Shown here: positions 1-64,000 of the stretch, piece by piece
Numbering within the stretch: the first letter of the stretch is position 1
Layout: each line of letters begins with the position of its first letter
From: Candidatus Baltobacteraceae bacterium
Lineage (GTDB): Bacteria; Vulcanimicrobiota; Vulcanimicrobiia; Vulcanimicrobiales; Vulcanimicrobiaceae
Direction of reading: 5' to 3'
Assembly: GCA_036489885.1 (NCBI GenBank)
Contig: DASXEW010000003.1
Coordinates: 62,001 to 126,000 of the forward strand
Length of the DNA stretch: 64,000 nt
Translations under genes and position numbers: made by a program
Notes under the pieces: generated by a model
Told to the model about the DNA's origin: nothing
Database searches by the model: none
Seen by the model: only the letters and a program-made list of their open reading frames with translations

Positions 1-1055
1 ATGGTGTTCGCGTTATGCGCGTCGGGAACGCGATGTCCGTGTACGCGCTCTTGCCGATCGCATACTTAAGGAAGTTCCGCGATAGATTCGACGTCGTCAT
101 CGACGCGGAGAACGGGATTCCGTTCTTCAGCCCACTCTTCTCGATGAAGCCGAAGATCTGCCTCGTCTTTCACGTCCACCAGCAGGTGCTCAAGAAGTAT
201 CTGCCTGCCGCAATCGGCAGCATACTGATCTGGGCCGAATCGTGGCTGATGCCCCGGCTTTATCGAACCAGCAAATTCGTCACGATCTCAAACGATACAC
301 GCGAAGCAATGCACGCAATCGGCATTCCGCGGCAATCGGTTGACATCGTTTATAGCGGCGTCGACGCCGAAATGGTTCCCGGCACGAAATCGCTGGTCCC
401 ATTGTTTGCCTACGTCGGTCGCTTGAAAGTGTATAAGCGCGTCGAGTGCATCATCGAAGCATTCTCCGCAGTGCGCGCCGCCTTTCCAAATGCAATGCTG
501 CACATTGCCGGAGACGGCGACGACCGTGGACGCCTCGAGGAATGCGCACTCCGGCTAGGACTCGCGGAGAGTGTCGTCTTCGAAGGCTTAGTATCGCAGC
601 AACGCAAGGTCGAGCTCTTGCAATCTGCGTGGGCCTACGTCTCCGCGTCGGAGATCGAGGGTTGGGGCATCGGCGTCATTGAGGCCAACGCGTGCGGCAC
701 CCCTGCTCTCGTGTACGGGGTTCCAGGTTTGCGTGAAGCGGTCATCGATGGCGTGAGCGGCTTAGTTATCGAAGACGGGTCGGATCTTTCACCCGCGCTC
801 CTCTCTATCGTGCGAGATGAACCGCTCCGGCGCCGGCTCGAATCCGGCGCAGTTTCTCGCGCTCGAGAATTCTCGTGGGACGCAGCCGCTCAGGCCATGG
901 TTGACGTCGCGATGCACGCGGTGATCGGCGACTATTACGGCCTGGCGCATCTCTCGGGCGAGTGGAGTCTCATCAAGCGGGTTCGCAATGACGGCGACTC
1001 GATAGCGCTTGCGAAGATTCCGCTAGTGAGCGAGCGAAAGACAGCCGGTGGATGA
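1..1055 (+). CDS. GT4 family glycosyltransferase, 5' end cut by window
   Basis: Retaining GT-B glycosyltransferase that would add a sugar from a nucleotide-sugar donor to a growing lipid-linked glycan on the cytoplasmic face. The frame is open from base 3, so the real start lies upstream; roughly the first 50-60 residues of the N-terminal Rossmann domain are missing. Visible from the internal Met at base 15: acceptor-side segment VIDAENGIPFFSPLF, then the C-terminal donor domain with FAYVGRLKVYKRVECIIEAF, LHIAGDGDDR and the family's EX7E region SEIEGWGIGVIEANACGTPA. A tail of about 50 residues after the GT domain is not typical. It overlaps the next gene by 4 bases (ATGA), so it is the upstream member of the + strand polysaccharide operon. 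Specific sugar and linkage cannot be read from sequence. Confidence 0.88.
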   Translation, partial: GVRVMRVGNAMSVYALLPIAYLRKFRDRFDVVIDAENGIPFFSPLFSMKPKICLVFHVHQQVLKKYLPAAIGSILIWAESWLMPRLYRTSKFVTISNDTREAMHAIGIPRQSVDIVYSGVDAEMVPGTKSLVPLFAYVGRLKVYKRVECIIEAFSAVRAAFPNAMLHIAGDGDDRGRLEECALRLGLAESVVFEGLVSQQRKVELLQSAWAYVSASEIEGWGIGVIEANACGTPALVYGVPGLREAVIDGVSGLVIEDGSDLSPALLSIVRDEPLRRRLESGAVSRAREFSWDAAAQAMVDVAMHAVIGDYYGLAHLSGEWSLIKRVRNDGDSIALAKIPLVSERKTAGG

Positions 1056-1438
1056 TCCGGCGCAACAATCCTTTCATCGATTTTGATCAACTCGAAGGGA
1101 GCATTCGTACGCACGCGGAGCAGCTGCGCGTGCAAGGCTACGCTTCGCCCGACGAGGTTCTCGCGCAGTATCGCGCCGCGGAAGCCTATCTCGATCGCGC
1201 CGAAGAGCTCAACCAGCCTCGATCGCGCATTCCGCGCCGCTTCGCGCCCTTGTTGCGTTTTGGGTCGATGGGACAGCTCTTCCTCAAGGCATACAACCTC
1301 GCGTTGCTTCCAACACGCCGATCGAACGCATTGCAAATCGAGGCGCTCCGCGAGCTGCTCGGGGCCGGACTCACGTTAACCAAACGGATTGAGGACCTCG
1401 AGCGTGAGATCGAACGCCTCCGAAACAAGGGCGAGTGA
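1052..1438 (+). CDS. Small helical/coiled-coil protein, partner of tandem GT4 (copy 1)
   Basis: A 128-residue protein of unknown function. It begins MIRRNNPFIDFDQLEG, runs through a basic Pro-containing middle (NQPRSRIPRRFAPLLRFGS) and ends in a strongly heptad-like helix (TKRIEDLEREIERLRNKGE), so a coiled coil is likely. A paralog sits at 30416-30790 with the same MIR..NP.ID start, an AEE...PR..P motif and a PF.S/RFGS segment. Both copies lie directly upstream of a tandem-GT4 gene. The NP-ID start resembles an N-terminal segment I recall from some cyanobacterial and actinobacterial polysaccharide methyltransferases, but here it stands alone. The ATG overlaps the previous stop by 4 bases and its own TGA overlaps the next GTG by 4 bases, so translation is probably coupled. 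A role as adaptor or scaffold for the glycosyltransferase is inference only. Confidence 0.8.
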   Translation: MIRRNNPFIDFDQLEGSIRTHAEQLRVQGYASPDEVLAQYRAAEAYLDRAEELNQPRSRIPRRFAPLLRFGSMGQLFLKAYNLALLPTRRSNALQIEALRELLGAGLTLTKRIEDLEREIERLRNKGE

Positions 1439-3714
1439 AGCGCAGCATCGCCCTCCTCACGCCGTGGTACGGCCCGGAGTGCACGGGCGGAGCCGAATCG
1501 CTTGCGCGTGAGCTCGCCGAGCGTCTCTCCGTGGAAAATAAAGTCACAATCCTAACGACAACGTCGCGTTCGTTCTTGCACGACTGGGACAAAGATTTTC
1601 ACAAGGCCGGACGCTCGAAGGAAGGGTCGAAGGACGTTTTACGATTTCGCGTCCGAAGGCGCGATCGTAGGATATTCAACGACCTCAACACGTCGCTCCT
1701 CGAGCTTCCGCAAGAACGCTGGGGCGAGGTTGCTCGCAGCCGGTCGTTCACCGATCCGTTCATCGAGAACTCGATCAACTCGCCGGACCTGGAGAATTAT
1801 CTAGCACGAGAGAGTGCATCGCACTATGATGCCGTCCTCGCGCTTCCGTATCTCTACGGTGTTGTCGTCCGCGGCATCGCTGCAGCGAGCGGGCCTGTAC
1901 ATCTCGTTCCATGTCTGCATGACGAAGCGTATGCGCGAATACCGCACATCGAAGACGCGTTTCACAAGGCACGAACGCTGCTCTTCAACAGCGCAGGCGA
2001 AGCTGCGCTCGCGAAACAGCTGTACGGGCCCGGCATTTTACACAAGTCGCACATTGTCGGCACGGGAGTGCCACCCGCCGGCGAAGCCGGGCCGCTTCCC
2101 CCGATCGCAACGTCGCCCTATTATCTCTTTCTTGGCCGCCGTGCGCCCGAAAAAGGCTTGGATCTTCTGCTCGAAGCTTTTCAGCGCTCGCGCGGAAACG
2201 GCCACGGGCGAGAGATCGCGCTTATTCTCGCGGGCCCGGGTGAACGATCGTATTCCGATCCAGATCGTGGCATTCACGATCTCGGCTTCGTCGATGAGGC
2301 GACGAAGCGCGCGCTCTTGCGCGACGCTCTTGCCCTTGCGAGTCCAAGTAAGAACGAAAGCTATTCGCGCGTCTTGATGGAAGCGTGGCGCGAACACACG
2401 CCCGTCATCGCGCACGCAGATTGTCTCGCCACCGCAACCGCCGTCCGCGAGTCGCGAGGCGGTTTGGTCGCAGGCACGAGCGATGAGTGGACAAGGGCGC
2501 TGAACGCGATGCACTCGATGGAAGCTGTATCGCGCCAAGCGATGGGCGCTTCCGGCGCGGAATACGCTGCCGAGAACGCCGATTGGGACAAGGCTCTTGC
2601 GCGGCTGCGCGATGCTATCGGCATCGAGCAGGCCGCCTCCCCGGCTCCGAAACGCGGCAAACGGATCGATCAAGTACTTGAAGCCGTCGACGAAGGTGAT
2701 GCCATCACGCAGCAGGCGCGACGCATTCGGGACCGCTTACGCGACATCGGTTACGATTCGAACATCTACGCAACGAGCATCCCGCCCGGCGTCTCCGATG
2801 CGCATTCGCTTGTCCAATCAAGCGTGAGCGGTGCGGATGCGCTTATCCTTCATCATTCGATTGGCTCGAACGCGGCAGACGCCGTTTTGAAAGCCCGATG
2901 CCGCAAAGCGATGGTTTATCACAATATTACGCCGGCGAGGTTTTTCGCGCCTTACGCGCCCGACGTTGCCGCACAACTCGAGCAGGGTCGCGAGCAGTTG
3001 GCTGCGTCGGTCCAGAAGTTCGATATCCTCATTGGGGCTTCGGATTACAACGCACGCGAGCTTGTCGCGCTTGGCGCGAAGAACGTGCGGACGCTTCCCG
3101 TAGTACCAGATCTAAACCGCTTTGACCGCACGCCGGCGGACGGGTCGATCCGCCTGCGGCGCGGGACAACTTGGCTCTTCGTGGGGCGCATCGTTCCGAA
3201 CAAAGGCATAAAGGCGCTGATTGAAGCCTTTGCCGCATACCTGCGTTTCGACGACTCGGCGAGTTTGGTCGTGCTTGGAAAATTCGATGGCGGAGACGCC
3301 TACTATAGCGAGCTCCGACGTAGCGTCGCCGAGTACAACATCAGGCCGTACGTGACGTTTACGGGTTATATGGAGGACGACAGCGTCGTCGGGAAATATC
3401 GCAGCGCCGATGTGTTCGTCTGCTTGAGCGAGCACGAGGGGTTTTGCGTGCCGCTAGTTGAGGCGATGTTCTTCGACGTTCCGATCGTTGCGAAAGCATT
3501 GACGGCCGTGCCCGAGACTCTCGGGCCCGCCGGACTCATTCTCGAGCCCGGCGCCGACGCATTCGACGTCGCTGCAGCCGTTTGGGAAGTCGTCACGAAT
3601 GCGAAGGTACGCCGTACGATCCTGGAGGCCCAACGTGAACGACGCGAAGCATTTCTCGCGGAGAAAATCGACCCACTGATTGATGCGCTAGGCGCGGACC
3701 TCATCGCGTACTAA
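1435..3714 (+). CDS. Tandem GT4-GT4 glycosyltransferase
   Basis: A 759-residue fusion of two GT-B glycosyltransferase units. The first (about residues 1-400) starts with SIALLTPWYGPECTGGAES, a typical GT4 N-terminus with the GGAE donor loop, and has YLFLGRRAPEKGLDLLLEAF and ALASPSKNESYSRVLMEAW. The second (about 410-759) opens with IDQVLEAVDEGDAI, has FVGRIVPNKGIKALIEAF and ends its donor site with VCLSEHEGFCVPLVEAMFF. Both carry an intact EX7E-type region, so both may be active and could add two sugars in sequence. The first unit is closely similar to the N-terminal unit of the - strand gene at 28624-30411. GTG start at 1435 overlaps the upstream TGA. Two separate substrates are inferred, not seen. 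Confidence 0.9.
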   Translation: MKRSIALLTPWYGPECTGGAESLARELAERLSVENKVTILTTTSRSFLHDWDKDFHKAGRSKEGSKDVLRFRVRRRDRRIFNDLNTSLLELPQERWGEVARSRSFTDPFIENSINSPDLENYLARESASHYDAVLALPYLYGVVVRGIAAASGPVHLVPCLHDEAYARIPHIEDAFHKARTLLFNSAGEAALAKQLYGPGILHKSHIVGTGVPPAGEAGPLPPIATSPYYLFLGRRAPEKGLDLLLEAFQRSRGNGHGREIALILAGPGERSYSDPDRGIHDLGFVDEATKRALLRDALALASPSKNESYSRVLMEAWREHTPVIAHADCLATATAVRESRGGLVAGTSDEWTRALNAMHSMEAVSRQAMGASGAEYAAENADWDKALARLRDAIGIEQAASPAPKRGKRIDQVLEAVDEGDAITQQARRIRDRLRDIGYDSNIYATSIPPGVSDAHSLVQSSVSGADALILHHSIGSNAADAVLKARCRKAMVYHNITPARFFAPYAPDVAAQLEQGREQLAASVQKFDILIGASDYNARELVALGAKNVRTLPVVPDLNRFDRTPADGSIRLRRGTTWLFVGRIVPNKGIKALIEAFAAYLRFDDSASLVVLGKFDGGDAYYSELRRSVAEYNIRPYVTFTGYMEDDSVVGKYRSADVFVCLSEHEGFCVPLVEAMFFDVPIVAKALTAVPETLGPAGLILEPGADAFDVAAAVWEVVTNAKVRRTILEAQRERREAFLAEKIDPLIDALGADLIAY

Positions 3715-3715
3715 T

Positions 3716-5557
3716 ATGTCGCGCCGCGCCATCCCATATCTCGTTACTGGGCTTATCTCTTTTGTCGCGTTTGCGATCGCATTTAAGTTGTGGCGGGCCG
3801 ATTTGCACGTGCCGTTTGCGTATGCGAACTACGGCGACATCATCAATACGAAAATGAGCGAGATGCTCAACGGCGGCTGGCTCTTCTTTGATCCACGACT
3901 GGCGGCGCCATTCGGACAGAATACGATGAGCTTGCCCGAGCTCTACACGGTGAACTGGGCGATCCGGTGGTTGCTCGTCGAGATTTCGCGCAACGCGTTC
4001 GTCGCCGAGAATCTTTTCGACATTCTGTCACCGATTCTAAACTCGCTGGCGTTCCTCTACGCTGCGCGTCGCTTCAGACTATCGTATATGGCGGCCATTC
4101 CCAGCGCGGTCCTGTACGGCAATCTCTTCGCGGTCTATTGGCGCACCATCGCCGGCCACGAGTTCCTAGCGGCGTATTGGCTCATTCCGCTCGTATGTTT
4201 GGCCCTCATACAGATTGCCGACGGCACAGAGAATGCGACGAGGACTGACCGCATCGTCTTTTACGGGACAGCAGCACTTGCCGGGCTAGAAAGTCACTAC
4301 GAAGCCTTCTTCTCAACATACTTGGTCGTTGTTGGCATCCTGATCGGGGCGATCCAGCTTCGATCGTGGCGCCCCTTGCAGCTTGGGCGAGCATTCATTC
4401 TAACGACGATCCTCGCTTTCGCAGTCAATGACGTGAACGCGATTCTCTGGAAGCTGTCCGGTCACTCGATTGCCGCTTACCCCCGACAGTCCATCGAGGC
4501 TTATTTATACGCCCTTTCACCAGCTCCGATGATACTGCCGATTCCGAGCCATCGTATTCCGCATCTGGCGGCAGTGCGATCGCACTTCGACAATATCTTC
4601 CCGCAGCTCGCGACGGAGAACGCTGCAGCGACGCTAGGCACAGTTGCAACGATCGGACTCTTCATTCTGATGATTGCGCTCGTCATGCGCAATGACAGCA
4701 AGATGCCGCACGTGTTGCGGCATGGTGCGCTTTTTACGCTTGCAGCGTTTGCACTCGCGACGATAGGCGGATTTGGGGCCATCTTCAATACGTTTGTTCT
4801 GCCTGACATCCGCGCGTACAACCGGATCAGTCCCTTCATCGCGTTCTTTGCGCTACTGGCCATCGCGCATGTCTTTGAGTGGGCATGGAACGCGCTGCGT
4901 AAGCGCAATCTCGTGCCGCTTTACGCCGCAGTTGCCGCGATCATTATGGTCCTCGGCGTTCTCGACCAATCGCCCGCGTCGTGGGCGCCGTTCGCAAAGA
5001 GCAAACAACGCGTTGCGATCGACACGGCATGGGCGGCGCGGATCGCGAACGCAGTGCCGGCGAAATCTGCGATTCTCCAGCTGCCCTACGTATCGGCGCC
5101 CGAGTTCCCTATCCTCGAATCGATGTACACGCAAGTCGAACAGGTTCCGTCTCTCTATACGCGCGACGTACGATGGTCGGTTGGCGCAGTCGAAGGCACG
5201 CCCGATGCGAGCTTTGAGCGCTGGCTGGCGAGTTTGCCGCCGCGGGATCTGGTCGCCGTCGCGTTGCTTGCCGGTTTTGACGGCGTGCTTGTCTATCAGC
5301 AGGGGTTTGCCGACCGCGGAGGCGCGATCGAGAGCGCGCTCAAAGCAATCAGCAAACAGCCATCTCTACTCAATGACGACGGAACTCAAGTGTTCTATCC
5401 GTTGGTCGCGCTGGCTCAGAAAGCGCACGCGGCGGAACCTAATGCTGGGACGTCCCAAGGCGTAAGTGACGCGGTTGCTATCTTTAATGCAAAAGGGCTC
5501 CCAGAATCCGATCCCCACGTTGCGCGAATCGAGGCAGTACTTGCGAAACCTTCGTGA
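3716..5557 (+). CDS. Large multi-pass membrane protein, GT-C/YfhO-like, unknown substrate
   Basis: 613 residues with about ten or more hydrophobic segments between residues 5 and 420, followed by a soluble C-terminal part of about 190 residues. The first extracytoplasmic loop after TM1 contains acidic residues (YANYGDIINTKMSEML), the usual place of the catalytic Asp of GT-C glycosyltransferases. The overall plan (multi-pass N-terminal half, periplasmic C-terminal domain) matches polyprenyl-phosphate-sugar-dependent transferases or YfhO/DUF6311-type proteins. I cannot assign a family firmly. It starts one base after the tandem GT4 stop and is overlapped at its 3' end by the flippase gene, so it belongs to the same transcript. 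It may add a branch sugar on the outer face of the membrane. Confidence 0.75.
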   Translation: MSRRAIPYLVTGLISFVAFAIAFKLWRADLHVPFAYANYGDIINTKMSEMLNGGWLFFDPRLAAPFGQNTMSLPELYTVNWAIRWLLVEISRNAFVAENLFDILSPILNSLAFLYAARRFRLSYMAAIPSAVLYGNLFAVYWRTIAGHEFLAAYWLIPLVCLALIQIADGTENATRTDRIVFYGTAALAGLESHYEAFFSTYLVVVGILIGAIQLRSWRPLQLGRAFILTTILAFAVNDVNAILWKLSGHSIAAYPRQSIEAYLYALSPAPMILPIPSHRIPHLAAVRSHFDNIFPQLATENAAATLGTVATIGLFILMIALVMRNDSKMPHVLRHGALFTLAAFALATIGGFGAIFNTFVLPDIRAYNRISPFIAFFALLAIAHVFEWAWNALRKRNLVPLYAAVAAIIMVLGVLDQSPASWAPFAKSKQRVAIDTAWAARIANAVPAKSAILQLPYVSAPEFPILESMYTQVEQVPSLYTRDVRWSVGAVEGTPDASFERWLASLPPRDLVAVALLAGFDGVLVYQQGFADRGGAIESALKAISKQPSLLNDDGTQVFYPLVALAQKAHAAEPNAGTSQGVSDAVAIFNAKGLPESDPHVARIEAVLAKPS

Positions 5558-6800
5558 GTTTGCTCGGCACGGTGCAATCGTCTTTGCTGGTCTGACCGCC
5601 GGCAATTTATTTCTCTACCTTTATTATGTCATTATTGGGCGCGTTGTCGGACTGACGGGCTATGGCGTCGTCACCGCCCTGATGTCCGCGATCTTGCTCT
5701 TTTCCTTACCATCTACGGTCGCCGGAGCGGTCATCGCAAAAGCCGCAGCCGACTTCCACGCGACGGGCGAGGGCGCACGTCTGAGATGGCTTGCAAACCT
5801 TGTCGACCGCGCGGCATGGGCGGCGGGTGCGATCGTCTTTGCCCTCGTTGCGGTCTTCTCGGCTTCGATCGGTTTTTTTTTCCATCTGACGTCGACCGCG
5901 CCGGTCATCGCCGCTGGCGCCGCGCTCGGCCTCTCTCTCGTCGTGACCGCTCAGCGCGCCTACCTACAAGGACGGCACAGATTCGAAGCTTTTGCGCTTT
6001 CGTACGTCATCGATGCGTTAAGTCGCGCGATACTTGGTGGGATCGGTGCGCACTTCTATGGCGTTGCAGGCGCGCTTGGTGGCGTCGCGATCGATCTACT
6101 CATTACGACGCTCTTCGATTCCGTCGCGATGCGTCACGGTATTCCGCAGGAGTCCGTACCACTCGATCTGTCATTCGGAGGCTTTGCAGGTTCCGCAGTA
6201 AGAATCGGATTGACGCTGCTCGCCGTCAACGCGATGCTATCCTACGACACGATACTCGTTCGACATTATTTCAGCGCCGAGACCGCAGGACTCTATAGCG
6301 CGGCTGCGCTCGTCGCCCGGGGCGTCTACGCGGTGGTCGCATTCATCCCCATCGTTTTGCTTCCCAGCGCTGCGAAGCGCGCCGCACAAGGCGAGCGCTC
6401 GACGCATCTCCTGATGTTCGCGGGGACCATCGTTTGTGCAGTCGGCGTCGTCGCGATAGCAGCCAGCATCGTCGCCCCGGGTTTCGTCGTACGCACCATA
6501 GCGGGCCCTGCTTTCGCCGATGCGGGCCCGTACGTTCTCCCATACGTAACGGCGCTTGTTGCTCTTGCCGGCGCGAACGCTGTCGCAAACTACAAGATCG
6601 GCCTCGGCCGGATGGAACAGGCTATCCCATTAACGGTGATTGCATTTGCTCAGATCGTTTTCGTCGTCATGCGACACGACTCGGTGCACACCGTCCTCAT
6701 GACGCTACTCACGGGCGACATTTGTGCGCTGATCGTAACGCTCTACGGCGTCATGCCCGTTCCGGCAGGACTCCGACCCCGTCCGATAGAGACACGTTAG
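5466..6800 (+). CDS. Wzx-like oligosaccharide flippase (MOP superfamily)
   Basis: A 444-residue, roughly 12-segment membrane protein of the polysaccharide-export MOP type; it would flip an undecaprenyl-linked oligosaccharide to the outer leaflet. Typical signs are the first helix pair (FLYLYYVIIGRVVGLTGYGV), the mid-protein segment YDTILVRHYFSAETAGLYSA, which is a hallmark of the Wzx/RfbX family, and the absence of soluble domains. The open frame begins at the ATG at 5466, giving a 92-base overlap with the upstream gene; TTG at 5541 (17-base overlap) is an alternative start that would remove a non-hydrophobic leader of 25 residues. A second flippase of this family is at 23931-25199 and MurJ is at 32120-33739. 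Confidence 0.87.
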   Translation: MTRLLSLMQKGSQNPIPTLRESRQYLRNLREFARHGAIVFAGLTAGNLFLYLYYVIIGRVVGLTGYGVVTALMSAILLFSLPSTVAGAVIAKAAADFHATGEGARLRWLANLVDRAAWAAGAIVFALVAVFSASIGFFFHLTSTAPVIAAGAALGLSLVVTAQRAYLQGRHRFEAFALSYVIDALSRAILGGIGAHFYGVAGALGGVAIDLLITTLFDSVAMRHGIPQESVPLDLSFGGFAGSAVRIGLTLLAVNAMLSYDTILVRHYFSAETAGLYSAAALVARGVYAVVAFIPIVLLPSAAKRAAQGERSTHLLMFAGTIVCAVGVVAIAASIVAPGFVVRTIAGPAFADAGPYVLPYVTALVALAGANAVANYKIGLGRMEQAIPLTVIAFAQIVFVVMRHDSVHTVLMTLLTGDICALIVTLYGVMPVPAGLRPRPIETR

Positions 6801-6801
6801 C

Positions 6802-7608
6802 GTGACCGCAGCGATCTTTCCGGCGACTAGCAATGCGAGCGTGCGAAGGTACGTCGAGCTTGTAACCACGATTGCAGAGCGCAACATCAAGGCCCGCTAT
6901 CGCGGGTCGGTTCTTGGCGTCTTCTGGTCGCTATCGAATCCCTTGATCATGACCGGCGTCTACACGCTCATTTTCGGCACGGCGTTTGCCTCGTACTACG
7001 GAAATTCTATCCCGAATTACGTTTTGGCCGTCTTCATGGGCCTCGTTGTCGTTACGTTTTTTTCGCAGGCATCGAGCCAAGCGCTCACCTCTGTTGTCGC
7101 TAACGGATCGCTCGTCAACAAGATCAGAATTCCACTGAGCGTCTTCCCCGTTGCGATCGTCGTTGCGAACTTGTTCCAGTTTATCGTCGGCGTCTTGCCG
7201 GTAATCGTAGTCGTAACGCTACTCGCGAGCCATCACCCCGAGCGTGTACTGTTCCTGATCGTCCCGGCGTTATCGCTCCTCCTCGTCACCGTCGGAGCAT
7301 CGCTCGCCACATCTGCACTCTTCGTCTTCTTCCGCGACCTACCGTACGTCTACGAGCTTGTCGTCTTCATCACGTGGATGACGAGCCCGATCTTCTATCC
7401 TGAAGAGATCGTTCCGCACAAGCTACGCTTCTGGGTACACATCAATCCCATCGCGGCAATCGCCAACGACATTCGGCAAATCGCATTCGGCATATCCGCG
7501 CCGAGCTTTCAGTCGCTCGCGCTCACGCTACTGACGGCCGTCGCAACGCTTTTGGCGGGCGCAGCGATATTCTATTCGCTGCGACGTCACGCCATGGATC
7601 TGCTCTAG
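6802..7608 (+). CDS. wzm: ABC-2 type polysaccharide export permease (Wzm-like)
   Basis: 268-residue permease with six hydrophobic segments and the cytoplasmic signature before TM1, IAERNIKARYRGSVLGVFW, which is characteristic of Wzm/TagG/KpsM-type permeases. Later segments include TSPIFYPEEIVP and WVHINPIAAIANDIRQ, also family hallmarks. With the ATPase that follows, it would export a completed lipid-linked polymer across the inner membrane. The GTG start at 6802 is one base after the flippase stop, and the gene overlaps the ATPase start by one base. An ABC exporter alongside Wzx/Wzy-type genes in one locus suggests at least two glycan products. Confidence 0.93.
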   Translation: MTAAIFPATSNASVRRYVELVTTIAERNIKARYRGSVLGVFWSLSNPLIMTGVYTLIFGTAFASYYGNSIPNYVLAVFMGLVVVTFFSQASSQALTSVVANGSLVNKIRIPLSVFPVAIVVANLFQFIVGVLPVIVVVTLLASHHPERVLFLIVPALSLLLVTVGASLATSALFVFFRDLPYVYELVVFITWMTSPIFYPEEIVPHKLRFWVHINPIAAIANDIRQIAFGISAPSFQSLALTLLTAVATLLAGAAIFYSLRRHAMDLL

Positions 7609-8591
7609 TGGCTCGTCAAGTGATCGGGATGCAAGGGGTCGACTTGTGGCGCCGGACGCAAGAAGAGTTTCACTACGATCTCAAGCGATTTGTTTTTGGG
7701 CTTTTGCGCGGGCGTAATCGAAAACCGAGCCGGCGGCAGGTACTCGCGGGTGTCAACTTGAGCATCGAGGCCGGTGAAAAGATTGGGATCATCGGCCCGA
7801 ATGGCTCTGGTAAGACGACGCTTTTGAAAGTCATCTGTGGAATTCTATCGCCGACGCGTGGTAAGGCCACCACGAATGGAACCATCGCGCCCCTCATCGA
7901 GTTGGGTGCAGGATTTGACCCCGAACTTTCACTTGTCGACAATGTCATCTACTACGGGCTCTTGCTGGGAATCGAACGGCACCGTATGAACGAGCACCTC
8001 GATGCGATCTTGGACTTTGCGGAGCTACAAGACTACCGAAATGAACCCGTCAAAACGCTTTCCTCCGGCATGACTGCTAGACTTGGCTTTTCGATCGCGA
8101 CTGAGTTTCGATCAGACATTCTCATCCTCGATGAAGTCCTGTCAGTCGGCGACGAAGCATTCCAGCGGAAATGTCGCGAACGCATCGATCATCTTTGGGA
8201 TGAGCATGTCACGATTCTGGTCGTTTCCCATAACCTTGATTTCATTCTCAAGGCCTGTGATCGAGCGCTCTGGCTCGATAAGGGCTCAATCGCCTATGAC
8301 GGCGCGCCGCAGGAAGCTGTTCTGCAGTACAAGCTCCGCGTCGAGCAACAGCGCCTGGAAGGCACCGGTCGGCCCGCAATGCTTTTGCTCGGCCCCGAAC
8401 ACGCGGACTCAAAATATGCCGGAAAGCTATTCGCCTTCTTCGATGGAAACCGGCACCTCGTGCTCGATAATAACTGGATGAGCTCCAACGGGCTCGACGA
8501 TACCACCGCCTTGCGCTTTTCCGATGAGACGATCGATCGTATACCGGAAGGCGAGCCCGTGGGAAATCTAGCGGCCATCTCAGGCGGATGA
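7608..8591 (+). CDS. wzt: Polysaccharide ABC exporter ATPase (Wzt-like)
   Basis: 327-residue ATPase partner of the preceding permease. Walker A is GPNGSGKTT at about residues 63-71, the ABC signature is LSSGMTARL near 150, Walker B is DILILDEVLSVGD near 170 and the switch His is in VVSHNLDF near 208. After the nucleotide-binding domain there is a C-terminal extension of about 80 residues, shorter than the carbohydrate-binding domain of classical Wzt proteins, so glycan recognition through the tail is possible but uncertain. GTG start at 7608 shares one base with the permease stop; the next gene overlaps the 3' end by 4 bases (ATGA). Confidence 0.93.
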   Translation: MARQVIGMQGVDLWRRTQEEFHYDLKRFVFGLLRGRNRKPSRRQVLAGVNLSIEAGEKIGIIGPNGSGKTTLLKVICGILSPTRGKATTNGTIAPLIELGAGFDPELSLVDNVIYYGLLLGIERHRMNEHLDAILDFAELQDYRNEPVKTLSSGMTARLGFSIATEFRSDILILDEVLSVGDEAFQRKCRERIDHLWDEHVTILVVSHNLDFILKACDRALWLDKGSIAYDGAPQEAVLQYKLRVEQQRLEGTGRPAMLLLGPEHADSKYAGKLFAFFDGNRHLVLDNNWMSSNGLDDTTALRFSDETIDRIPEGEPVGNLAAISGG

Positions 8592-11500
8592 TCTCGCTCG
8601 TCCTGTACGGCCGCAACGACAATTACGGTTATAATCTACATAAGCGTGCTGCGATTAGCCTAAATTGTATGGCTGAAATCCTCACCGACCCCGACGATGA
8701 GATCATCTTCGTCGATTACAACACGCCCGACGACTTCCCGACCTTCCCGGAAGCGATTCAAGACACGCTTACGGCGAAGGCACGAGCGGCACTGAGAATT
8801 TTGCGCGTGCGTCCTTCACAGCACGAGCGATTCCAAGACAAGACACACTTGGTTTGTCTAGAGCCGATCGCGCGCAACGTCGGAATCCGCCGGTCCAATC
8901 CCACGAACCGTTGGATCCTCTCGACGAATACGGACATGGTGTTTTATCCGCGAAACAACAAATCTCTTTCGGAGATCGTTTCGTCGCTTCCTGATGCGTA
9001 CTATCACCTGCCTCGCTTCGAAGTTCCCGAGTCGTTGTGGGAAGGCGCGAACCGGATGGACCCTGATGGGACAATCAGTTCCTTTGGAACTTGGGGTCGC
9101 GAACTTCATCTAAACGAGATCGTATACACGTCGCTTTCCGACGTGCGATACGACGGCCCGGGTGATTTTCAACTCATGCTCCGTTCGGACATTTGGAACA
9201 TTCACGGATTTCACGAGAGCATGCTGGTAGGGTGGCATGTCGATTCGAATATCGCTCGCAGACTTTCTCTGATCCCTAGGGCTCTAGGCGACGTCGTCGA
9301 TGAGCTCTACGGTTACCACTGCGATCATACACGCCAGGTAACTCCCGCGCACAAGGCACGCGGTATTCAAAATGATCAGAAGATCTATTATGAGAACGTC
9401 ACAGGTGCCGACGTCCGTGCACAATCCAAAACTTGGGGGCTCGCCGACGAAATCGTAGAAGAAATACGCGTTGACCCAACCGGCAATACTTACCTCGTGG
9501 CGTTGCAGTCCGCGATTGACGCGCCATTAGACAAGCCGACGACGACCGGCTACTCGTCCACGAGTTTCAATCACCTCGACTATCCGATCGAACACGTCGC
9601 GCCCTTTCTTGCAGACAGCCTTGCGAGCTATCCACGCGATACGGTTCTCGGTTGGTCTGGAGCCAAGAGAAGTCTGTTGCGGCGCTTCGCGCGGGTTTGG
9701 AAGGCGCTCGGTTTCTCGGCGCCTATCATGGTCTTCGCCGACGCAAAGTGGCTGGGTCCGGACCTTCCAGTCAATTGTGTCTGGATGCCGTGGGAAGAAG
9801 CTATCGAACGGGCGACTGTCTTTGTGTTCGATTGGGGAAAACCTGATGAAGGTCCGCCGCTCGCGGAGTGGCTCTTTCAAAACGACCCGATCATTCAGCA
9901 CGTAACTCGCGACTTTCGGCGCGCTGTCCGAAGCGAACGGTACCGGGTCGAACGGAATCCCAGCGCCGCGAGACGGTTCATCGGAATCAACGCGATCTGC
10001 AACTCCGTCGAGGGAGTTTTCAATAACAACGTTGGCGCCGCACTCACGCCGCTCGCAACGCATATCAGGCAAGGCTTCTTGAACGCAACACCGAGCGACG
10101 AATTATTATCGGCACTTTATATCGGCCAAGCCGGAAATCGAATGCCACGTGCTATCGTCACGTTGCCGAAAATTGAAGGCTACGTTTTTTACGGCCCGTA
10201 TCTCGACCTTGATCCGGGAGCTTTTCGCTTTACCGTTGAGTTCGACGATGTAAAATACACCTCGCGTTCCCCCGCGACATTGGTCCTGGAAGTCGTTGCT
10301 AGCGCGCGGCTCATCGCCTATCGCGAGATACTCCGTAAGGATCTGGCTGACGGCACCGTATCGCTCGACTTCAATATTTCGCCGGAAATTGGAAACGCAG
10401 GGGACTGGCCGAGAATCGAGTTTCGCCTGAAGACGTCGGGATCGATCAGCCTCGCGGTCCGGAACGCCTTCCTCGATGAGCTGGAAATGGATCAGGCTCA
10501 TTTCGAAGGGCTTCGTGAATTCGATTGTGCCCCGTTGCTATCAATCGGACCGGCAGGGACGGCGGGAGGCTCCCCCGCGAACAGTGAGCGTCGCGCAATA
10601 CATGCAAAGCGGGGCGTAAACGACCTTCTCGTTTTTGGTCCACATTTTTGGCTGGAAAGCGGACATTACGAAGTGACGTTCGAGTTTGATGTCTCTCGTC
10701 CGAATGCAGACTCGTCAATCCGCGTGTACGTCGCATCTCACCTCGGCAAACGCATCTTGGGAAGCGGGGTTGCCGAACCCGGCAAGCGCGGGATTGCCTC
10801 GTGCACGGTAGCGTTTGATATACCCAACGAAACGCCGGCGGCTGAACTGGGGCTGCTTGAGTTTCTCGTGTGGTCCGACGGACGACCTCGCTTTTCTCTA
10901 CTCTCGGCGCGCGTTAAATACGTGCGCCATCTCACTGCCGCAACAAGACCGGATATTGAGCCGCGTGACCTCTTGGCAATGCTACCAACCGGTCGCGGCG
11001 GGAAAACAGTTCCCGGTAAGATCGTCTCAGTCGTCGGCGCATATGGGGCGGTATTCTTCGGCCCATATCTCGACCTGAAACCCGGGTCGTATCGTGTTTG
11101 CGTGGCTTTGAAGCCGAGCGGGGCGCAAAACCCAGACGCTTCCCCCGGCCTCTCATTAGCAGTCGTAAGTGATGCAGGGATTCTTGCCTTTCATCAAATC
11201 ACCGCGCAAGAACTCGACCTGGGAAGCGTCGAGATGTTCTTCAGCAGCCCCGAAGAGCGTGGCTGCCGCAGGACCGAGTTCGTATTACGTACGACCGGCC
11301 ATGTCGCGGTCGAAGTGTCGTCCGTCGTTTTCGAAGAAATCGGAGGGTCAATTCCCGGAGGGATCGCGCAGTCGACGGATCTTTTACCAATGCTCGAGAT
11401 TCACGAGGCCGCCAAGTGGGAGCGCGCACCGGGAAAATCCGATCAGCTTCGGAGCCCGTTCGGCGCGGGTGGAATCATGGCATATGGACCGTACGTCGCC

Positions 11501-11827
11501 TTGCTGCCCGGAGACTATGAAGTCGATTTTGATGCTGTCTTTCGCGGATGCTTGCCAAATACAACAATTCGCGTTGATGTGGCAACCGATCTCGGGCAAA
11601 ACATCTTGGCCCAGGGACGCCTGGTGCCTACGCAGGTCTTGGGCACTGGTTCGGCTCGAGCAACTCTGAAATTCTCCGTAAATGGGTCAGTGAGCTCCAG
11701 CCAAACGGCACGCTACGAGTTCAGAGTATGGTCCTCGCGAAAGGCTGACGTCATCCTGACGGGCGTCCGCCTCAGACGGACGACGAGCTACAGCGGGGTT
11801 GCCGCTACTACTGCCGCGCTGCCGTAA
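8588..11827 (+). CDS. Very large glycosyltransferase with four C-terminal beta-domain repeats
   Basis: 1079 residues. The N-terminal 290 residues resemble a GT2/GT-A glycosyltransferase: MISLVLYGRNDNYGYNLHKR, DEIIFVDYNTPDD and a metal-binding-like WILSTNTDMVFYPR, followed by GDFQLMLRSDIWNIHGF. Residues about 330-500 form a domain I do not recognise. From about residue 526 there are four repeats of roughly 108 residues (starting near 526, 671, 809, 956), each with the core F.GP...L.PG.Y.V and a later R.EF/V..+ segment. They look like carbohydrate-binding-type beta-sandwich modules. The gene is the last of the + strand export operon and overlaps the convergent dehydrogenase gene by 40 bases. 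The repeats might tether the enzyme to its glycan or measure it; that is inference. Confidence 0.8.
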   Translation: MISLVLYGRNDNYGYNLHKRAAISLNCMAEILTDPDDEIIFVDYNTPDDFPTFPEAIQDTLTAKARAALRILRVRPSQHERFQDKTHLVCLEPIARNVGIRRSNPTNRWILSTNTDMVFYPRNNKSLSEIVSSLPDAYYHLPRFEVPESLWEGANRMDPDGTISSFGTWGRELHLNEIVYTSLSDVRYDGPGDFQLMLRSDIWNIHGFHESMLVGWHVDSNIARRLSLIPRALGDVVDELYGYHCDHTRQVTPAHKARGIQNDQKIYYENVTGADVRAQSKTWGLADEIVEEIRVDPTGNTYLVALQSAIDAPLDKPTTTGYSSTSFNHLDYPIEHVAPFLADSLASYPRDTVLGWSGAKRSLLRRFARVWKALGFSAPIMVFADAKWLGPDLPVNCVWMPWEEAIERATVFVFDWGKPDEGPPLAEWLFQNDPIIQHVTRDFRRAVRSERYRVERNPSAARRFIGINAICNSVEGVFNNNVGAALTPLATHIRQGFLNATPSDELLSALYIGQAGNRMPRAIVTLPKIEGYVFYGPYLDLDPGAFRFTVEFDDVKYTSRSPATLVLEVVASARLIAYREILRKDLADGTVSLDFNISPEIGNAGDWPRIEFRLKTSGSISLAVRNAFLDELEMDQAHFEGLREFDCAPLLSIGPAGTAGGSPANSERRAIHAKRGVNDLLVFGPHFWLESGHYEVTFEFDVSRPNADSSIRVYVASHLGKRILGSGVAEPGKRGIASCTVAFDIPNETPAAELGLLEFLVWSDGRPRFSLLSARVKYVRHLTAATRPDIEPRDLLAMLPTGRGGKTVPGKIVSVVGAYGAVFFGPYLDLKPGSYRVCVALKPSGAQNPDASPGLSLAVVSDAGILAFHQITAQELDLGSVEMFFSSPEERGCRRTEFVLRTTGHVAVEVSSVVFEEIGGSIPGGIAQSTDLLPMLEIHEAAKWERAPGKSDQLRSPFGAGGIMAYGPYVALLPGDYEVDFDAVFRGCLPNTTIRVDVATDLGQNILAQGRLVPTQVLGTGSARATLKFSVNGSVSSSQTARYEFRVWSSRKADVILTGVRLRRTTSYSGVAATTAALP
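10160..11790 (+). repeat. Four-fold protein-domain repeat inside the large glycosyltransferase gene
   Basis: Diverged coding repeats with a spacing of about 140-147 codons. Anchor motifs in order are VFYGPYLDLDPGAFRF, VFGPHFWLESGHYEV, VFFGPYLDLKPGSYRV and MAYGPYVALLPGDYEV. Each repeat also carries a mid-strand of the type VA(S/T)..G..IL and ends with a hydrophobic strand (EFRLKTSG, EFLVWSDG, EFVLRTTG, EFRVWSSR). The DNA is diverged, so these are old internal duplications. Confidence 0.75.
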
Positions 11828-13119
11828 CCAAGCCAGATCGGCTCTACCGCCGACCTACTCGCATCTGTCGTTAAGATTCGCCAACAATCAATCACGGGCA
11901 CGACCCTCGGCAGATTCGCTTTCGAAAGCCGTGCGTATTCGGGCCACGGCGTGACGATGATTGCAATGTCGACGTTCTGCAATGCATCCTCGATGCTATC
12001 CGCACGAACGACGCCCGATCCGAGAATTCCCGACGCTACTTCGCCTGCCACGGGATCATGTATTGTCACGACATAGCCGTCGTCATGGAGACGCTTCGCG
12101 AGCAAAAGGCCCTGGCTCTGCTCGACAACCGACGTGTCCGGTTTATAGGACATGCCAAGAATAGCGACACGAGCCCCGTCTGACACACGTGACGAGATCG
12201 CTTGTACGAGGCGATCGATCTGATACTTGTTGATCGCATCGGTCGCGCGTGCGATATCGGGCCGAGCGCCTACACTGCTTGCGAGTGCAGCGAAAGCCAC
12301 ATTGTCGCGCGGGAAACATGGGCCGCCGTAACCGGTTGCACCACGAAGATATTTTCTCCCGATTCGCGTGTCGCTTCCAATCGCGTCCGCGACGACGTCG
12401 GCGTCTGCGCCTGGAAGTCGATCACAGATGTCGGCGATCATGTTGGCATACGAGATCTTGGTTGTAACGAATGTGTTGACCGCGATCTTCGCTAACTCTG
12501 CATTCACGAAGTTCATGCGTCGAGCCGGCGGATTATTTTCGCAAACCCACTTATAAACCGACTCGACCGTGTCGCCGGCGCGCCGGTCGCTCTCACCGAT
12601 CAACAAAAAATCGGGACGGAGCATATTATTGACGACGCTACCGAGCGCGATAAATTCCGGATTGTAACAGAGGCCGATGTCCGAACCCACGGATCGGCCT
12701 GATGACCGCTCCAGGGTTTCGCTAATGACACCTCCCGTTGCCCCCGGCATAACCGTCGATGTAACAACGACGACGTGATATGCGCTCCTCTTGCGCAATG
12801 CTGCACCCAACTTTTCGACAACGGCAAGCACGCACTCGTTCGAGAATGCACCGCTCTCGTCACTGGGCGTCGGCACGATAATAAATGTGACGTCACTCTG
12901 GTCGACGAGCTGCTCGTAATCGGACGTGACGGCCATCCGATCTTTTCCTGCGTCAATCATCTCTTGTAAGCGCGGCTCGTCGACCGGCGCTCGCCCAGCC
13001 GCCAAGGCTGTCAGGAATGCCGCATTTGCGTCAAGACCAATGAGGCGATGCCCTTTTGCTGCGAAAACGGCCGCCATCGGCGCTCCGAGCTTCCCTAAGC
13101 CGATTACGGAGACGTTCAT
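11788..13119 (-). CDS. Nucleotide-sugar dehydrogenase (UDP-glucose/GDP-mannose DH family)
   Basis: 443-residue NAD-dependent four-electron dehydrogenase that makes a nucleotide-linked uronic acid. The N-terminal Rossmann motif is VIGLGKLGAPMAAVFA with the acidic LIGLDAN at the end of strand 2; the catalytic Cys lies in GYGGPCFPRDN near residue 262; the C-terminal UDP-binding domain has VAILGMSYKPDTSVVEQS. It could be UDP-glucose 6-dehydrogenase or a UDP-HexNAc/GDP-mannose variant; the sequence alone does not decide. It is alone on the - strand between two + strand blocks and converges on the large glycosyltransferase with a 40-base overlap. Its start is 54 bases from the divergent epimerase gene, so a shared promoter region is likely. 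Confidence 0.9.
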   Translation of the reverse strand: MNVSVIGLGKLGAPMAAVFAAKGHRLIGLDANAAFLTALAAGRAPVDEPRLQEMIDAGKDRMAVTSDYEQLVDQSDVTFIIVPTPSDESGAFSNECVLAVVEKLGAALRKRSAYHVVVVTSTVMPGATGGVISETLERSSGRSVGSDIGLCYNPEFIALGSVVNNMLRPDFLLIGESDRRAGDTVESVYKWVCENNPPARRMNFVNAELAKIAVNTFVTTKISYANMIADICDRLPGADADVVADAIGSDTRIGRKYLRGATGYGGPCFPRDNVAFAALASSVGARPDIARATDAINKYQIDRLVQAISSRVSDGARVAILGMSYKPDTSVVEQSQGLLLAKRLHDDGYVVTIHDPVAGEVASGILGSGVVRADSIEDALQNVDIAIIVTPWPEYARLSKANLPRVVPVIDCWRILTTDASRSAVEPIWLGYGSAAVVAATPL

Positions 13120-13173
13120 ACTGCGCGCTGTTTCGAAGGAGAGGAACCTCGAACCTCGGAACAGCGATTGGCT

Positions 13174-14172
13174 ATGTCACGGGGACCAATACTTATAGCG
13201 GGCGGCGGCGGATTCATTGGGGGCTGGATGGCTCGCGAAGCGTTATCTCGCGGCTATTCTTACGTCCGCAGCGTTGATGTGAAACCCCGAGAAGCATGGT
13301 ACCAAGTCCATTCAGACGTCGACAATCTCGTTCTCGATCTTCGAAATCCTGATGATTGCCGCCGAGCGCTACGCGGTGTAGAGAACGTCATAAATCTCGC
13401 CGCAGATATGGGCGGCATGGGGTACATTGAGAATCACCGCGCAAACTGTATGATCTCAGTTCTCATCAACACGAACTTGCTGTGCGCCGCTCGAGATCTG
13501 ACCGTCGAACGCTACTTCTTTTCTTCGTCGGCCTGCGTATACAACGTTGACAAGCAACGCGAAGCTGATGTAACGCCTCTGAAAGAGGACGACGCATACC
13601 CTGCGATGCCGGAAAACGGCTATGGGTGGGAAAAGCTCTTTTCGGAGCGGATGTGCCGGCACTTCTATGAAGACTTCGGTCTTCAAACGCGTGTCGCTCG
13701 ATACCACAACGTCTACGGGCCAGAAGGTACGTGGGACGGGGGTCGCGAGAAAGCGCCGGCGGCAATCTGCCGCAAAGTTGCGCTCGCGAAACTCTCAGGT
13801 AAGCGCGAGATTGAGATTTGGGGTGACGGCGAGCAGACCCGGACGTTTATGTACATTGATGATTGCGTTCATGGCACCTACATGCTCACTGATGGTGATT
13901 TCGCGGAACCCTTAAACGTCGGCTCGGGCGAGTTAGTCTCGATCAATCAGATGGTAGGCATTGTCGAGAAAATCGCCGGCATCAAATTGAAGCGCTCATA
14001 CAAACTCGACGCTCCAAAAGGTGTGCGCGGCCGCAGCTCGGACAACCGATTAATCAAAACAATCTTTAAATGGGAGCCGACGATCTCTCTGGAGAGCGGC
14101 CTAGAAAAAACCTACCACTGGATCTATGACCAAATAGTCGCTGCCAATAGAGTACCGCAGATCGCGCGGTAA
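13174..14172 (+). CDS. GDP-mannose 3,5-epimerase-like SDR
   Basis: 332-residue extended SDR. Glycine motif GGGGFIGGWMA at the start. The segment NLAADMGGMGYIENHRANC, the Cys of SSSACVYN, YGWEKLFSE (Tyr/Lys pair) and GGREKAPAAICRK closely follow the plant/bacterial GDP-mannose 3,5-epimerase pattern, where the SSAC Cys and the EKAP Lys are the epimerisation acid/base. GDGEQTRTFMYIDDCVHG is also shared with that family. Expected product is GDP-L-galactose or GDP-L-gulose for the polymer. I chose the ATG at 13174; a TTG two codons upstream (13168) is possible. A related 4-epimerase/4,6-dehydratase activity is the alternative. Confidence 0.82.
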   Translation: MSRGPILIAGGGGFIGGWMAREALSRGYSYVRSVDVKPREAWYQVHSDVDNLVLDLRNPDDCRRALRGVENVINLAADMGGMGYIENHRANCMISVLINTNLLCAARDLTVERYFFSSSACVYNVDKQREADVTPLKEDDAYPAMPENGYGWEKLFSERMCRHFYEDFGLQTRVARYHNVYGPEGTWDGGREKAPAAICRKVALAKLSGKREIEIWGDGEQTRTFMYIDDCVHGTYMLTDGDFAEPLNVGSGELVSINQMVGIVEKIAGIKLKRSYKLDAPKGVRGRSSDNRLIKTIFKWEPTISLESGLEKTYHWIYDQIVAANRVPQIAR

Positions 14173-14261
14173 GCGGGCAGAGCTCCGGTGTCCGCACGAC
14201 TCCGTGAATCGCAGAATGCAACACCAGTTGAAAGCAGTCGACTGCCCAGCGCAGCGAACTC

Positions 14262-15833
14262 ATGCAATGCGATCGCAGTGATGACTGTCTTTCGGGAGCC
14301 AACCAGTTGACGAACTATTTCGACCGCATCAATATCTTCGATGAACGCACGGTCGATCTCCAGACGATCCTGAAGGCTCCACTATTTGTTAACGATGCTA
14401 AGCCTATAGCCGAGGAGCCACTAAAGGTCGAGATGCCGCCGCATGATTGGCATTTCGGGGTCGTCTTCCAGATCGCTGATGATAGCGGCTTGCGACAGAG
14501 CGCCGATATCGTCGTCGCACGCTTTCGCATAATCCTTTCCGCCGGGGACATCAGAGTTGGGTGTGTCGATCCGACATCAGCATTTCTAGTGGGAGATGAG
14601 CTCGAACTCGCAGCACGACCCGAACTCCAAACCGTGGAGGTAGAGATCCCGCCTGACGCTGGCTCGATTGTGTTTCGTACCGGCCTGACAGCGACTTCGC
14701 GCGCGCCAATCCTACAATTCGACTGCTGGCAAGTCGTAGTCGGCAAACGAGCCGCCGCCGTTTCAGTTACTGACGTCTTATGCGACTCAGCATCGCGGGT
14801 AGAATCGACCTCAATCCCGGTCGCAGTTGCGGAAGTGGAGCTTCTAATAAGCCATTCGACGCGCCGCTTCGACCATAGAAGGTCGTCAACGGAATTTCTT
14901 CGCGCGCGCTATGCAGACCGGGAGCGTCTGCGTAATCTTCCAGCCTTCGAGACTTTGGCATCGGCCAGCACGGCTCACTCTCTGCACGGAGCGCTCACCC
15001 ACGTGCGTCTTAGCGCGTCGGGTGGCGACTTGTCGCTGGAGCCGATTCGTTGCATCGATAGCCGCGAGCTCATCCAGCAGGCGGCTTTGGTAGGAACGCG
15101 TTTGGTGATTTGCTCGAATGGCTTCATGTGCGTGTTGCCGGCGTTAGACTATAGACTTCGGGGCGACGAGTTCGATCGAGGATCTCCGTTCCGCATCGAT
15201 GACCCGTGGTTCGCGGGCCTTCACACCGTGGTCGGAATTGATTCGGATTCATGCCTAGTTTCAGCAGCCGGTCCCGACGCCGTATTATGGGTTGATCTCG
15301 AATCACGACGAGTCACCCACCGTTTTCGGCTGCCAGAGGATCGGTATGGATCTAACTACCCCGTGACTCTAGAGACCTCGGTGAATGAGCACTATATTCC
15401 CAACGACTACCAACTGGGTCATTTGAATTCCGCATTCCCAGACCGCCACGGTGGTTGCTACTTCACAACGCTTGGGCAAGGGGACGTCGCGCACGTTGAT
15501 CGGAACGGAAAGTGGGAAATCATTGCTTCTGGCTACATCGGCTTACACGGCCTTAGAGAATCTCTCGATCGCACGTTTCTGTACTTTTCGGAGAGCCCGA
15601 CGGGCAAACTCTGGAAGATAGCGCACGGCTCAGTGTATCTCATGGCAGACATTGAGACCAAATGGCTTCACGACTCGCAGCAGATATCGCCGACTCTCTT
15701 CGCTTGCCTCTCTGTCGATAGGAACGAGCTGCTCCTGATCGACACTTTAAGCGGAAAAGAGTCGGCCGCTTTTGATCTCAGTTCTCGAGGGCATAACCCC
15801 CAATTTCTCTCCCTCGTGAGCCAAGGGACCTGA
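14262..15833 (+). CDS. Unknown protein: beta-module plus beta-propeller-like C-terminus
   Basis: 523 residues, no signal peptide or membrane segment seen. Residues about 57-160 form a beta-rich module (IVVARFRIILSAGDIRVG ... ELQTVEVEIP ... SIVFRTG) that aligns with the C-terminal module of the membrane protein at 15967-18111. Residues about 225-520 have repeated short hydrophobic strands with DxxG/NxxH turns (AGPDAVLWVDLESRRVT, GGCYFTTLGQGDVAHVDRNG, LYFSESPTGKLWKIA, ELLLIDTLSGK), as in NHL/SMP-30 or DUF4915-like propellers. The function is unknown. It sits 89 bases after the epimerase gene and before the tandem membrane proteins, so it is probably part of the polysaccharide locus. A glycan-binding or lyase-like role is speculation. 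Confidence 0.7.
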   Translation: MQCDRSDDCLSGANQLTNYFDRINIFDERTVDLQTILKAPLFVNDAKPIAEEPLKVEMPPHDWHFGVVFQIADDSGLRQSADIVVARFRIILSAGDIRVGCVDPTSAFLVGDELELAARPELQTVEVEIPPDAGSIVFRTGLTATSRAPILQFDCWQVVVGKRAAAVSVTDVLCDSASRVESTSIPVAVAEVELLISHSTRRFDHRRSSTEFLRARYADRERLRNLPAFETLASASTAHSLHGALTHVRLSASGGDLSLEPIRCIDSRELIQQAALVGTRLVICSNGFMCVLPALDYRLRGDEFDRGSPFRIDDPWFAGLHTVVGIDSDSCLVSAAGPDAVLWVDLESRRVTHRFRLPEDRYGSNYPVTLETSVNEHYIPNDYQLGHLNSAFPDRHGGCYFTTLGQGDVAHVDRNGKWEIIASGYIGLHGLRESLDRTFLYFSESPTGKLWKIAHGSVYLMADIETKWLHDSQQISPTLFACLSVDRNELLLIDTLSGKESAAFDLSSRGHNPQFLSLVSQGT

Positions 15834-15966
15834 CCGCCGGAATCCTGCATAGAAAAGACATGCGCGCGCGATTAAACGACAGGTTCACGCTCTCGGCTCT
15901 TCCGTACGCGTCCAGGTTTGCAAGAAGCGCCTGGATTAGCGGACCTCGCATTCGCCTGATTAGAGC

Positions 15967-18111
15967 ATGAGTGATAGCACCGGTCAGACTCGACGGCACG
16001 TTTCGCGCCTTTCTGTCGACGTTATTGCCATCTTGCTCGTGCCCTTTGTACTTACGACGGCTAACAATACATGGATCTTTTGCAAACCGCTCTTCATCGA
16101 TCGATGGATCTATACTGGTTTGCAACTTCACTTTGCCGCACTTTCGACACGATTTTGGTATACGTACTATCCATCGCGTGAACCGTGGCTCCTAGTTGGA
16201 TGGCTAGCTCACCGAGTATTTGAACCGGCGACGGCTCTTTACGTCTTACACTTCGCGGTATTTTATCTGTCCGCGTTTTCACTCTATTCAGCAGTATTAA
16301 TGCTGTTCTCGGATCGTCTAGCGGCTTTAGGCAGTGTTATGCTACTTGTTACGCAGTCCGAATTCCTAACCGCGACTGGCTGGGATTACGTTGACGGAGT
16401 CTACACGGCATTTTTTGCGCTAAGTATTTCGGCTCTCGTCGGGGTCGCGCTGCGACACAGGTGGAAGATATTTGCGCTGCTGTGGGGTGCGGCCATAGCC
16501 TGCATTGCGTCGCTCTATCCTCTTTTAGCGATTCTCTTGCCAGCAGAGCTCGTCGGGTTTTTTCTGCTAAATAGGGCCGCGTCGCGACGATCAATCACAG
16601 TCGTCGGACTTTTTTGCGTACTCGGGGGCATAACAACGATACTAATTCTCTGCTGCCTTGCATGGTTAGCCGGCGGACCATTCGCCTATTTCCAAGGCCA
16701 ACTTATGAAGTTGTTCGAGGTTGAGGGCAACCTCGCTCGCTGGTATCAGAACCCGAGTGAATGGATATGGACGGCAGCGTTTCTGATCATCCCCTTCGCG
16801 GTCGCCTCATACAGCGCACTGGAATCCATCCGTTGCTGGCGGAGGTACGCCGATCGCACTGAGACGATGAAAGGAGACGAGACCGGCGCGCACCTCTTTG
16901 CCGTGAGCGTTGCTAATCTGGTAGCGCTTTTCACGTTCATCGCATTGGAAGCCGATCATTTCCTCGTCTTGCAGCTAGACGACAAAGTAAACGCATTGCT
17001 TCCGTTCGCGTTCTGCGTAGTAGGCGGTGCCATCGCCACCGCCCTCCGTCGAATCCCCGACTCTCCGCGAATATCCCTTACGATCGCAATATTTATGATC
17101 CCGCTCGCCCCGTGGATCCTCGCGAATTTTACGTTTGTTCACCCGCACGTGCAGTATTTCCAGGGCACCGTTCAGGAGATCTCTTGGCTGATCGCGATCT
17201 TCTTCGCGCTCGCAGTGTGCTCATTAGCCCCGCGTGTCGGTTTTTTGGCGACAATTGTTGTCCTCACGACGATAGGTTTCGGAGCAGCGGACGATCAGCT
17301 CATGACCTTCCCTGCCAATCCTTACTACAAGCAGGGGACGTTGGCAGTAATCGATGCCTCTGAGCGAATCGGGCAATATAATACGGATGCCAGCGGCCGT
17401 TTCTGGTTCAACCTCTTAGATCGATCTTCGGCCCTAGAGAGGGATGTCAACTCAACTTATCTAGGACCTTTCACTAGGCTAAATGACCACTTCCCGAGCC
17501 TAGCCAACAACGATGGCTCCACCGCAGTTGTATCGCCCGGTGATCGGCTGATCATCCTGTTCGATAGTGGTGACGCGATAGCAAACGCGAACCGATCCTT
17601 GGCACGAGAGGGTGTCTTTCTTCGGCCAATCACGATACAAGAGGAGAAACGACCCGGCGTTGACTTTCGCTTTGCAGTTGCTGCCGCTCAAGCGAGAATG
17701 CCCGAGCGCAGCGACTCACTTCTCCTATCGGCGTCATCTGCTGTGCTAGCTCGCGGTTTGCGAGCAAGCCTGCAGTGGCCAATATCGTTAAGTATTCCGG
17801 ATAAACCGTGGGCATATGCCGCCGATATTCCGATTCCGCATTACGATGGAAAAGGCGACGCCACTAAAGGAATCGTAGAGATCGAAACAAGAACGACGCG
17901 CGGTGAGCTGTGGGTTGGCATATTGTCTCGCGATCGGAAATCATTCATTCGGCGAAGAGCCCTTTCCACCGCCGCTGAACTCCGCACGATTTTCGTAAAC
18001 ATCGATTTGGGGAACGCGTCGGACATCGTTTTCCAAAACGGTCCGCTCGGTCACCTGGGCCAAAGCGAGGTTGATTCCGTTCGTGTAATCGTCCCAACGG
18101 ACGAGCGCTAG
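15967..18111 (+). CDS. Multi-pass membrane protein, GT-C-like, with C-terminal beta-module (tandem paralog 1)
   Basis: 714 residues. Residues 10-450 contain about ten to twelve hydrophobic segments. After the first is the conserved loop NNTWIFCKPLFIDRWIYTG with an Asp in the position where GT-C enzymes keep their catalytic acid; ATGWDYVDGVYTAFFAL follows. A periplasmic part holds NPYYKQGTLAV and LERDVNSTYLGP. All of this is repeated in the next gene. Only this copy has an extra C-terminal module (about residues 605-712: GIVEIETRTTRGELWVGIL, ELRTIFVNIDL, DIVFQNGP), shared with the N-terminus of the 14262-15833 protein. It is likely a polyprenyl-sugar-dependent glycosyltransferase acting outside the membrane; the family is not firmly recognised. 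ATG at 15967. Confidence 0.75.
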   Translation: MSDSTGQTRRHVSRLSVDVIAILLVPFVLTTANNTWIFCKPLFIDRWIYTGLQLHFAALSTRFWYTYYPSREPWLLVGWLAHRVFEPATALYVLHFAVFYLSAFSLYSAVLMLFSDRLAALGSVMLLVTQSEFLTATGWDYVDGVYTAFFALSISALVGVALRHRWKIFALLWGAAIACIASLYPLLAILLPAELVGFFLLNRAASRRSITVVGLFCVLGGITTILILCCLAWLAGGPFAYFQGQLMKLFEVEGNLARWYQNPSEWIWTAAFLIIPFAVASYSALESIRCWRRYADRTETMKGDETGAHLFAVSVANLVALFTFIALEADHFLVLQLDDKVNALLPFAFCVVGGAIATALRRIPDSPRISLTIAIFMIPLAPWILANFTFVHPHVQYFQGTVQEISWLIAIFFALAVCSLAPRVGFLATIVVLTTIGFGAADDQLMTFPANPYYKQGTLAVIDASERIGQYNTDASGRFWFNLLDRSSALERDVNSTYLGPFTRLNDHFPSLANNDGSTAVVSPGDRLIILFDSGDAIANANRSLAREGVFLRPITIQEEKRPGVDFRFAVAAAQARMPERSDSLLLSASSAVLARGLRASLQWPISLSIPDKPWAYAADIPIPHYDGKGDATKGIVEIETRTTRGELWVGILSRDRKSFIRRRALSTAAELRTIFVNIDLGNASDIVFQNGPLGHLGQSEVDSVRVIVPTDER

Positions 18112-18115
18112 CGCC

Positions 18116-19846
18116 TTGAGCTTGAGGAAGTCTCTGTGGCCAGAGTGTGCGATGCTTTTGGCATTACCCTTCGCTCTGACCTATTTCAACAACACGTGGA
18201 TCTTCGTGAAGCCGATTTTCATCGATCGATGGATCTATTCGGGCTTCCATATGCATCTACAGTCGCTTCTCAGGACATGGGGCTACACGTATTACGCGTC
18301 ACGAACGCCTTGGGATGTGTTGGGCTGGGCCGTTCACAGAATATTGCCGACCGAACCAGCTCTGTATGTTCTGCATTTCCTTGTCTTCTATGTGTCTGCT
18401 TTCTCTCTCTACTTCGCCGTCTTAACGCTATTTTCAAGCCGACTCGCCGCGTTGACAACCGTGCTTCTGCTCGCGACACAATCCGAATTCTTGACGGCAA
18501 CAGGTTGGGACTACGTCGATGGAGCGTACACGGCTTGCATCCTCGTTAGTCTCGCCGCTGTCGCTCTAGGAGCAACGCGCAAGCGGTACCACGTGGCAGC
18601 ATTTGTTTGGGGCGTTGCTATTACCACAACCGTCTCCCTTTACATCTTGATGCTCGTTCTGATTCCTGCGGAAGTTGTACTCGTGCTTCTATTGAACCGA
18701 ATGCGGCATCGGCACTCAGTCGGTGTCTTTGCACTCTGGGTTTTCGCCGGCATATGTGCGGCGGCGATTTTCTACGGATGCGTAAATAGGTTAGCGGGTG
18801 GCCCATATTTATATTTCATGGGACAAATCCTCGCATTGCACGGCGTAGCCGCGAAACGACCAGAATGGTTTATGCCACTGCATGAGTGGATCGGCTATGC
18901 GACCTGGCTGCTAATTCCATTAGCAATCGCGCTAATGAGTGTTGTCGTCGTCGTCCGCCACGCAGTCTCATCGCTTCGCTGCTTGCGGAAAGGTACGGGC
19001 AATGCCGAGAGCACGCTGTTTGTTGTTTGCGCCGCCTACCTCGCCGCCTGTCTTTCATTTGTCATTTTGGCGTTGAACCACTTTGCAGTTCTCGAACTGG
19101 ATGACAAGATAAACGCGCTGCTGCCTTTCGCCTTCGTATGCGTTGGCGGTGCACTTGCGCTCGCCGCGCGCACCTTTCCAAATCTCTACACGGTTCCGTT
19201 CTCAATTATGGTTGTCGCGGTAACCCTTTTGCCGTGGTTTCTTTCATCGGTCACGCGATTTCTGCCGATTCCTCAGGCCTTTCTCGGTCTTCATAACGAG
19301 ATCGCCTGGATATTAGGCGACGGCATCCTCCTTTGTATCGCCGCCGTATTGCCGCGCATCCTGATAGCGCCTCAGGTTTACATGCTGGCCGTAATTTTGT
19401 TCACCTGCATCGGTTTCGGCGGCGCGGACACAGACATGATGCAGTTCGTACCGAATCCATACTATAAACAAGGGACCCTTGCAGTTTTCCAAGCGATGGA
19501 GCAAGTTCAGCCTTACGATCGCGATGCTCGCGCACGCTTTTGGTTTGACAACCACGACAAGTATGTCGGCCTCGAGCGTGACGTCGTGTCGTCCTATCTC
19601 TACGGACCAGCATTGATCAATGAACATTTTCCGAGTCTCGTTAGTTGGACGGGAGAAACCGTAACATTCAGACCCGGAGACCGCGTGATCTTTTTAACCT
19701 CTGGAAGCGACCCACTCGCTCGCGCGGACCAAACAGTCGCACATCAACGCGTCTTCTTTCAGCAGGTCGTGCGCGAGCATGTCACGCGTCCTGGAATCGA
19801 TTTCGAATTTATAGTGACGGATGTTCGTTCTCTAGATGAAAGGTAA
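18116..19846 (+). CDS. Multi-pass membrane protein, GT-C-like (tandem paralog 2)
   Basis: 576 residues starting four bases after paralog 1. Shared blocks are NNTWIFVKPIFIDRWIYSG, YVLHFLVFYVSAFSLYFAVL, ATQSEFLTATGWDYVDGAYT, NPYYKQGTLAVFQAME and LERDVVSSYLYGP, so this is a clear tandem duplication. It lacks the C-terminal beta-module of its sister and ends soon after a periplasmic beta-rich segment (RPGIDFEFIVTDVRSLDER). Retention of the same loop Asp suggests both are catalytic, perhaps with different donors or acceptors. Its stop overlaps the convergent FemAB-like gene by 15 bases. The start at 18116 (ATG or near-cognate in the 4-base gap) fits the first hydrophobic segment. Confidence 0.75.
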   Translation: MSLRKSLWPECAMLLALPFALTYFNNTWIFVKPIFIDRWIYSGFHMHLQSLLRTWGYTYYASRTPWDVLGWAVHRILPTEPALYVLHFLVFYVSAFSLYFAVLTLFSSRLAALTTVLLLATQSEFLTATGWDYVDGAYTACILVSLAAVALGATRKRYHVAAFVWGVAITTTVSLYILMLVLIPAEVVLVLLLNRMRHRHSVGVFALWVFAGICAAAIFYGCVNRLAGGPYLYFMGQILALHGVAAKRPEWFMPLHEWIGYATWLLIPLAIALMSVVVVVRHAVSSLRCLRKGTGNAESTLFVVCAAYLAACLSFVILALNHFAVLELDDKINALLPFAFVCVGGALALAARTFPNLYTVPFSIMVVAVTLLPWFLSSVTRFLPIPQAFLGLHNEIAWILGDGILLCIAAVLPRILIAPQVYMLAVILFTCIGFGGADTDMMQFVPNPYYKQGTLAVFQAMEQVQPYDRDARARFWFDNHDKYVGLERDVVSSYLYGPALINEHFPSLVSWTGETVTFRPGDRVIFLTSGSDPLARADQTVAHQRVFFQQVVREHVTRPGIDFEFIVTDVRSLDER

Positions 19847-20890
19847 CTGGTCGCGTATAACGGGTCCCAGTGCATTTGAAAGTGTTAGAGGCAAATGTGA
19901 CCAAACTCTCTGGGCGACGCTCCTCGACGTTCTTTGCTCCTGCAAGAGAACACCGCGTGAACGTCGCCCCTTGCGAACGTAGAATTGATATGGAACATCG
20001 ATATCTCGACCACGCCACTTGCGCTTGAAAAGGTGCACGTTGCTGCCCGGTGCGCTTCTGCCTAAGTCGAGGCTCTCAACATTGTTGAGCGACGCGTCCC
20101 GAATGACATGCCAATACAGCATGTAATTCGCAAACTCGAGCTCACGTTCGTATCGCATTATTGCGAACCAATCAGTCCACGAGTTACCGTGCAGAATGCA
20201 AAGCATTCCCCCAATGAGCTCGCCGTCGCGTCGCGCAAGGTACAATCGGAGACGTTCCGGTCCAAGGTGTGCCTTCATCGCACGCAACATCGTGCGGCTA
20301 AAGACGGGCGTCCCAAGATCTCTCATGTGAGCAGCATATACGCCGTAGAATGCGTCCAATTCCGACAGTTCGAGATCTCTTTCAATGCCCAAACTAGACT
20401 TTTCGGCTTGCCGAACCCCCCAACGAGTTTTGCCCTTCACCGCAGACCAAAGCTGGTCAACGTTCTGTCGTGTATCGATTATCGTGTGAACGGTTGGAAT
20501 AATCTCAGCGTTTGCAGCAAGCGGTCCGCCGCGGAGCTGTAAATAGCCCGCTCGCAAACTATCTCTCAATCTTATGCCTTCATGCACAAGCGCTTCTGCC
20601 GCTTGGCTGGATTTCGCGAGCACACCACCCTCGAGAGAGGATAGATGGCGACCCGTGATCAGGCTTCGGCTGAAATATGTGGGTAGAATTCCGACGACGT
20701 CTCCGGCACCATCGAAGGCATAGAGAAAATACGGCGAGACTGAAAAGGCATCTCGCAAGATGTGGTACCAGCCAGCGTGATGCAGCGGCCCCGCCTCTGG
20801 CGAGCTGTCAACGAAGCGTTGCCACGCCGTCAGCTCGCGAGGGCCGGCGATCCTAACGTTCAGCGCGCTTTCGGCCAGCACGCGTGACAA
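19832..20890 (-). CDS. FemAB/GNAT-type aminoacyl- or acyltransferase
   Basis: 352 residues with the double-GNAT layout of FemAB-related proteins often found in exopolysaccharide loci (the PEP-CTERM-associated FemAB group). Signs are PLHHAGWYHILRDAF near the N-terminus, the W/K-rich KGKTRWGVRQAEKSSLGI region, GELIGGMLCILHGNSWTDWF, and LYWHVIRDA...SLDLGRSAPG..VHLFKRKWRG, which is very typical of that group. It would transfer an amino acid or acyl group to an amino sugar or peptide. The first codon is TTG at 20890; the GTG three codons in is an alternative. It is convergent with the membrane-protein pair and divergent from the dehydratase gene over 77 bases that should hold both promoters. Confidence 0.82.
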   Translation of the reverse strand: MSRVLAESALNVRIAGPRELTAWQRFVDSSPEAGPLHHAGWYHILRDAFSVSPYFLYAFDGAGDVVGILPTYFSRSLITGRHLSSLEGGVLAKSSQAAEALVHEGIRLRDSLRAGYLQLRGGPLAANAEIIPTVHTIIDTRQNVDQLWSAVKGKTRWGVRQAEKSSLGIERDLELSELDAFYGVYAAHMRDLGTPVFSRTMLRAMKAHLGPERLRLYLARRDGELIGGMLCILHGNSWTDWFAIMRYERELEFANYMLYWHVIRDASLNNVESLDLGRSAPGSNVHLFKRKWRGRDIDVPYQFYVRKGRRSRGVLLQEQRTSRSVAQRVWSHLPLTLSNALGPVIRDQLPFI

Positions 20891-20967
20891 TTCGCGCGAT
20901 TATGTGCGGAGCCTTTGGGAGTACTCACCAATAGGAATCCTACGAATGTCAGTCAATCACCCACGCG

Positions 20968-22035
20968 ATGACTAGTCCTCCGTTAGACATGACGTCCAGG
21001 AGTGTTACGGATTATTTTCGTGGCCGGCGCGTGCTCGTCACCGGTGCGTGCGGCACGGTGGGTCAACAGCTCGTGCGTCATCTCCTTGAGCGTCTCGACG
21101 TTGAGGCACTCGTTGGCCTCGACAACAACGAGAGTGAACTGCTTTTCCTCGAAGAGCGCCACAAGAAGCACAGCAACACTCGTTTTCGCCTCTGCGATAT
21201 TCGCGATCTCTCATCCCTTCAGCGCGAGGCGCGGGGAATCGACATCATCTTCCACGCCGCAGCGTACAAGCACGTTTATCTTTGTGAACGCTCTCCGCTC
21301 GAAGCAATTCAGACAAACGTTCTTGGTGTTCAGAACGTAATCCAATGCGCGAGTGATAATAACGTAGGCCGACTGGTCTTTACAAGCAGCGATAAGGCCG
21401 TGAATCCCACGAACGTTATGGGAACATCTAAGCTGATGGGCGAGCGGCTTGTGACCGCCGCTGCGATCGACTCGGGTCGATGCGACACCGTTTTTCTTTC
21501 GACTCGCTTTGGAAACGTTTTAGGCTCGCGCGGTTCAGTTATACCAATTTTCAGAGATCAGATACGGCGCGGCGGACCCGTCACACTATCAGATCCGAGG
21601 ATGACCCGATTCATCATGTCGCTCGACGAAGCGGCGTGGCTCGTCATCGAATCGACGGTGCTTGCCAAGCGTGGCGACGTCCTAATCACGAAAATGCCAA
21701 CTATCAAGATTACTGATCTGGCAGAAGTATTGATTAGCGAGCAAGCCCCTCGCTACGGATTGCGGCCGAGTGACATTAGTATCGTCAACGTCGGCCCGAG
21801 GCCTGGCGAGAAGCTTTATGAAGAGCTCATGAACGAAGAGGAAACGCGCCGCTCGATCGAACTCGAGCGCTATTTTGTCGTACGACCCGCTATGCTTGGC
21901 GATCCTGGCGACGACTACAGCGGGCGGCCAGGGATAGCCGTTACTCGACCCTACAACTCGGCTAACGAAAAGCCGTTATCGCGTGCCGATCTGGCGCAGT
22001 TTCTTCACGACAAGCAGCTGATCGAGCAGGCATAG
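20968..22035 (+). CDS. PseB/CapD-type UDP-sugar 4,6-dehydratase or epimerase (soluble SDR)
   Basis: 355-residue SDR of the polysaccharide biosynthesis (CapD/FlaA1) family without the membrane anchor of large CapD proteins. Motifs: RVLVTGACGTVGQQLVRHL (cofactor), FHAAAYKHVYLCERSP (the AAxKHV box of this family), FTSSDKAVNPTNVMGTSK with the SDK that replaces the usual SYK catalytic motif, STRFGNVLGSRGSVIPIF and RPGEKLYEELM. It would remodel UDP-GlcNAc to a 4-keto-6-deoxy sugar or epimerise it. ATG at 20968; ATG at 20989 is an alternative start closer to the Rossmann fold. It is separated by 3 bases from the convergent methyltransferase gene. Confidence 0.88.
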   Translation: MTSPPLDMTSRSVTDYFRGRRVLVTGACGTVGQQLVRHLLERLDVEALVGLDNNESELLFLEERHKKHSNTRFRLCDIRDLSSLQREARGIDIIFHAAAYKHVYLCERSPLEAIQTNVLGVQNVIQCASDNNVGRLVFTSSDKAVNPTNVMGTSKLMGERLVTAAAIDSGRCDTVFLSTRFGNVLGSRGSVIPIFRDQIRRGGPVTLSDPRMTRFIMSLDEAAWLVIESTVLAKRGDVLITKMPTIKITDLAEVLISEQAPRYGLRPSDISIVNVGPRPGEKLYEELMNEEETRRSIELERYFVVRPAMLGDPGDDYSGRPGIAVTRPYNSANEKPLSRADLAQFLHDKQLIEQA

Positions 22036-22038
22036 CGG

Positions 22039-22686
22039 TCATTCGGACATTTTCTCCGCGACGTAAACGCTGTTCAATCCCCATTGAAATGAGCGCGTTA
22101 CCAAATGCTGCAATGGGCGCGTGTTGAGGTAGCCGAGCAACTCTTCGCGCGGCATACAGAACTCCTCATCCTCTTCCATGCCACGCTCGTGGTCCATGTC
22201 AACTTTACCTTGCAGGCCCATATAAAAGTGTTGCCATTTATGACTCAGTAATTGCGTAATCGGCTCGCCTTCAGTCATCACAAGGCGACCACCAGGTTTT
22301 AGAAGCCGGCTAAACTCCATGAACTCTGCAGTTCGCAGATTCTTGGGTATGTGACCGCCGACCGCGACAAGCGTAACGGTGTCAAAACTGCTATCCGGGA
22401 AAGGAATCTGCGTCGGGTCCTCGACCAAATGCTCGACGCCTTCGTACGCAAAAAAGTCCACCCCGATCCCACAATCCGCCCCGATAAAACGCTTGATAAA
22501 GAGGTTGCCCGGGCCGCAGCCAACATCGAGCACACGTCCTTTGCAAAACTGAGCAACTTCCCACATGCGCTCGTCACGCATTGACGTTAGGCCTACGAAA
22601 CCTCGTGGCCCCATGAATAACGCACGGACCGGCAGGGCTACGTTGTCTAACAGTCGTTTAATTGGGGGCCGCGCAAGGCCAATCAT
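22039..22686 (-). CDS. Class I SAM-dependent methyltransferase
   Basis: 215 residues from the ATG at 22686 (an upstream TTG at 22713 is in frame). Motif I is GRVLDVGCGPGNLFIKRF, motif II GIGVDFFAYEGVEHLV, motif III-like PFPDSSFDTVTLVAVGGHIP, and LLKPGGRLVMTEGEP follows. It is a Methyltransf_11-type enzyme; the neighbours suggest O- or N-methylation of a sugar or of the polymer end. It is on the strand opposite to its neighbours, convergent with the dehydratase (3 bases) and divergent from the sulfoquinovose synthase-like gene (77 bases). Confidence 0.85.
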   Translation of the reverse strand: MIGLARPPIKRLLDNVALPVRALFMGPRGFVGLTSMRDERMWEVAQFCKGRVLDVGCGPGNLFIKRFIGADCGIGVDFFAYEGVEHLVEDPTQIPFPDSSFDTVTLVAVGGHIPKNLRTAEFMEFSRLLKPGGRLVMTEGEPITQLLSHKWQHFYMGLQGKVDMDHERGMEEDEEFCMPREELLGYLNTRPLQHLVTRSFQWGLNSVYVAEKMSE

Positions 22687-22763
22687 GCGCGCTGCTTCTT
22701 GCCGCCGGTGCAACCTCCTACACAGGAATCAATGGCCTAGGTCCTAATCGGTGCATCGATCTT

Positions 22764-23912
22764 ATGCGCATTTTGATTCTCGGTGGGGACGGATACCTCG
22801 GTTGGCCGACCGCCATGGATCTCCGCAAAAGCGGACACGATATTACATTAGTCGACAATTATTCTCGTCGTTCTATCGCAAAAGAAACCGAATCGGAAGC
22901 CTTGATGCCGAACCCGCTCCTGCCTGAACGCACATCGATCTTCAAGGCAGCGTCCGGATACGATATTGTGGTCGAGGAAGGCGATTGCTGCGATTACGAC
23001 TTTCTCTCAACCCTCGTAAAACGGTTCGAGCCACATGCAATCGTTCACTATGCGGAGCAGCCTTCTGCCCCCTACTCCATGATCGGCTATCGCGAAGCCC
23101 ATAAGACGCTGACGAATAATCTCGAAGCAACCTTCAACGTCATTTGGTCAGTCCTGAAAAGCGCACCAAACTGTCACATCATCAAGCTGGGGACAATGGG
23201 AGAATACGGCACTCCCAGGATCGACATCGAGGAGGGCTGGATCGAGATTGATCACAAGGGACGACGCGACAAATTTCTTTTTCCACGACAGGCCGGCTCT
23301 CTCTATCACACCACCAAGATACTCGACACTGATCTGCTTTGGTTTTACGTCCGTACTTACGGATTACGAGTAACCGACCTGATGCAAGGTCCTGTGTACG
23401 GGATATCCACGCCGGAGGCTGATTTAGACAAGCGCCTCATGCCGAACTTCCACTACGACGACATTTTCGGCACGGTCGTAAATCGCTTCATCGTTCAAGC
23501 GATCGCGGGAGTCCCTCTTACTGTCTACGGTAAAGGCGGTCAAATTCGAGGTTATCTAAATTTACGCGATACGCTTCAGTGTGTCGCTCTGGCGGCATTA
23601 AAGCCGCCGGATCCAGGAGAGCTTCGGATACTTAACCAGTTCACCGAGACTTTCTCTGTAAACGAGCTCGCCGACCGCGTTCAGCACGTGGGTACAGGGT
23701 TGGGTTTGCCTGTTAAGATCCAACCGATCGATAATCCACGCAAAGAACTTGAAGACCACTACTACAATCCGGTCCATTCCGGACTACTAGAATTGGGGCT
23801 GAAACCTCACCTTATGACCGACGACGTCCTCGCGGGCATGATTGAAGCAGTCATCCCATATCGCGACCTGATAGTTCGAGATCGAATCATGCCTCGTGTG
23901 CGCTGGCGATAG
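22764..23912 (+). CDS. sqdB: UDP-sulfoquinovose synthase-like (SQD1/SqdB) SDR
   Basis: 382 residues from the ATG at 22764 (the frame is open further upstream but that overlaps the divergent gene). It follows the SQD1 pattern closely: RILILGGDGYLGWPTAMDL, VDNYSRR, IVHYAEQPSAPYSMIGY, KLGTMGEYGTPRIDIEEGW, the YHTTK catalytic Tyr-Lys pair, LMQGPVYGISTPEAD, YDDIFGTVVNRFIVQA and VYGKGGQIRGYLNLRDT. Known family members convert UDP-glucose and sulfite into UDP-sulfoquinovose, for sulfolipid or, in archaea, for glycan synthesis. No SqdX/SqdD-like glycolipid transferase was recognised beside it; a flippase, deacetylase and GT2 follow. Incorporation of a sulfonated sugar into the polymer is therefore the better guess. 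Confidence 0.88.
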   Translation: MRILILGGDGYLGWPTAMDLRKSGHDITLVDNYSRRSIAKETESEALMPNPLLPERTSIFKAASGYDIVVEEGDCCDYDFLSTLVKRFEPHAIVHYAEQPSAPYSMIGYREAHKTLTNNLEATFNVIWSVLKSAPNCHIIKLGTMGEYGTPRIDIEEGWIEIDHKGRRDKFLFPRQAGSLYHTTKILDTDLLWFYVRTYGLRVTDLMQGPVYGISTPEADLDKRLMPNFHYDDIFGTVVNRFIVQAIAGVPLTVYGKGGQIRGYLNLRDTLQCVALAALKPPDPGELRILNQFTETFSVNELADRVQHVGTGLGLPVKIQPIDNPRKELEDHYYNPVHSGLLELGLKPHLMTDDVLAGMIEAVIPYRDLIVRDRIMPRVRWR

Positions 23913-23930
23913 CGCGCTCAGCGACTTCAA

Positions 23931-25199
23931 ATGATTGCGGTGAGCGCTCGCTACTCCGTGGTTCGACGCTCGTTGATCGTCGTTATTTTGGTGATCCTTG
24001 GCCAGGCGTTCAACTATCTCTTGATCTTGCTTGCAAACCGTTCGTTGGATGCCGCGGCTTTCGGACGATTTTACGCAGCATGGGCCACGATCAATATCCT
24101 CGCGACGCCGGGAACGGTATTATCCCTGGTGGCCACACGATACTTTGCCGAGGCCTTCCGTAGCGGTGCAGAACCAGGAATCCGGCCAGCCCTTGTACGC
24201 GTTGCTCGCTCGCTCGGGCCCTGGCTCCTCGCGGGCGTTCTCGCGACCGAGATCGTTTTCTTTGCCGCCGGCCGACACATAACCGACTCTTGGGCGTTGG
24301 CACTTCTGCTGCCGGTGACGGCGGCGTCTTTTTTTGGGGTCGAGATCGTTCGTGCGGTATTGCCCGCGATGCTGCGAGGAACGCTGTTCGGAATGGTGTT
24401 CTTCGCGTGGTGCGCGACTCAGTGTGCATTCGCGATTGGAGCACTCCTGTTAGTCCATTCGGTTTGGTCCATCTACGCCGGAATCTTCGTGGCAAATATC
24501 CTCGCCCTCTTTGCTATTATAACGTTGGTTCTTCACCTATCTAGGCACGCGACGCAAATGCCGGTCGATCCGAGCGATCCAGCACGCTTTGATCTTTCTG
24601 AAGTACTTCCGTTTTGCAGCGCCTATGTCGGATTCGTCCTTTTCAACAACGCCGATATCCTTATCGCATATTTTTTCTTCACCGGTTCCCAACTTGGCGC
24701 GTATTCCGCTGCTGCGGTGCTTCCGAAAGCGATCGTCATGGTAACGCAGCCAATTGCTCAAGTTGTTCTTCCGCTTTTGGTTGCCACTGAAGGTCAGACG
24801 GCTCTGGTGCGAAGAGCCGTTTGGCGCGCAATTAGCGTGACCGCGGTCCTCGGCTCGCTCGGCGCGGCGTTTCTTTCTGCAGCCTCGCCGCTCGTTTGTA
24901 GCGGAAAATTCGGAATTCGATACTGTGATCCAAAACTAATGACGACGCTCGCCGTCACGGCCGTTCTGCTTGCGTTGGTTCGAGTAGCAATCACGGTCGA
25001 TCTCGGCCAACGCCTTTACTGGCTCGCGCAGGTACCTTTCGCCGGTTGCCTCGTGTTCGCCGCTGTCCAATTCTTCACTCACCCTTCTCCTGACAAACTG
25101 GCGATGTCGTATCTGATCACCTCACTTGGTACGATTACGACGTTCGGCCTACTCAGCTTTGGTCGCATGCGGTTTAAGAGTATGGCGCAAGCCCAATAG
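23931..25199 (+). CDS. Wzx-like oligosaccharide flippase (second copy)
   Basis: 422-residue membrane protein of the MOP/polysaccharide-export type with about 12 hydrophobic segments. The N-terminal part (GQAFNYLLILLANRSLDAAAF) and the mid-protein VLFNNADILIAYFFFTGSQ-LGAYSAAAVLPK are the family's typical helices. It lies between the SQD1-like gene (18 bases) and the deacetylase gene (13 bases), so it probably serves the glycan unit assembled by this 22764-28617 block. It differs strongly in sequence from the flippase at 5466-6800, which argues for a second substrate rather than recent duplication. Confidence 0.87.
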   Translation: MIAVSARYSVVRRSLIVVILVILGQAFNYLLILLANRSLDAAAFGRFYAAWATINILATPGTVLSLVATRYFAEAFRSGAEPGIRPALVRVARSLGPWLLAGVLATEIVFFAAGRHITDSWALALLLPVTAASFFGVEIVRAVLPAMLRGTLFGMVFFAWCATQCAFAIGALLLVHSVWSIYAGIFVANILALFAIITLVLHLSRHATQMPVDPSDPARFDLSEVLPFCSAYVGFVLFNNADILIAYFFFTGSQLGAYSAAAVLPKAIVMVTQPIAQVVLPLLVATEGQTALVRRAVWRAISVTAVLGSLGAAFLSAASPLVCSGKFGIRYCDPKLMTTLAVTAVLLALVRVAITVDLGQRLYWLAQVPFAGCLVFAAVQFFTHPSPDKLAMSYLITSLGTITTFGLLSFGRMRFKSMAQAQ

Positions 25200-25212
25200 C
25201 CAACAAGGTGTT

Positions 25213-26106
25213 ATGGCTCGCTTAATTGTGAACGCCGACGACCTTGGTGCGGACCCGCACGTCGACCTTGGCATTCTCGAAGGATTTCGGAACGGAATCG
25301 TGAGCTCGACCACCTTGCTGATAACCTTCGCCCCACACTGGGAGCGATCGGCTACAACCGCGCAAGAAGCTGGACTACCGATGGGACTCCATCTGTCACT
25401 GACGCACGGCTTCGCCGTGTCTGAACGGACGCGGATACCAGATTTAGTGGACGAGCGTGGACGTTTCGCAATCTCGGCCGCTCAACTGATTTCGATGGGG
25501 TTTCAAAATCGAGCGCAACACAAGCGACTTTACGATCAAATCAAGATCGAACTCGACGCGCAGATCAAGAGCGTACTCAGCAAGGGCTTCCGCTTAACCC
25601 ACGTCGATTCGCATCAACACGTTCACATGAATCCGAACATCTACGAAATCGTTGAAGGCGTCGCTACGGAGAACGGCATACGAGCGATGCGAATCGTGCG
25701 CGAGCCCTTTTTCGCTTTTCAGTTCACATACGGACTCGTCGACAACCTTAAGCGCAATAATTTCTTAAAGGCGTTCCTGGTCCAGACTCTCGCGCGGCGC
25801 ATCAAACCACGGCTTCGAACAAACGAACGCTTCTTCGGCCTAATGCAATCAGATACGGTAGACCGCTCTTCCTTTACGAAGTTTCTTCGCTCGATGGCTC
25901 GGACCGACTTCGTGTGGGAGGCCGGCATCCATCCGGGCCACCCAGGCCAGCAGCCCGAGTTCGACCTTCCACCGGAGGTTGGCCGGTGGTTTTCCTCGTT
26001 AACTCGCAGGCGCGAGTTCGACGTAGTAACCGACCCCGAAGTCAAGGACCTCATTCGCAAAGAGCGTATCGAAATAATCTCCTATGCCGCGATCACTCAA
26101 TCGTGA
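25213..26106 (+). CDS. YdjC/ChbG-family carbohydrate deacetylase
   Basis: 297 residues from the ATG at 25213, preceded by an AAGG at 25205-25208. The family removes N-acetyl groups from amino sugars or chitooligosaccharides with a metal held by an Asp and two His. Seen here are LIVNADDLG at residues 3-11 (metal Asp), the HLSLTHG loop, the THVDSHQHVHM box and EAGIHPGHPG near the C-terminus, so the active-site set is complete. It overlaps the next gene by 4 bases (GTGA). In this locus it probably acts on the lipid-linked intermediate or polymer to expose free amines, but its cell location is cytoplasmic by lack of a signal peptide. Confidence 0.9.
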   Translation: MARLIVNADDLGADPHVDLGILEGFRNGIVSSTTLLITFAPHWERSATTAQEAGLPMGLHLSLTHGFAVSERTRIPDLVDERGRFAISAAQLISMGFQNRAQHKRLYDQIKIELDAQIKSVLSKGFRLTHVDSHQHVHMNPNIYEIVEGVATENGIRAMRIVREPFFAFQFTYGLVDNLKRNNFLKAFLVQTLARRIKPRLRTNERFFGLMQSDTVDRSSFTKFLRSMARTDFVWEAGIHPGHPGQQPEFDLPPEVGRWFSSLTRRREFDVVTDPEVKDLIRKERIEIISYAAITQS

Positions 26107-26936
26107 TTGACCTATCAGTCGTCGTCCCCGCTTTTAACGAAGCGAACGATCTTTGGGACATGGCGACGAATATGTCGCCGTGCTTGGACAACATCGTTGG
26201 CGCCGGGCGATGGCAATTCGTAATTGTCGACAACGGAAGCTCTGATGGTACGCCAGAGAGCGCTCGAGCTATCGCGGAGAAATGGACAACGACGCGTCTC
26301 GTTGAACTGCCGCGACCCGACTACGGCAATGCGATGTACAATGGAATATGCGCGTCCGAAGGTGAGTGGGCGTATATCATCAACGTCGATTTCTGGGATC
26401 AAGTCATGCTGACGTGGTGCTGGAAACATCGAGGCCTATACGAGCTGGTCCTCGGATCCAAGCGCGCCGATATGACTCTGAACCGGCAGTTCAAATATCG
26501 ACGTGCTTTGAGCTGGGGACTGAACTCGATATTGCAGTTCTTTTTCGGGTTTGTCGGTTCGGATACGCACGGGCAGAAATTCATCCATCTCCCCACTGTA
26601 CGCCCTATAGCCGACCGCTGCGTCATGCGCCGAGGACAATTCGATACAGAGTTGACGCTCCGCGCTGCACGATCGGGACTGTGGCTTGCCGAGGTTCCGG
26701 TTCCCCTTGCCGAGGTACGTCCTCCGCGAAATCTCATGATTGCCAAGATCTATAGGAATATCGTCGACATACTACGTCTGCGCAAAGTCATGAAGCAGGT
26801 TCCTACGAAAGCGCCACTGCGCTATCATCGCTGGGCACGCGAGGATCTTCTCGAAGGTGGATCACGCCAAGCGCAGGCATTTCTCGACGCGGCAGAGCGC
26901 CAGCGCACGCTCGACGCTCGCGAAATCTCCGTCTAA
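26103..26936 (+). CDS. GT2 family glycosyltransferase
   Basis: 277 residues from GTG at 26103. N-terminus IDLSVVVPAFNEANDLWDM, then FVIVDNGSSDGTPESARAI, the standard GT2 nucleotide-binding folds. The usual DxD is replaced by the segment WAYIINVDFWDQVML (VDFWD), and KFIHLPTVRPIADRC resembles the acceptor loop of DPM-like enzymes. There is no C-terminal membrane pair, unlike the GtrB-like gene at 38921. Coupled by a 4-base overlap to the deacetylase and 6 bases from the methyltransferase. It likely transfers a sugar to a polyprenyl phosphate or glycan intermediate. Confidence 0.87.
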   Translation: MIDLSVVVPAFNEANDLWDMATNMSPCLDNIVGAGRWQFVIVDNGSSDGTPESARAIAEKWTTTRLVELPRPDYGNAMYNGICASEGEWAYIINVDFWDQVMLTWCWKHRGLYELVLGSKRADMTLNRQFKYRRALSWGLNSILQFFFGFVGSDTHGQKFIHLPTVRPIADRCVMRRGQFDTELTLRAARSGLWLAEVPVPLAEVRPPRNLMIAKIYRNIVDILRLRKVMKQVPTKAPLRYHRWAREDLLEGGSRQAQAFLDAAERQRTLDAREISV

Positions 26937-26942
26937 CGGACC

Positions 26943-27692
26943 GTGGAAAAGCCCCTAGAGGCCCGCATATCGGACGCACACTATTCCGGCGCGTCCGAAT
27001 ACGAACGCTCCAGTAAAAGGATGATGCGGGAAATGATCGCTGCACTTCCTGCCTCGCGAGTCTTAGATGTTGGATGCGGGACGGGCCTCAACGCCGGGTT
27101 CTTGAAGGCCCGCGGGCACAGCGTGACCGGTGTCGATATCTCGCCCGTTGCAATCGAGCGGTTCACCAGCCAAGGTTTCGAAGGCTTCGTCTGCGACGTC
27201 AGCGCCCAGTCGCTTCCGGTCGGAAACGACACGTTCGATCTGGTCTACGCATCAGAAGTGATCGAGCACTGCACGGACACCGAAACATTTCTAGGTGAGC
27301 TTTTTCGCGTATTGCGGCCGGGTGGGAAGCTCGTCTTGTCTACCCCTAATTCGGCGTTCTGGCCCTATCGTATTCTGGCGGCTGCTGGGCGCACTCCGAG
27401 CGAATATCAGCATCAGGGACACGTAAGGTTCTTTTCACAAAAAAGCCTACGTCGCGCGGTGGAAAATGCGGGATTTGGCGCTGTAAACGTATCAGGACGA
27501 CATATGTATCTTCTCTTCGGAAGTGCCGTCGATCCAGCGGCTGTCGTTCTGCGAAAACTCGGTTTTGAACAAGAGCAACGCTTCCGCACCGGTGGATATT
27601 TCTGGCAGCTTAGTAGGTTCTCACCGAAAGCTAGCGGCTTCTGGGCGGATACGCTTTTCTTAGACGCAGCCAAACCTAATACGAGTGCCTGA
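26943..27692 (+). CDS. Class I SAM-dependent methyltransferase (UbiE/Methyltransf_11 type)
   Basis: 249 residues, GTG start at 26943. SAM site: SRVLDVGCGTGLNAGFLKA (motif I), VTGVDISPVAIERF (acidic end of strand 2), NDTFDLVYASEVIEH and LFRVLRPGGKLVLSTPN. The C-terminal part is rich in aromatic residues (HVRFFSQKSLRRAVENAGF), as in methyltransferases of polysaccharide loci and 3-demethylubiquinone-like enzymes. It overlaps the next gene by 8 bases. A sugar or lipid-linked oligosaccharide is the likely substrate from context. Confidence 0.87.
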   Translation: MEKPLEARISDAHYSGASEYERSSKRMMREMIAALPASRVLDVGCGTGLNAGFLKARGHSVTGVDISPVAIERFTSQGFEGFVCDVSAQSLPVGNDTFDLVYASEVIEHCTDTETFLGELFRVLRPGGKLVLSTPNSAFWPYRILAAAGRTPSEYQHQGHVRFFSQKSLRRAVENAGFGAVNVSGRHMYLLFGSAVDPAAVVLRKLGFEQEQRFRTGGYFWQLSRFSPKASGFWADTLFLDAAKPNTSA

Positions 27693-28617
27693 TTTCTCGC
27701 GAGTCCTAATCACGGGCGGCTGCGGTTTTATCGGCAGTAACTTAATCGATCTCCTCCGCAGGCACGCACCGTGTGAGATACGCGTTCTCGACAACTGCAC
27801 GAGCGGTTCCGAACGCGACATCGCAGGGTTTAACGTAGAGCTTATCGTCGGCGACATTGCCGACGCAGCCGCCGTAGCGAAGGCCGTCAAAGGTGTAGAC
27901 TTAGTCGTTCACCTAGCTGCCGATACGCGGGTCGTCGAATCCATATCGGCGCCGCAGCGAAACTTTCAGACCAACGTCGTGGGGACGTTCAACCTGCTTT
28001 GCAGCATGCGAGAGCTCGGTGTGTCACGCATCGTAAATGCCTCGACCGGCGGGGCGATTCTGGGTGAAATCGACCCGCCTGCACACGAAGATATTGCGGC
28101 TGCGCCGGTTTCACCATACGGAGCGAGTAAGCTCGCGGCAGAAGGATACTGTTCGGCATTCGCAGGCGTATACGGCTTTTCGGCGACGAGTCTGCGCTTC
28201 GCGAACGTATACGGCCCGAGATCCTACCATAAGGGCAGCGTTGTCGCGCATTTTTTCAAGCAACTCATGGCACACCAAGAATTGGTCGTCTATGGAGACG
28301 GCACGCAAACGCGCGACTATGTCTTCGTCGAGGATATATGCGACGGCATCATGCGTGCGATGAACTTAGCTCAGAGCGGCGTCTTTCAGCTAGGAACCGG
28401 CACGCCAACGAGTCTCAACGAGCTGATTGCCTTGATGCAGCGTGTGGTTGGAGACGATCTGCCCGTTCATGTTCGTTACGAGTCGTTCCGCGGCGGTGAA
28501 CTTCGCCGGAGCTGGTGCGATATCACGAAAGCTCGCCGCGTCCTAAATTTTGATCCAAAGACGTCGCTCGCAAACGGTCTTGCAGAAACGTGGGAGTGGT
28601 TCAAAGAGTCACGGTGA
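27685..28617 (+). CDS. GalE-like NAD-dependent nucleotide-sugar epimerase/dehydratase
   Basis: 310-residue extended SDR. ITGGCGFIGSNLIDLL at the start, VLDNCTSGSERD, LVVHLAADTRVV, the catalytic set as NASTGGAIL then SPYGASKLAAE (YGASK), LRFANVYGPRS and VYGDGTQTRDYVFVEDI. This matches UDP-glucose 4-epimerase and UDP-GlcNAc C4-epimerase relatives; substrate is not decided by sequence. GTG start at 27685, 8-base overlap with the methyltransferase, and 6 bases from the convergent tandem-GT4 gene. It closes the + strand block 22764-28617. Confidence 0.9.
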   Translation: MPDFSRVLITGGCGFIGSNLIDLLRRHAPCEIRVLDNCTSGSERDIAGFNVELIVGDIADAAAVAKAVKGVDLVVHLAADTRVVESISAPQRNFQTNVVGTFNLLCSMRELGVSRIVNASTGGAILGEIDPPAHEDIAAAPVSPYGASKLAAEGYCSAFAGVYGFSATSLRFANVYGPRSYHKGSVVAHFFKQLMAHQELVVYGDGTQTRDYVFVEDICDGIMRAMNLAQSGVFQLGTGTPTSLNELIALMQRVVGDDLPVHVRYESFRGGELRRSWCDITKARRVLNFDPKTSLANGLAETWEWFKESR

Positions 28618-28623
28618 GGCTGC

Positions 28624-30411
28624 TTACACCAAGCCTTGACTTCTTCTAACCTTGGCGTACGATGTATTTCGCCGATTACGCCGCTCTTCCGCGACAATTT
28701 GAGCGCGCAAGTCTACATTCGTAGCCGCAAGGCGGAGTAGCGCAGCTGCTGCATACAGGCTTCCACGATAGCAAACGATGCCGCAATCCTCGATAAGCTT
28801 CCGCTGAACGACATCGTCGAAAGCGACGATTGGGATGTCGAACCATAGGGCTTGCTCGAGGGCCTCGGCACGAGCGCGAGGCCTTCCAAAAGCGCAAGCA
28901 ACATGCGCATCCCGAAAAGCTGCCAATTGGATCGAAACATCCTCGCCGAGAACCGTCACCTTCACCAATTGGCTGAGAGCATCACGTGCCTCGTTTGAAC
29001 ATGCCTGTTCGAGAACGAATACACGTACGCGGCCGGCACGTCTTTGAAGCGCGGCTAGGATTTCGATGAGGTCTTGGACGGAGCCCGCATCAACCGGCGC
29101 TAACGACAAGACGTTGATCCTGCCGTCGTCAAAGCGGGGCGTCTTCGCGCGTGGAGCAGCCCAGCGCTCAAGGCTCACGATCCGGTCGATGTGCGTTGTC
29201 TCATGGCCAAGTCTCGTTTCGATTGCCGTGAGAGTCCGCTTCGCAACGTCATCCCAACTGCCCGATTGCAACGCGACCGCGCGCCCTCGCATTCCAGCTC
29301 CATCGATCTCGGCATCACTCGATTCGTCGATAATGGCCAAGGCGCGCGTCCATTCTTCGACCGTTCGCGCCGTCCAACCGCCGCCCGACCGCTCGACGAT
29401 CTCGGACGTCGCAGCACTGTCCCTATGAACGACGACCGGTCGCCGAAGATGCCATGCTTCAAAGACCGTTCGTGAGAAGCTCTCGTTTGTGGACGGCTGC
29501 ACAAGAGCTCGCGTATGCGCAAGCAACGCCGATTTCGCTTCTTCCGTCACCGCACCGAGATCGATGACGCCCGCACCCCGAACTGCCTGCGCGTGGGGCC
29601 CGGCAATGACGAACTGCAAAGCCGTCGTTTGCCGCGAAGCGCGAAAACGCGCAAACGCATCGAGAGCGAGGTCGATGTTCTTCGTCCGGTCGCCGCGACC
29701 GAGAAAGAGAATATAGCGCGCCCTCTGGGGCGCGAATCCTTTGATAACGATATCTCCGCTCGGAGGCGGCGCAACCGTGACTGCGTGTCCGATCACCGCC
29801 GCGCGGAAATGTACCCAAGGACCATAGAGCGATGCCGCAACGTTCCGCTCGCCTTCGCTATTGAACAGCAATCCGCGCGCTTGACGGAAAACGTCGCGAA
29901 CCGTGTCGAGGTACGCGTACGCTTCGTCGTGCAAGCACGGAATCAGAAAGGCACGATCTGCGACGAGTGGTAAGCCCTCTACGGTCGTGGTGTAGAGGTA
30001 TGGCAGAAAGAGAATCGCATCGTAGTCGCTGCCACGATCTCGCAGGTGGCCGAGGAGCGTCGATGAGCGAATGCCTTGCGAGATAAAGGCGTCGGTCGTC
30101 GCCGGCAACGGCGCAAGATCGCGTCGAAGCTGATCGCGCCGCAGCGCCAGCAGTGCGGAGTTTGCGCGAGAAAACGCGACACGATCGCGTGCGTCGACCT
30201 TGAAACGGCGCACGTTGACGCCGTCAACGTTCGTCACGCCCGGGCGATGATAGTTCGCGGACCAGTCGTCGTGAAACGATCTGCAGCAGGTCGTAAGTAC
30301 CTCGACCTGGGCGCCTTTGCGTGCTATCGCGCGGGAGAGGTCAAATGCAAGGCGCTCCGCGCCGCCGATCAAATCGGCACCGAACCACGGCGTTACGAGC
30401 GCGATCCGCAA
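28624..30411 (-). CDS. Tandem GT4 glycosyltransferase, second half degenerate (copy 2)
   Basis: 595 residues, TTG start at 30411. The N-terminal unit (about 1-400) is closely related to that of the 1435-3714 protein: MRIALVTPWFGADLIGGAER, LTTCCRSFHDDWSANYHRPG (compare the DWDKDFHKAG block in copy 1), LIPCLHDEAYAYLDTV, YILFLGRGDRTKNIDLALDA and VQPSTNESFSRTVFEAW. The C-terminal part (about 430-595) is only half a GT-B unit: it retains INVLSLAPVDAGSVQDLIEIL and EALEQALWFDIPIVAFDDV but lacks the long second domain of copy 1. The upstream partner is the small coiled-coil gene at 30416-30790, 4 bases away, reproducing the gene order of copy 1. Confidence 0.85.
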   Translation of the reverse strand: MRIALVTPWFGADLIGGAERLAFDLSRAIARKGAQVEVLTTCCRSFHDDWSANYHRPGVTNVDGVNVRRFKVDARDRVAFSRANSALLALRRDQLRRDLAPLPATTDAFISQGIRSSTLLGHLRDRGSDYDAILFLPYLYTTTVEGLPLVADRAFLIPCLHDEAYAYLDTVRDVFRQARGLLFNSEGERNVAASLYGPWVHFRAAVIGHAVTVAPPPSGDIVIKGFAPQRARYILFLGRGDRTKNIDLALDAFARFRASRQTTALQFVIAGPHAQAVRGAGVIDLGAVTEEAKSALLAHTRALVQPSTNESFSRTVFEAWHLRRPVVVHRDSAATSEIVERSGGGWTARTVEEWTRALAIIDESSDAEIDGAGMRGRAVALQSGSWDDVAKRTLTAIETRLGHETTHIDRIVSLERWAAPRAKTPRFDDGRINVLSLAPVDAGSVQDLIEILAALQRRAGRVRVFVLEQACSNEARDALSQLVKVTVLGEDVSIQLAAFRDAHVACAFGRPRARAEALEQALWFDIPIVAFDDVVQRKLIEDCGIVCYRGSLYAAAALLRLAATNVDLRAQIVAEERRNRRNTSYAKVRRSQGLV

Positions 30412-30415
30412 AATG

Positions 30416-30790
30416 TTACTCCGGATCGTGCTCGCGCAGCTGGTTCAGAAGCGCTCGGATAAGGGCGATCGTTTCGCGTTGCGACCGAATCAATGCGGCA
30501 TTGACTTCCTGTTGGTCGCGCATGGCAAGACCCAAGATGCGCAATGCGAGCGCGCGCAAACGCCGGCTGGCAGAAAATGGGAATATCTGCAGATTCTCCG
30601 GCCAGCTCGTGCGCGGAACCGAGCGTTCCTCGGCTGCGGCCAGCGCCTGCTCAACCGTCTGCAAGTGCAACTCCACGGCCAGCTTCGAGATGCGCGGACT
30701 CCCGGCGGGGTCGCTCATATGCGCAGCTTCTTCGGCGACGAGTGCGCGCAGCGCTTCAATATCGATTCTCGGATTCTTCGAGCGAATCAC
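30416..30790 (-). CDS. Small helical protein, partner of tandem GT4 (copy 2)
   Basis: 124 residues, GTG start at 30790. It begins MIRSKNPRIDIEALRALVAE, matching the MIRRNNPFIDFDQLEG of the 1052-1438 protein; both have an A.AEE...PR..P centre and an (L/F).PFSASR / RFGSMG stretch, then a long C-terminal helix (LIRSQRETIALIRALLNQ). No membrane segment or catalytic motif is seen. It overlaps the Wzy-type gene upstream by 4 bases and is followed by the tandem GT4 gene after 4 bases. Function unknown; the repeated pairing with a tandem GT4 suggests a physical or regulatory partner of that enzyme. Confidence 0.78.
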   Translation of the reverse strand: MIRSKNPRIDIEALRALVAEEAAHMSDPAGSPRISKLAVELHLQTVEQALAAAEERSVPRTSWPENLQIFPFSASRRLRALALRILGLAMRDQQEVNAALIRSQRETIALIRALLNQLREHDPE

Positions 30791-32127
30791 GATTGCGGCA
30801 GTATCCCGACGTCGTCACGCGAGGCCAACAACTCGACGATGCCTATCCCGAGCAGTAAGCACCACAGTCCCCCGACTTTGGGATAGAACCACATGTAGTC
30901 GAAGATCTGATGCAAAGCGAGTGCGAGATTCGCTCCGCCGACGCCGATCACGAGCGCACGCCGCGAGTAGCGCTGAACGAATGGGACGATCGACTCGTAT
31001 AGCAAGAACAGGATTGCCGCTAACCCAACGACTCCCGTCTCGGCCAAGGTTTGAAGATAAAGACTATTTGCGTGTGTGTGCACGTCAGGATGGCCGACCA
31101 AACCCAGTTCGAGCTCGTAGTTGCCCGCTCCGATTCCAGTGATGGGGGAGCGTTGCCACAGCTCGAGGGCGGACGTCCACAGAATTGCACGCGTTCCCAA
31201 ATGATTCGGCGTCGAGACTTCGGCGAGCGAAAAAAACCGTGCTTCGAGTCGCGCCATCAACCCTAGTCCGACCAGGGTAACCACGATAATTGCCACGATC
31301 GAGGCAAAACGGAGGCCGACTTTTTTCGGAGGCCGCGCCAAGATCAACACGACGATGGCGCCGATGAAGCCCGCCACAATGCCGGAGCGCGAAAGCGTGA
31401 GAATAGTCGCAATGCCGCTAAGCGCCGTCGCGGTGACGAGCCAGCGGTTGCGATCCGTCATCGAGCGCGCAAGCAGGACCGGAAAAATCAAGTTGAGCCA
31501 ACCCGCAAACTGATTCGGGCCTTCGAGTGAGCCGGAAACTCGCGGCCAAACCTGATCGTGCACGACGACGCCGGAAGGCGCGCCGATAAACAGTTGGACT
31601 ATTGCATACAGCGATTCCAGGATCGCGATTCCGATGAGAGCGCGCCAAATCGGGCGGTCGTCGGGATCGTTATCGAACGCAATTGCCGCAGCCAGAAACG
31701 TGACGCCGTACGCGATCCACTTGGCAAGCTCACGTACGACCTGGCCGTGATATTGCGCGGAAATTGCCGAGATCGCAATCGTCACCATGACGAGAGCGAA
31801 CGCGATGATCACCATGCGCACGACGCGATCGCTCAAGATGCGCAACGAGGGGCGATGCAGTAACAAAGCGATCACGAATCCGGCGAACGCGGCCTTCGGA
31901 ATTGTGATCGATGTTCCGAAGATGAAGCGTGCTTCGGCAAAAGGCAGGCACACGATCATTGCGCCGACGCCAAGCGCCGGTCGCCTGTACGTTAGGTAGC
32001 CGACGGCGATCGCAATCGCCGCGAACAACAGTGAGTGAAGTGGCCCGAGATGGAAATGCGGTGGGTTAAAGACCGGCGGGTAGACGTAGCCGGGCTGCCA
32101 TTTTATAGCCGGAAGAGGATCAGCCAA
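30787..32127 (-). CDS. Wzy/WaaL-type O-antigen polymerase or ligase (copy 1)
   Basis: 446 residues, TTG start at 32127, about 11-12 hydrophobic segments and the large periplasmic loop of the O-antigen ligase (Wzy_C, PF04932) family. Characteristic stretches are RVSGSLEGPNQFAGWLN, LTLSRSGIVAGFIGA, SPITGIGAGNYELELGL and HTHANSLYLQTLAETG. Paralog at 41157-42392 keeps all four blocks. It either polymerises the flipped repeat units or ligates glycan to a lipid acceptor; sequence does not separate the two. It sits between MurJ (8-base overlap) and the coiled-coil gene (4-base overlap). Confidence 0.88.
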   Translation of the reverse strand: MADPLPAIKWQPGYVYPPVFNPPHFHLGPLHSLLFAAIAIAVGYLTYRRPALGVGAMIVCLPFAEARFIFGTSITIPKAAFAGFVIALLLHRPSLRILSDRVVRMVIIAFALVMVTIAISAISAQYHGQVVRELAKWIAYGVTFLAAAIAFDNDPDDRPIWRALIGIAILESLYAIVQLFIGAPSGVVVHDQVWPRVSGSLEGPNQFAGWLNLIFPVLLARSMTDRNRWLVTATALSGIATILTLSRSGIVAGFIGAIVVLILARPPKKVGLRFASIVAIIVVTLVGLGLMARLEARFFSLAEVSTPNHLGTRAILWTSALELWQRSPITGIGAGNYELELGLVGHPDVHTHANSLYLQTLAETGVVGLAAILFLLYESIVPFVQRYSRRALVIGVGGANLALALHQIFDYMWFYPKVGGLWCLLLGIGIVELLASRDDVGILPQS

Positions 32128-33739
32128 GCGGTACGTCTCGATTCTCGGGTGCGCTTGGCAAGTGGCGCTCGAACTTCTGCAGGATCAACCGCACGACGAG
32201 ATCGAGCTCTTCGACGCGCAAGAGGCGCGCCACGGCAACGAATACGAGGGCGCCGATCGCAATTTCCCAAAATAAAAGCGCTACACTATCGGCATAGGCA
32301 GGTGCGGGCGAGTAGATAAAACGCGTTACCCATAACAGCTGGCCGGCCATGATCACGGAGGCGAGCAGCGTCCCTGCGAACGATCGCAACACGGCACCGG
32401 CGTCGAAGCCGTGCAGCAATCGCCAGACGACTATTGCAAGAAGAAGTGTTCCTAGTATCTCGCTGACGGTGTTAGCGAGGAGAAGTCCGCGCGCACCCAG
32501 GGTGGGTAGCCAGAATATGGACAGCGCGATGTTCGCCGCGACCGAGAACACTGATATCGCGACTGCTGATTTCGCTTGCTTGCACGCGAAGCAGCAACGC
32601 GTCAGAACTATGTTCGCCGCAATCGCGATGACTCCAAATGCGGCCCACGGTATCAGGCCGGCGACCAGCTGCGTCGACGCCGCCTGGAACTCGCCGCGCT
32701 GGAAGAGCACCTGGGTGATCGGATATGCGAGTACAACCAATCCGAGCATTGCCGGGATCATAATGAAGTTGACGAGACGCAGGCCCGTCACGACCGATTG
32801 GCGCATCCCAGGCCTGTTCGAGCCGGCAAACTGCGAGGCAAGCAGCGGGAAAAGCACGGTCGCGATCGCAGCGGCGAATATTTGCTGGGGAAACGAGACG
32901 AGCTTCACCGCGTAGTTCATGCCTGACATGTAGCCGTGCGGGAGTGTCGATGCGAAAAACCGATCGAAGAACAACGAGAGTTGTCCCGCTGCAGAGCCAA
33001 TGACGATCGGGCCGAGCATCGAGAACATCCGTTTGAGCCCAGGATGCTTGAGATCCAGAATAAACCGATAGTTGCGTAACCATAGGAATGACGGCACCTG
33101 AACGGCGAGCTGCGCTGCGAGCCCCAGAGCCGTCCCAAGCACAAGCGCATAAATACCGATGTTGTGGAAAAGCGTAATCGTCGTCGTCATCGTCACGACG
33201 TTGATCGCAATACCTTGCAGAGCAGGGCCGAGAAAGCGTTGGTGGGCGTTCAGCATCGCAGCAAGGACGCCCGCGAGCGACGTCGCAATAATGCTCGGCA
33301 TCAACCAGCGAGCCATTCGCACCGCGACACTCATTTGTTCAGGCTGAAAACCGTGCGCGATCAGCGGGACGATATATGGGGCCAAAAACCAGCCTAGAAT
33401 TGCAGCTACAGTCAGCACGATAGCGAGCCCGTTGAAGATCGTACTGGCAAGCCGGCCGGCTTCTTCGTCCTCCCCATGCGCGATGTAGTCGGAGAATGTC
33501 GGAACGAGCGCGCTCACGAGCGCACCATTGAAGAGTCCGAAAATGATGGTTGGGATCGTCGCGGTCGCGAGGAACGTATCCAGTTCCCACCGGGTCCCAA
33601 AGTAGTGCGCGTTGACGACCTCGCGGCAAAAGCCGAGAAGTGCCGAACCGAGAGTCGCCACCATCACAAGAAGCGTCGAGCGGGCCAGGGCGTGACGCGT
33701 CGGCGTCGCGCCCGGAATGACGCGAAGGCGGGGCTTCAT
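32120..33739 (-). CDS. murJ: MurJ-type lipid II flippase
   Basis: 539 residues with about 14 hydrophobic segments. The N-terminus LARSTLLVMVATLGSALLGF followed by REVVNAHYFGTRWELDTFL, AFAAP-equivalent positions, LFNGALVSALVPTFSDY and the central YGMNYA-like SGMNYAVKLVSFPQQIF identify the MviN/MurJ family, which flips the peptidoglycan precursor lipid II. Cell-wall genes are absent around it, and it lies within a polysaccharide operon, so a role for a different polyprenyl-linked substrate is possible. The leader between the upstream gene's stop (33773) and this ATG is 33 bases, most of it a REP-like palindrome. Confidence 0.92.
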   Translation of the reverse strand: MKPRLRVIPGATPTRHALARSTLLVMVATLGSALLGFCREVVNAHYFGTRWELDTFLATATIPTIIFGLFNGALVSALVPTFSDYIAHGEDEEAGRLASTIFNGLAIVLTVAAILGWFLAPYIVPLIAHGFQPEQMSVAVRMARWLMPSIIATSLAGVLAAMLNAHQRFLGPALQGIAINVVTMTTTITLFHNIGIYALVLGTALGLAAQLAVQVPSFLWLRNYRFILDLKHPGLKRMFSMLGPIVIGSAAGQLSLFFDRFFASTLPHGYMSGMNYAVKLVSFPQQIFAAAIATVLFPLLASQFAGSNRPGMRQSVVTGLRLVNFIMIPAMLGLVVLAYPITQVLFQRGEFQAASTQLVAGLIPWAAFGVIAIAANIVLTRCCFACKQAKSAVAISVFSVAANIALSIFWLPTLGARGLLLANTVSEILGTLLLAIVVWRLLHGFDAGAVLRSFAGTLLASVIMAGQLLWVTRFIYSPAPAYADSVALLFWEIAIGALVFVAVARLLRVEELDLVVRLILQKFERHLPSAPENRDVPLG

Positions 33740-33741
33740 TG

Positions 33742-33765
33742 CCCTCGACTTCGCTTGGGATGACA
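33742..33765 (-). repeat. REP-like palindrome, short copy, forms the murJ leader
   Basis: Short member of the dispersed family whose full form begins GTCCCTCGACT and ends GCTACGCTCGGGATGACA. Here the two ends are joined with the central stem missing. It fills the space between the murJ ATG (33739) and the stop of the initiating transferase (33773), so any ribosome binding for murJ must happen on or beside it. Confidence 0.7.
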
Positions 33766-33772
33766 GAGGCGC

Positions 33773-34438
33773 CTAGTGTGCCCCTATCCCTCTTATGACG
33801 GCCGGAATGGTGCGGGCGATGATACCGAAATCGCCAACCGGCGTCCAAGTGTCGATGTACTCGTTGTCAAGCTCCATCCAGTGATCGAAGCTAACGTTGG
33901 ATCGCCCATTGATCTGCCAGAGGCATGTGACGCCAGGCTTGACCGTAAGCCGGCGCATCGCATGCTCATCGTAATGTTCGACCTCGCATGGAAGCGGTGG
34001 ACGAGGTCCGACGACACTCATTTCGCCGCGCAACACGTTGATGAAGTTGGGCAGCTCGTCGATGCTCGTCCGTCGCAGGATCGAACCGAGTGCGTGCAAT
34101 CGCGGATCGTTGCGGATCTTTAGGACCGGGCCGTCGACTTCGTTGAAGGCGCGCATTTCATCATGCAGTAAATGCGCGCCCTTTGACATTGTCCGGAATT
34201 TGTATAGACGGAACGTTCGCCCGTTTTTGCCGACCCGCGTTTGCAGAAACATCGGCGGCCCAGGCGAGACGATGCTGATCGCGATCGCCGCCAGCAAGAA
34301 GAGAGGTGAAGTAATCACCAAGCCGATCAACGCCACTGTGACATCTGTCACGCGCTTAACCGCCCACCACCATCGTGGGACGGTGCGGCCTATCGATAAA
34401 TCAGGTTGGGACGGAGCAGCTTGAATAGTTTCGATCAC
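33773..34438 (-). CDS. Polyprenyl-phosphate sugar-1-phosphate transferase (WbaP/WcaJ/PglC family)
   Basis: 221 residues, GTG start at 34438. Initiating transferase that moves a sugar-1-phosphate from a nucleotide sugar to undecaprenyl phosphate on the inner membrane. One hydrophobic hairpin near residues 33-58 (VTVALIGLVITSPLFLLAA), then PMFLQTRVGKNGRTF, LYKFRTM, the catalytic Asp-Glu in RRTSIDELPNFINVL, GEMSVVGPRP and KPGVTCLWQINGRS. It is the short catalytic form without the N-terminal four-TM part of WbaP/WcaJ. It starts glycan assembly for the neighbouring Wzx/Wzy genes. deoB lies 15 bases upstream on the same strand, probably co-transcribed. Confidence 0.94.
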   Translation of the reverse strand: MIETIQAAPSQPDLSIGRTVPRWWWAVKRVTDVTVALIGLVITSPLFLLAAIAISIVSPGPPMFLQTRVGKNGRTFRLYKFRTMSKGAHLLHDEMRAFNEVDGPVLKIRNDPRLHALGSILRRTSIDELPNFINVLRGEMSVVGPRPPLPCEVEHYDEHAMRRLTVKPGVTCLWQINGRSNVSFDHWMELDNEYIDTWTPVGDFGIIARTIPAVIRGIGAH

Positions 34439-34453
34439 GGCCCTAGTGAGGCG

Positions 34454-35599
34454 TTACCTTCTCCCGCTACCGGCGACCTTCTTGTGCAGCAAGACCGAGC
34501 TTAATCGCTTCCCAATCTGGTCGAGGCCCTCGAGGGTGCCGAGTTCACCGCCCAGCGCCGTTCCGAGCTCAATATACGGGACGAATTCGCGCGTATGGTC
34601 GCTTCCCGGCGCCGTCGGGTCGCAGCCGTGATCCGCGGTTACGATCAGGCCGTCGCCGGCTCGCAGTTTTGGAGTCAATTCCGCCAAGCGAACGTCCAAC
34701 TGCTCGAGTGCACGAGCGTAACCCCGCACATCGCGGCGATGGCCGTATTTACTGTCGAAATCATTGAGATTCGTGAACACCAGACCATGCTCGATTTTCT
34801 CGAGCAACGAAGCCGTTTGGTTCATCGCATCGTCGTTATCCACAACGCGCACTGACGTCGCAATGCCGTGGCCCGTATAGATGTCGCAGATCTTTCCCAC
34901 GGCATGCACGGGAACGTTCGCGGCCGCAAGCGTGTCGAGAACGCTCGGAGGAGGCTCGATAGCATAATCACGACGGTTGGGGGTGCGGCTATAGTTGCCG
35001 CTCGTGCCAATGAACGGGCGTGCGATTACACGGTTTACATTATTCGGCGGGAGCAGCATTGCACGTGCGCGCTCGCACCAATCATAAAGTGTCGACAGCG
35101 GAACGACATCTTCGTGCACCGCGACCTGAAAGACTGAGTCCGCGGACGTGTACAAGATCGGACGTCCGGTGCGCACGTGCTCGTCACCGAGCTCAGCAAT
35201 AATCTCGGTTCCGGAAGCCGGCTTGTTACCGAGCGGCGCCTTTCCGACAATTTCGGTAAACCGCTCGATGACGTCCGGAGGAAAACCATCAGGATAGGTC
35301 GGGAACGGAACGTCAGTGATGATTCCGGCCATCTCCCAATGTCCGGTGATCGTATCTTTACCGCGCGAGCGTTCGCGCAAGCGCGCCACTGCGGCTCGCG
35401 GATGTTCTACTTTTGCAACACCGACGATCGGCGTGATATCGCCGAGACCGAGTTGCTCGAACGTCGGGAGATGCAAGCCACCCACGTGCGCCGCAACATT
35501 GCCGAGCGTGTTAACCGACGCGGTGTCACCATACGCATCGGCGTCCGGCAAGGCGCCGACGCCACCTGAGTCGATCACCAAGACGACCATCCGCGGCAT
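34454..35599 (-). CDS. deoB: Phosphopentomutase
   Basis: 381 residues from ATG at 35599 (an ATG three codons in is also possible). Converts ribose-1- or deoxyribose-1-phosphate to the 5-phosphate, using two Mn ions. Alkaline-phosphatase-superfamily signs: LVIDSGGVGALPDADAYGD (metal Asp), DTITGHWEMAGI with the phosphorylated Thr, DDAMNQTASLLEK and LIVTADHGCDPT plus SDHTREFVPY for the second metal. Length is normal. It feeds from the nucleoside phosphorylases in the same window (39829-41115 and 59710-60474). The start is 60 bases from the divergent LptD-like gene, so the two promoters share this short gap. Confidence 0.95.
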   Translation of the reverse strand: MPRMVVLVIDSGGVGALPDADAYGDTASVNTLGNVAAHVGGLHLPTFEQLGLGDITPIVGVAKVEHPRAAVARLRERSRGKDTITGHWEMAGIITDVPFPTYPDGFPPDVIERFTEIVGKAPLGNKPASGTEIIAELGDEHVRTGRPILYTSADSVFQVAVHEDVVPLSTLYDWCERARAMLLPPNNVNRVIARPFIGTSGNYSRTPNRRDYAIEPPPSVLDTLAAANVPVHAVGKICDIYTGHGIATSVRVVDNDDAMNQTASLLEKIEHGLVFTNLNDFDSKYGHRRDVRGYARALEQLDVRLAELTPKLRAGDGLIVTADHGCDPTAPGSDHTREFVPYIELGTALGGELGTLEGLDQIGKRLSSVLLHKKVAGSGRR

Positions 35600-35659
35600 C
35601 GCGCGGCCTTCCCGTCGCACGGAGGCGATGCCTGTGACGCCTCGGAAGACGGCTGCTGC

Positions 35660-37420
35660 GTGCGCGTCCTTAGTCTCGCCCTTGTCATTTTGCTGACTGC
35701 ATTCGTTGCTGCGATTCCGCGCGCGGCGTCGGCGCAGATCGATTCGATCGTGCTCCACGCCGATCGCGTCGCGTTCTATAGCGCGAAGTACATCGTGACC
35801 GCGGACAACAATGTCAGCGTCCGGCTCACTGACGGCACGACGATCACCGGCCGCACGTTCTGGATGGACTTGAAATCAAACCGCTTCATGGTCGCAGGCG
35901 GCGTCCACGTCGTGCACGGATCGATCAGTTACGATGGCGCAGCATTCTCGGAGTTCATCGACTACAAGCGGGCGTATTTCTTGCCACTCTTGAGCGAACC
36001 CGATCGCTGGACATTCCTTGACGAAGATTATTCGAAACCCGTTCCCGGACGCGAAATGCCGGGAGACACGTTCGAATTTCCGGACACCGGCGGCGATCAC
36101 GCATTCGTGCTCGCAAAGCAAGCCAAGATTATTCCGAAGACGGGCGTCGAGTTTAAGCCGGCCCGCATCTACGCGTTCGGAGCATATACGCCGGCGCCAG
36201 AATACTACGTGAACTTTTCTCCGAATCCGTACTTCGCAGAGAATTCTTTGGCCGGCGCAACGGGTGCGGTCGGCTATCCGTTCATGGGTTCGAAGAATGC
36301 GACGTCGACGCTCTACGGCCGCTATGATTCCGCTAACGGACTGTACCTCGCGGCGGAGGAAAACCTCGCCTCACCAAACGCATATGCCGTTTTCTCGATC
36401 AATCCGCTCACGCGTCCGGGCAAACAGTACAATTTTCTCGGCTCATACAAGACGCCGAACCAGCGATTTCAGCTGACGAACTTCGATCAGTTCTTTGCGT
36501 TTCAGTCCGGCTTTTCGCAGCCCCTGAATTCGAGCGCGCTGGAGAACGAGCAGCTCACGTACGGCTTGCGAAATTCGTTCCTGCAACTTAACGCGAATGA
36601 GTACCAGGACAGTTTGCTGGCGCAGCCGGCACCGGATTCAAACGGAAACTATTGGTACGGAACGCCGGAACATGACTGGCTTCCCAACCATCCAACGAAC
36701 ATTACGTTGTCGTGGATTGGCTCGAGGCAGCAAGTCAGCAAATATGTACCGATTAATTTCGACTTTCGCGGCGGCGTCACTCAGGCCCACGACATCTACG
36801 GGCTCGGCACATTCAATGGCGTCACCTACGCTACGTACTGGCAACACTATCTTGGTTTCACCGTTTGGTCGAATCCCTTCCGCCTAACGCCGCACGCACC
36901 GTTCGATCAGTCGGTATATTTTAGCGAGACCTACGATCGGCAGCGCACATTTGTCGACTCGATGCCAGGGCGCTTCCAGGACGCCGGAACGTTAACGAGC
37001 ACGCTCAGCAAGCTCCAAGGCCACAAAGGCGCGACGTACCTCTCGTATATTATCTCGAACACGGGCGATTATCTTGGCCCGCTGCAACAGGTCGTTTATC
37101 CTCCGACGATCATCGACAACCCGTACGACAACCAGATCTACCCGGGTTACGCAGCGTTTGACGGCTTCTCGACGACGCGCGACTTGCAGTTCGCCTACAT
37201 CTACACGCCAACACCATACTTCTCGTTTACGATCCAGGCCGACAAGCACAACGACTTCCCGGCACCCATACCGTACTACTATGGCAATCCGCCGTACTCG
37301 ATCGCGTTCCGAACACAGATCCGGATTAACTCGATCCTAAGCGTGCAGATTGCGAAGTCATACTCGTTCAACTTCGGAAACGAGGGTTGGAGTTCATGGA
37401 CGATACAGTTCGGACCATGA
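35660..37420 (+). CDS. LptD/OstA-like outer-membrane beta-barrel protein
   Basis: 586 residues with a cleavable signal peptide (LALVILLTAFVAAIPRAASAQ). After it comes a short OstA/LptA-type beta-jellyroll (LHADRVAFYSAKYIVTADNN through TGRTFWMDLKSNRFMVAGGV) and then about 450 residues of alternating aromatic/polar strands (YNFLGSYKTPNQRFQLTNF, FTVWSNPFRLTPHAPFD, YSFNFGNEGWSSWTIQF) expected of an LptD-like barrel. In diderms LptD inserts LPS into the outer leaflet; a barrel with an OstA domain next to glycan genes fits an outer-membrane glycan or lipid exporter. It is smaller than Proteobacterial LptD (about 780). ATGA overlap with the next gene. Confidence 0.72.
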   Translation: MRVLSLALVILLTAFVAAIPRAASAQIDSIVLHADRVAFYSAKYIVTADNNVSVRLTDGTTITGRTFWMDLKSNRFMVAGGVHVVHGSISYDGAAFSEFIDYKRAYFLPLLSEPDRWTFLDEDYSKPVPGREMPGDTFEFPDTGGDHAFVLAKQAKIIPKTGVEFKPARIYAFGAYTPAPEYYVNFSPNPYFAENSLAGATGAVGYPFMGSKNATSTLYGRYDSANGLYLAAEENLASPNAYAVFSINPLTRPGKQYNFLGSYKTPNQRFQLTNFDQFFAFQSGFSQPLNSSALENEQLTYGLRNSFLQLNANEYQDSLLAQPAPDSNGNYWYGTPEHDWLPNHPTNITLSWIGSRQQVSKYVPINFDFRGGVTQAHDIYGLGTFNGVTYATYWQHYLGFTVWSNPFRLTPHAPFDQSVYFSETYDRQRTFVDSMPGRFQDAGTLTSTLSKLQGHKGATYLSYIISNTGDYLGPLQQVVYPPTIIDNPYDNQIYPGYAAFDGFSTTRDLQFAYIYTPTPYFSFTIQADKHNDFPAPIPYYYGNPPYSIAFRTQIRINSILSVQIAKSYSFNFGNEGWSSWTIQFGP

Positions 37421-38319
37421 TGCGAACGCTTTCGCTCGCCGTCGCCTTCGTGCTGCTCGGCGCTGGGACGCCGGCCCCCTTGTACACGGCGGCACCGACG
37501 GTTGCGCCGGCGACAACCACTCCGAGCGCAGGCTTAGTGCACTTCACTGGCGAGCTGCTCGATGTCCAGCACGACTTCGTGTTCTTTACCAGCGGGGATG
37601 CATTTAGGCTGGCGCCCGGCGCGAAGATCATCAGCTACGACAACGGGCAGCCCGCGACACTGTCCGTGACGACGAAAATGTTCGCGCAAGCGACCTTCGA
37701 TGAAACGGGGAAAGTTGTCGCCCTCGCGCTTTCGAAGCACCGGCTTCCGCCGGAAGCATCCTACGCCGACGTGCACAAGTTCGCTGTCGCGCTATCGCCC
37801 CCGGTGCCGAATCCCGATCTCGATCCCAACAGGCCGCGAGGCAATGGCCCAAATAACAGTCATTTCGCGCTGACGGGGAAAATCGTACAGGTGCGTTTCG
37901 TCGTTCAAGTCCCACCGACGACGCCGATGACCGACGCCGTTTATCTTGCGACGGATGTCAGCGGCTGGAACGCCGAAGCCATTCGCATGGAGCGCTTCGA
38001 TGCGCTGCACTACGCGGTGACCTTGCCGCTGCGCACCGGGACTGAATTCTATTACAAATTCACACGGGGATCATGGCAATCGTCCGAGCGCGGACGCAAT
38101 GGCATCGAGCAGGCACCGCATCATTTCTTCCTCGGTGCGAGCGCACTGGGCGAACCTGATACGCAAGTCCGCGACAATGAAGTCTTTAACTGGTCCGACT
38201 ACAACCCCGCAACCGGTGGACAAGCGATCGTGCCCGGCGCTACGCCGACGCCGTTCAATCCACTGCCGTTCGGTTATCCGACGCCGTTCCCAGTTCGAAC
38301 GCCACCAGGACACCGCTAG
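37417..38319 (+). CDS. Secreted protein with CBM20/48-like starch-binding-type domain
   Basis: 300 residues from ATG at 37417 (or the ATG at 37420), overlapping the barrel gene's stop. Signal peptide LSLAVAFVLLGAG then a Thr/Pro-rich linker. Residues about 40-125 are a beta-rich domain of unknown type. Residues about 165-235 look like a glycogen/starch-binding fold: AVYLATDVSGWNAEAIRM, LHYAVTLPLRTGTEFYYKF and TRGSWQSSERG...GIEQAPH. The tail is Pro-rich. It is probably periplasmic and translated together with the LptD-like protein, which suggests a shared role in glycan handling at the outer membrane. Its stop overlaps the convergent lipoprotein gene by 4 bases. Confidence 0.72.
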   Translation: MMRTLSLAVAFVLLGAGTPAPLYTAAPTVAPATTTPSAGLVHFTGELLDVQHDFVFFTSGDAFRLAPGAKIISYDNGQPATLSVTTKMFAQATFDETGKVVALALSKHRLPPEASYADVHKFAVALSPPVPNPDLDPNRPRGNGPNNSHFALTGKIVQVRFVVQVPPTTPMTDAVYLATDVSGWNAEAIRMERFDALHYAVTLPLRTGTEFYYKFTRGSWQSSERGRNGIEQAPHHFFLGASALGEPDTQVRDNEVFNWSDYNPATGGQAIVPGATPTPFNPLPFGYPTPFPVRTPPGHR

Positions 38320-38927
38320 CGCAGGCTGATCGGAATATCGCGCTCGGTGGTCGGGCCGTTACCGTCGCGCGCGATCACCTGCAGCGTGTAATTGCCTTTC
38401 AAGAAAAATGGCAAGTCCGGAATAACGCCTGACGCCCTGAACAATCCGCTGTGCGCTTTCGGAACCGGCATTGCCCACGAGCTGATGTGAATGTCGACAT
38501 TCGAGACGTTGTCAGTGGTTGTAACGTAACCGCTGACGGTTTCGCCCGATTTGATCTGGAGCGTCGAGAGATGAATCGCGAGGATGCGCGGCTTGCTGTC
38601 GGCTGTCCCTCGACTTCGCGCCTTCGGCGCTACGCTCGGGATGACAGGAGGACGCTCGACGCTCCCTATCACGTGGTACGGCGACACGCTTGGTAGTGGT
38701 ACAGGCATCTCGGAAACCGACTTGCCGGGCGCCGAGCTGCGGATGATATAGACGGGCGCAGTGGAGATCGCCCGCGGAGATGCAGCGGCGGCCTCCGTCG
38801 GCGCGACGGTCGGTGCCGCCGAAGGCGATGATTGTGGCCCCGAAACGGAGGCGGCGTGCGGAAAGCATCCAGCAAGTATCAAGAGGGCGCTCGCGCCAAG
38901 CGCGCGTAGGCAGCGCAGACATGTCAT
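38316..38927 (-). CDS. Lipoprotein with Ala/Pro-rich linker and beta-domain, containing an in-frame REP
   Basis: 203 residues from ATG at 38927. Signal with lipobox ASALLILAGC gives Cys about residue 21; a low-complexity Ala/Pro/Ser linker follows. Residues about 94-108 (PPVIPSVAPKARSRG) are translated from a REP-like palindrome. The C-terminal domain (PRILAIHLSTLQIKSGETV through DGNGPTTERDIPISL) is paralogous to that of the secreted protein at 43702-44256: same P-I-I start, central NV.N, PKA..G.F, K..Y and terminal IPI.L. Fold is probably an Ig-like beta sandwich; function unknown. Its start codon overlaps the start of the divergent GT2 gene. Confidence 0.72.
   Translation of the reverse strand: MTCLRCLRALGASALLILAGCFPHAASVSGPQSSPSAAPTVAPTEAAAASPRAISTAPVYIIRSSAPGKSVSEMPVPLPSVSPYHVIGSVERPPVIPSVAPKARSRGTADSKPRILAIHLSTLQIKSGETVSGYVTTTDNVSNVDIHISSWAMPVPKAHSGLFRASGVIPDLPFFLKGNYTLQVIARDGNGPTTERDIPISLR
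38605..38647 (+). repeat. REP-like palindrome inside the lipoprotein coding region
   Basis: Full-length copy: begins GTCCCTCGACTTCGC, has the central stem GCGCC-TTC-GGCGC and ends GCTACGCTCGGGATGACA. It lies within the - strand lipoprotein gene and is read in frame as residues of its linker. Confidence 0.8.
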
Positions 38928-39907
38928 CGGAGCTGATCTCGGTCGTCGTCCCGCTTTACAACGAAGAGGGGAACGTCGACGAACTGGTGCGGCGCTTGCG
39001 CGCGGTTGTCGCGGCTTTGCCCGGCGAACCACGCTACGAGCTCGTCTTGGTCAACGACGGCTCGCGCGATGCGACGCTTCTCCGCCTTCGCGATCTTGCA
39101 CTCACCCACCATGAGATCGTTGTCGTCAACCTGTCGCGAAATTTTGGCCACCAGATCGCGGCAACGGCAGGCATCGACACGGCGCGCGGCAATGCGATCG
39201 TTCTGATGGACGGCGATCTCCAAGATCCGCCGGAGCTGATCGGGGCATTCTTGGAGCGCTGGCGCGAAGGCTACGACGTCGTCTATGCGGTGCGACGTTC
39301 GCGCAAGGGCGAAGGAACGTTCAAGCTCGTGACCGCTCGCGCGTTCTATCGCATCGTTCGACGCTTGACGAACGTCGCGATTCCCCTCGACACCGGCGAT
39401 TTTCGTTTGATGAGCCGGCGAGTGGTGGACGCGCTGAAGATGACGCGCGAGCGGCATCGGTTTCTGCGCGGCCTCGTGAGCTGGGTCGGATATCCGCAAA
39501 TCGGCGTCGAGTACGATCGCGACGAGCGTTTTTCCGGAACGACTAAATATCCGCTCACAAAGATGATGCGGTTTGCAATCGACGGGATTACGAGCTTCAG
39601 CGAAATTCCGCTGCGATTTTCTTCCTATCTTGGATTCACCGTTTCGATCGTTGCGTTCATCGTCGCGATCATTGAGATCCTTATCAAACTCTTCACCGGA
39701 TACAATCTCCCCGGTTACACCTCGACGATCTTCGCAATCCTTTTTCTCGGGGGCGTCCAACTGATTGCAATCGGGACGCTTGGTGAGTATATCGGGCGAA
39801 TCTACGAACAAGTAAAAGGCCGTCCGCTCTATTTGATCGCCGACGTCATTCGCGAAGGTGAGCTCGAGGTTACCGACCCAATGGTCAGCGTTCGAGAATC
39901 AGGCTGA
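38921..39907 (+). CDS. GtrB/DPM1-like polyprenyl-phosphate glycosyltransferase
   Basis: 328 residues from ATG at 38921. GT2 domain with ISVVVPLYNEEGNVDELV, LVLVNDGSRDATLLRL, the DxD-like VLMDGDLQDPPELI and DTGDFRLMSRRVVDAL, followed by two C-terminal membrane helices (LGFTVSIVAFIVAIIEILIK and IFAILFLGGVQLIAIGTLGE) and the conserved YIGRIYEQVKGRPLYLI. This is the GtrB/DPM1 layout: it charges undecaprenyl phosphate with a sugar for GT-C enzymes acting outside. The GT-C-like proteins in this window are natural partners. The 3' end overlaps the convergent deoA gene by 79 bases; the 5' end overlaps the divergent lipoprotein start by 7 bases. Confidence 0.93.
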   Translation: MSSELISVVVPLYNEEGNVDELVRRLRAVVAALPGEPRYELVLVNDGSRDATLLRLRDLALTHHEIVVVNLSRNFGHQIAATAGIDTARGNAIVLMDGDLQDPPELIGAFLERWREGYDVVYAVRRSRKGEGTFKLVTARAFYRIVRRLTNVAIPLDTGDFRLMSRRVVDALKMTRERHRFLRGLVSWVGYPQIGVEYDRDERFSGTTKYPLTKMMRFAIDGITSFSEIPLRFSSYLGFTVSIVAFIVAIIEILIKLFTGYNLPGYTSTIFAILFLGGVQLIAIGTLGEYIGRIYEQVKGRPLYLIADVIREGELEVTDPMVSVRESG

Positions 39908-41115
39908 GTCGAGCCGATAGAAATTGCGGCGTGCGCGCGCCGCTCGGCAGCCTCGTCGCCTCCAAAAAGCTCCGCTACGATCTCACCGGCCGAGACTGCT
40001 TCACCTAAACGCACGGCAAGACGTATACCCGCAAGCGTGCCTTCCGCACGCACCATATCGTGAGCGAGCTCTCCAAGCGCGACGACGTCGAACTCGTGAA
40101 CGAATCCACTCCTGGCCGCGACGACCGCGCGCGCGGGAAGGGCGCGCATATCCTCGAGATGCCCGCGCGAACCACCTTGTGCTTCGATCATCGCAACGAA
40201 CTTCTCGTAGGCGGTTCCGTCATCGAGCACGGCTTGCATACGTGGTTGCGGATTTCGGACGCCCGCTAGTTCGAGCATCGCTTCGCCGACGTGCATCACG
40301 CCTGCGGCCAAGCGCGAGTCGCGGCGCGTGCCGCGCAGAAAGTCGCGCGCTTCGATGGCTTCGACTCCGGAGCCAATCGCCGGACCGAGCGGCTCCTCCA
40401 TATCAGTGATGTGTGCAATGGCGCTGCGCCCGAAGTCTTCGGTTAGCCGTACCATTGTTTCAGCGAGCTCGAACGCTTCAGTCTCGGTACTCAAGAATGA
40501 GCCACGGCCGCATTTGACGTCGTAGACGATCCAGCGCGCGCCGCTCGCGATCTTCTTCGAAACGATCGAAGCAGCGATCAATCCATTGCTGCGAACGGTC
40601 CCGGTTCGATCGCGAAGCGCGTACAATTTCTTGTCGGCGGGTACCAACTGCGCGCTTTGCGCGGAGATTGCGCAACCGAGCTTCCAGACGATATCGCGAA
40701 AGCGCGCCACGGGAAGCTCGGTCTGCACGCCCGGGATCGCTTCAAGTTTGTCGAGCGTACCGCCGGTATGCCCAAGCGCGTGTCCGGAAAGCTTGGCAAC
40801 GCGTACACCGCACGCCGCGACAAGCGGGACGACCGCAAGCGAGACCGTGTCTCCTACGCCACCGGTCGAATGTTTGTCGACCGCATCGAAACCAAGATCG
40901 ATCGTCTCACCGGAGGCGATCATTGCGCGCGTCAGCGCGAGCGTCTCACTGCGGTCGAGTCCGCGAAAAACGCACGCCATCAGGAGCGCCGCAACAGGCG
41001 CGTCGTCGAGCTCGCCACGGGCGTATGCCGCGACGATTGCTTCCCACGTCGCGGCATCGAGCGGTTCGCCGTCGCGCTTTCGAACGATTGCGCGACGCAG
41101 TTGGACTTCGTCCAT
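39829..41115 (-). CDS. deoA: Thymidine/pyrimidine-nucleoside phosphorylase
   Basis: 428 residues from ATG at 41115 (the frame stays open upstream without recognisable sequence). Glycosyltransferase-family-3 signs: RAIVRKRDGEPLDAATWEAI, the diagnostic VDKHSTGGVGDTVSLAVVPL phosphate loop, KLSGHALGHTGGTLDKLEAI, LVPADKKLYALRD and KKIASGARWIVYDVKCGRG. Length matches bacterial Pdp/DeoA (about 430). Cleaves thymidine (and probably uridine) with phosphate to base plus pentose-1-phosphate, which DeoB then isomerises. The last 15-20 residues (SVTSSSPSRMTSAIK) are an extra tail read through the 3' end of the convergent GT2 gene. Confidence 0.93.
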   Translation of the reverse strand: MDEVQLRRAIVRKRDGEPLDAATWEAIVAAYARGELDDAPVAALLMACVFRGLDRSETLALTRAMIASGETIDLGFDAVDKHSTGGVGDTVSLAVVPLVAACGVRVAKLSGHALGHTGGTLDKLEAIPGVQTELPVARFRDIVWKLGCAISAQSAQLVPADKKLYALRDRTGTVRSNGLIAASIVSKKIASGARWIVYDVKCGRGSFLSTETEAFELAETMVRLTEDFGRSAIAHITDMEEPLGPAIGSGVEAIEARDFLRGTRRDSRLAAGVMHVGEAMLELAGVRNPQPRMQAVLDDGTAYEKFVAMIEAQGGSRGHLEDMRALPARAVVAARSGFVHEFDVVALGELAHDMVRAEGTLAGIRLAVRLGEAVSAGEIVAELFGGDEAAERRAHAAISIGSTQPDSRTLTIGSVTSSSPSRMTSAIK

Positions 41116-41156
41116 CGCGGCGGAGTGTTCGCAGCGCGCGCCGCGAAGCCCGCCGA

Positions 41157-42392
41157 ATGGCCGTTTTCCCCCCGGTCGACCTCTTGTCGCTCGCCGTTTA
41201 TGCCGCGCTCGGTGGCGTGGTTCTCCTTGCGACACGGCTGCGGCCGTCGAACGCGATTGTCGCACTGATCGCGACAGCTCCGTTTGATTTCAGCCATGCC
41301 GTCGGCGCAACGACGATCACCTTCGACAAAGTAGCGCTCCTTGCAGCGGTTGTGGGACTGGGCCTTCGCCGCCCTCGCGTAACGATTCCGCGGACAATCG
41401 GAATCTCCATATTCTTCGTCATCCTTGCAACGCTGCTAACGTTCGCCGTTGCGGAATACAAAGGCCCCGTACTTCGCGAAACATTAAAGTGGATTCAATA
41501 TCTCCTGATCTTCACGGTCGCGGCAGCAGCGTGGCAGCTGGATCCCGATCGACGGCGCCTCGAAGGTGCGGTAACACTGACCGTTACCGCCGTGGCGTTC
41601 CTCGCGCTCGCGCAAGAATTCATCGGCTCGCCAACCGGCATCTGGTTCGGCGATCGCGCCTTCCCGCGCATCGCGGGACCACTCGAAGGTCCCAATCAGC
41701 TAGCAGGCTATCTCGGTATCGCATTGCCGTTTCTCGTCGCGTGGGCACTCGAGCGGACGTCGTGGACGACGCTCCTACCCAGTGCGCTCGCTGCAGTTGC
41801 GTTGATTCTGACGCTCTCGCGGAGCGGCGTCGGCTGCGCGATTGTCGGTGTTGCAATCGTGTTCGTCGTGCATCGTCGCGCGAACGCACGGATCCCACTT
41901 TTCATCGCACTTGCCGCAAGTCTCGCGATTGCGATAAAAGTGTTGATAAGTTGGAAGACGGGAGGCGTTTTCGAACGCTTTTTCTCACTCGATGAAGTAC
42001 AAAGCTCGGGCGGCGTCGGAATGCGGAGCACGCTTTGGCGCGCTGCGTACACGCTGTGGACGCGGCATCCTATTTTGGGCGTCGGCGCCGGAAACTTCGA
42101 GCTTCTCTTGCCGACGGTCGGCGCAGTGGGCATCCGCACGCATGCGAACTCTTGGTATCTGCAGTCGCTGGTCGAAGGCGGCTTACCGCTTCTGTTTGCG
42201 ACGTGCGGCCTGGTCTGGGCGTCGATTGGAACATTCCGGCGCGCTCTCGGAAATCCGATCTGCCTTGCAGCCTTTGCTGCCGGCATCGCCTTTGCACTGC
42301 ACGGCTTCGTCGATTATCTTGTCTTCTACCCGAAGGTTGCGATCATGTGGTTTGCACTGCTCGGCATCGCTGCGCAGGAGTCGCGCACATAG
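41157..42392 (+). CDS. Wzy/WaaL-type O-antigen polymerase or ligase (copy 2)
   Basis: 411 residues from ATG at 41157, starting 41 bases from the divergent deoA gene. Multi-pass protein of the Wzy_C family and a clear paralog of the 30787-32127 product: RIAGPLEGPNQLAGYLGI, LTLSRSGVGCAIVG, HPILGVGAGNFELLLPTVG, RTHANSWYLQSLVEGG and VFYPKVAIMWFALLGIA correspond block by block. Slightly shorter at the N-terminus. It is followed, after a 42-bp REP, by a GT87-like gene. Two Wzy homologs in one window fit two polymers, or one polymerase plus one ligase. Confidence 0.88.
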   Translation: MAVFPPVDLLSLAVYAALGGVVLLATRLRPSNAIVALIATAPFDFSHAVGATTITFDKVALLAAVVGLGLRRPRVTIPRTIGISIFFVILATLLTFAVAEYKGPVLRETLKWIQYLLIFTVAAAAWQLDPDRRRLEGAVTLTVTAVAFLALAQEFIGSPTGIWFGDRAFPRIAGPLEGPNQLAGYLGIALPFLVAWALERTSWTTLLPSALAAVALILTLSRSGVGCAIVGVAIVFVVHRRANARIPLFIALAASLAIAIKVLISWKTGGVFERFFSLDEVQSSGGVGMRSTLWRAAYTLWTRHPILGVGAGNFELLLPTVGAVGIRTHANSWYLQSLVEGGLPLLFATCGLVWASIGTFRRALGNPICLAAFAAGIAFALHGFVDYLVFYPKVAIMWFALLGIAAQESRT

Positions 42393-42397
42393 CGACG

Positions 42398-42439
42398 GTC
42401 CCTCGACTACGCGCCTTCGGCGCTACGCTCGGGGTGACA
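42398..42439 (+). repeat. REP-like palindrome abutting the GT87-like start codon
   Basis: Full copy beginning GTCCCTCGACTACGC, stem GCGCC-TTC-GGCGC, ending GCTACGCTCGGGGTGACA. It begins 5 bases after the upstream stop codon and ends one base before the next ATG (42440), so it is the whole intergenic spacer. Confidence 0.82.
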
Positions 42440-43705
42440 ATGTTGAGCGTACCGCTCGTCATTGCATTTGGCGCAATTGCATCGCATGTTGTCTTTCCGG
42501 CGTTGCATAAACCCGACGCTGTTCTCTCTCAGCCGGTCGCCGTCGTTACGGCGTGGGGCTGGTCCGGAGTTGCGGCATGGCTGATTTACTTCGCGACCAT
42601 GCTGCTCGCGGGAATCGCCTACGGATTTGCTATCGCGCGCAGCCGCGAAACACCGCTCATCGCGATTCTCGCCGGAAGCGTTCTTGCATGCTGCGCCGCC
42701 CTTGCGTTCCGCTTTATCTTCTCGAGCGACGTCTACGCATATGCAGCCTATGGCGCGTTATCGGCGACACATCACGATCCGTATATCCCCCATACGCTTC
42801 CGCCACTGCAGCTGGTAGACGCCGTATGGACGCACGCAATCGGGTTCGAATGGCCGTCGCTCCCGGCGTTCATCTACGGCCCTGCATTTCTCGCGCTCGT
42901 CCATGTGACCGTCGTCGCGACGCATTTCGATCTTCCGACAACATTGATCGCGTTGCGCGCAATCGAAATCATCGCGTTTGTTGCGGCAGTCGGCGTTGCA
43001 GCTAACGCGGTGCCTGAACGAGGCCGGTTACTGGCAGCGATCATCGGCCTCAATCCCGTCGTGATTTCCACGGTGTCCGACGGGCACAATGATGCGCTGG
43101 TTTTACTCGTGGTCGCAATAGGCGCGCTCATTGCGCTTCGCAAGCCCGAATTTGGCGGCTTTCTTGCGGGAGCATCGATGATGCTCAAAGCGACCGGCGC
43201 CGTCGCGACCATCGCACTCGCGTACGTCCTGCGCGATCGCCGATTCACTCTGTGGGGATGTGCGGCGATCGGGCTCAGCATCGTCGCGCAATTGGTTTCA
43301 ACACAACTCGCCGGTGGCTACCGAACTGCTGCAGCAACCGATTTCGTGGGCACCGGGGAGGCGGCGATTGCGATCGGCATTCGCGGATTGATCGCTCTCG
43401 GACTCGTCGCACGAGCGCTTTACAATGCCGCAAGGGGCGATCGCGCTGCGGCGCTAGCTGCCGCTGCCCTTGCAATCTGGGCGCTTTATCCGCAAGACTA
43501 CCCGTGGTACGGCATGTGGCTGCTCCCCTTGGCAGCGTTCACGCTCGAGCAGCGGGAAGGTCCCGTGCTCGTTCTGCTGACGTTTAGCAGCACGCTGCGT
43601 TACCTCTCAGACGCCTACGGGTTCGCACCGGCGGCTCCGTGGCTCGAGCTCATCGCACTCGTGACCCCGCTTGCCGGCTATTTGAGGGAACCACTACCCA
43701 CGTGA
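42440..43705 (+). CDS. GT-C membrane mannosyltransferase-like protein (GT87/DUF2029 type)
   Basis: 421 residues from ATG at 42440, about 11 hydrophobic segments. The first large loop contains FRFIFSSDVYAYAAYGALSA followed by HHDPYIPHTLPP, matching the Asp-containing loop and following segment of polyprenyl-phosphomannose-dependent alpha-mannosyltransferases (GT87, MptA/PimE relatives). LNPVVISTVSDGHNDALVLL is another hallmark (the GHND motif of this group), as is WALYPQDYPWYGMWLLP near the C-terminus. It would add a sugar from a polyprenyl carrier, for which the GtrB-like enzyme at 38921 is a candidate supplier. GTGA overlap with the next gene. Confidence 0.82.
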   Translation: MLSVPLVIAFGAIASHVVFPALHKPDAVLSQPVAVVTAWGWSGVAAWLIYFATMLLAGIAYGFAIARSRETPLIAILAGSVLACCAALAFRFIFSSDVYAYAAYGALSATHHDPYIPHTLPPLQLVDAVWTHAIGFEWPSLPAFIYGPAFLALVHVTVVATHFDLPTTLIALRAIEIIAFVAAVGVAANAVPERGRLLAAIIGLNPVVISTVSDGHNDALVLLVVAIGALIALRKPEFGGFLAGASMMLKATGAVATIALAYVLRDRRFTLWGCAAIGLSIVAQLVSTQLAGGYRTAAATDFVGTGEAAIAIGIRGLIALGLVARALYNAARGDRAAALAAAALAIWALYPQDYPWYGMWLLPLAAFTLEQREGPVLVLLTFSSTLRYLSDAYGFAPAAPWLELIALVTPLAGYLREPLPT

Positions 43706-44256
43706 TTCTTCGCCTGATCGTCTTGACTATCGGATTCGCGCTGGGTGCTGCCGCGCAGGCGGTCGCGCAATTGGCGACGCCCGCGCCGGAGCCGCAGCCC
43801 GACATCAGCGCGAGCGCCGCGCCGACTGCAACCGCAACTCCGACCGAGACGCCGACCGAGACTCCAAGTGCAACGCCCGCGCCGACAGTATCGCCGTCGC
43901 CGACGGCCACGCCACAAAATCCCTACAAATACATCGTTGAGCCGACGCCCGATCCGAATGCGTCACCCGGCGCACCACAAATCGTGCGCATCGAGATCAT
44001 CGATAAAACGGTGCATATCGGCGGACAATTCGCGTGCCGCATCACGACGTCACCAAACGTCGCGAATCTCGTACTTTCGGTCGAGGGGCACGATATCTCG
44101 ATTCCCAAAGCGCAGGACGGAACGTTTGCGGGTATTCAAGCGATTCCGTCGTTCATTCCACCGTGGTTCTTGAAGACGTATCAGGTCACGTTCAACGCGC
44201 TGACGGCAGACGGGAAAAAAGCGAGCATGACAATTCCGATCACTCTCGCCTATTGA
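43702..44256 (+). CDS. Secreted protein with Thr/Pro linker and beta-domain (paralog of lipoprotein domain)
   Basis: 184 residues from GTG at 43702 overlapping the GT87 stop. Signal peptide LRLIVLTIGFALGAAAQAVAQ; there is no lipobox Cys. Next comes a low-complexity (PT)/(ET)/(SP) stretch of about 45 residues, then a C-terminal domain (PQIVRIEIIDKTVHIGGQF through KKASMTIPITLAY) matching the 38316-38927 lipoprotein's domain position by position. Probably an Ig-like periplasmic domain held away from the membrane by the linker. Function unknown; it ends 2 bases before the convergent methyltransferase. Confidence 0.72.
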   Translation: MILRLIVLTIGFALGAAAQAVAQLATPAPEPQPDISASAAPTATATPTETPTETPSATPAPTVSPSPTATPQNPYKYIVEPTPDPNASPGAPQIVRIEIIDKTVHIGGQFACRITTSPNVANLVLSVEGHDISIPKAQDGTFAGIQAIPSFIPPWFLKTYQVTFNALTADGKKASMTIPITLAY

Positions 44257-44258
44257 AC

Positions 44259-45131
44259 TTATACGGCTATTGCCGTTACGCAGAGATGCCAGCCGAATCT
44301 GCGCTCGAACCAGCGAAAGATCGGCTGTGGCATCCACGCGAAGTACCACCTCTTGTTATAGCGGTACTGCACGTAGTCCGGGATGCTGTATGGGAAAACG
44401 TGGTCTACAAAAATTTCCGCCACGCGGAAGCCACGATCGGAAAGCAGCTTCGCGAGCTCGCGCTTGGTGTACGTGTAGGTAACGGGGCAGCCGGTCTGCG
44501 CTTCGGAGTATCGCGCAATGATGTGGCGCCAATCCCAAAGACGCCCTTTACCGTAGCGCAGCGTCGCCCATAGGACTTTCCACGAGAACGAGTAGTACAT
44601 CATAAGCTTTACTGTCGTGCCGGGCATGGCGTAGCGCTTGAGCTGGTCCAGCGCTCGCTCCGGATGCGGCGTGTGGTGCAGCACGCCAAACGACCAGATC
44701 AGGTCGTAGGGGGCGGGAGCTACGTAATCGCTCAGATTCTCCGCGTTAGCGAATTGCAGATGCACGCGGCTCGAAAGGCCGAACACATCGGCGCGTTTGC
44801 GAGCCAATTCGAGGCTCTCGTTCGAAAGATCGACGGCCGTGACGTCGGCGCCGGCGCGCGCGAAGCTGATTGTCGCCGTGCCAATTCCGCACCCGATCTC
44901 GAGAACGCGCTTGCCGCTCCACTTTGGAAACTCGGCGAACGATACGATGTGCGGCTCAACGAAGTACTTACGTGCCTCCACTTCATCGAAGTACTCTCGC
45001 GTCCCGATTGGCTTCGGTGAGTGCTTGATGTTGCACGGCCGAGAATCCCAGAAGGCTTGAACGTCGTCGATCGGGACCTCGGCAAAGTCGCTACTGGGTT
45101 CAGGGTTGTCTCGGGCGATCACGTCACCCAA
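44259..45131 (-). CDS. Class I SAM-dependent methyltransferase
   Basis: 290 residues; first codon TTG at 45131, with GTG three codons in as an alternative. SAM site: GKRVLEIGCGIGTATISFAR, VTAVDLSNESLELARKRA, LIWSFGVLHHTPHPERALDQ and the MPGTTVKLMMYY strand. The N-terminal PIDDVQAFWDSRPCNIKHS stretch is the signature of a widespread family of polysaccharide-locus methyltransferases (the W.SRPCN motif). The C-terminal third is rich in aromatic/basic residues (YVQYRYNKRWYFAWMP), suggesting membrane contact. Its likely substrate is a glycan or lipid-linked intermediate. Confidence 0.87.
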   Translation of the reverse strand: MGDVIARDNPEPSSDFAEVPIDDVQAFWDSRPCNIKHSPKPIGTREYFDEVEARKYFVEPHIVSFAEFPKWSGKRVLEIGCGIGTATISFARAGADVTAVDLSNESLELARKRADVFGLSSRVHLQFANAENLSDYVAPAPYDLIWSFGVLHHTPHPERALDQLKRYAMPGTTVKLMMYYSFSWKVLWATLRYGKGRLWDWRHIIARYSEAQTGCPVTYTYTKRELAKLLSDRGFRVAEIFVDHVFPYSIPDYVQYRYNKRWYFAWMPQPIFRWFERRFGWHLCVTAIAV

Positions 45132-45163
45132 TTTCCCGCCCTACCGGCAATGAGCCTAGCGCC

Positions 45164-45440
45164 TCATGCGGCGATGCACGCGAAACCGCCGCGCGACTTG
45201 GCGAATTTTAGCATCCGCTCATCCCGAGTCACCAGCGCCACCGGATCACCGTGGAGCTCGTCGGAAAGTTCCCTAGCGATTCGAGCGATCTCTCCGCTAA
45301 CCGCGATCTCGCGTCGAGACTTCCCAAGCCGAAATCGCGGACAGGCGCAACATTCCGCTTAATGACGTCCGCGTGCGCTCCACATTATCCAGCACCTCCA
45401 GGTACCCGGACTTCCACGGCAGCAAGACGCGGGTACCGTC
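45164..45440 (-). pseudogene. Decayed VapC/PIN-domain toxin
   Basis: No intact reading frame, but two frames together read as a PIN-domain toxin. From 45440 to the TAG inside the region one frame gives GTRVLLPWKSG and LRLSAISAWEVSTRDRG, matching the PIN start (DTHVLLW) and the SAISAWEV block. A second frame down to the TGA at 45164-45166 gives EIARIARELSDELHGDP and LVTRDERMLKFAKSRGG, the later EIA..A..LP..HGDP and LVTRDE blocks. Parts between them, including the ADR.I..A segment, are deleted. The 5' end is cut exactly at a REP element (45438). The partner antitoxin is not seen. This fills most of the 333-bp gap between the methyltransferase and hldD. Confidence 0.6.
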
Positions 45441-45481
45441 CCTCGACTACGCTCCTTCCGGTCGCTACGCTCGGGATGACA
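45438..45481 (-). repeat. REP-like palindrome at the hldD 3' end
   Basis: Copy reading GTCCCTCGACTACGC ... GCTACGCTCGGGATGACA on the + strand, with a degenerate stem (TCCTTCCGGTCG). It overlaps the hldD stop (45465-45467) and supplies its last codons (LVSSRA), and it abuts the VapC relic. Confidence 0.75.
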
Positions 45482-46487
45482 CGAGAGGGCGTGACAAATC
45501 GGCAGGCGGCTCGTCGCCTAGGGCGTGACCCGGGATCAGGTAGCCGCGGACGTAGTCGGCGATCCCGTCCTCGAGCGAGGTGATCGGCCGGTCGTAGCCG
45601 GTGCTGCGGATCTTGTCGATCGAGGCCTGCGTCGCGTACTGATAGCGCCCGCGTAGGACCTCGGGCATCTCGATAAAGCGGATGTCCGGTTTGCGCCCCA
45701 TCGATGTGAAGACGGAGCTGACGAGATCAAGCCACGTCCGCGCAGCGCCCGAGCCTACATTGAATAGTCCGCGCGCACTCGGCGTGTTTGCGAGATGGAC
45801 GGTCATGGCAACCGCGTCTTTGACGTAAATGAAATCGCGCGTTTGTTCCCCGTCCGCAATTTCGGGGCGGTAACTCTTGAAGAGTCCGACCCATCCGTCG
45901 CGCGTGATGCTCTCATAGGCTTTGTGAACGACCGAACGCATCTCGCCCTTGTGATCTTCGTTCGGTCCGTACACGTTGAAATATTTCAGACCGACGATTT
46001 TATCCAGCATCCCGGTACGCGCTGCATAGACATCGAAGATATGCTTTGAAAATCCATACTTGTTGAGCGGCCGCAATTCCGAGGCCGGCAGATCTTCACG
46101 CAGTCCATGCTCGCGGGAACCATACGTTGCGCCGGAGCTTGCATACACGAATCGGCGACCTTTGCCGACCGCCCACTCGGCCAACATCTTCGTATAACCG
46201 AAATTGTTGCGGATTAAGTAACTTGCGTCGCTTTCCGTCGTCGACGAGCAGGCACCAAGATGGAAAACCGTTGAGATTTCGTCAAGTTTGCCTGGTGACT
46301 CGTTGACGATGCGTGCAAGCTCGTCGGCTTCGAGGTAGTCGCGAAAACGGAGCGGAACGAGATGACGCCACTTTTCGCCGGTACCCAATCGATCGGCGAT
46401 CAGGATATCGTCGAAACCTCGCCGGTTAAGCTCCCAAACGAGCGCACTTCCAATGAAGCCCGCGCCGCCGGTAACAAGTATCCGCAT
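45465..46487 (-). CDS. hldD: ADP-L-glycero-D-manno-heptose 6-epimerase
   Basis: 340 residues from ATG at 46487 (an upstream in-frame start adds 9 residues without homology). Makes ADP-L-glycero-D-manno-heptose for the LPS inner core. Motifs: MRILVTGGAGFIGSALVWEL, IADRLGTGEKWRHL, FHLGACSSTTESDASYL (family hallmark), YASSGATYGSREHG, NKYGFSKHIFDVY (Tyr/Lys pair), KYFNVYGPNEDHKGEM and QTRDFIYVKDAV. Supports LPS-like glycolipids in this organism, together with the LptD-like protein. The C-terminal tail is extended by a REP. Divergent from mfd with a 36-base gap. Confidence 0.94.
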   Translation of the reverse strand: MRILVTGGAGFIGSALVWELNRRGFDDILIADRLGTGEKWRHLVPLRFRDYLEADELARIVNESPGKLDEISTVFHLGACSSTTESDASYLIRNNFGYTKMLAEWAVGKGRRFVYASSGATYGSREHGLREDLPASELRPLNKYGFSKHIFDVYAARTGMLDKIVGLKYFNVYGPNEDHKGEMRSVVHKAYESITRDGWVGLFKSYRPEIADGEQTRDFIYVKDAVAMTVHLANTPSARGLFNVGSGAARTWLDLVSSVFTSMGRKPDIRFIEMPEVLRGRYQYATQASIDKIRSTGYDRPITSLEDGIADYVRGYLIPGHALGDEPPADLSRPLVSSRA

Positions 46488-46523
46488 CCCCCGTCTTTCG
46501 CGATGTGCTAGCATAGAAACTCT

Positions 46524-49500
46524 GTGTCCGTAGCTACCCCCGTTCTCTATCGTTCATTTGCGGCTCTGCTCGACCGTTTGCGGTCATCGAGCGGTGCCGC
46601 TGCATTCTCGTTGCACGAGACGGGCGCAGCCGCGCGACCATACCTGCTCTCCGGAATCTTCAAGGCGCTTGGCGACCAAATGCTCGTCGTCGTGCCGACG
46701 GCAGATGTCGCAGAACGCACGTTCGCCGATCTGCTCTACTATCTGGGCGAGGGCGAGAACGGCCCGGTTGCGCTGATGCGCCCGCGCGACGAGAGCATCG
46801 GTGCGCTCGAAAGTCCGTCCGAACGCAGCGCGCGCATGACGCTGCTTGCCGATCTTTCGGCCCGCCGCTCGATGATCGTCGTGGCTCCGGTCGCTGCGCT
46901 ACGTCAGTATCTGATGCCGCGTGAGATCTTCGAGAGTCTCATTTTCTCAATCGAGCGCGGCGCGAGCGCCGGTTTCGAAGAGACGCAACAGCGCTTATTC
47001 AGGCTGGGCTATCATCGCGTCGATGTCGTCGGCGCGGCCGGCGAATACGCCGTGCGCGGTGGACTCATCGACGTCTTTGCGGCGACCGCCGAGAAACCGG
47101 CTCGCATCGAATTCTTCGGCGACGATGTCGACAGCATTCGGCCCTTCGATCTGCAGTCGCAGCGCAGCGATGCCGGCGAGCCGCTCGCGAAGATCGCGAT
47201 CGCGCCGTGGAGCGAGATTCCACGCGAGCCCGTTTATCGCGAGCGCGTCAGCGATCGCGTCGACGGCGAACCGGGCGTCGTCTCGGCCGTGCGGGCATAT
47301 CTTGCGTCGGGCGCAGAAGTCCCCGAAGCGTGGCTCTCGCTTGCGTACGACCGGCACGCGACGATCTTCGACTATCTTTCCAAGCGCGCGCTCGTCGTTT
47401 TGCAAGAACCGCAGATGCTCGCGACGATCGATGAAAGCCTGAGCCAAGAGCGCTCGCGCGAACAAGAAGTCTTGCTTGCCGGCGTCGAGTCGGGCGAGCT
47501 CGACGTGCGCACCGACGAAGTCGGAGAAGCCTTACTCGCCGATGTGAGCGCGCCGTATCCGAATTTCTGCGCACTGCGCAATGAGCTCGCGCAAGCAACG
47601 ACGCTCGTCGTTGCCGGTGCAATCGAAGGCGACGCGGCCGAATCCTGGCTTCCGCGCGTCCTCGAACGCTTTGCGCTCGAGACGCGACCGGTCGAGCATT
47701 TCCAGCGCCGCATCGATACGTTCATGACGTCGGTACGTGAATGGTTGGACACGGGAGAAACCGTTTGGCTGACCGTTACCGGCGCCTCACGCTTGCACGA
47801 GATGCTGCAAGGAGCCGGGATCGACGCGCAGCGCGGCATGCCGCGCGCGCTGCTCGGCAACGCCGCCGTTTACGTCGATCAAGGCTCGATCGATGCGGGC
47901 TTCTCGATCCCGGCGTTGCGTTTGCACGTGCTCGGCGATCGCGAGATTTACGGCCAGCAGGCGCGCCGCGTCAAACTGCGCGCCGTCAAGGAAGGCGTGC
48001 CGATCACGCTTTCCGATCTTTCGGTCGGCGATTTCATCGTGCACGCCGTGCACGGGATCGGACAATATCTCGGCTTGCGCACCGAGACGATTCTCGGCAC
48101 GACGAGCGACTATCTCTCTCTGCAGTACGCAGGCAACGACCGCATGCTCGTCCCCGTGCACCAGATGCACATGGTGACGAAATACAACTCCGGCGAAGGC
48201 CACGCGCCGCGGCTTTCGCGCATGGGCGGCGGCGACTGGGCGCGCGCCAAGAGCCGCGTCAGCGAGCAGCTTGCAAAAATTGCAGACGAGCTCGTCGCGC
48301 TCTACGCCGAGCGTGAATCGGCGCCGGGCTATTCGTTCGGCCCGGATGCGCCGTGGCAATCGGAGCTCGAAGAAGCCTTTCCATACACGGAGACGCCCGA
48401 TCAGCTCAAAGCGATCGTTGAAGTCAAGGGCGACATGGCGACCTCACGGCCGATGGATCGCCTCGTTTGCGGCGACGTCGGCTACGGGAAGACCGAAGTT
48501 GCAATTCGCGCCGCGTTCAAGGCCGTGCTCGCGAAAAAACAAGTCGCGATCCTGGTTCCGACGACGCTGCTTGCGGCGCAGCACTTCCGCAATTTCAGCG
48601 CGCGCTTTGCGAGCTTCCCGGTGCAAGTCGCCGAGCTTTCACGCTTCCGCACGAAAAAAGAGCAGCAGGCGACCCTGCGCGACGTTGCCGACGGAAAAAT
48701 CGACATCGTCATCGGAACGCACCGGCTCCTGCAGAAAGACGTCGTCTTCAAAGATCTTGGCCTGCTCGTGATCGACGAAGAGCAGCGCTTCGGCGTCATG
48801 CACAAAGAGCGGCTCAAACAGCTGCGCGCAAGCGTCGACGTGCTCACGCTCTCCGCGACGCCGATTCCGCGGACGCTGCACATGTCGTTGCTCGGCGTGC
48901 GCGATCTCTCGCTCATTCAAACCGCACCGGCCAACCGGCTCTCGACAAAAACGGTCGTCGTGCCGTCGAGTGATTCCGTCGTGCAACGCGCGATCATGGC
49001 CGAGCTGGATCGCGGCGGACAAGTGTACTTCGTGCACAACCGGATCGAGACGATCTATGCCGTCGCCAAAGCCCTCGAACAGCTCGTCCCCAAAGCCCGC
49101 ATCGGCATCGGACACGGCCAGATGGGGGAGACCGAGCTTGGACCGGTCATGCAACGCTTCATCGACGGCGAGGTCGACGTCTTCGTCTCGACGACGATCA
49201 TTGAGAACGGCCTCGACATTCCCAACGTCAATACGATCATCATCACCGACGCCGATAAATTCGGACTCGCCGATCTCTATCAGTTGCGCGGACGTGTCGG
49301 GCGTTCGAACCAGCAAGCTTACGCGTATCTTTTGTATCAGGCACATAAGGCGCTCACGGAAGAAGCCAAGGCGCGGCTCGAAGCGATCCGCGAGTTCACC
49401 CATCTCGGAAGCGGGATGCAAATCGCGATGCGCGATCTCGAAATCCGCGGCGCGGGGAATCTGCTCGGGAGAGCGCAGAGCGGCTTCATCGGCGCAGTCG

Positions 49501-50015
49501 GATTCGAGACGTATTGCTCGCTGCTCGCGGATGCGGTCGCCGAGCGTCGCGGCCGTACAAAAGAAACGCTCGAAGCGCGGCGTGAAGCCGTCATCGACAT
49601 CAAGATCGACGCCTTCATTCCGGCCGACTATATTCCGCAGGTCTCGCAGAAGATCGCCGTCTATCAGCAGCTCGCCGCCGCGCGCAGCGAGGCGGAAGTC
49701 GAAGAGGTCGCGGCCGGAGTGCGCGACCGGTTCGGTGCGTTTCCCGATGAATTTCGCGATCTCGTCGAGATCACGAAGCTGCGCACGATCGCGCTGCGCA
49801 AGAACATCACGCGCGTCGTGATCGACGAGCGCCGCTTGACGTTCGGCGTCGGTAGCGGCTTCGCGCTCGAGCCGACGGCGATTCCGCGACTGCAATCGCT
49901 GACGAAGAATCGCTTCCGATTCGGCGATGGAAAGATCACGGTCGACCTGCCGACGCGCATCGAGTCGCCCCGAGAAGCGTTTCCGCTCGTACGACAGCTC
50001 GTCGAGACGCTCTAA
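46524..50015 (+). CDS. mfd: Transcription-repair coupling factor Mfd
   Basis: 1163 residues, GTG start at 46524. Removes stalled RNA polymerase from damaged DNA and recruits UvrABC. Domains in order: UvrB-like region (about 1-490, with AALLDRLRSSSGAA and RIEFFGDDVDSIRPFD), CarD-type RNA polymerase-interaction domain (about 495-570: DLSVGDFIVHAVHGIGQYLG), superfamily-2 helicase core (about 600-960) with GDVGYGKTEVA (Walker A), DEEQRFG (DEEQ), SATPIPRTL, TTIIENGLDIPNVNTIII and QLRGRVGRSNQQAYAYLLY, and the C-terminal TRCF regulatory domain (from about 1000). Length is normal. Divergent from hldD by 36 bases. Confidence 0.97.
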   Translation: MSVATPVLYRSFAALLDRLRSSSGAAAFSLHETGAAARPYLLSGIFKALGDQMLVVVPTADVAERTFADLLYYLGEGENGPVALMRPRDESIGALESPSERSARMTLLADLSARRSMIVVAPVAALRQYLMPREIFESLIFSIERGASAGFEETQQRLFRLGYHRVDVVGAAGEYAVRGGLIDVFAATAEKPARIEFFGDDVDSIRPFDLQSQRSDAGEPLAKIAIAPWSEIPREPVYRERVSDRVDGEPGVVSAVRAYLASGAEVPEAWLSLAYDRHATIFDYLSKRALVVLQEPQMLATIDESLSQERSREQEVLLAGVESGELDVRTDEVGEALLADVSAPYPNFCALRNELAQATTLVVAGAIEGDAAESWLPRVLERFALETRPVEHFQRRIDTFMTSVREWLDTGETVWLTVTGASRLHEMLQGAGIDAQRGMPRALLGNAAVYVDQGSIDAGFSIPALRLHVLGDREIYGQQARRVKLRAVKEGVPITLSDLSVGDFIVHAVHGIGQYLGLRTETILGTTSDYLSLQYAGNDRMLVPVHQMHMVTKYNSGEGHAPRLSRMGGGDWARAKSRVSEQLAKIADELVALYAERESAPGYSFGPDAPWQSELEEAFPYTETPDQLKAIVEVKGDMATSRPMDRLVCGDVGYGKTEVAIRAAFKAVLAKKQVAILVPTTLLAAQHFRNFSARFASFPVQVAELSRFRTKKEQQATLRDVADGKIDIVIGTHRLLQKDVVFKDLGLLVIDEEQRFGVMHKERLKQLRASVDVLTLSATPIPRTLHMSLLGVRDLSLIQTAPANRLSTKTVVVPSSDSVVQRAIMAELDRGGQVYFVHNRIETIYAVAKALEQLVPKARIGIGHGQMGETELGPVMQRFIDGEVDVFVSTTIIENGLDIPNVNTIIITDADKFGLADLYQLRGRVGRSNQQAYAYLLYQAHKALTEEAKARLEAIREFTHLGSGMQIAMRDLEIRGAGNLLGRAQSGFIGAVGFETYCSLLADAVAERRGRTKETLEARREAVIDIKIDAFIPADYIPQVSQKIAVYQQLAAARSEAEVEEVAAGVRDRFGAFPDEFRDLVEITKLRTIALRKNITRVVIDERRLTFGVGSGFALEPTAIPRLQSLTKNRFRFGDGKITVDLPTRIESPREAFPLVRQLVETL

Positions 50016-50027
50016 GAGAAGGAAAGT

Positions 50028-50053
50028 CGGCTAGCACTACGTAGTGCTAGCCG
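50028..50053. promoter_or_regulatory. Perfect 26-bp palindrome immediately before the Gly-rich lipoprotein start
   Basis: CGGCTAGCACTAC followed by its exact reverse complement, ending three bases before the ATG at 50057. A purine-rich AGAAGGAAAG lies just upstream (50016-50026). In RNA it would form a 13-bp hairpin with no loop bases to spare, ending at the start codon; in DNA it looks like a dimeric repressor operator. It has no U-tract, so it is not a classical terminator for mfd. Confidence 0.75.
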
Positions 50054-50056
50054 CGA

Positions 50057-51433
50057 ATGAAACTCGGCGCGGTCCTTGCCGTCGCGTTTTTCTGCATGCT
50101 GGTGGGATGCGGGCCGCCTTCAACCGTCACGCCTTCTCCCGCGAATACCGGGACGAGTCTCTACACCGTCACAATCGGAACCGACTCAAATCCAACCTCT
50201 GTTCTCCTCGGTGTAGGCAGTGGTGTGGGTGTGCAAGGCGACCTGCGATACGGAATGGCACACGCGCAGCCGAATACGGCGATTCAATTCGACGTGAAAC
50301 GAATCGCCAGCAGCAATCCGGCCCTGTGTTTCAACAACGCCTGCACGATCACGCTGTCGGGTCCGCTTCCGATCATCGAGAACAACCTTTCAATCGACGG
50401 CGCATCATTCGGCCGAATCACGATTGACGGCGCTGGGAAATACCGCGCGTTCTTCGCCGACAGCGGCACCATTATCATCAAGAATTTGCAAATTCAAAAC
50501 GTAACGGCAAAAGGCGGCGACGGCGGTTACCCGTGGGGAGGCGGAGGCGCCGGACTCGGCGCCGGCATCTTTATAAACCAAGCAACCGCCAGCGTCAGCA
50601 TCAGCGACGATTTCTTCGTCAACTGTCAGGCCATCGGCGGAGCTGGAGCCGGCGGTGGCAATCCCGGCGAACCTTCGTTTGGCGGTGGCGGCGGCGGAGG
50701 CGGTCTCGGTGGCAGCGGCGGCGGCGGTCCACTTTCCGGCCCGAGTGACTTGGGCGGATCCGGAGGCGGCGGGCTGCTGCAGGCGGGCAACACTGCCACA
50801 ACAAGCGGGGGCGCTTTTGGCGGGTCCGGCTACGGGCCCACCGCCGGAAGCGGCGGCACATCGACGAGCATTAATGGGGTGAATGGCGGCTTCGGCGGGG
50901 GTGGTGGCGGTGGTAGCGGCGGCGGCGTCAATTCTCCACCAATAGGAGCGGGCGGAGATGGTGGTTTCGGCGGTGGCGGCGGAGGGAGCGGCGCGCCCAC
51001 AGTCGGTGTTTTGGAAAATTACGGAGGTGCCGGTGGGTTCGGAGCCGGCGGAGGCGGAGGCGCAGGCGGCGGAGCCGGCGGCCCAGGTGGTGGCGGCGGC
51101 TCAGGCGATACCGTAGGCGCAAACGGCGGTACGCTCGCGACGATCACCGGCGGGGCCGGAGTAAGTACGCATAGTGGAAGCGGCGCCGGCGGTGGAGCGG
51201 CAGCGGGTCCAGGAATCTTCGTGAACGCCGGAAGTCTCCAGACGACGAGCAGCGGCGCCTCTCAATGCTCGGCAACCGGGGGAACCATCGATTACTCCGG
51301 CCCCGCGACGCCCGGGGGTTCAGACTCGACGCCAGTCTTCAATTACGCCGGCACCGTAAACGGCTCTACGACAGCGGGCCCCGTCCCAGCCGCCTTGGGC
51401 ACGTCGGCCCCGATGGCGCTCGTTCGGCGTTAA
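50057..51433 (+). CDS. Gly-rich lipoprotein with beta-helix-like N-terminal part
   Basis: 458 residues; the lipoprotein signal ends in the lipobox MLVGC (Cys about residue 18). Residues about 35-190 resemble polymorphic-outer-membrane-protein/pectin-lyase-like repeats (GDLRYGMAHAQPNTAIQFDV, TITLSGPLPIIENNLSIDG, IIIKNLQIQNVTAKGG, GAGIFINQATASVSISDDF). Residues about 190-395 are extremely rich in Gly (GGGGGG runs with Ser, Ala, Asn), then the beta-helix pattern returns (AAGPGIFVNAGSLQTTSS). Likely surface-exposed structural or adhesive protein; function not known. GGC/GGA codon tracts make slippage likely. Confidence 0.8.
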   Translation: MKLGAVLAVAFFCMLVGCGPPSTVTPSPANTGTSLYTVTIGTDSNPTSVLLGVGSGVGVQGDLRYGMAHAQPNTAIQFDVKRIASSNPALCFNNACTITLSGPLPIIENNLSIDGASFGRITIDGAGKYRAFFADSGTIIIKNLQIQNVTAKGGDGGYPWGGGGAGLGAGIFINQATASVSISDDFFVNCQAIGGAGAGGGNPGEPSFGGGGGGGGLGGSGGGGPLSGPSDLGGSGGGGLLQAGNTATTSGGAFGGSGYGPTAGSGGTSTSINGVNGGFGGGGGGGSGGGVNSPPIGAGGDGGFGGGGGGSGAPTVGVLENYGGAGGFGAGGGGGAGGGAGGPGGGGGSGDTVGANGGTLATITGGAGVSTHSGSGAGGGAAAGPGIFVNAGSLQTTSSGASQCSATGGTIDYSGPATPGGSDSTPVFNYAGTVNGSTTAGPVPAALGTSAPMALVRR

Positions 51434-51444
51434 GCCGCGGGAGG

Positions 51445-51480
51445 AACCCCCGGCACCCCTACGAACGTTCGGGGGTTTTG
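51445..51480 (+). terminator. Probable intrinsic terminator after the Gly-rich lipoprotein
   Basis: Stem AACCCCCG (51445-51452) pairs with CGGGGGTT (51470-51477); a 17-base loop contains a small inner hairpin (ACG..CGT). It is followed by TTG, so the T-tract is short. Lies 12 bases after the stop codon. Confidence 0.55.
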
Positions 51481-51512
51481 CGGAGCCTGTTATCTCCGCG
51501 CGGAGTAAGGAT

Positions 51513-52481
51513 TTGAATTCGAATCGTTTGATGGCGGCATCGTTGGCCGCCGCGTTTAGCTTGTCGCTGGCTGCGTGCAACAGCACGAATAGCGGTGGCG
51601 CGATCGTGACCGTCAACGGTCAGGCGATCAGCCACGGCACCTTCGACAACAAGCTGGAGGGAAGCCAAGCCGGAAAAGGCGTGCTCAACCAGTTGATTCA
51701 GAGCGATCTGATCGATCAGTATGCGACGGAGAACCACATCGATCCGACCTCCGGACAAATCGACGACGAGCTCAATAAGCTCAAGACGCGCTATCCCAAC
51801 GGACAGTTCGACATGATCGTCAAGCAGCAGGGCATGACGAATGCCGACGTGCGCAACATCTTGCGCCAACAGCTCGTCCTGCAGCAAGCCGTTGCAAAAC
51901 GCATTCCGCCGATCACGAACACACAAGTTGCGGCGTTCTTCAAGCAAAATCACGCAGCTCTCGACAAGCCCGAACAGGTCCGCGCGCGTCACATTCTCGT
52001 TCCGGATCTCAAGACCGCGCAGCTGGTCGAAGCCAAGTTGAAATCCGGCGGCGATTTCGCTGCGCTTGCCAAGCAATATTCGGCCGACCCCGCCAGCAAA
52101 GACAAAGGCGGCGAGCTAGGCTTCTTCGGACACGGACAAATGGTGCAGCCGTTCGATGCGGCCGCGTTTAGCTTACCGGTCGGGAAGATCAGCGAACCGG
52201 TGAAGAGTCCGTTCGGCTATCACATCATTCAAGTGGAAGAAAAGAAGCCGGCCGTCAAAGCGACCCTGGCGGGCAGCGATGCGCAGATTCGTACGACGAT
52301 GATGCAGCAAGCCGAACAGCAACAGATTCAGCCGTTCTTGCAAGAGCTTCGTAGCAAAGCCACGATCACCGTGAGCGATCCGCGCTTCTCCGACCTTGCG
52401 AGCACGCCGCTTCCGCCTGCACCGAATACGGGCGCGCCGGCCCCCGCGTCGCCTGCAGTGTCTCCGGCCGCCACGAAGTAA
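51513..52481 (+). CDS. PrsA/SurA-type parvulin peptidyl-prolyl isomerase lipoprotein
   Basis: 322 residues; lipobox SLSLAAC (Cys about residue 22). N-terminal SurA-like helical region (VTVNGQAISHGTFDNKLEG through ILRQQLVLQQAVAKRI), one parvulin domain at about 150-245 (VRARHILV, GGELGFFGHGQMVQPFDAAA, SEPVKSPFGYHIIQVEEKK), and an Ala/Pro-rich tail. It would fold exported or outer-membrane proteins. The first in-frame codon is TTG at 51513, with a positively charged signal N-region; ATG at 51531 gives no charge before the hydrophobic stretch, so I keep 51513 with caution. Confidence 0.88.
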   Translation: MNSNRLMAASLAAAFSLSLAACNSTNSGGAIVTVNGQAISHGTFDNKLEGSQAGKGVLNQLIQSDLIDQYATENHIDPTSGQIDDELNKLKTRYPNGQFDMIVKQQGMTNADVRNILRQQLVLQQAVAKRIPPITNTQVAAFFKQNHAALDKPEQVRARHILVPDLKTAQLVEAKLKSGGDFAALAKQYSADPASKDKGGELGFFGHGQMVQPFDAAAFSLPVGKISEPVKSPFGYHIIQVEEKKPAVKATLAGSDAQIRTTMMQQAEQQQIQPFLQELRSKATITVSDPRFSDLASTPLPPAPNTGAPAPASPAVSPAATK

Positions 52482-52510
52482 ACCGCGTCGCGCCGGTTGA
52501 ACGAACCGGC

Positions 52511-53686
52511 GTGATCCGCATCGTTGGGCTCGGTCCGGGCGACCCGGATTTGCTCACGCTCGGAAGCCTTGAAGCGTTGCGCTCGATTGGGCGCGCAGCG
52601 ACGGTTCTGGCGCCACCCGAGCTGGTGCTCTTCCTCGAGAACGAAGGCGTCGAGCTGCTTAAGCTGGTCGAACGCCCCGGACTGTTCATGCGCGGCAGCC
52701 GCGAAGAGATCGATGCGTTCGTGATACGCGTCGATCCGGGACGCGACACCGGGCTTGGCGTGCTCGGGAATCCGCTCTCGGATTTCGCCGGACTTCCCGT
52801 GCTCTTGCGCGCGCTCGAAGCGCGCGGCATCGCCGCCGAAATCGTTCCTGGCGTTCCGAAAGCGACGCTGTCCGCCGCGATTACGATGCCGCTCGTGCCG
52901 TTGCCGCCGGGCTCGGAGCATCATTCGTGGGAAGATCTGGTCGAGATCATGGCGCGCTTGCGGCGCTCGTGCCCGTGGGACCGCGAACAAACGCATCGCT
53001 CGCTCGTGCCGTATCTGATCGAAGAGACCTACGAAGTCGCCGAAGCAATCGAAGACGATCGCAACGATGCGCTGTGCGAAGAACTGGGCGACTTGCTTTT
53101 GCAAATCGTGTTCCACTCGCAAGTGGCGACCGAGCGCGGAAAGTTTTCGATCGCCGACGTGATCGACGCACTCTCCAATAAGATGGTGCGCCGGCATCCG
53201 CACGTTTTCGGCGATCAAGCCGTCTCGGGCGTCGCGGAAGTCTGGAAGAACTGGGAGCAAATCAAGGCCGCCGAAGGCGCCGCGCTCGGACGCAACAGCC
53301 GGCTCGACGGAATTCCGAAAGCACTTGGTGCATTGCAACGCGCACAGAAAATGCAAGAAAAAGCCTCCCGCGTCGGTTTCGACTGGCCGGACGCACGCGC
53401 GGTGACTCACAAGTTGAGCGAGGAAATTGCGGAGCTGGCCGAAGCGCAAGCCAGCGGCGACAAAGACCACATTCGCGAAGAGATCGGCGACATTCTCTTC
53501 ACGCTCGTGAACGTTACGCGCCAGCTCGGCATCGACTCCGAAGGCGCGCTGCGCGAGGCCAACGAGAAATTCTACCGCCGCTTCGCGTTCATGGAGCAGC
53601 GCGCGTCCGCAGACGGCCGCAGTCTCGGCGATATGAGCATCGACGAACTCGAAGATCTATGGCAGCTCGCGAAAACAGCGGCGTAA
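52511..53686 (+). CDS. mazG: MazG-type NTP pyrophosphohydrolase with shortened TP-methylase-like N-terminus (YabN-like)
   Basis: 391 residues, GTG at 52511. N-terminal 140 residues begin with the tetrapyrrole-methylase motif [18 protein letters not shown] and end with [13 protein letters not shown], as in YabN fusions, but the usual domain is about 230 residues, so it is clearly shortened. Then come two MazG domains, the first with [20 protein letters not shown] and [15 protein letters not shown], the second with [13 protein letters not shown] and [16 protein letters not shown]; both keep the EExxE...ExxD metal pattern. Hydrolyses NTPs, including aberrant ones. Gene order mazG-(kal)-rqcP recalls yabN-yabO of Bacillus. 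Overlaps the next gene by 28 bases. Confidence 0.9.
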
Positions 53687-54069
53687 CGCTGCGCGTGCGC
53701 ATGAGCGCGCACGATGCGCACTACGGGGGCAACCTCGTCGACGGCGCACGAATTCTTTCGCTGTTCGGTGACGTCGCAACGCAGCTGCTGATCGAGCACG
53801 ACGGCGATGAAGGACTCTTCGCCGCCTACGAGAGCGTCGAGTTTCTCGCGCCGGTCTACGCCGGCGATTACATCGAAGCGTACGGCGAGATCACGAAGAC
53901 CGGGAACACGTCGCGCACGATGAGCTTCGAGGCGCGCAAGATCATCGCTGCGCGTCCAGATCTTTCTCCCAGCGCCGCCGATGTCGTCGACGAACCCATC
54001 GTGGTCGTGCGGGCGCGCGGAACGTGCGTCGTTCCCAAGGCCAATCAGCGCAACGTTGCGCCTCGATAA
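53659..54069 (+). CDS. kal: 3-aminobutyryl-CoA ammonia-lyase-like hotdog protein
   Basis: 136 residues from ATG at 53659 (GTG at 53695 or ATG at 53701 are shorter alternatives that avoid the overlap). The block [19 protein letters not shown], then [55 protein letters not shown] is almost identical in pattern to Kal proteins of lysine fermenters, which eliminate ammonia from L-3-aminobutyryl-CoA. Hotdog fold and normal length. No other lysine-fermentation gene was recognised in the window. A related acyl-CoA hydratase or ammonia-lyase role is possible. It overlaps both neighbours. Confidence 0.82.
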
Positions 54070-54331
54070 ATTTCTTAAAGTCGCGCGGCTCGCAAAACGC
54101 CGCACCGAGGCCAAAGAGGCGCTCGATGCCGGACGCATCTTCGATCGGCGCGGACGACCGCTCAAAGCGGGTTACGACGTCAAGGCCGGCGACGTGCTCG
54201 AAATTCACTACGCTCGCAAAATCCTCACCGTGCGCGTTGAGTCGGTTCCGTTGCGCGTGACGCCCGGCGTAAAGCCGGTCGAGCTGTACACGATTCTCGG
54301 CGAACGCAAAGACTCGGAACAGTGGCTCTAA
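54056..54331 (+). CDS. rqcP: S4-domain RNA-binding protein RqcP (YabO)
   Basis: 91 residues from TTG at 54056, overlapping the kal-like gene by 14 bases. The start [21 protein letters not shown] is the classical RqcP/Hsp15 S4 motif, followed by [25 protein letters not shown] and a YTILGE tail typical of YabO. In Bacillus this protein assists RqcH in adding alanine tails on stalled ribosomes. Its position two genes downstream of a YabN-like mazG matches the conserved yabN-yabO neighbourhood of Gram-positive bacteria. The 3' end overlaps whiA by 10 bases. Confidence 0.93.
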
Positions 54332-55182
54332 CCAATCGCGTTTCGTTTTCGGCGGACGTCAAGGACGCGCTGGCGCGCGACCTCCCCGCGAACGTAGCCG
54401 CGCGCGCGGCGCTGCGCGACGGTCTTGCACGGTACGGCGCACGCGAGGGCACCTTCCGCACGCAACGTCCGGCCGTTGCTCGTCTGGCGCGCGTGCTCTC
54501 CGGCGATTCCCCCTCGATTGCGAAACTCGCCGGTAAACGTCTCTATCGTACAGCGACATACGAACTTGCAATTCCGTTACCCGCATCGCGCATGCCCCGT
54601 TCGCAGCCCGAGCGCAGAATGGAGGCACGCGGTGCGTTTCTCGCATGCGGTTCGGTCGCAACACCGGCACACGGCTACCATCTGGAATTCGTCGTCGCAG
54701 GCGAGCATGATGCGACGCGCTTGACGTCGATTCTCACGCAGCTCGGCGTCCCTCCCAAACGCACGATTCGCAAGAGCCGCGCGCTGCTTTATTACAAGGA
54801 TCTCGATGCGATCGTCGCCGTGCTCGGCCAAATCGGCGCGTATAGCGCCGTACTGCAGCTCGAAGACGTGCGCGCGATAAAAGAAACGAAGAATCGCATT
54901 CGGCGCTTGGTCAATACCGAAGCTGCGAACCTCGATCGCTCGACCAGCGCCTCCGCGACACAGCGCGAAGCGATCGCGCTCGTCGCCGATCGCTACGGAC
55001 TGCGCAGGCTCACGCCGGCAATGCGCGAGATCGCGCAGTTGCGGATGCAGCACCCCGAAGAATCGCTCTCACAATTGGGCCGGCGTTGCCGCCCGGCGGT
55101 CCCCAAGGCAACCGTCAACGGCCGCCTCGCCGGCATCCTCCGCTTGGCGCGGCGTCTTCGCGAGGGCGGAGCAAGGGTATAG
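54322..55182 (+). CDS. whiA: WhiA-type DNA-binding protein
   Basis: 286 residues, GTG at 54322. SFSADVKDALARDLP at the N-terminus is the WhiA start, then the LAGLIDADG-derived fold (RRMEARGAFLACGSVATPAH, YHLEFVVAGE), KSRALLYYKDLDAIVAVLG, NRIRRLVNTEAANLDRS (hallmark linker), and a C-terminal helix-turn-helix. WhiA controls sporulation and division genes in Actinobacteria and affects division in Bacillus; in this organism the role is unknown. It is often next to yvcK/rapZ, which are not seen here. Directly before the glycolytic genes with a 38-base gap. Confidence 0.93.
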   Translation: MALTNRVSFSADVKDALARDLPANVAARAALRDGLARYGAREGTFRTQRPAVARLARVLSGDSPSIAKLAGKRLYRTATYELAIPLPASRMPRSQPERRMEARGAFLACGSVATPAHGYHLEFVVAGEHDATRLTSILTQLGVPPKRTIRKSRALLYYKDLDAIVAVLGQIGAYSAVLQLEDVRAIKETKNRIRRLVNTEAANLDRSTSASATQREAIALVADRYGLRRLTPAMREIAQLRMQHPEESLSQLGRRCRPAVPKATVNGRLAGILRLARRLREGGARV

Positions 55183-55209
55183 CGGAAGGCGAGCCCCGCA
55201 CTATCTGAC

Positions 55210-55215
55210 GAGGGA
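55210..55215 (+). promoter_or_regulatory. Ribosome binding site of gap
   Basis: GAGGGA with 5 bases to the ATG at 55221. One of the few clear Shine-Dalgarno sites in the window, where most starts rely on stop/start overlaps. Confidence 0.7.
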
Positions 55216-55220
55216 ATTGA

Positions 55221-56237
55221 ATGCGTATTGGGATCAACGGGTTCGGCCGGATCGGCCGTAATTTCACGAAGGCGCTTTTGGAACGGTATCCGCAGGTCGC
55301 GATCGCGGCCGTGAACGACCTGACCAGCGCCGCCGAACTCGCGCATCTCTTCAAGTACGACTCGAACTACGGCGTGTACGACGCCGCGGTCGGAGCCGAG
55401 GGCGATCAGCTCAAGGTCGGTTCGCAAAAAATCAAGGTCGTTGCCGAGCGCGATCCCGGCAAGATTCCGTGGAAAGATCTCGGCGTCGACGTCGTAATCG
55501 AATCGACCGGCTTGTTCACGAATGCCGAGAAAGCCGGCTTGCACATCAGCGGTGGCGGCGCAAAGAAAGTCATCATCTCGGCGCCTGCCAGCGGTGAAGA
55601 TATCACGCTCGTCCTCGGCGTGAACGACGACAAGTACGATCCCGAGAAGCACAAGATCATCTCGAACGCGTCGTGCACGACGAATTGTCTGGCCACCGCC
55701 GTCAAGCCGATCGTCGACACGCTCGGCTGGCAACGCGGCTTCATGACGACGATCCACTCGTACACGAACGATCAGCACATCCTCGATGCGCCGCACAAAG
55801 ATTGGCGCCGCGGGCGAAACGCCGCAACAAATATCGTTCCCACCTCGACCGGCGCCGCGAAAGCGCTGTACTTGACGATCCCCGAAGTCCAAGGAACGTT
55901 CGACGGCTTCGCGCTGCGCGTTCCGACGCCGACCGTTTCGATGATCTATCTCGTCGCGCAGACGAAAAAGCCGACGACGAAAGACGAGCTGAACGCACTG
56001 CTCAAACGAGCGACCGAAAGCGGCCGGCTGAGCGGCATCATGCAATACACCGACGAGCTGCTCGTCTCGAGCGACTTCAAGCGCTCGCAGTACAGCTCGA
56101 TCATCGACTCCGGGTTGACGAACGCCAACGGCGATCTCATTCAGATCGGCGCGTGGTACGACAACGAATGGGGCTACTCGTGCCGTCTCGCCGACGTCGC
56201 TAACATGGTGCTCAGCAAGATGCCGGCAAAGGTCTGA
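55221..56237 (+). CDS. gap: Glyceraldehyde-3-phosphate dehydrogenase
   Basis: 338 residues. NAD-binding MRIGINGFGRIGRNFTKALL, ASVND-type AAVNDLTSAAELAHLFKYD, the catalytic Cys in SNASCTTNCLATAVKP (Cys near residue 152), SYTNDQHILDAPHKDWRRGR, and WYDNEWGYSCRLADVANMVL at the C-terminus. Full length. First gene of a continuous glycolytic run gap-pgk-tpiA-gpmI that converts triose phosphates to 2-phosphoglycerate, with a clear ribosome binding site, so the operon promoter is probably in or before the 38-base whiA-gap spacer. Confidence 0.98.
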   Translation: MRIGINGFGRIGRNFTKALLERYPQVAIAAVNDLTSAAELAHLFKYDSNYGVYDAAVGAEGDQLKVGSQKIKVVAERDPGKIPWKDLGVDVVIESTGLFTNAEKAGLHISGGGAKKVIISAPASGEDITLVLGVNDDKYDPEKHKIISNASCTTNCLATAVKPIVDTLGWQRGFMTTIHSYTNDQHILDAPHKDWRRGRNAATNIVPTSTGAAKALYLTIPEVQGTFDGFALRVPTPTVSMIYLVAQTKKPTTKDELNALLKRATESGRLSGIMQYTDELLVSSDFKRSQYSSIIDSGLTNANGDLIQIGAWYDNEWGYSCRLADVANMVLSKMPAKV

Positions 56238-56244
56238 TCGACGT

Positions 56245-57444
56245 TTGCGGTTTCTGACCCTTAGCGACTTCGACTATCGCGGCCGCCGTGTGCTGGTGCG
56301 CGAGGACCTGAACGTCCCCATGAGCGATGGCAAGGTCGCAGACGACACTCGCTTAGTGGCCGCGCTTCCGACGCTGCGCAAGCTCCGTGAAGGGGGCGCG
56401 CGGACGATCATCTGTTCGCACCTGGGGCGGCCCGACGGCAAGCGCGATCCGAAATACTCGCTCGAGCCGGTCGGGAAGAGGCTCTCCGAGCTGCTCGAGG
56501 TTCCGATAACATTTGTGAACGATTGTATTGGGCCCGAAGCCAAAGCCGCGGCCGAGAAGCTGCGGGACGGCGAGTTCCTGCTGCTGGAAAACGTGCGCTT
56601 CCATCCTGAGGAAGAAAAAAACGATAAGCACTTCGCCGAGGAACTTGCCGGGCTCGCCGAGCGTTACGTCAACGACGCCTTCGGTACAGCACATCGCGCC
56701 CACGCCTCAACCGAAGGCGTCGCTCATTTTCTCCCTTGCGCGGCCGGTTTGCTGATGGAAGCCGAGCTTTCTGCGCTCTCGAAGCTGACCGAAGATCCGA
56801 AGAAGCCTTATGTCTGCGCGATCGGCGGCGCCAAAATTGCCGACAAGATCGGCGTCTTCACGAATCTGATCGGCAAAGTCAGCGGGTTCTGCGTCGGCGG
56901 CGGGATGGGCAACACGTTTCTCGCGGCATCGGGCGTTGACGTCGGCAAATCGCTGCGCGATCCCGATCTCGAGCCGGCTAAGAAAATTCTCACGCTGGCA
57001 CGCGAACGCGGCGTCGAATTTCATTTGCCGACCGATGCGATCGTGGCGGAAAATCTCGACGAAGGCACGCCGTCCGCAGAAGTGTTGCTCCTCGAGCCGC
57101 TCGGAAACCGGATGATCCTCGATATCGGTCCGGCGACGTCAGGCGTCTATGCGAACGTGATTCGCCAAGCACTCACGGTCGTCTTCAACGGCCCAATGGG
57201 CGTGTACGAGAAGCCCGCGTATCAGCAAGGCACGCGCGTCATCGGCCAAGCTCTCGTCGAAGCGACGAAAGACGGGGCGACCACCGTCGTCGGCGGCGGC
57301 GATGCTGCCGCGGCCGCGCACATGCTCGAATTCGACAAAGGCGTTACGCACGTGAGCACCGGCGGGGGCGCGACGCTCGAATTTCTGGAAGGCAAAACAT
57401 TGCCCGGAGTCGCCGCTCTCGAAGCATGCAGCGCCGCACGCTAA
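56245..57444 (+). CDS. pgk: Phosphoglycerate kinase
   Basis: 399 residues, TTG start at 56245, 7 bases after gap. Substrate loop RRVLVREDLNVPMSDGKVAD, RPDGKRDPKYSLEPVGKRLS, LLENVRFHPEEEKND, KPYVCAIGGAKIADKIGV, FCVGGGMGNTFLAASGVDVGK and VVGGGDAAAAAHMLEF (usually GGGDTVA; here D-A-A-A, a mild variant in the ATP loop). Complete two-domain protein of standard length. Overlaps tpiA by 19 bases. Confidence 0.97.
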   Translation: MRFLTLSDFDYRGRRVLVREDLNVPMSDGKVADDTRLVAALPTLRKLREGGARTIICSHLGRPDGKRDPKYSLEPVGKRLSELLEVPITFVNDCIGPEAKAAAEKLRDGEFLLLENVRFHPEEEKNDKHFAEELAGLAERYVNDAFGTAHRAHASTEGVAHFLPCAAGLLMEAELSALSKLTEDPKKPYVCAIGGAKIADKIGVFTNLIGKVSGFCVGGGMGNTFLAASGVDVGKSLRDPDLEPAKKILTLARERGVEFHLPTDAIVAENLDEGTPSAEVLLLEPLGNRMILDIGPATSGVYANVIRQALTVVFNGPMGVYEKPAYQQGTRVIGQALVEATKDGATTVVGGGDAAAAAHMLEFDKGVTHVSTGGGATLEFLEGKTLPGVAALEACSAAR

Positions 57445-58187
57445 TCGTCGGCAACTGGAAGATGCACAAGACGATCGCGCAAGCACGCGACCTCGTTCGT
57501 GCGTTGCTCGACGACACGTCGTGGCAACATCCGGACGTCGACGTCGCAATCGCGCCGCCATTCACGGCACTTGCCGCCGTCGCAGCCGAGCTTGCCGGCA
57601 GCGACCAACCGTTGCTTGGTGCGCAGACCATGCATTGGAGCGATCAAGGTGCCTACACCGGCGAGATTTCACCGGTGATGCTGCTCGAAGTCGGCTGCAC
57701 GTACGTCATCCTCGGTCACTCCGAACAGCGCGCCAACTGCGGTGAGACCGACGCGACCGTCAATCTAAAAGTAAGGTCGGCGCTTGCACACGGCATCACG
57801 CCGATCGTCGCCGTGGGGGAGTCGCTCGAAGAACACGAAGCCGGACATGCGAAAAAACGCGTGACGCAGCAGATTCTCGGCGCCTTCGACGGCGTCGACG
57901 CCAACGGACGTAAACGCTGCGTCCTCGCCTACGAGCCGATCTGGGCGATCGGCAGCGGACTTTCCGAAGATCCGAGCGCGGCGAACGAGGTGATGGCCGA
58001 GATCCGCGCGATCGACGCAGCCTTCAACGGCGTTCCGATTCTGTATGGCGGGAGCATGAAGCCGAACAACGTCGCGAGCCTCGTCGCACAACCGAATATC
58101 GACGGCGGCCTCGTGGGCGGCGCGAGCCTCGATGCGCAAATCTTCACCGAGCTGATCCGTAACGCACGTCCGGCGGTGGCTGCGTGA
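57426..58187 (+). CDS. tpiA: Triosephosphate isomerase
   Basis: 253 residues. TLIVGNWKMHKTIAQARDL at the start (Asn/Lys), GAQTMHWSDQGAYTGEISP, YVILGHSEQRANCGET (catalytic His), VLAYEPIWAIGSG (catalytic Glu) and ILYGGSMKPNNVA/GGLVGGASLDAQIF at the phosphate site. Complete and normal. ATG at 57426 overlaps pgk by 19 bases; GTGA overlap with gpmI, so the four glycolytic genes are translated in tight coupling. Confidence 0.98.
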   Translation: MQRRTLIVGNWKMHKTIAQARDLVRALLDDTSWQHPDVDVAIAPPFTALAAVAAELAGSDQPLLGAQTMHWSDQGAYTGEISPVMLLEVGCTYVILGHSEQRANCGETDATVNLKVRSALAHGITPIVAVGESLEEHEAGHAKKRVTQQILGAFDGVDANGRKRCVLAYEPIWAIGSGLSEDPSAANEVMAEIRAIDAAFNGVPILYGGSMKPNNVASLVAQPNIDGGLVGGASLDAQIFTELIRNARPAVAA

Positions 58188-59713
58188 GCGAAACGCGCCG
58201 GCCGCTCGTCCTTGCCGTACTCGATGGCTGGGGCGTGCGAACCGAGACACACGGTAACGCAATCGCCGCAGCGGAGCTACCGAATTGGCAGCGTTTCCTG
58301 GCGACGTATCCGCACACGCTGCTCGAAGCCAGCGGCGAAGACGTCGGACTCCCGCACGGCATCATGGGCAACAGCGAAGTCGGACACATCAACATCGGCA
58401 GCGGACGCGTCGTGCCGCAGGGCGTCGTCGTCATCGACAGCGCGATCGCCGAAGGCAGCTTTGCGAAGAATCCCGTGCTCCAGCAGGCGATCGCACACGT
58501 TCAAAAGACGAGCGGTACGCTGCATTTTCTCGGTTTGCTGAGCGACGGCTGCGTGCACAGCTCGATGTTGCACCTTGAAGCGCTGATCGATTCCGCCGCG
58601 AACGCAAAAGTGCCGTTCGAGATTCACGCGTTTCTGGACGGACGCGATACGCCGCCGCGCTCGGCGCTAAATTACATCGACCGCATCAGCAAGCGGCTGG
58701 AAGCCGTCGCGGCCCCGAACGCGATTGCAACCATCAGTGGGCGATTCTTCGCGATGGACCGTGACAAGCGCTGGGATCGCGTCGAGCGGGCGTACGATGC
58801 GCTGGCAAGCGGCAAGGCTGCGTTCAACGCGCCGACTGCGCGCGCAGCAATCGAAGCCGCGTACGCGCGAAACGAAAACGACGAATTCGTGCAGCCGACG
58901 CTGATCGGAGCCGTGCGTCCGATACGCGAAGGCGACTCGGCGATCTTCTTCAACTTCCGGCCGGACCGCGCGCGGGAGCTAACGCTGGCGTTCACGGATC
59001 ATTCGTTCTCGCACTTCAATACGGTGAAATACGGCGACCTCGTCTTCGCTACGATGACGAGATATGAGGAGAACTTTCCGAACCCCGTGCTTTTCGGACC
59101 GCGCCCGCAGTCGCAGACGTTCGGCGAAGTCATCGCCGAAGCCGGTCTCCGTCAGCTGCGCCTGGCCGAAACCGAGAAGTACGCGCACGTCACGTATTTC
59201 TTCAACGGCGGCCGCGAAGACGTTTTCGAAAACGAAGACCGCATTCTGATTCCATCGAACCGCAAGGTGGCGACCTACGATCTCGCGCCCGAGATGATGG
59301 CCGCCGAAATCACGACGGCCGCGATCGAAGACCTCGATCATAAACATCACGACGTGATTGTGATGAACTACGCCAACGCCGACATGGTCGGTCACACGGG
59401 CGTGTGGGATGCGACGATCTCCGCCGTTGAGACGCTCGACGTCTCGCTCGGACGGCTCGAACAGCGCGTCCTTGCACGCGACGGCATTTTGGTCATCACG
59501 TCCGACCACGGGAACGCCGAAGAAAAGATCGACGCCGACGGAAATCCGCTCACGGCGCACACGACAAGCCCCGTGCCGCTCGTGATCATCTCGCAAACAT
59601 CGGTCGGCACGCTCGCGAACGGCGGCAAGCTCGGCGACATCGCGCCGACGCTGCTTCCGCTGATGGGCTTGCGCGTACCGGGCGAGATGACCGGCAAAAA
59701 CCTGCTGGCGTGA
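58184..59713 (+). CDS. gpmI: Cofactor-independent phosphoglycerate mutase
   Basis: 509 residues, GTG start at 58184. Alkaline-phosphatase superfamily fold with metal sites LAVLDGWGVR and LVITSDHGNAEEKI, the phosphorylated Ser in MGNSEVGHINIGSGR, and the family segments FLDGRDTPPRSALNYI, RFFAMDRDKRWDRVE and NYANADMVGHTG. Full length. Mn-dependent interconversion of 3- and 2-phosphoglycerate. GTGA overlap with the following nucleoside phosphorylase gene. Confidence 0.97.
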   Translation: MSETRRPLVLAVLDGWGVRTETHGNAIAAAELPNWQRFLATYPHTLLEASGEDVGLPHGIMGNSEVGHINIGSGRVVPQGVVVIDSAIAEGSFAKNPVLQQAIAHVQKTSGTLHFLGLLSDGCVHSSMLHLEALIDSAANAKVPFEIHAFLDGRDTPPRSALNYIDRISKRLEAVAAPNAIATISGRFFAMDRDKRWDRVERAYDALASGKAAFNAPTARAAIEAAYARNENDEFVQPTLIGAVRPIREGDSAIFFNFRPDRARELTLAFTDHSFSHFNTVKYGDLVFATMTRYEENFPNPVLFGPRPQSQTFGEVIAEAGLRQLRLAETEKYAHVTYFFNGGREDVFENEDRILIPSNRKVATYDLAPEMMAAEITTAAIEDLDHKHHDVIVMNYANADMVGHTGVWDATISAVETLDVSLGRLEQRVLARDGILVITSDHGNAEEKIDADGNPLTAHTTSPVPLVIISQTSVGTLANGGKLGDIAPTLLPLMGLRVPGEMTGKNLLA

Positions 59714-60474
59714 ACGAGCTCGCAAAGCGCGCGGGCGGCGAAGTCGATCTCGCGATCGTTTTGGGAACCGGTTTGTCCGGACTCGTAGCGGAGCGAATTC
59801 ACCACCCGAAAAAGATTCCGTACGCGGAGCTTGGACTGCCGCGCGCAACGCTGCTCGGACACGCGGGCGAAGCGATCGCCGGTGAGTGGCACAAACGCCG
59901 CGTCGTCGCTTTTTCCGGACGCTTTCATCTCTATCAAGGCTTTGACGCGCGACAAGTTACGGCGCAGGTCGATCTCGCGAGCGGCGCCGGTGCTAAGACG
60001 ATCATCCTTACGAACGCATCCGGCGGTTTGAATTCGAACTTCAAGGCGACCGATCTCATGCTGATCACCGATCAGATCAATCTGACCGGAACGAGCCCGC
60101 TGATCGGTCCCGACGAGCCGAATCCGTTCATCGAAATGCTTGGCGCGTACGATTCCGAGCTGTGCGAGATTGCGCGGCGTCGCGCCGCTTCGCTGGGCAT
60201 CAGCTTGCGCGAAGGCGTCTACGCCGGTCTCGTCGGGCCCGCATTCGAGACGCAGGCTGAAGCGCGGTGGCTGCGCTCGATCGCCGATGTGGTCGGCATG
60301 TCGACTGTGCTCGAAACGATTCGCGCGCGCTACTTGAAGATGCGCGTCCTCGGTTTCAGCGTCATCACCAACATGGTCGGCTTACCGACCTCTCATGAAG
60401 AAGTCATCGCTGCCGGCAACACGCGCGCTGCGGACCTCGCCCGCCTCCTCGACGCCATCGTCGAATCGCTGTAG
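59710..60474 (+). CDS. punA: Purine nucleoside phosphorylase
   Basis: 254 residues, GTG at 59710 with 4-base overlap. PNP-family signs: DLAIVLGTGLSGLVAERI, LPRATLLGHAGEA, VVAFSGRFHLYQGFD, IILTNASGGLNSNFKATDL, LITDQINLTGTSPLIGP, GVYAGLVGPAFETQAE and VGMSTVLETIRAR (usually GMSTVPE; here L replaces P). Splits inosine or guanosine with phosphate to base and ribose-1-phosphate, which DeoB at 34454-35599 can isomerise. The glycolytic operon ends here; no clear terminator is seen, and the repeat-rich gap starts about 20 bases later. Confidence 0.93.
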   Translation: MNELAKRAGGEVDLAIVLGTGLSGLVAERIHHPKKIPYAELGLPRATLLGHAGEAIAGEWHKRRVVAFSGRFHLYQGFDARQVTAQVDLASGAGAKTIILTNASGGLNSNFKATDLMLITDQINLTGTSPLIGPDEPNPFIEMLGAYDSELCEIARRRAASLGISLREGVYAGLVGPAFETQAEARWLRSIADVVGMSTVLETIRARYLKMRVLGFSVITNMVGLPTSHEEVIAAGNTRAADLARLLDAIVESL

Positions 60475-60493
60475 TTGTAGCGCGAGCAGCGGG

Positions 60494-60556
60494 CGCGATC
60501 ACCGGGCGCACGTGGGAGATCACCGGGCGCACGTGGCGCGATCACCGGGCGCACGT
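60494..60556 (+). repeat. Left minisatellite: three 21-22 bp units
   Basis: Three copies of GATCACCGGGCGCACGT with unit spacing 21 then 22 bases (ATC at 60498, 60519 and 60541). It is the reverse-complement counterpart of the longer array at 60910-61095. Confidence 0.85.
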
Positions 60557-60598
60557 TCGATTTCCGCTGGCGACTGACTTCGCGCAAAGGGCCGCCTC
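60553..60598 (+). repeat. Inverted repeat, left arm (46 bp)
   Basis: Matches the reverse complement of 60864-60909 at 44 of 46 positions by eye; flanking minisatellite units extend the symmetry about 18 bases outward. Contains TTCGCGCAAAGGGCCGCC. Confidence 0.88.
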
Positions 60599-60628
60599 AC
60601 GCAAACATTGCGCGATTCGCTTCCCCTT

Positions 60629-60670
60629 TGTCATCCTGATAGCGCCCGCAGGGCGCGTAGTCGAAGGACC
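60629..60670 (-). repeat. REP-like palindrome, left inner copy
   Basis: Reverse orientation: TGTCATCCTGATAGCGCCC then CAGGGCGCGTAGTCGAAGGAC. Stem GCGCCC-GCA-GGGCGC. Mirrors the copy at 60768-60814. Confidence 0.8.
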
Positions 60671-60767
60671 ATTCCAGTAACGCGGGCAGCGAAACGATGC
60701 ACCAGATCGAGCACGCGATCGTACCCCCAACCTTTAGAGGTCGTTTCGGCGCCGGCAGGATTACCTC

Positions 60768-60814
60768 GGTCCTTCGACTTCGCAACGCTGCGCGTTGCTA
60801 CGCTCAGGATGACA
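60768..60814 (+). repeat. REP-like palindrome, right inner copy
   Basis: GGTCCTTCGACTTCGCAACG then CTGCGCGTTGCTACGCTCAG and GATGACA; stem CAACGC-TGC-GCGTTG. Confidence 0.8.
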
Positions 60815-60820
60815 TATGGC

Positions 60821-60842
60821 GAGCGCTACGCTCAGGATGACA
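60821..60842 (+). repeat. Partial REP (3' half only)
   Basis: GAGCGCTACGCTCAGGATGACA, the right half of the preceding REP repeated seven bases downstream of it. Confidence 0.7.
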
Positions 60843-60863
60843 CCAGGGGCGTGATCGTGCCCA

Positions 60864-60909
60864 GAGGCGGCCCTTTGCGCGAAATCAGTCGCCAGCGCAA
60901 ATCGAACGT
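60864..60909 (-). repeat. Inverted repeat, right arm (46 bp)
   Basis: Reverse-complement partner of 60553-60598 with two mismatches; 265 bases separate the arms. Confidence 0.88.
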
Positions 60910-61095
60910 GCGCCCGGTAATCGCGCTACCTGTGCCCGGTAATCGCGCTACCTGTGCCCGATAATCGCGCTGGGTGCGCCCCGGTAATCGCGCTACGTGC
61001 GCCCGATAATCGCGCTGGGTGCGCCCGGTAATCGCGCTACGTGCGCCCGGTAATCGCGCTGGTTGCGCCCCGGTAATCGCGCTGGGTGCTCCCGG
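60910..61095 (-). repeat. Right minisatellite: eight 22-23 bp units
   Basis: Unit GTGCGCCCGGTAATCGCGCT with eight TAATCGC cores at 60918, 60940, 60962, 60985, 61007, 61029, 61051 and 61074, then a degenerate ninth. Units alternate partly between CTACGT and CTGGGT at the junction and between CGGTAATC and CGATAATC. The 656-bp interval 60475-61130 holds only these repeats; no credible gene or terminator is seen. Confidence 0.9.
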
Positions 61096-61130
61096 TCTGC
61101 AAGGCTCCGACTGCATTCGCGCGAACCGCG

Positions 61131-62570
61131 ATGCACATGAGCCGTTTATCTCGTTCGCGTTTTCTTGGCACAGCAACCGCTGCGGCGATGACGCCGATGG
61201 TCGAGTGGATCAGGCCGGCAATGGCGGAGGCTGCGCCCTCGAAGCTGTCAGACATCGATCATCTGGTTTTCCTGATGCAAGAAAACCGGTCGTTCGATCA
61301 CTACTTCGGGTCGCTTTCGGGCGTACGCGGTTTCGGCGATCCAAAAGCAATTGAGTTGCCGGAGGGGCGGCCGGTCTTTTATCAGCCCGATCAGCTGACC
61401 AAGGGCGGCTACATTCTTCCATTTCATCTCGATACGAAGACGACAAGCGCGCAACGCTTGCACGATCTCAGCCATGCATGGAAGATTCTGCACGAGAGTT
61501 GGAACGGCGGAAAATTCGACGGTTGGGTGAGCGCGCATCGCGAGAGCAACGGCGCGAGCGGTCCGTTGACGATGGGCTATTACACGCGCGGCGATTTGCC
61601 GTTCTATTACTCGCTGGCCGACGCATTTACGATTTGCGACGGATACCATTGCTCCGTGATGGGTCCAACCGATCCGAACCGTTACTTCTGGATGAGCGCG
61701 TCGATCGACGCCGACGGGAAGAACGGCGGCCCGGCCACCTACAACAACGAGCACAAGCGCTATACATGGCCGACCTACGCCGAGCAGTTGCAGAAAGCCG
61801 GCGTCTCGTGGCGAATTTATCGTCCGGAAAGCGATCGCGAATACCCGGTCGGCCTCGACGTCGTCATGAATTTCGCGCCGTTCCAAGACGCTGACAAGAG
61901 TTCGTCGTTCTACGACAACGGCGTGAAGCTGCGTTCCGTCGATACGATGCTGCAAGACATTCGCACCGGAAATCTGCCGTCGGTCACGTGGATCATTCCG
62001 CCGTATGCGCTCTGCGAGCATCCCGACATGCTGCCGGCAGCCGGCGAAGATTACGTGCGCCAGATTCTCGAAGCGTTTTGGTCGAATCCAAAGACCTGGT
62101 CGCGCACGGCCTTTATCATCGTCTACGACGAGAACGATGGGCTCTTCGATCACGTCGTGCCGCCGACGCCGCCGGCCGGTGCCGCAGGCGAATACGTCGG
62201 CGGCGCACCGGTCGGTCTCGGTTTCCGCGTGCCGTGCCTCGTTATCTCGCCGTTTTCGCGCGGCGGATACGTGTGCGGCGACACCTTCGACCACACGTCG
62301 TGTCTGCGTTTGATCGAGAAACGCTTCGGCGTAGAGGTTCCGAATCTCACGGCTTGGCGGCGACAAACCTGCGGCGATCTGACGAGCGCATTCGGCTTCG
62401 GGGAAGCTCCCAACACAAGCGTTCCATCGCTGCCGCAAACGGCTGATGCACTCCGCGCCGTCCAAGCCGCGCTCAGCAGACTCAACCCGCCGGCGGTCCC
62501 CTTTCACCAGGCGATGCCGAAGCCCGAACCCGGAACGATCGTCCGGAAGCGCCGAGGCACCATCGCGTAG
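61131..62570 (+). CDS. Phosphoesterase / phospholipase C-type secreted enzyme
   Basis: 479 residues from ATG at 61131 (ATG at 61137 also possible; the frame remains open into the repeat array). N-terminal signal with SRLSRSRFLGTATAAAM, Tat-like but lacking the full twin Arg. Alkaline-phosphatase-superfamily PF04185 motifs: FLMQENRSFDHYFGSLSGVR (metal site), SVMGPTDPNRYFWMSA, SVTWIIPPYALCEHPDML and IVYDENDGLFDHVVPPTPP (second metal site), then CLVISPFSRGGYVCGDTFDH-TSCLRLIEKRF. This family includes phospholipases C and acid phosphatases; phosphate scavenging from lipids or esters in the periplasm is the likely role. Twelve bases before the diguanylate cyclase gene. Confidence 0.9.
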   Translation: MHMSRLSRSRFLGTATAAAMTPMVEWIRPAMAEAAPSKLSDIDHLVFLMQENRSFDHYFGSLSGVRGFGDPKAIELPEGRPVFYQPDQLTKGGYILPFHLDTKTTSAQRLHDLSHAWKILHESWNGGKFDGWVSAHRESNGASGPLTMGYYTRGDLPFYYSLADAFTICDGYHCSVMGPTDPNRYFWMSASIDADGKNGGPATYNNEHKRYTWPTYAEQLQKAGVSWRIYRPESDREYPVGLDVVMNFAPFQDADKSSSFYDNGVKLRSVDTMLQDIRTGNLPSVTWIIPPYALCEHPDMLPAAGEDYVRQILEAFWSNPKTWSRTAFIIVYDENDGLFDHVVPPTPPAGAAGEYVGGAPVGLGFRVPCLVISPFSRGGYVCGDTFDHTSCLRLIEKRFGVEVPNLTAWRRQTCGDLTSAFGFGEAPNTSVPSLPQTADALRAVQAALSRLNPPAVPFHQAMPKPEPGTIVRKRRGTIA

Positions 62571-62582
62571 AAGTTAGGCCCT

Positions 62583-64000
62583 ATGCGGCTTCGTACGCTG
62601 GCTTGGGCCTTTGCCCTAGTCATTGTTTTCATTTTTCCGATGGCCGTCCGCTGGAGGCTAGAGCCTTCCGCGTCTATTCCTATCTTGACGAAATCAGACG
62701 CGTTGTACGATGCGTCGGGCGCCCTGCGCATCCAGGATGTCACCGGCGACGCTCGTACCGCATTTACGAGTGCGGCAGCGTTGCAGACGTTCCCTGAGGG
62801 CTACGTTCCTCGCGTCTACTGGTTTCGCGTAACGTTTCCGCGCGATGCGTCGATTTCATCGCCGGTACTCTCCTACAGCTACAAGGTCACGCAGATCGAC
62901 GTCTATCGCGCCACCGGCAACAGCTTCGAACACGCAGGCGCCGGATACGACCTCGCGGATCGCGATACGGCACTTGTTCCCGGAATATTACAGGTACCCG
63001 AATGGGCGCTCGACGGCGCGCCCATCTACATGCGCATCGCGACGGTCATAGACCCGCGCTCGGTGACGTTCCGGCCGCTCGCGCCGGTGTTGACGGCTTC
63101 GCTTCAGCGGCGTATCGCATTTGGATTTTTCGTAGGCTTCTTCGTTGCAATCGGCGCCTTCAATCTGTGGACATTCTTTGCGCTGCGCGATCGACCGCTG
63201 CTCGATTACGCGACCGTCATGTTTCTCGAAGCTGCCGCAACGGTCATCGGCTACGGCGCACTGTGGCAAGTACTTCCGCCGCTCACGTTCTTGGCCCGCG
63301 AGCTGATCTACGACTGCGCATCGCTCGGTGCCGCCGTCGCGCTAACCGTGTTCACCATCGGCTTTCTCCACCTGAGCGTACGCGACCGTCACGCGTTTTC
63401 CGTCGTCTTGTTCGGGACGGCGTGCGTGCTGACGGTCTACCTCACCGACTTCTTTCCGAACGCCACGCTCGCGTGGACGTGGACGCTCGTGGCAAGTCTG
63501 TTGTTCTACGCGACGTTGTTCTACGCCGGCGTGCGCGCGGCACGCTCGGGAATGCGCATCGGAACGATCTATGCGATCGGCATCGCGTGCACGATGCTCG
63601 GATACGCCATCAATATGAGCTCCTATGCGCTTCCGCGACAAGACCTCTTTGTCTACGCCTGGCAGGTCGGCGACGCGCTGCAGGCGCTGATCTTGGCGAT
63701 CGCCGTTGCTTCGAGCGTGCAAGAGACGCGTGCGGAGAACTTGCGACTCGTTTCGGAATCACGCGAACTCACGCAGCTTGCGGCGCTCGACGGACTCACC
63801 GGTGTCCTCAATCGCCGCTCGTTCGATCAAGCCTTGGACGATGCGGCGACGCGTTCCATTGCAACGAAGAAGCCGCTGGGCGTGCTGATCCTAGATATCG
63901 ACCACTTCAAGGACTACAATGACGGACTTGGGCATCAGGCCGGCGACGAAGCCTTGCGCGCGGTCGCGCAAGCTTGCGGTTCTTGCGTACGAACGGGAGA
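62583..64000 (+). CDS. 7TMR-DISM receptor diguanylate cyclase, 3' end cut by window
   Basis: 472 residues visible from ATG at 62583, no stop before the window ends. TM1 at about 5-22, an extracytoplasmic beta-rich domain (about 30-175, with YWFRVTFPRDASIS and VLSYSYKVTQIDVYRA) of the 7TMR-DISMED2 type that senses small ligands, seven hydrophobic segments (about 180-380), a short linker helix and a GGDEF domain beginning LAALDGLTGVLNRRSFDQAL and VLILDIDHFKDYNDGLGHQAGD. The GG[DE]EF active-site loop itself lies beyond the window, so activity cannot be judged. It would make cyclic di-GMP, the second messenger that commonly controls exopolysaccharide output. A longer frame at 63002-63922 is only a shadow of it. 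Confidence 0.9.
   Translation, partial: MRLRTLAWAFALVIVFIFPMAVRWRLEPSASIPILTKSDALYDASGALRIQDVTGDARTAFTSAAALQTFPEGYVPRVYWFRVTFPRDASISSPVLSYSYKVTQIDVYRATGNSFEHAGAGYDLADRDTALVPGILQVPEWALDGAPIYMRIATVIDPRSVTFRPLAPVLTASLQRRIAFGFFVGFFVAIGAFNLWTFFALRDRPLLDYATVMFLEAAATVIGYGALWQVLPPLTFLARELIYDCASLGAAVALTVFTIGFLHLSVRDRHAFSVVLFGTACVLTVYLTDFFPNATLAWTWTLVASLLFYATLFYAGVRAARSGMRIGTIYAIGIACTMLGYAINMSSYALPRQDLFVYAWQVGDALQALILAIAVASSVQETRAENLRLVSESRELTQLAALDGLTGVLNRRSFDQALDDAATRSIATKKPLGVLILDIDHFKDYNDGLGHQAGDEALRAVAQACGSCVRTG

Follow-up and report, generated by a model that had tools for sequence, protein, structure and literature searches.

A palindrome that recurs across the genome of a Candidatus Baltobacteraceae bacterium is read in frame inside a predicted lipoprotein gene, which raises the question of how a dispersed repeat came to encode part of a protein. 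The window, i.e., the whole stretch of 64,000 nucleotides that was analyzed, belongs to a host genome of 3.48 Mb in 4 contigs with a completeness of 95.9%. The best explanation overall, considered highly probable, is that a palindrome of the REP family spread through this genome, with the lipoprotein copy as a tolerated in-frame entry into a linker. The features of the locus are:

38316 to 38927, minus strand: lipoprotein gene with the translated REP copy, 203 aa, ATG at 38927 (from translation)
38865 to 38927, minus strand: signal peptide with lipobox LILAGC and Cys21 (from sequence and lipobox pattern)
38605 to 38646, plus strand: REP-like palindrome copy of the strict motif, 42 nt (exact motif match; TGTCATCC end read first by the gene)
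38607 to 38645, minus strand: REP-encoded residues V95-G107, VIPSVAPKARSRG (from translation; pLDDT about 63-65)
38319 to 38591, minus strand: conserved C-terminal Ig-like beta-sandwich domain, residues 113-203 (from orthologue conservation, AlphaFold, and PDB fold matches)
38921 to 39907, plus strand: divergent glycosyltransferase gene, the synteny anchor (from matches in relatives)

The lipoprotein gene and the palindrome family

The protein begins with a signal peptide that ends in LILAGC, followed by a stretch rich in Ala, Pro, and Ser, then by VIPSVAPKARSRG and the conserved C-terminal domain; the lipobox motif suggests that the product is processed as a lipoprotein. An ORF start at 39032 was rejected as too far upstream, the signal peptide fitting the ATG at 38927, while the codon model alone placed the gene start at 38687 and scored the linker near zero. 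In an AlphaFold prediction from 15 sequences, residues 113-203 were mostly beta with pLDDT above 90, and residues 1-110, including the REP block, reached 51-65, which is compatible with, but not proof of, a linker that is probably disordered. The C-terminal domain matched PKD, FN3, and Ig folds in the PDB with E-values of 2e-5 to 1e-3, and no Pfam family matched residues 113-203. Homologues of the lipoprotein were found in 50 of the 60 genomes searched, a count that includes the host. The start codons of the lipoprotein and glycosyltransferase genes diverge at 38921-38927 and lie at most 7 nt apart, so that any promoter must sit inside the opposite gene.

The copy at 38605-38646 is an exact match on the plus strand to the strict motif, GTCCYTCGACT-N(8-36)-CGCTCRGGATGACA, and positions 38600-38646 match a second window copy, 42393-42439, at 91%. 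It is read in frame and without a stop on the minus strand, adjoins the Ig-like domain, and contributes 13 whole residues (V95-G107) plus parts of P94 and T108; the peptide VIPSVAPKARSRG would thus be made as part of the lipoprotein. Residues 77-114 gave a 65% match to an array of half units and also align with orthologue sequence, and VIGSVERPP beside the REP block may be a decayed half unit.

Genome-wide, 85 strict copies were found (34 forward and 51 reverse) against 0 for the reversed control pattern, so the palindrome is not a product of chance, and the claim of the sequence-only reading that a copy of a dispersed palindrome lies in frame in the lipoprotein gene was borne out. A search with 141 bases around the lipoprotein copy returned 51 matches. 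Both arms are conserved and pair imperfectly as an outer stem, while the center forms a second hairpin whose sequence differs between copies (68 distinct centers among the 85), with a mean perfect stem of 5.06 bp compared to 2.96 bp for shuffled letters (highest shuffle 3.19). The lipoprotein copy is predicted to fold in this way, with an outer stem and an inner hairpin (RNA -19.8 kcal/mol, z -1.57). One pair of the outer stem covaries, with C-G in 66, T-A in 19, and mixed pairs in 0 of 85 copies, a table that could equally come from two subfamilies by descent. Fold z-scores ranged from -0.78 to -1.57 for RNA and from +0.25 to -1.41 for DNA (four sequences per mode), i.e., single folds improved on shuffles modestly or not at all, which makes the covariation the stronger evidence of pairing. 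One end of the element carries TGTC. Most predicted folds pair its GTC with GAC at the opposite end, and the AT that follows is bulged; GTAG is internal, beside the inner hairpin, and not terminal. All frames but one are often open (in 49 to 69 of the 85 copies, the remaining frame in 2 of 85), and in-frame survival is therefore possible in several frames.

No Rfam family matched the 64-kb window at gathering score. A search of the open-access literature by title and abstract start found no description of the motif or of HPERSE, and one by title found no REP paper on Eremiobacterota and palindromic elements. Tandem arrays of the right half-element (CTACGCTCGGGATGACA plus spacer) follow a full copy at L042 (C3:1383738-1383858), L044, L062, and L065. 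A degenerate short palindrome (CCCTCGACTTCGCTTGGGATGACAG) that lacks the inner hairpin lies between genes at window 33742-33764.

Copies within and beside genes

The stretches around all 85 strict copies were fetched, and genes were called with a codon model trained on these stretches. The copies were intergenic in 64 cases, at gene edges in 11, and inside called ORFs in 10. As the coding fraction of the window is 0.91, the probability of 10 or fewer of 85 falling inside is about 3e-68, and genes are thus strongly avoided. Two copies at L044 and one at L113 were discarded as lying in spurious ORFs or behind wrong starts, which left seven of the ten as credible:

38316 to 38927, minus strand: the lipoprotein gene
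L107: FAD oxidase (Pfam FAD_binding_4), which we take to be GlcE-like
L053: transglutaminase-like protein (Transglut_core)
L120: SDR enzyme (short-chain dehydrogenase)
L117: helix-hairpin-helix (HhH) protein, presumably ComEA-like, with a weak total ORF score (8)
L047: CoA-transferase III with a REP-coded tail
L069: secreted-looking protein with no Pfam match

The search for further translated copies that had been proposed from the sequence therefore yielded seven credible genes, the lipoprotein included. The copies are read in frames of the VIPSVA-, CHPERSE-, and GPSTT-type, and that all of them are in frame is partly so by construction, because frame-shifting copies end or split genes and are scored as edge or intergenic. 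The REP-coded stretch fell into a negative coding-score bin in six of the seven genes, the exception being L047 with +0.7. In the five genes compared with homologues (all but L069 and L047), the element lies in a variable linker or loop. For the FAD oxidase, the loop at this position is variable and shorter across the ten aligned homologues, with L138 having a longer loop of its own. The single homologue of the transglutaminase-like protein in the same-genus genome G001 is nine residues shorter at the site, and the same-genus homologue of the HhH protein (L272) has a shorter linker, among twelve of 36 non-self homologues listed. The SDR enzyme shows a variable Pro/Ala linker at the site in ten aligned of 20 non-self homologues, so length does not decide there. 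Among the 20 strict copies of G001, one is contained in a gene of 345 aa (L255), two at gene ends (L248 and L251) give C-terminal tails, and the rest are intergenic, which means that the pattern extends beyond a single genome.

Nine genes, all on the strand opposite the element, end within a copy, whose arm gives the last residues, often LSSRA or VSSRA, and the stop codon. Two further edge copies touch start codons. Where both neighbors were called, 28 of 62 intergenic copies lie no more than 20 nt after a stop codon, and the TGTCATCC end faces the stop in 27 of the 34 copies this near to one. Further copies in the window are:

45438 to 45481, plus strand: REP copy supplying VSSRA and the stop codon of the gene at 45465-46487, minus strand
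42398 to 42438, plus strand: second REP copy, filling the gap from the stop of one gene (42392) to the start of the next on the same strand (42440)
60769 to 60841, plus strand: REP copy with a half unit after it, in an outward pair with a degenerate partner near 60629 (spacer about 100 nt)

Opposite-strand neighbors within 250 nt were oriented outward in 13 of 13 cases, and two more pairs were on the same strand. Outward pairs separated by about 100 nt occur at window 60629-60814, C1:209538, C1:434620, C3:49406, C3:51227, C3:1396874, and other places. In seven aligned spacers, the motifs AACGAT, GATCGTGC, and ATCGTTGCGC are shared at intervals, and the outward pair could represent a composite element (about 190 nt) or an RNA. 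On both sides of the REP pair, at window 60481-60566 and 60906-61105, lie arrays in opposite orientation of a GGTAATCGCGCTACGTGCGCCC-like unit that is about 22 nt long.

Gain of the lipoprotein copy

It had been proposed from the sequence that the REP entered the lipoprotein gene late and without breaking it, on the grounds that a paralogue at 43702-44256 has a different linker. The paralogue is real; at 30% identity and E 3e-4 it is remote, which makes its linker weak evidence and the syntenic orthologues the proper test. The lipoprotein adjoins the same divergent glycosyltransferase in the host and in many relatives, most orthologues included. Glycosyltransferase matches at E <= 1e-40 were found in 35 of 40 relatives, and the best named matches, mostly Candidatus Eremiobacterota MAGs, shared 67-69% identity, on which basis the host is assigned to that phylum.

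The orthologue set of 39 unique ORFs, including the one studied here, was merged from 23 ORFs, after two spurious hits, L083 and L084 (E 6.3 and 4.7), were dropped, and from 24 of 30 loci. No lipoprotein hit was obtained at 7 of 30 glycosyltransferase loci in one set and at 6 of 30 in the other. Eight REP peptide words chosen by the authors were searched for, and they occurred in this protein and in 0 of the 38 other unique orthologues. With two changes at most allowed, half-arms of the REP were present at 11 of 61 orthologue loci. They are placed downstream of the glycosyltransferase gene, in other positions, or shortly ahead of the lipoprotein start, and at none of the 11 loci in the linker. 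On these sequence comparisons, the copy is a lineage-specific gain, as the peptide is absent from 38 orthologues, and the proposed later entry without gene breakage is supported; the case that would have spoken against it, that all orthologues carry the same sequence, does not hold. Half-arms just before the lipoprotein start were seen at L174 and, at one shared place, at L182-L185 and L191.

The copy probably arrived by insertion. A rather unlikely alternative is that recombination or template switching copied the REP into the low-complexity linker and overwrote residues already there. The protein, with 203 aa, is not longer than eight orthologues of 192-223 aa, linkers vary freely, and the usual junction PxDAPPxI (most of the other orthologues have a form such as PPDAAPQI) reads GTADSKPRI here, as if overwritten. 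However, in the two same-genus comparisons for other REP-bearing genes, the REP carriers are longer, with a net gain of nine residues in the transglutaminase-like protein and a longer linker in the ComEA-like protein. For the lipoprotein itself, insertion is inseparable from linker replacement, since the only same-genus orthologue (in G001) is truncated at a contig end 62 residues from its C terminus and identity falls to 30-40% in the next relatives. The earlier statement that the REP adds about 14 residues is likely to hold, while the length of the protein does not show a net gain.

A false join inside the lipoprotein gene, caused by a repeat of 85 copies in an assembly that is not closed (4 contigs), is extremely improbable. 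Both flanks of the copy belong to one syntenic gene with its frame kept, the conserved domain on one side and the glycosyltransferase on the other speaking against a misassembly, and six other genes show the same, as does one gene of G001. It is also very unlikely that the copy was retained for a function, either as an RNA hairpin that slows translation between anchor and domain or as a usefully charged linker. The RNA hairpin is moderately stable and the outer pair covaries as given above, but covariation is a property of the element in general and not of the lipoprotein copy, the other intragenic copies are read in other frames as unrelated peptides, and 0 of 38 orthologues carry a copy.

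The spread of a REP-family palindrome remains the preferred reading. A mobile or formerly mobile palindrome would have spread through this Eremiobacterota genome, and gene-breaking copies would have been purged by selection. The survivors would be intergenic, mostly near the 3' ends of genes, with a few intragenic copies tolerated as in-frame peptides of about 14-18 residues. In the lipoprotein, the copy would have entered the Ala/Pro linker, probably a disordered one, that connects lipid anchor and Ig-like domain, where its peptide is presumably neutral for function.

Relatives, known palindromes, and spread

The strict motif was matched in 14 of 60 genomes, the host included, and in most others not at all. 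The REP-rich genomes were the host with 85 strict copies, G002 with 53, G021 with 35, and G001 with 20. Y1_Tnp, the RAYT domain, was detected in 15 of 60 genomes and in five of 14 control genomes; it was absent from the host, G001, G002, and G021, although a gene may have been missed in the host at its 95.9% completeness. Among the family members searched, G020 and G027 have Y1_Tnp and 0 strict copies, and the REP-rich host (G000), G001, G002, and G021 show the opposite. A RAYT was rejected as the mover on these two grounds. As no Y1 transposase was found, it is the dispersal of the copies that points to mobility.

According to PMC3733652, most REPs are intergenic and follow the 3' ends of genes closely, at distances within 20 bp; their own ends often supply stop codons, and in several species REPs lie inside genes, some in frame. 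The present element shares with the CGTC and GTAG REPs of that account the intergenic position near gene 3' ends, the occasional in-frame copy, and the supplied stop codon. CGTC elements are described there as lacking a dedicated transposase and as forming predominantly outward (HH) dimers, like the 13 of 13 pairs found here. They carry an unpaired CGTC, TGTC, or CCTC tag at one end and a stem of 8-9 bp that starts with a paired AT and closes on a loop of 4-5 nt, whereas in the present element the TGTC end is paired in most predicted folds, the AT is bulged, and the center is a variable hairpin. The RAYT-associated GTAG REPs of enterobacteria and pseudomonads are alike in size, copy pairing, and gene-end position. 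However, they have a terminal unpaired GTAG and a RAYT gene flanked by the repeat, while here GTAG is internal and the genome has no Y1_Tnp match. The element is not assigned to the GTAG or CGTC families, because the unpaired terminal tag, the simple short loop, and the RAYT were not found.

The sequence-only reading had likened the copy to the palindromes of Rickettsia (RPE), and the translated copies in other frames and other genes, here and in G001, extend this likeness. In PMC2229807, RPEs are reported in 19 reading frames, along with an active guanylate kinase that carries one, and like the present element they are tolerated in frame in many unrelated protein genes. The behavior that marks the RPE kind, one palindrome read in frame by several conserved genes that are unrelated, was seen here in seven credible genes and in one gene of G001. 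The RPEs (Ogata et al.) measure 105-146 bp and differ in sequence (PMC2229807, PMC3733652), compared to 42 nt for the lipoprotein copy; RPE-4 and RPE-6 of Rickettsia conorii are classed as short CGTC REPs in PMC3733652. Intragenic and stop-supplying REPs, like RPEs, are thus already published, and what is new is a REP family in Eremiobacterota.

A broader reading, put forward as speculation and considered unlikely, is that of a REP family spread by some route other than a Y1 transposase. Its arms would be open to reading in the majority of frames, and it would repeatedly have given internal linkers and C-termini to proteins in the genus. The outward pairs, with their partly conserved spacer of about 100 nt (seven aligned), might then be the true mobile or transcribed unit and the single copies its remnants. 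With the Y1 transposase absent from the REP-rich relatives, what moves repeats of this sort becomes a question again. The range of translated palindromes, known chiefly from Rickettsia and some proteobacteria, now extends to a little-studied phylum, and several independent cases in different frames of one genome make the rule that they are tolerated only in linkers, loops, and tails testable.

Follow-up and report, generated by a model that had tools for sequence, protein, structure and literature searches.

The element at positions 60492–61096 of the window (the whole 64,000-nucleotide stretch of DNA that was analysed) belongs to a dispersed family of repeats and is its most complete copy; REPs, outer arms and minisatellites are layered in it to give a 600-bp hairpin downstream of a gene cluster. 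It is probably a REP/BIME-type mosaic palindrome that acts as a two-way hairpin at the 3′ ends of genes, a reading based on dispersed, modular and palindromic REP-based copies at gene 3′ ends, on local tandem expansion and on signs of mobility. The usual account of REPs is that RAYT transposases move them as non-autonomous elements, and the main interest of this family is that the presumed spreading enzyme is missing from its own genome and from nearly all relatives.

The element is about 600 bp long, intergenic and non-coding. It consists of three nested inverted modules, namely an outer arm with a terminal 20–23-bp unit, a REP and a quasi-palindromic centre of 99–102 bp. It sits between a glycolytic cluster, which includes iPGM, GAPDH, PGK and TPI genes (GAPDH, PGK and TPI identified solely by their ORF translations) and ends with a gene of the purine-nucleoside phosphorylase (PNP) family, and a phosphoesterase gene. 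The stop codon of the PNP-family gene is separated from the element start by 17 bp. The features are as follows.

59710–60474, plus strand: upstream gene, PNP family (PF01048)
60492–60556, plus strand: left minisatellite, three units of about 22 bp (GGCGCGATCACCGGGCGCACGT), every unit with GATCACC (3.0 copies in Tandem Repeats Finder)
60553–60598, plus strand: left 46-bp outer arm (ACGTTCGATTTCCGC...CGCGCAAAGGGCCGCCT), from the inverted-repeat search
60629–60670, plus strand: left REP, with a degenerate head and an intact stem-loop GCGCCCGCAGGGCGC
60670–60768, no strand: quasi-palindromic centre of 99 bp, an A arm followed by a B arm; the genome has 12 copies, this one included
60769–60813, minus strand: right REP, GTCATCCTGAGCGTAG-CAACGCGCAGCGTTGCGAA-GTCGAAGGAC as read on the minus strand
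60825–60842, minus strand: additional half REP beyond the right REP, consisting of the head alone
60864–60909, minus strand: right 46-bp outer arm, inverted, 44/46 identical to the left arm, from the inverted-repeat search
60906–61096, minus strand: right minisatellite of 22-bp units that carry GATTA[C/T]C (8.6 copies in Tandem Repeats Finder)
61086–62570, plus strand: downstream gene, phosphoesterase family (PF04185)

The earlier note had described a giant imperfect palindrome at 60494–61095. The region stands, with its exact limits moved to 60492–61096, and the mirror-image order of units, 46-bp arm, REP and centre is recovered by Tandem Repeats Finder and the inverted-repeat search, as are the three left and eight inverted right units and the inversion of the arm at 44 of 46 positions. 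The half REP that had been placed beside the right REP is visible as a direct repeat (60797–60814/60825–60842). Of the REPs claimed on both sides, the left one has an intact stem-loop but a degenerate head (GTCATCCTGATAGCG, without GAGCGTAG). The feet of the two REPs (60655–60670/60768–60783) form an inverted repeat 97 bp apart, and the arms with their adjoining units form an 81-nt inverted repeat (60518–60598/60864–60944) that is 91% complementary. The palindromic character is also borne out by folding: as single-stranded RNA, 60492–61096 reaches −380.1 kcal/mol versus −264.6 ± 9.1 kcal/mol for 20 dinucleotide shuffles (z −12.7). The outer arm and its unit make up terminal inverted repeats such as a MITE has, present at both ends in the window copy and at a single end in most others; among the copies examined, the window copy alone has clear full arms on both sides. 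Searches of known collections gave no match to the window in Rfam 15 at the gathering score, none to 60400–61200 at E ≤ 5 and none to the element in a plasmid collection. Thirty exact 16-mers of the arm core in viral contigs were judged to be chance in GC-rich DNA.

Searching the genome and its relatives for the arm and the unit, as had been proposed, identifies the element as a member of a dispersed family and not a one-off. In its own genome (G000; 3.48 Mb in four contigs, 96% completeness), 77 places match parts of it, and a search for the REP head TGTCATCCYGAGCGTAG that allowed two mismatches gave 205 hits, against 0 for the reversed control. After deduplication, the extracted loci hold 96 full REPs, mostly of 41–45 nt, which have the character of short high-copy stem-loop palindromes by which REPs (20–40 bp) are recognized. 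The minus strand of the window carries three more single REPs of this family (38630–38670, 42423–42463 and 45465–45507), and the gene at 45465–46487 on that strand terminates at a TAG within its own REP. The REP head is repeated in many genomes of the family, with 10–200 copies in at least 39 of them and a patchy abundance, and among 50 genomes sampled from other families of the phylum it is repeated in G144 only (12 heads).

A full REP consists of GTCATCCYGAGCGTAG, a variable stem-loop and GTCGARGGAC. The stem is hypervariable, and almost always fully compensated. Five variable positions of the stem are paired in 34–35 of the 35 distinct REPs of 45 nt, versus 14.6–25.2 expected from shuffling one stem side, a comparison that overstates significance since the REPs are related repeats. 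The pairs at these positions are of the CG, GC, AT and TA types, and such variety at a given position appears hard to explain without a pairing constraint or a correcting process. The 41- and 43-nt classes behave similarly, except for a tandem G·A/A·G mismatch at two positions in seven of the 13 43-nt REPs. An outer conserved Y:R pair is C–G in 68 and T–A in 27 of the 96 REPs. REPs of the GTAG superfamily carry an unpaired GTAG (or CGTC) at one end of the stem-loop. Here the GTAG motif adjoins the variable stem in 93/96, yet it lies within a longer conserved palindrome (GTCATCCYGA...TCGARGGAC, 41–45 nt). About 60 of the 96 loops are GNA triloops closed by C–G, including the GCGAAGC type, an extraordinarily stable DNA mini-hairpin, and several stems carry tandem G·A mismatches. 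If the REPs spread without a RAYT, as considered below, the d(GNA) triloops on most stems would suggest that what replicates is a single-stranded DNA hairpin.

Pairs of REPs with outward heads fall into two classes, one with short spacers (mostly 25–39 bp) and one with the 99–102-bp centre. The long class comprises 11 other full-length copies besides that of the window, so that two inverted REPs and their spacer are dispersed as a unit in 12 copies, as in REPINs; a 59-bp remnant (L035) is also present. A model of the centre recovers exactly these 12 copies and the remnant, nearly all of them on both strands because the centre itself is palindromic, which substantiates the weak mirror similarity suspected earlier. 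Each of the 12 quasi-palindromic centres is made of one A-type and one B-type arm (types assigned by eye), and the family therefore derives from one imperfect palindrome rather than from repeated inverted duplication. Double-sided changes affect only 2 of 16 consensus pairs; the centre palindrome is thus not clearly under structural selection. In the 98 other genomes of the family, the centre model found nothing convincing, and a borderline match in G036 (E 7e-4), whose surroundings have no REP head, was treated as noise. Judged from these sequence matches, the 99–102-bp centre is confined to its own genome.

The outer arm is found in about a dozen full-length places and several partial ones in its own genome, and some arms hold a single REP or none. 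It has a clear match beside REPs (E 1.7e-10) in G001, the only other genome of the same genus that was compared, where the order of modules differs, the inverted arm lying between the two REPs; matches of the arm model in the remaining genomes (E 0.002–0.01) were treated as noise. Since arms occur beside REPs in differing order, the modules form a mosaic, and a BIME is characterized by such a mixture, in which REPs in alternating orientation are combined with further conserved motifs. In this sister species, outer arms were observed along with REP pairs whose long centres differ in sequence (L190 1504–1840 in G001:C509; also L062, L071 and L052), and centres seem, from their sequences, to turn over between species. 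A short element at about 978–1070 of L032 (G000:C3:1650278) has units at both ends and a partial arm, with no REP inside. To the left of some long elements lies a shared sequence of about CGGGCCGAGCCC...GACTTGCTCACGATTG (L037 2658–2702 and L039 950–994; by eye also L038 and L044), perhaps a further module of the mosaic. A 245-bp direct repeat, 88% identical, at 175–417 and 1322–1566 of L173 is apparently unrelated to REPs.

Tandem repetition affects the units at the outer ends and the half REPs beyond the REPs, in 1 to about 9 copies, with a sequence that differs per element. Unit identity is 95% within arrays versus 72% between them (reached in none of 2000 label permutations; the right window array enters with only the four units caught by the unit pattern). 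Units are homogenized per array and not across arrays, which means that arrays expand locally and independently. In the window, the left units carry GATCACC and the right ones GATTACC or GATTATC, so the right array has expanded independently of the left. The palindrome-generated expansion that the earlier note had envisaged fits this homogenization per array. The pneumococcal BOX element (A-Bn-C) is also a hairpin of composite build in which one module is amplified in tandem; the amplified module is internal in BOX and terminal here, and we know of no sequence relation between the two systems.

The position of the copies relative to genes is biased. According to a codon-usage gene finder trained on the window, and in a sample of loci made of the strongest listed matches, 68 REP clusters lie between genes, 30 of them convergent, 32 co-directional and 6 divergent, and four more are apparently inside ORFs. 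Among the gene pairs of the window, 36 are co-directional, 7 convergent and 7 divergent, and the 30:6 ratio of convergent to divergent contexts has p 7e-5. The 13 long elements (12 with full centres and the truncated one) are distributed likewise, with 8 convergent, 5 co-directional and 0 divergent contexts. The distance from REP to stop codon is often 1–20 bp. In six contexts, the TAG within the GTAG of the REP is where the adjoining ORF stops. Placement is accordingly extragenic and at 3′ ends, as for REPs in general, which could simply mean that insertions are tolerated at such sites. For lone REPs between co-directional genes, the head is on the coding strand in 14 cases against 5 (p 0.06), a sense-strand bias that is only suggestive.

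These features lead us to propose that the element, being palindromic, serves as a two-way 3′-UTR structure. Whichever side a transcript comes from, the palindrome would place the same hairpin at its 3′ end, where, by analogy with E. coli REPs and in view of its location, it could block 3′ exonucleases and read-through. It would not be a U-tract intrinsic terminator; no T-rich terminator or U-tract was found within the element, and its action would therefore be protection, processing or factor-dependent termination. The element would spread as non-autonomous DNA and grow through slippage or template switching at hairpins.

Signs of mobility come from near-identical copies. At L037, two long elements (1007–1403 and 2709–3207, at about 49.4 and 51.1 kb of G000:C3) lie 1.8 kb apart; their REP–centre–REP parts are 98.7% identical, their outer flanks are unrelated and their number of half REPs differs. 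One of these copies has a REP of about 37 bp inside the arm, replacing TTT. A second pair, at L164, is a short REP dyad 98.6% identical and 0.57 kb apart. Recent copies with unrelated flanks, together with stop codons supplied by REPs, imply mobility. A target duplication is not evident by eye at the two L037 copies, whose ends are blurred by tandem units and have no empty site for comparison. A mobile MITE-like element and a source of long hairpin RNA, both among the options raised in the earlier note, are the best-fitting ones in the light of the dispersed copies, the recent pair, the stem compensation and the gene 3′ ends.

The enzyme expected to drive such spreading was searched for as Y1_Tnp (RAYT, PF01797), with positive results in E. 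coli and four other control genomes. The domain is absent from the element's own genome and present in four of the 99 genomes of the family. It occurs in one of 39 REP-rich genomes (at least 10 REP heads), as fragments in G105, versus three of the 60 others, and RAYT presence therefore does not track these REPs. A RAYT gene flanked by REPs, the arrangement of REPs or REPINs mobilized by a RAYT, was not found in the element's own genome. Loss of RAYT after spreading, incomplete assemblies or an unrelated mobilizer are possible explanations. It is also conceivable, if tentative, that the REP system spreads and persists family-wide without any Y1/RAYT, with copies and tandem growth arising through another enzyme or hairpin-dependent template switching in replication. 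Since at least 39 genomes contain this REP family and just one of them has a (fragmentary) Y1_Tnp, REP spreading and the upkeep of stem pairing become directly testable here.

The same signs of mobility would suit a purely selfish MITE/REPIN-like repeat, mobilized in trans by another transposase or by hairpin-dependent copying, devoid of host function and found at 3′ ends as harmless sites. Recent copies with different flanks, the REP nested inside an arm, the species-limited centre and the patchy abundance of REPs among genomes speak for this rather unlikely alternative; however, the compensated stems of dozens of old, diverged REPs call for selection or for an active process of correction, target duplications fail to appear by eye, and no transposase gene was seen tied to any copy (the formal search being for Y1_Tnp only). 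To the extent of that search, the reservation that the arms might be a known IS terminal sequence does not apply either. REPs, arms and 22-bp arrays might instead form a chromosome-organizing or protein-binding site. Binding of gyrase, an IHF/HU-like protein or a condensin loader has been proposed for E. coli BIMEs, for which binding of gyrase, IHF or Pol I counts as a typical property, and the BIME-like architecture and a 22-bp period close to two helical turns would agree with such a role here, which is nonetheless improbable: units vary from 20 to 23 bp (48 bp in one case) and are missing or single in many copies, so that a phased binding array is not conserved. An assembly or foldback artefact was a further concern, as foldback reads can yield long inverted repeats and the genome is a four-contig assembly of 96% completeness. 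However, the arms are 9% diverged and recur elsewhere with other flanks, making a mis-join unlikely, the two unit arrays differ in sequence, and parts of the element are found again between other flanks at a dozen loci or more; the assembly error named earlier as a ground for refutation does not apply, and an artefact is very improbable. The two-way 3′-end hairpin within a dispersed mosaic remains the preferred reading.

The earlier remark that no described family with such an architecture was known was too strong, as REP dimers nested in longer palindromes and BIMEs are described in the literature (PMC3733652, PMC2817692). GTAG-tagged REPs are high-copy extragenic stem-loops with compensated stems and GTAG beside the stem (Di Nocera et al. 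2013, PMC3733652); GTAG and CGTC REPs occupy mostly convergent or co-directional 3′ ends, often <20 bp from stop codons, and GTAG REPs can supply their TAG as the stop and form dimers with spacers, some with complementary ends. The present REPs share with them compensated stems, GTAG at the stem (93/96), 3′-end sites, TAG stops and dimers. They differ in that their GTAG lies within the longer conserved 41–45-nt palindrome, which is not listed in that paper as far as its text shows, and in that their own genome is without a Y1/RAYT gene. In GTAG-15 of A. variabilis and CGTC-1 of H. neapolitanus, a REP dimer lies within a longer palindrome that is absent without REPs (PMC3733652). Nesting of the dimer is common to both systems, whereas those outer palindromes measure tens of bp and the present element spans 600 bp in three nested layers, two of which bear tandem arrays, and some arms of its family hold one REP or none. 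As in E. coli BIMEs, REPs alternate with other short motifs in a variable module order, but the sequence is unrelated, the centre is much longer and terminal minisatellites are present (PMC2817692). Like REPINs, two inverted REPs and a conserved spacer are dispersed as a unit, here with no RAYT, a spacer of 99–102 bp and extra outer modules (PMC3116915). REPs, dimers with structured spacers, dimers inside longer palindromes and BIME mosaics are all already described. To our knowledge, the three-layer 600-bp version, its sequence family and its lack of RAYT have no earlier description, and a text search of the literature for the literal REP head returned no repeat, only what look to be primer lists.

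As to the flanking genes, the neighbouring PNP matches only distant taxa in the genome collection, at about 40% identity (close records may be missing), which yielded no orthologous empty site, and its orthologues in relatives are at most 66% identical, too distant for intergenic alignment. For the phosphoesterase gene, a start at the ATG near 61131, just past the right array, is likelier than the GTG at 61086, judging from the leader sequence.
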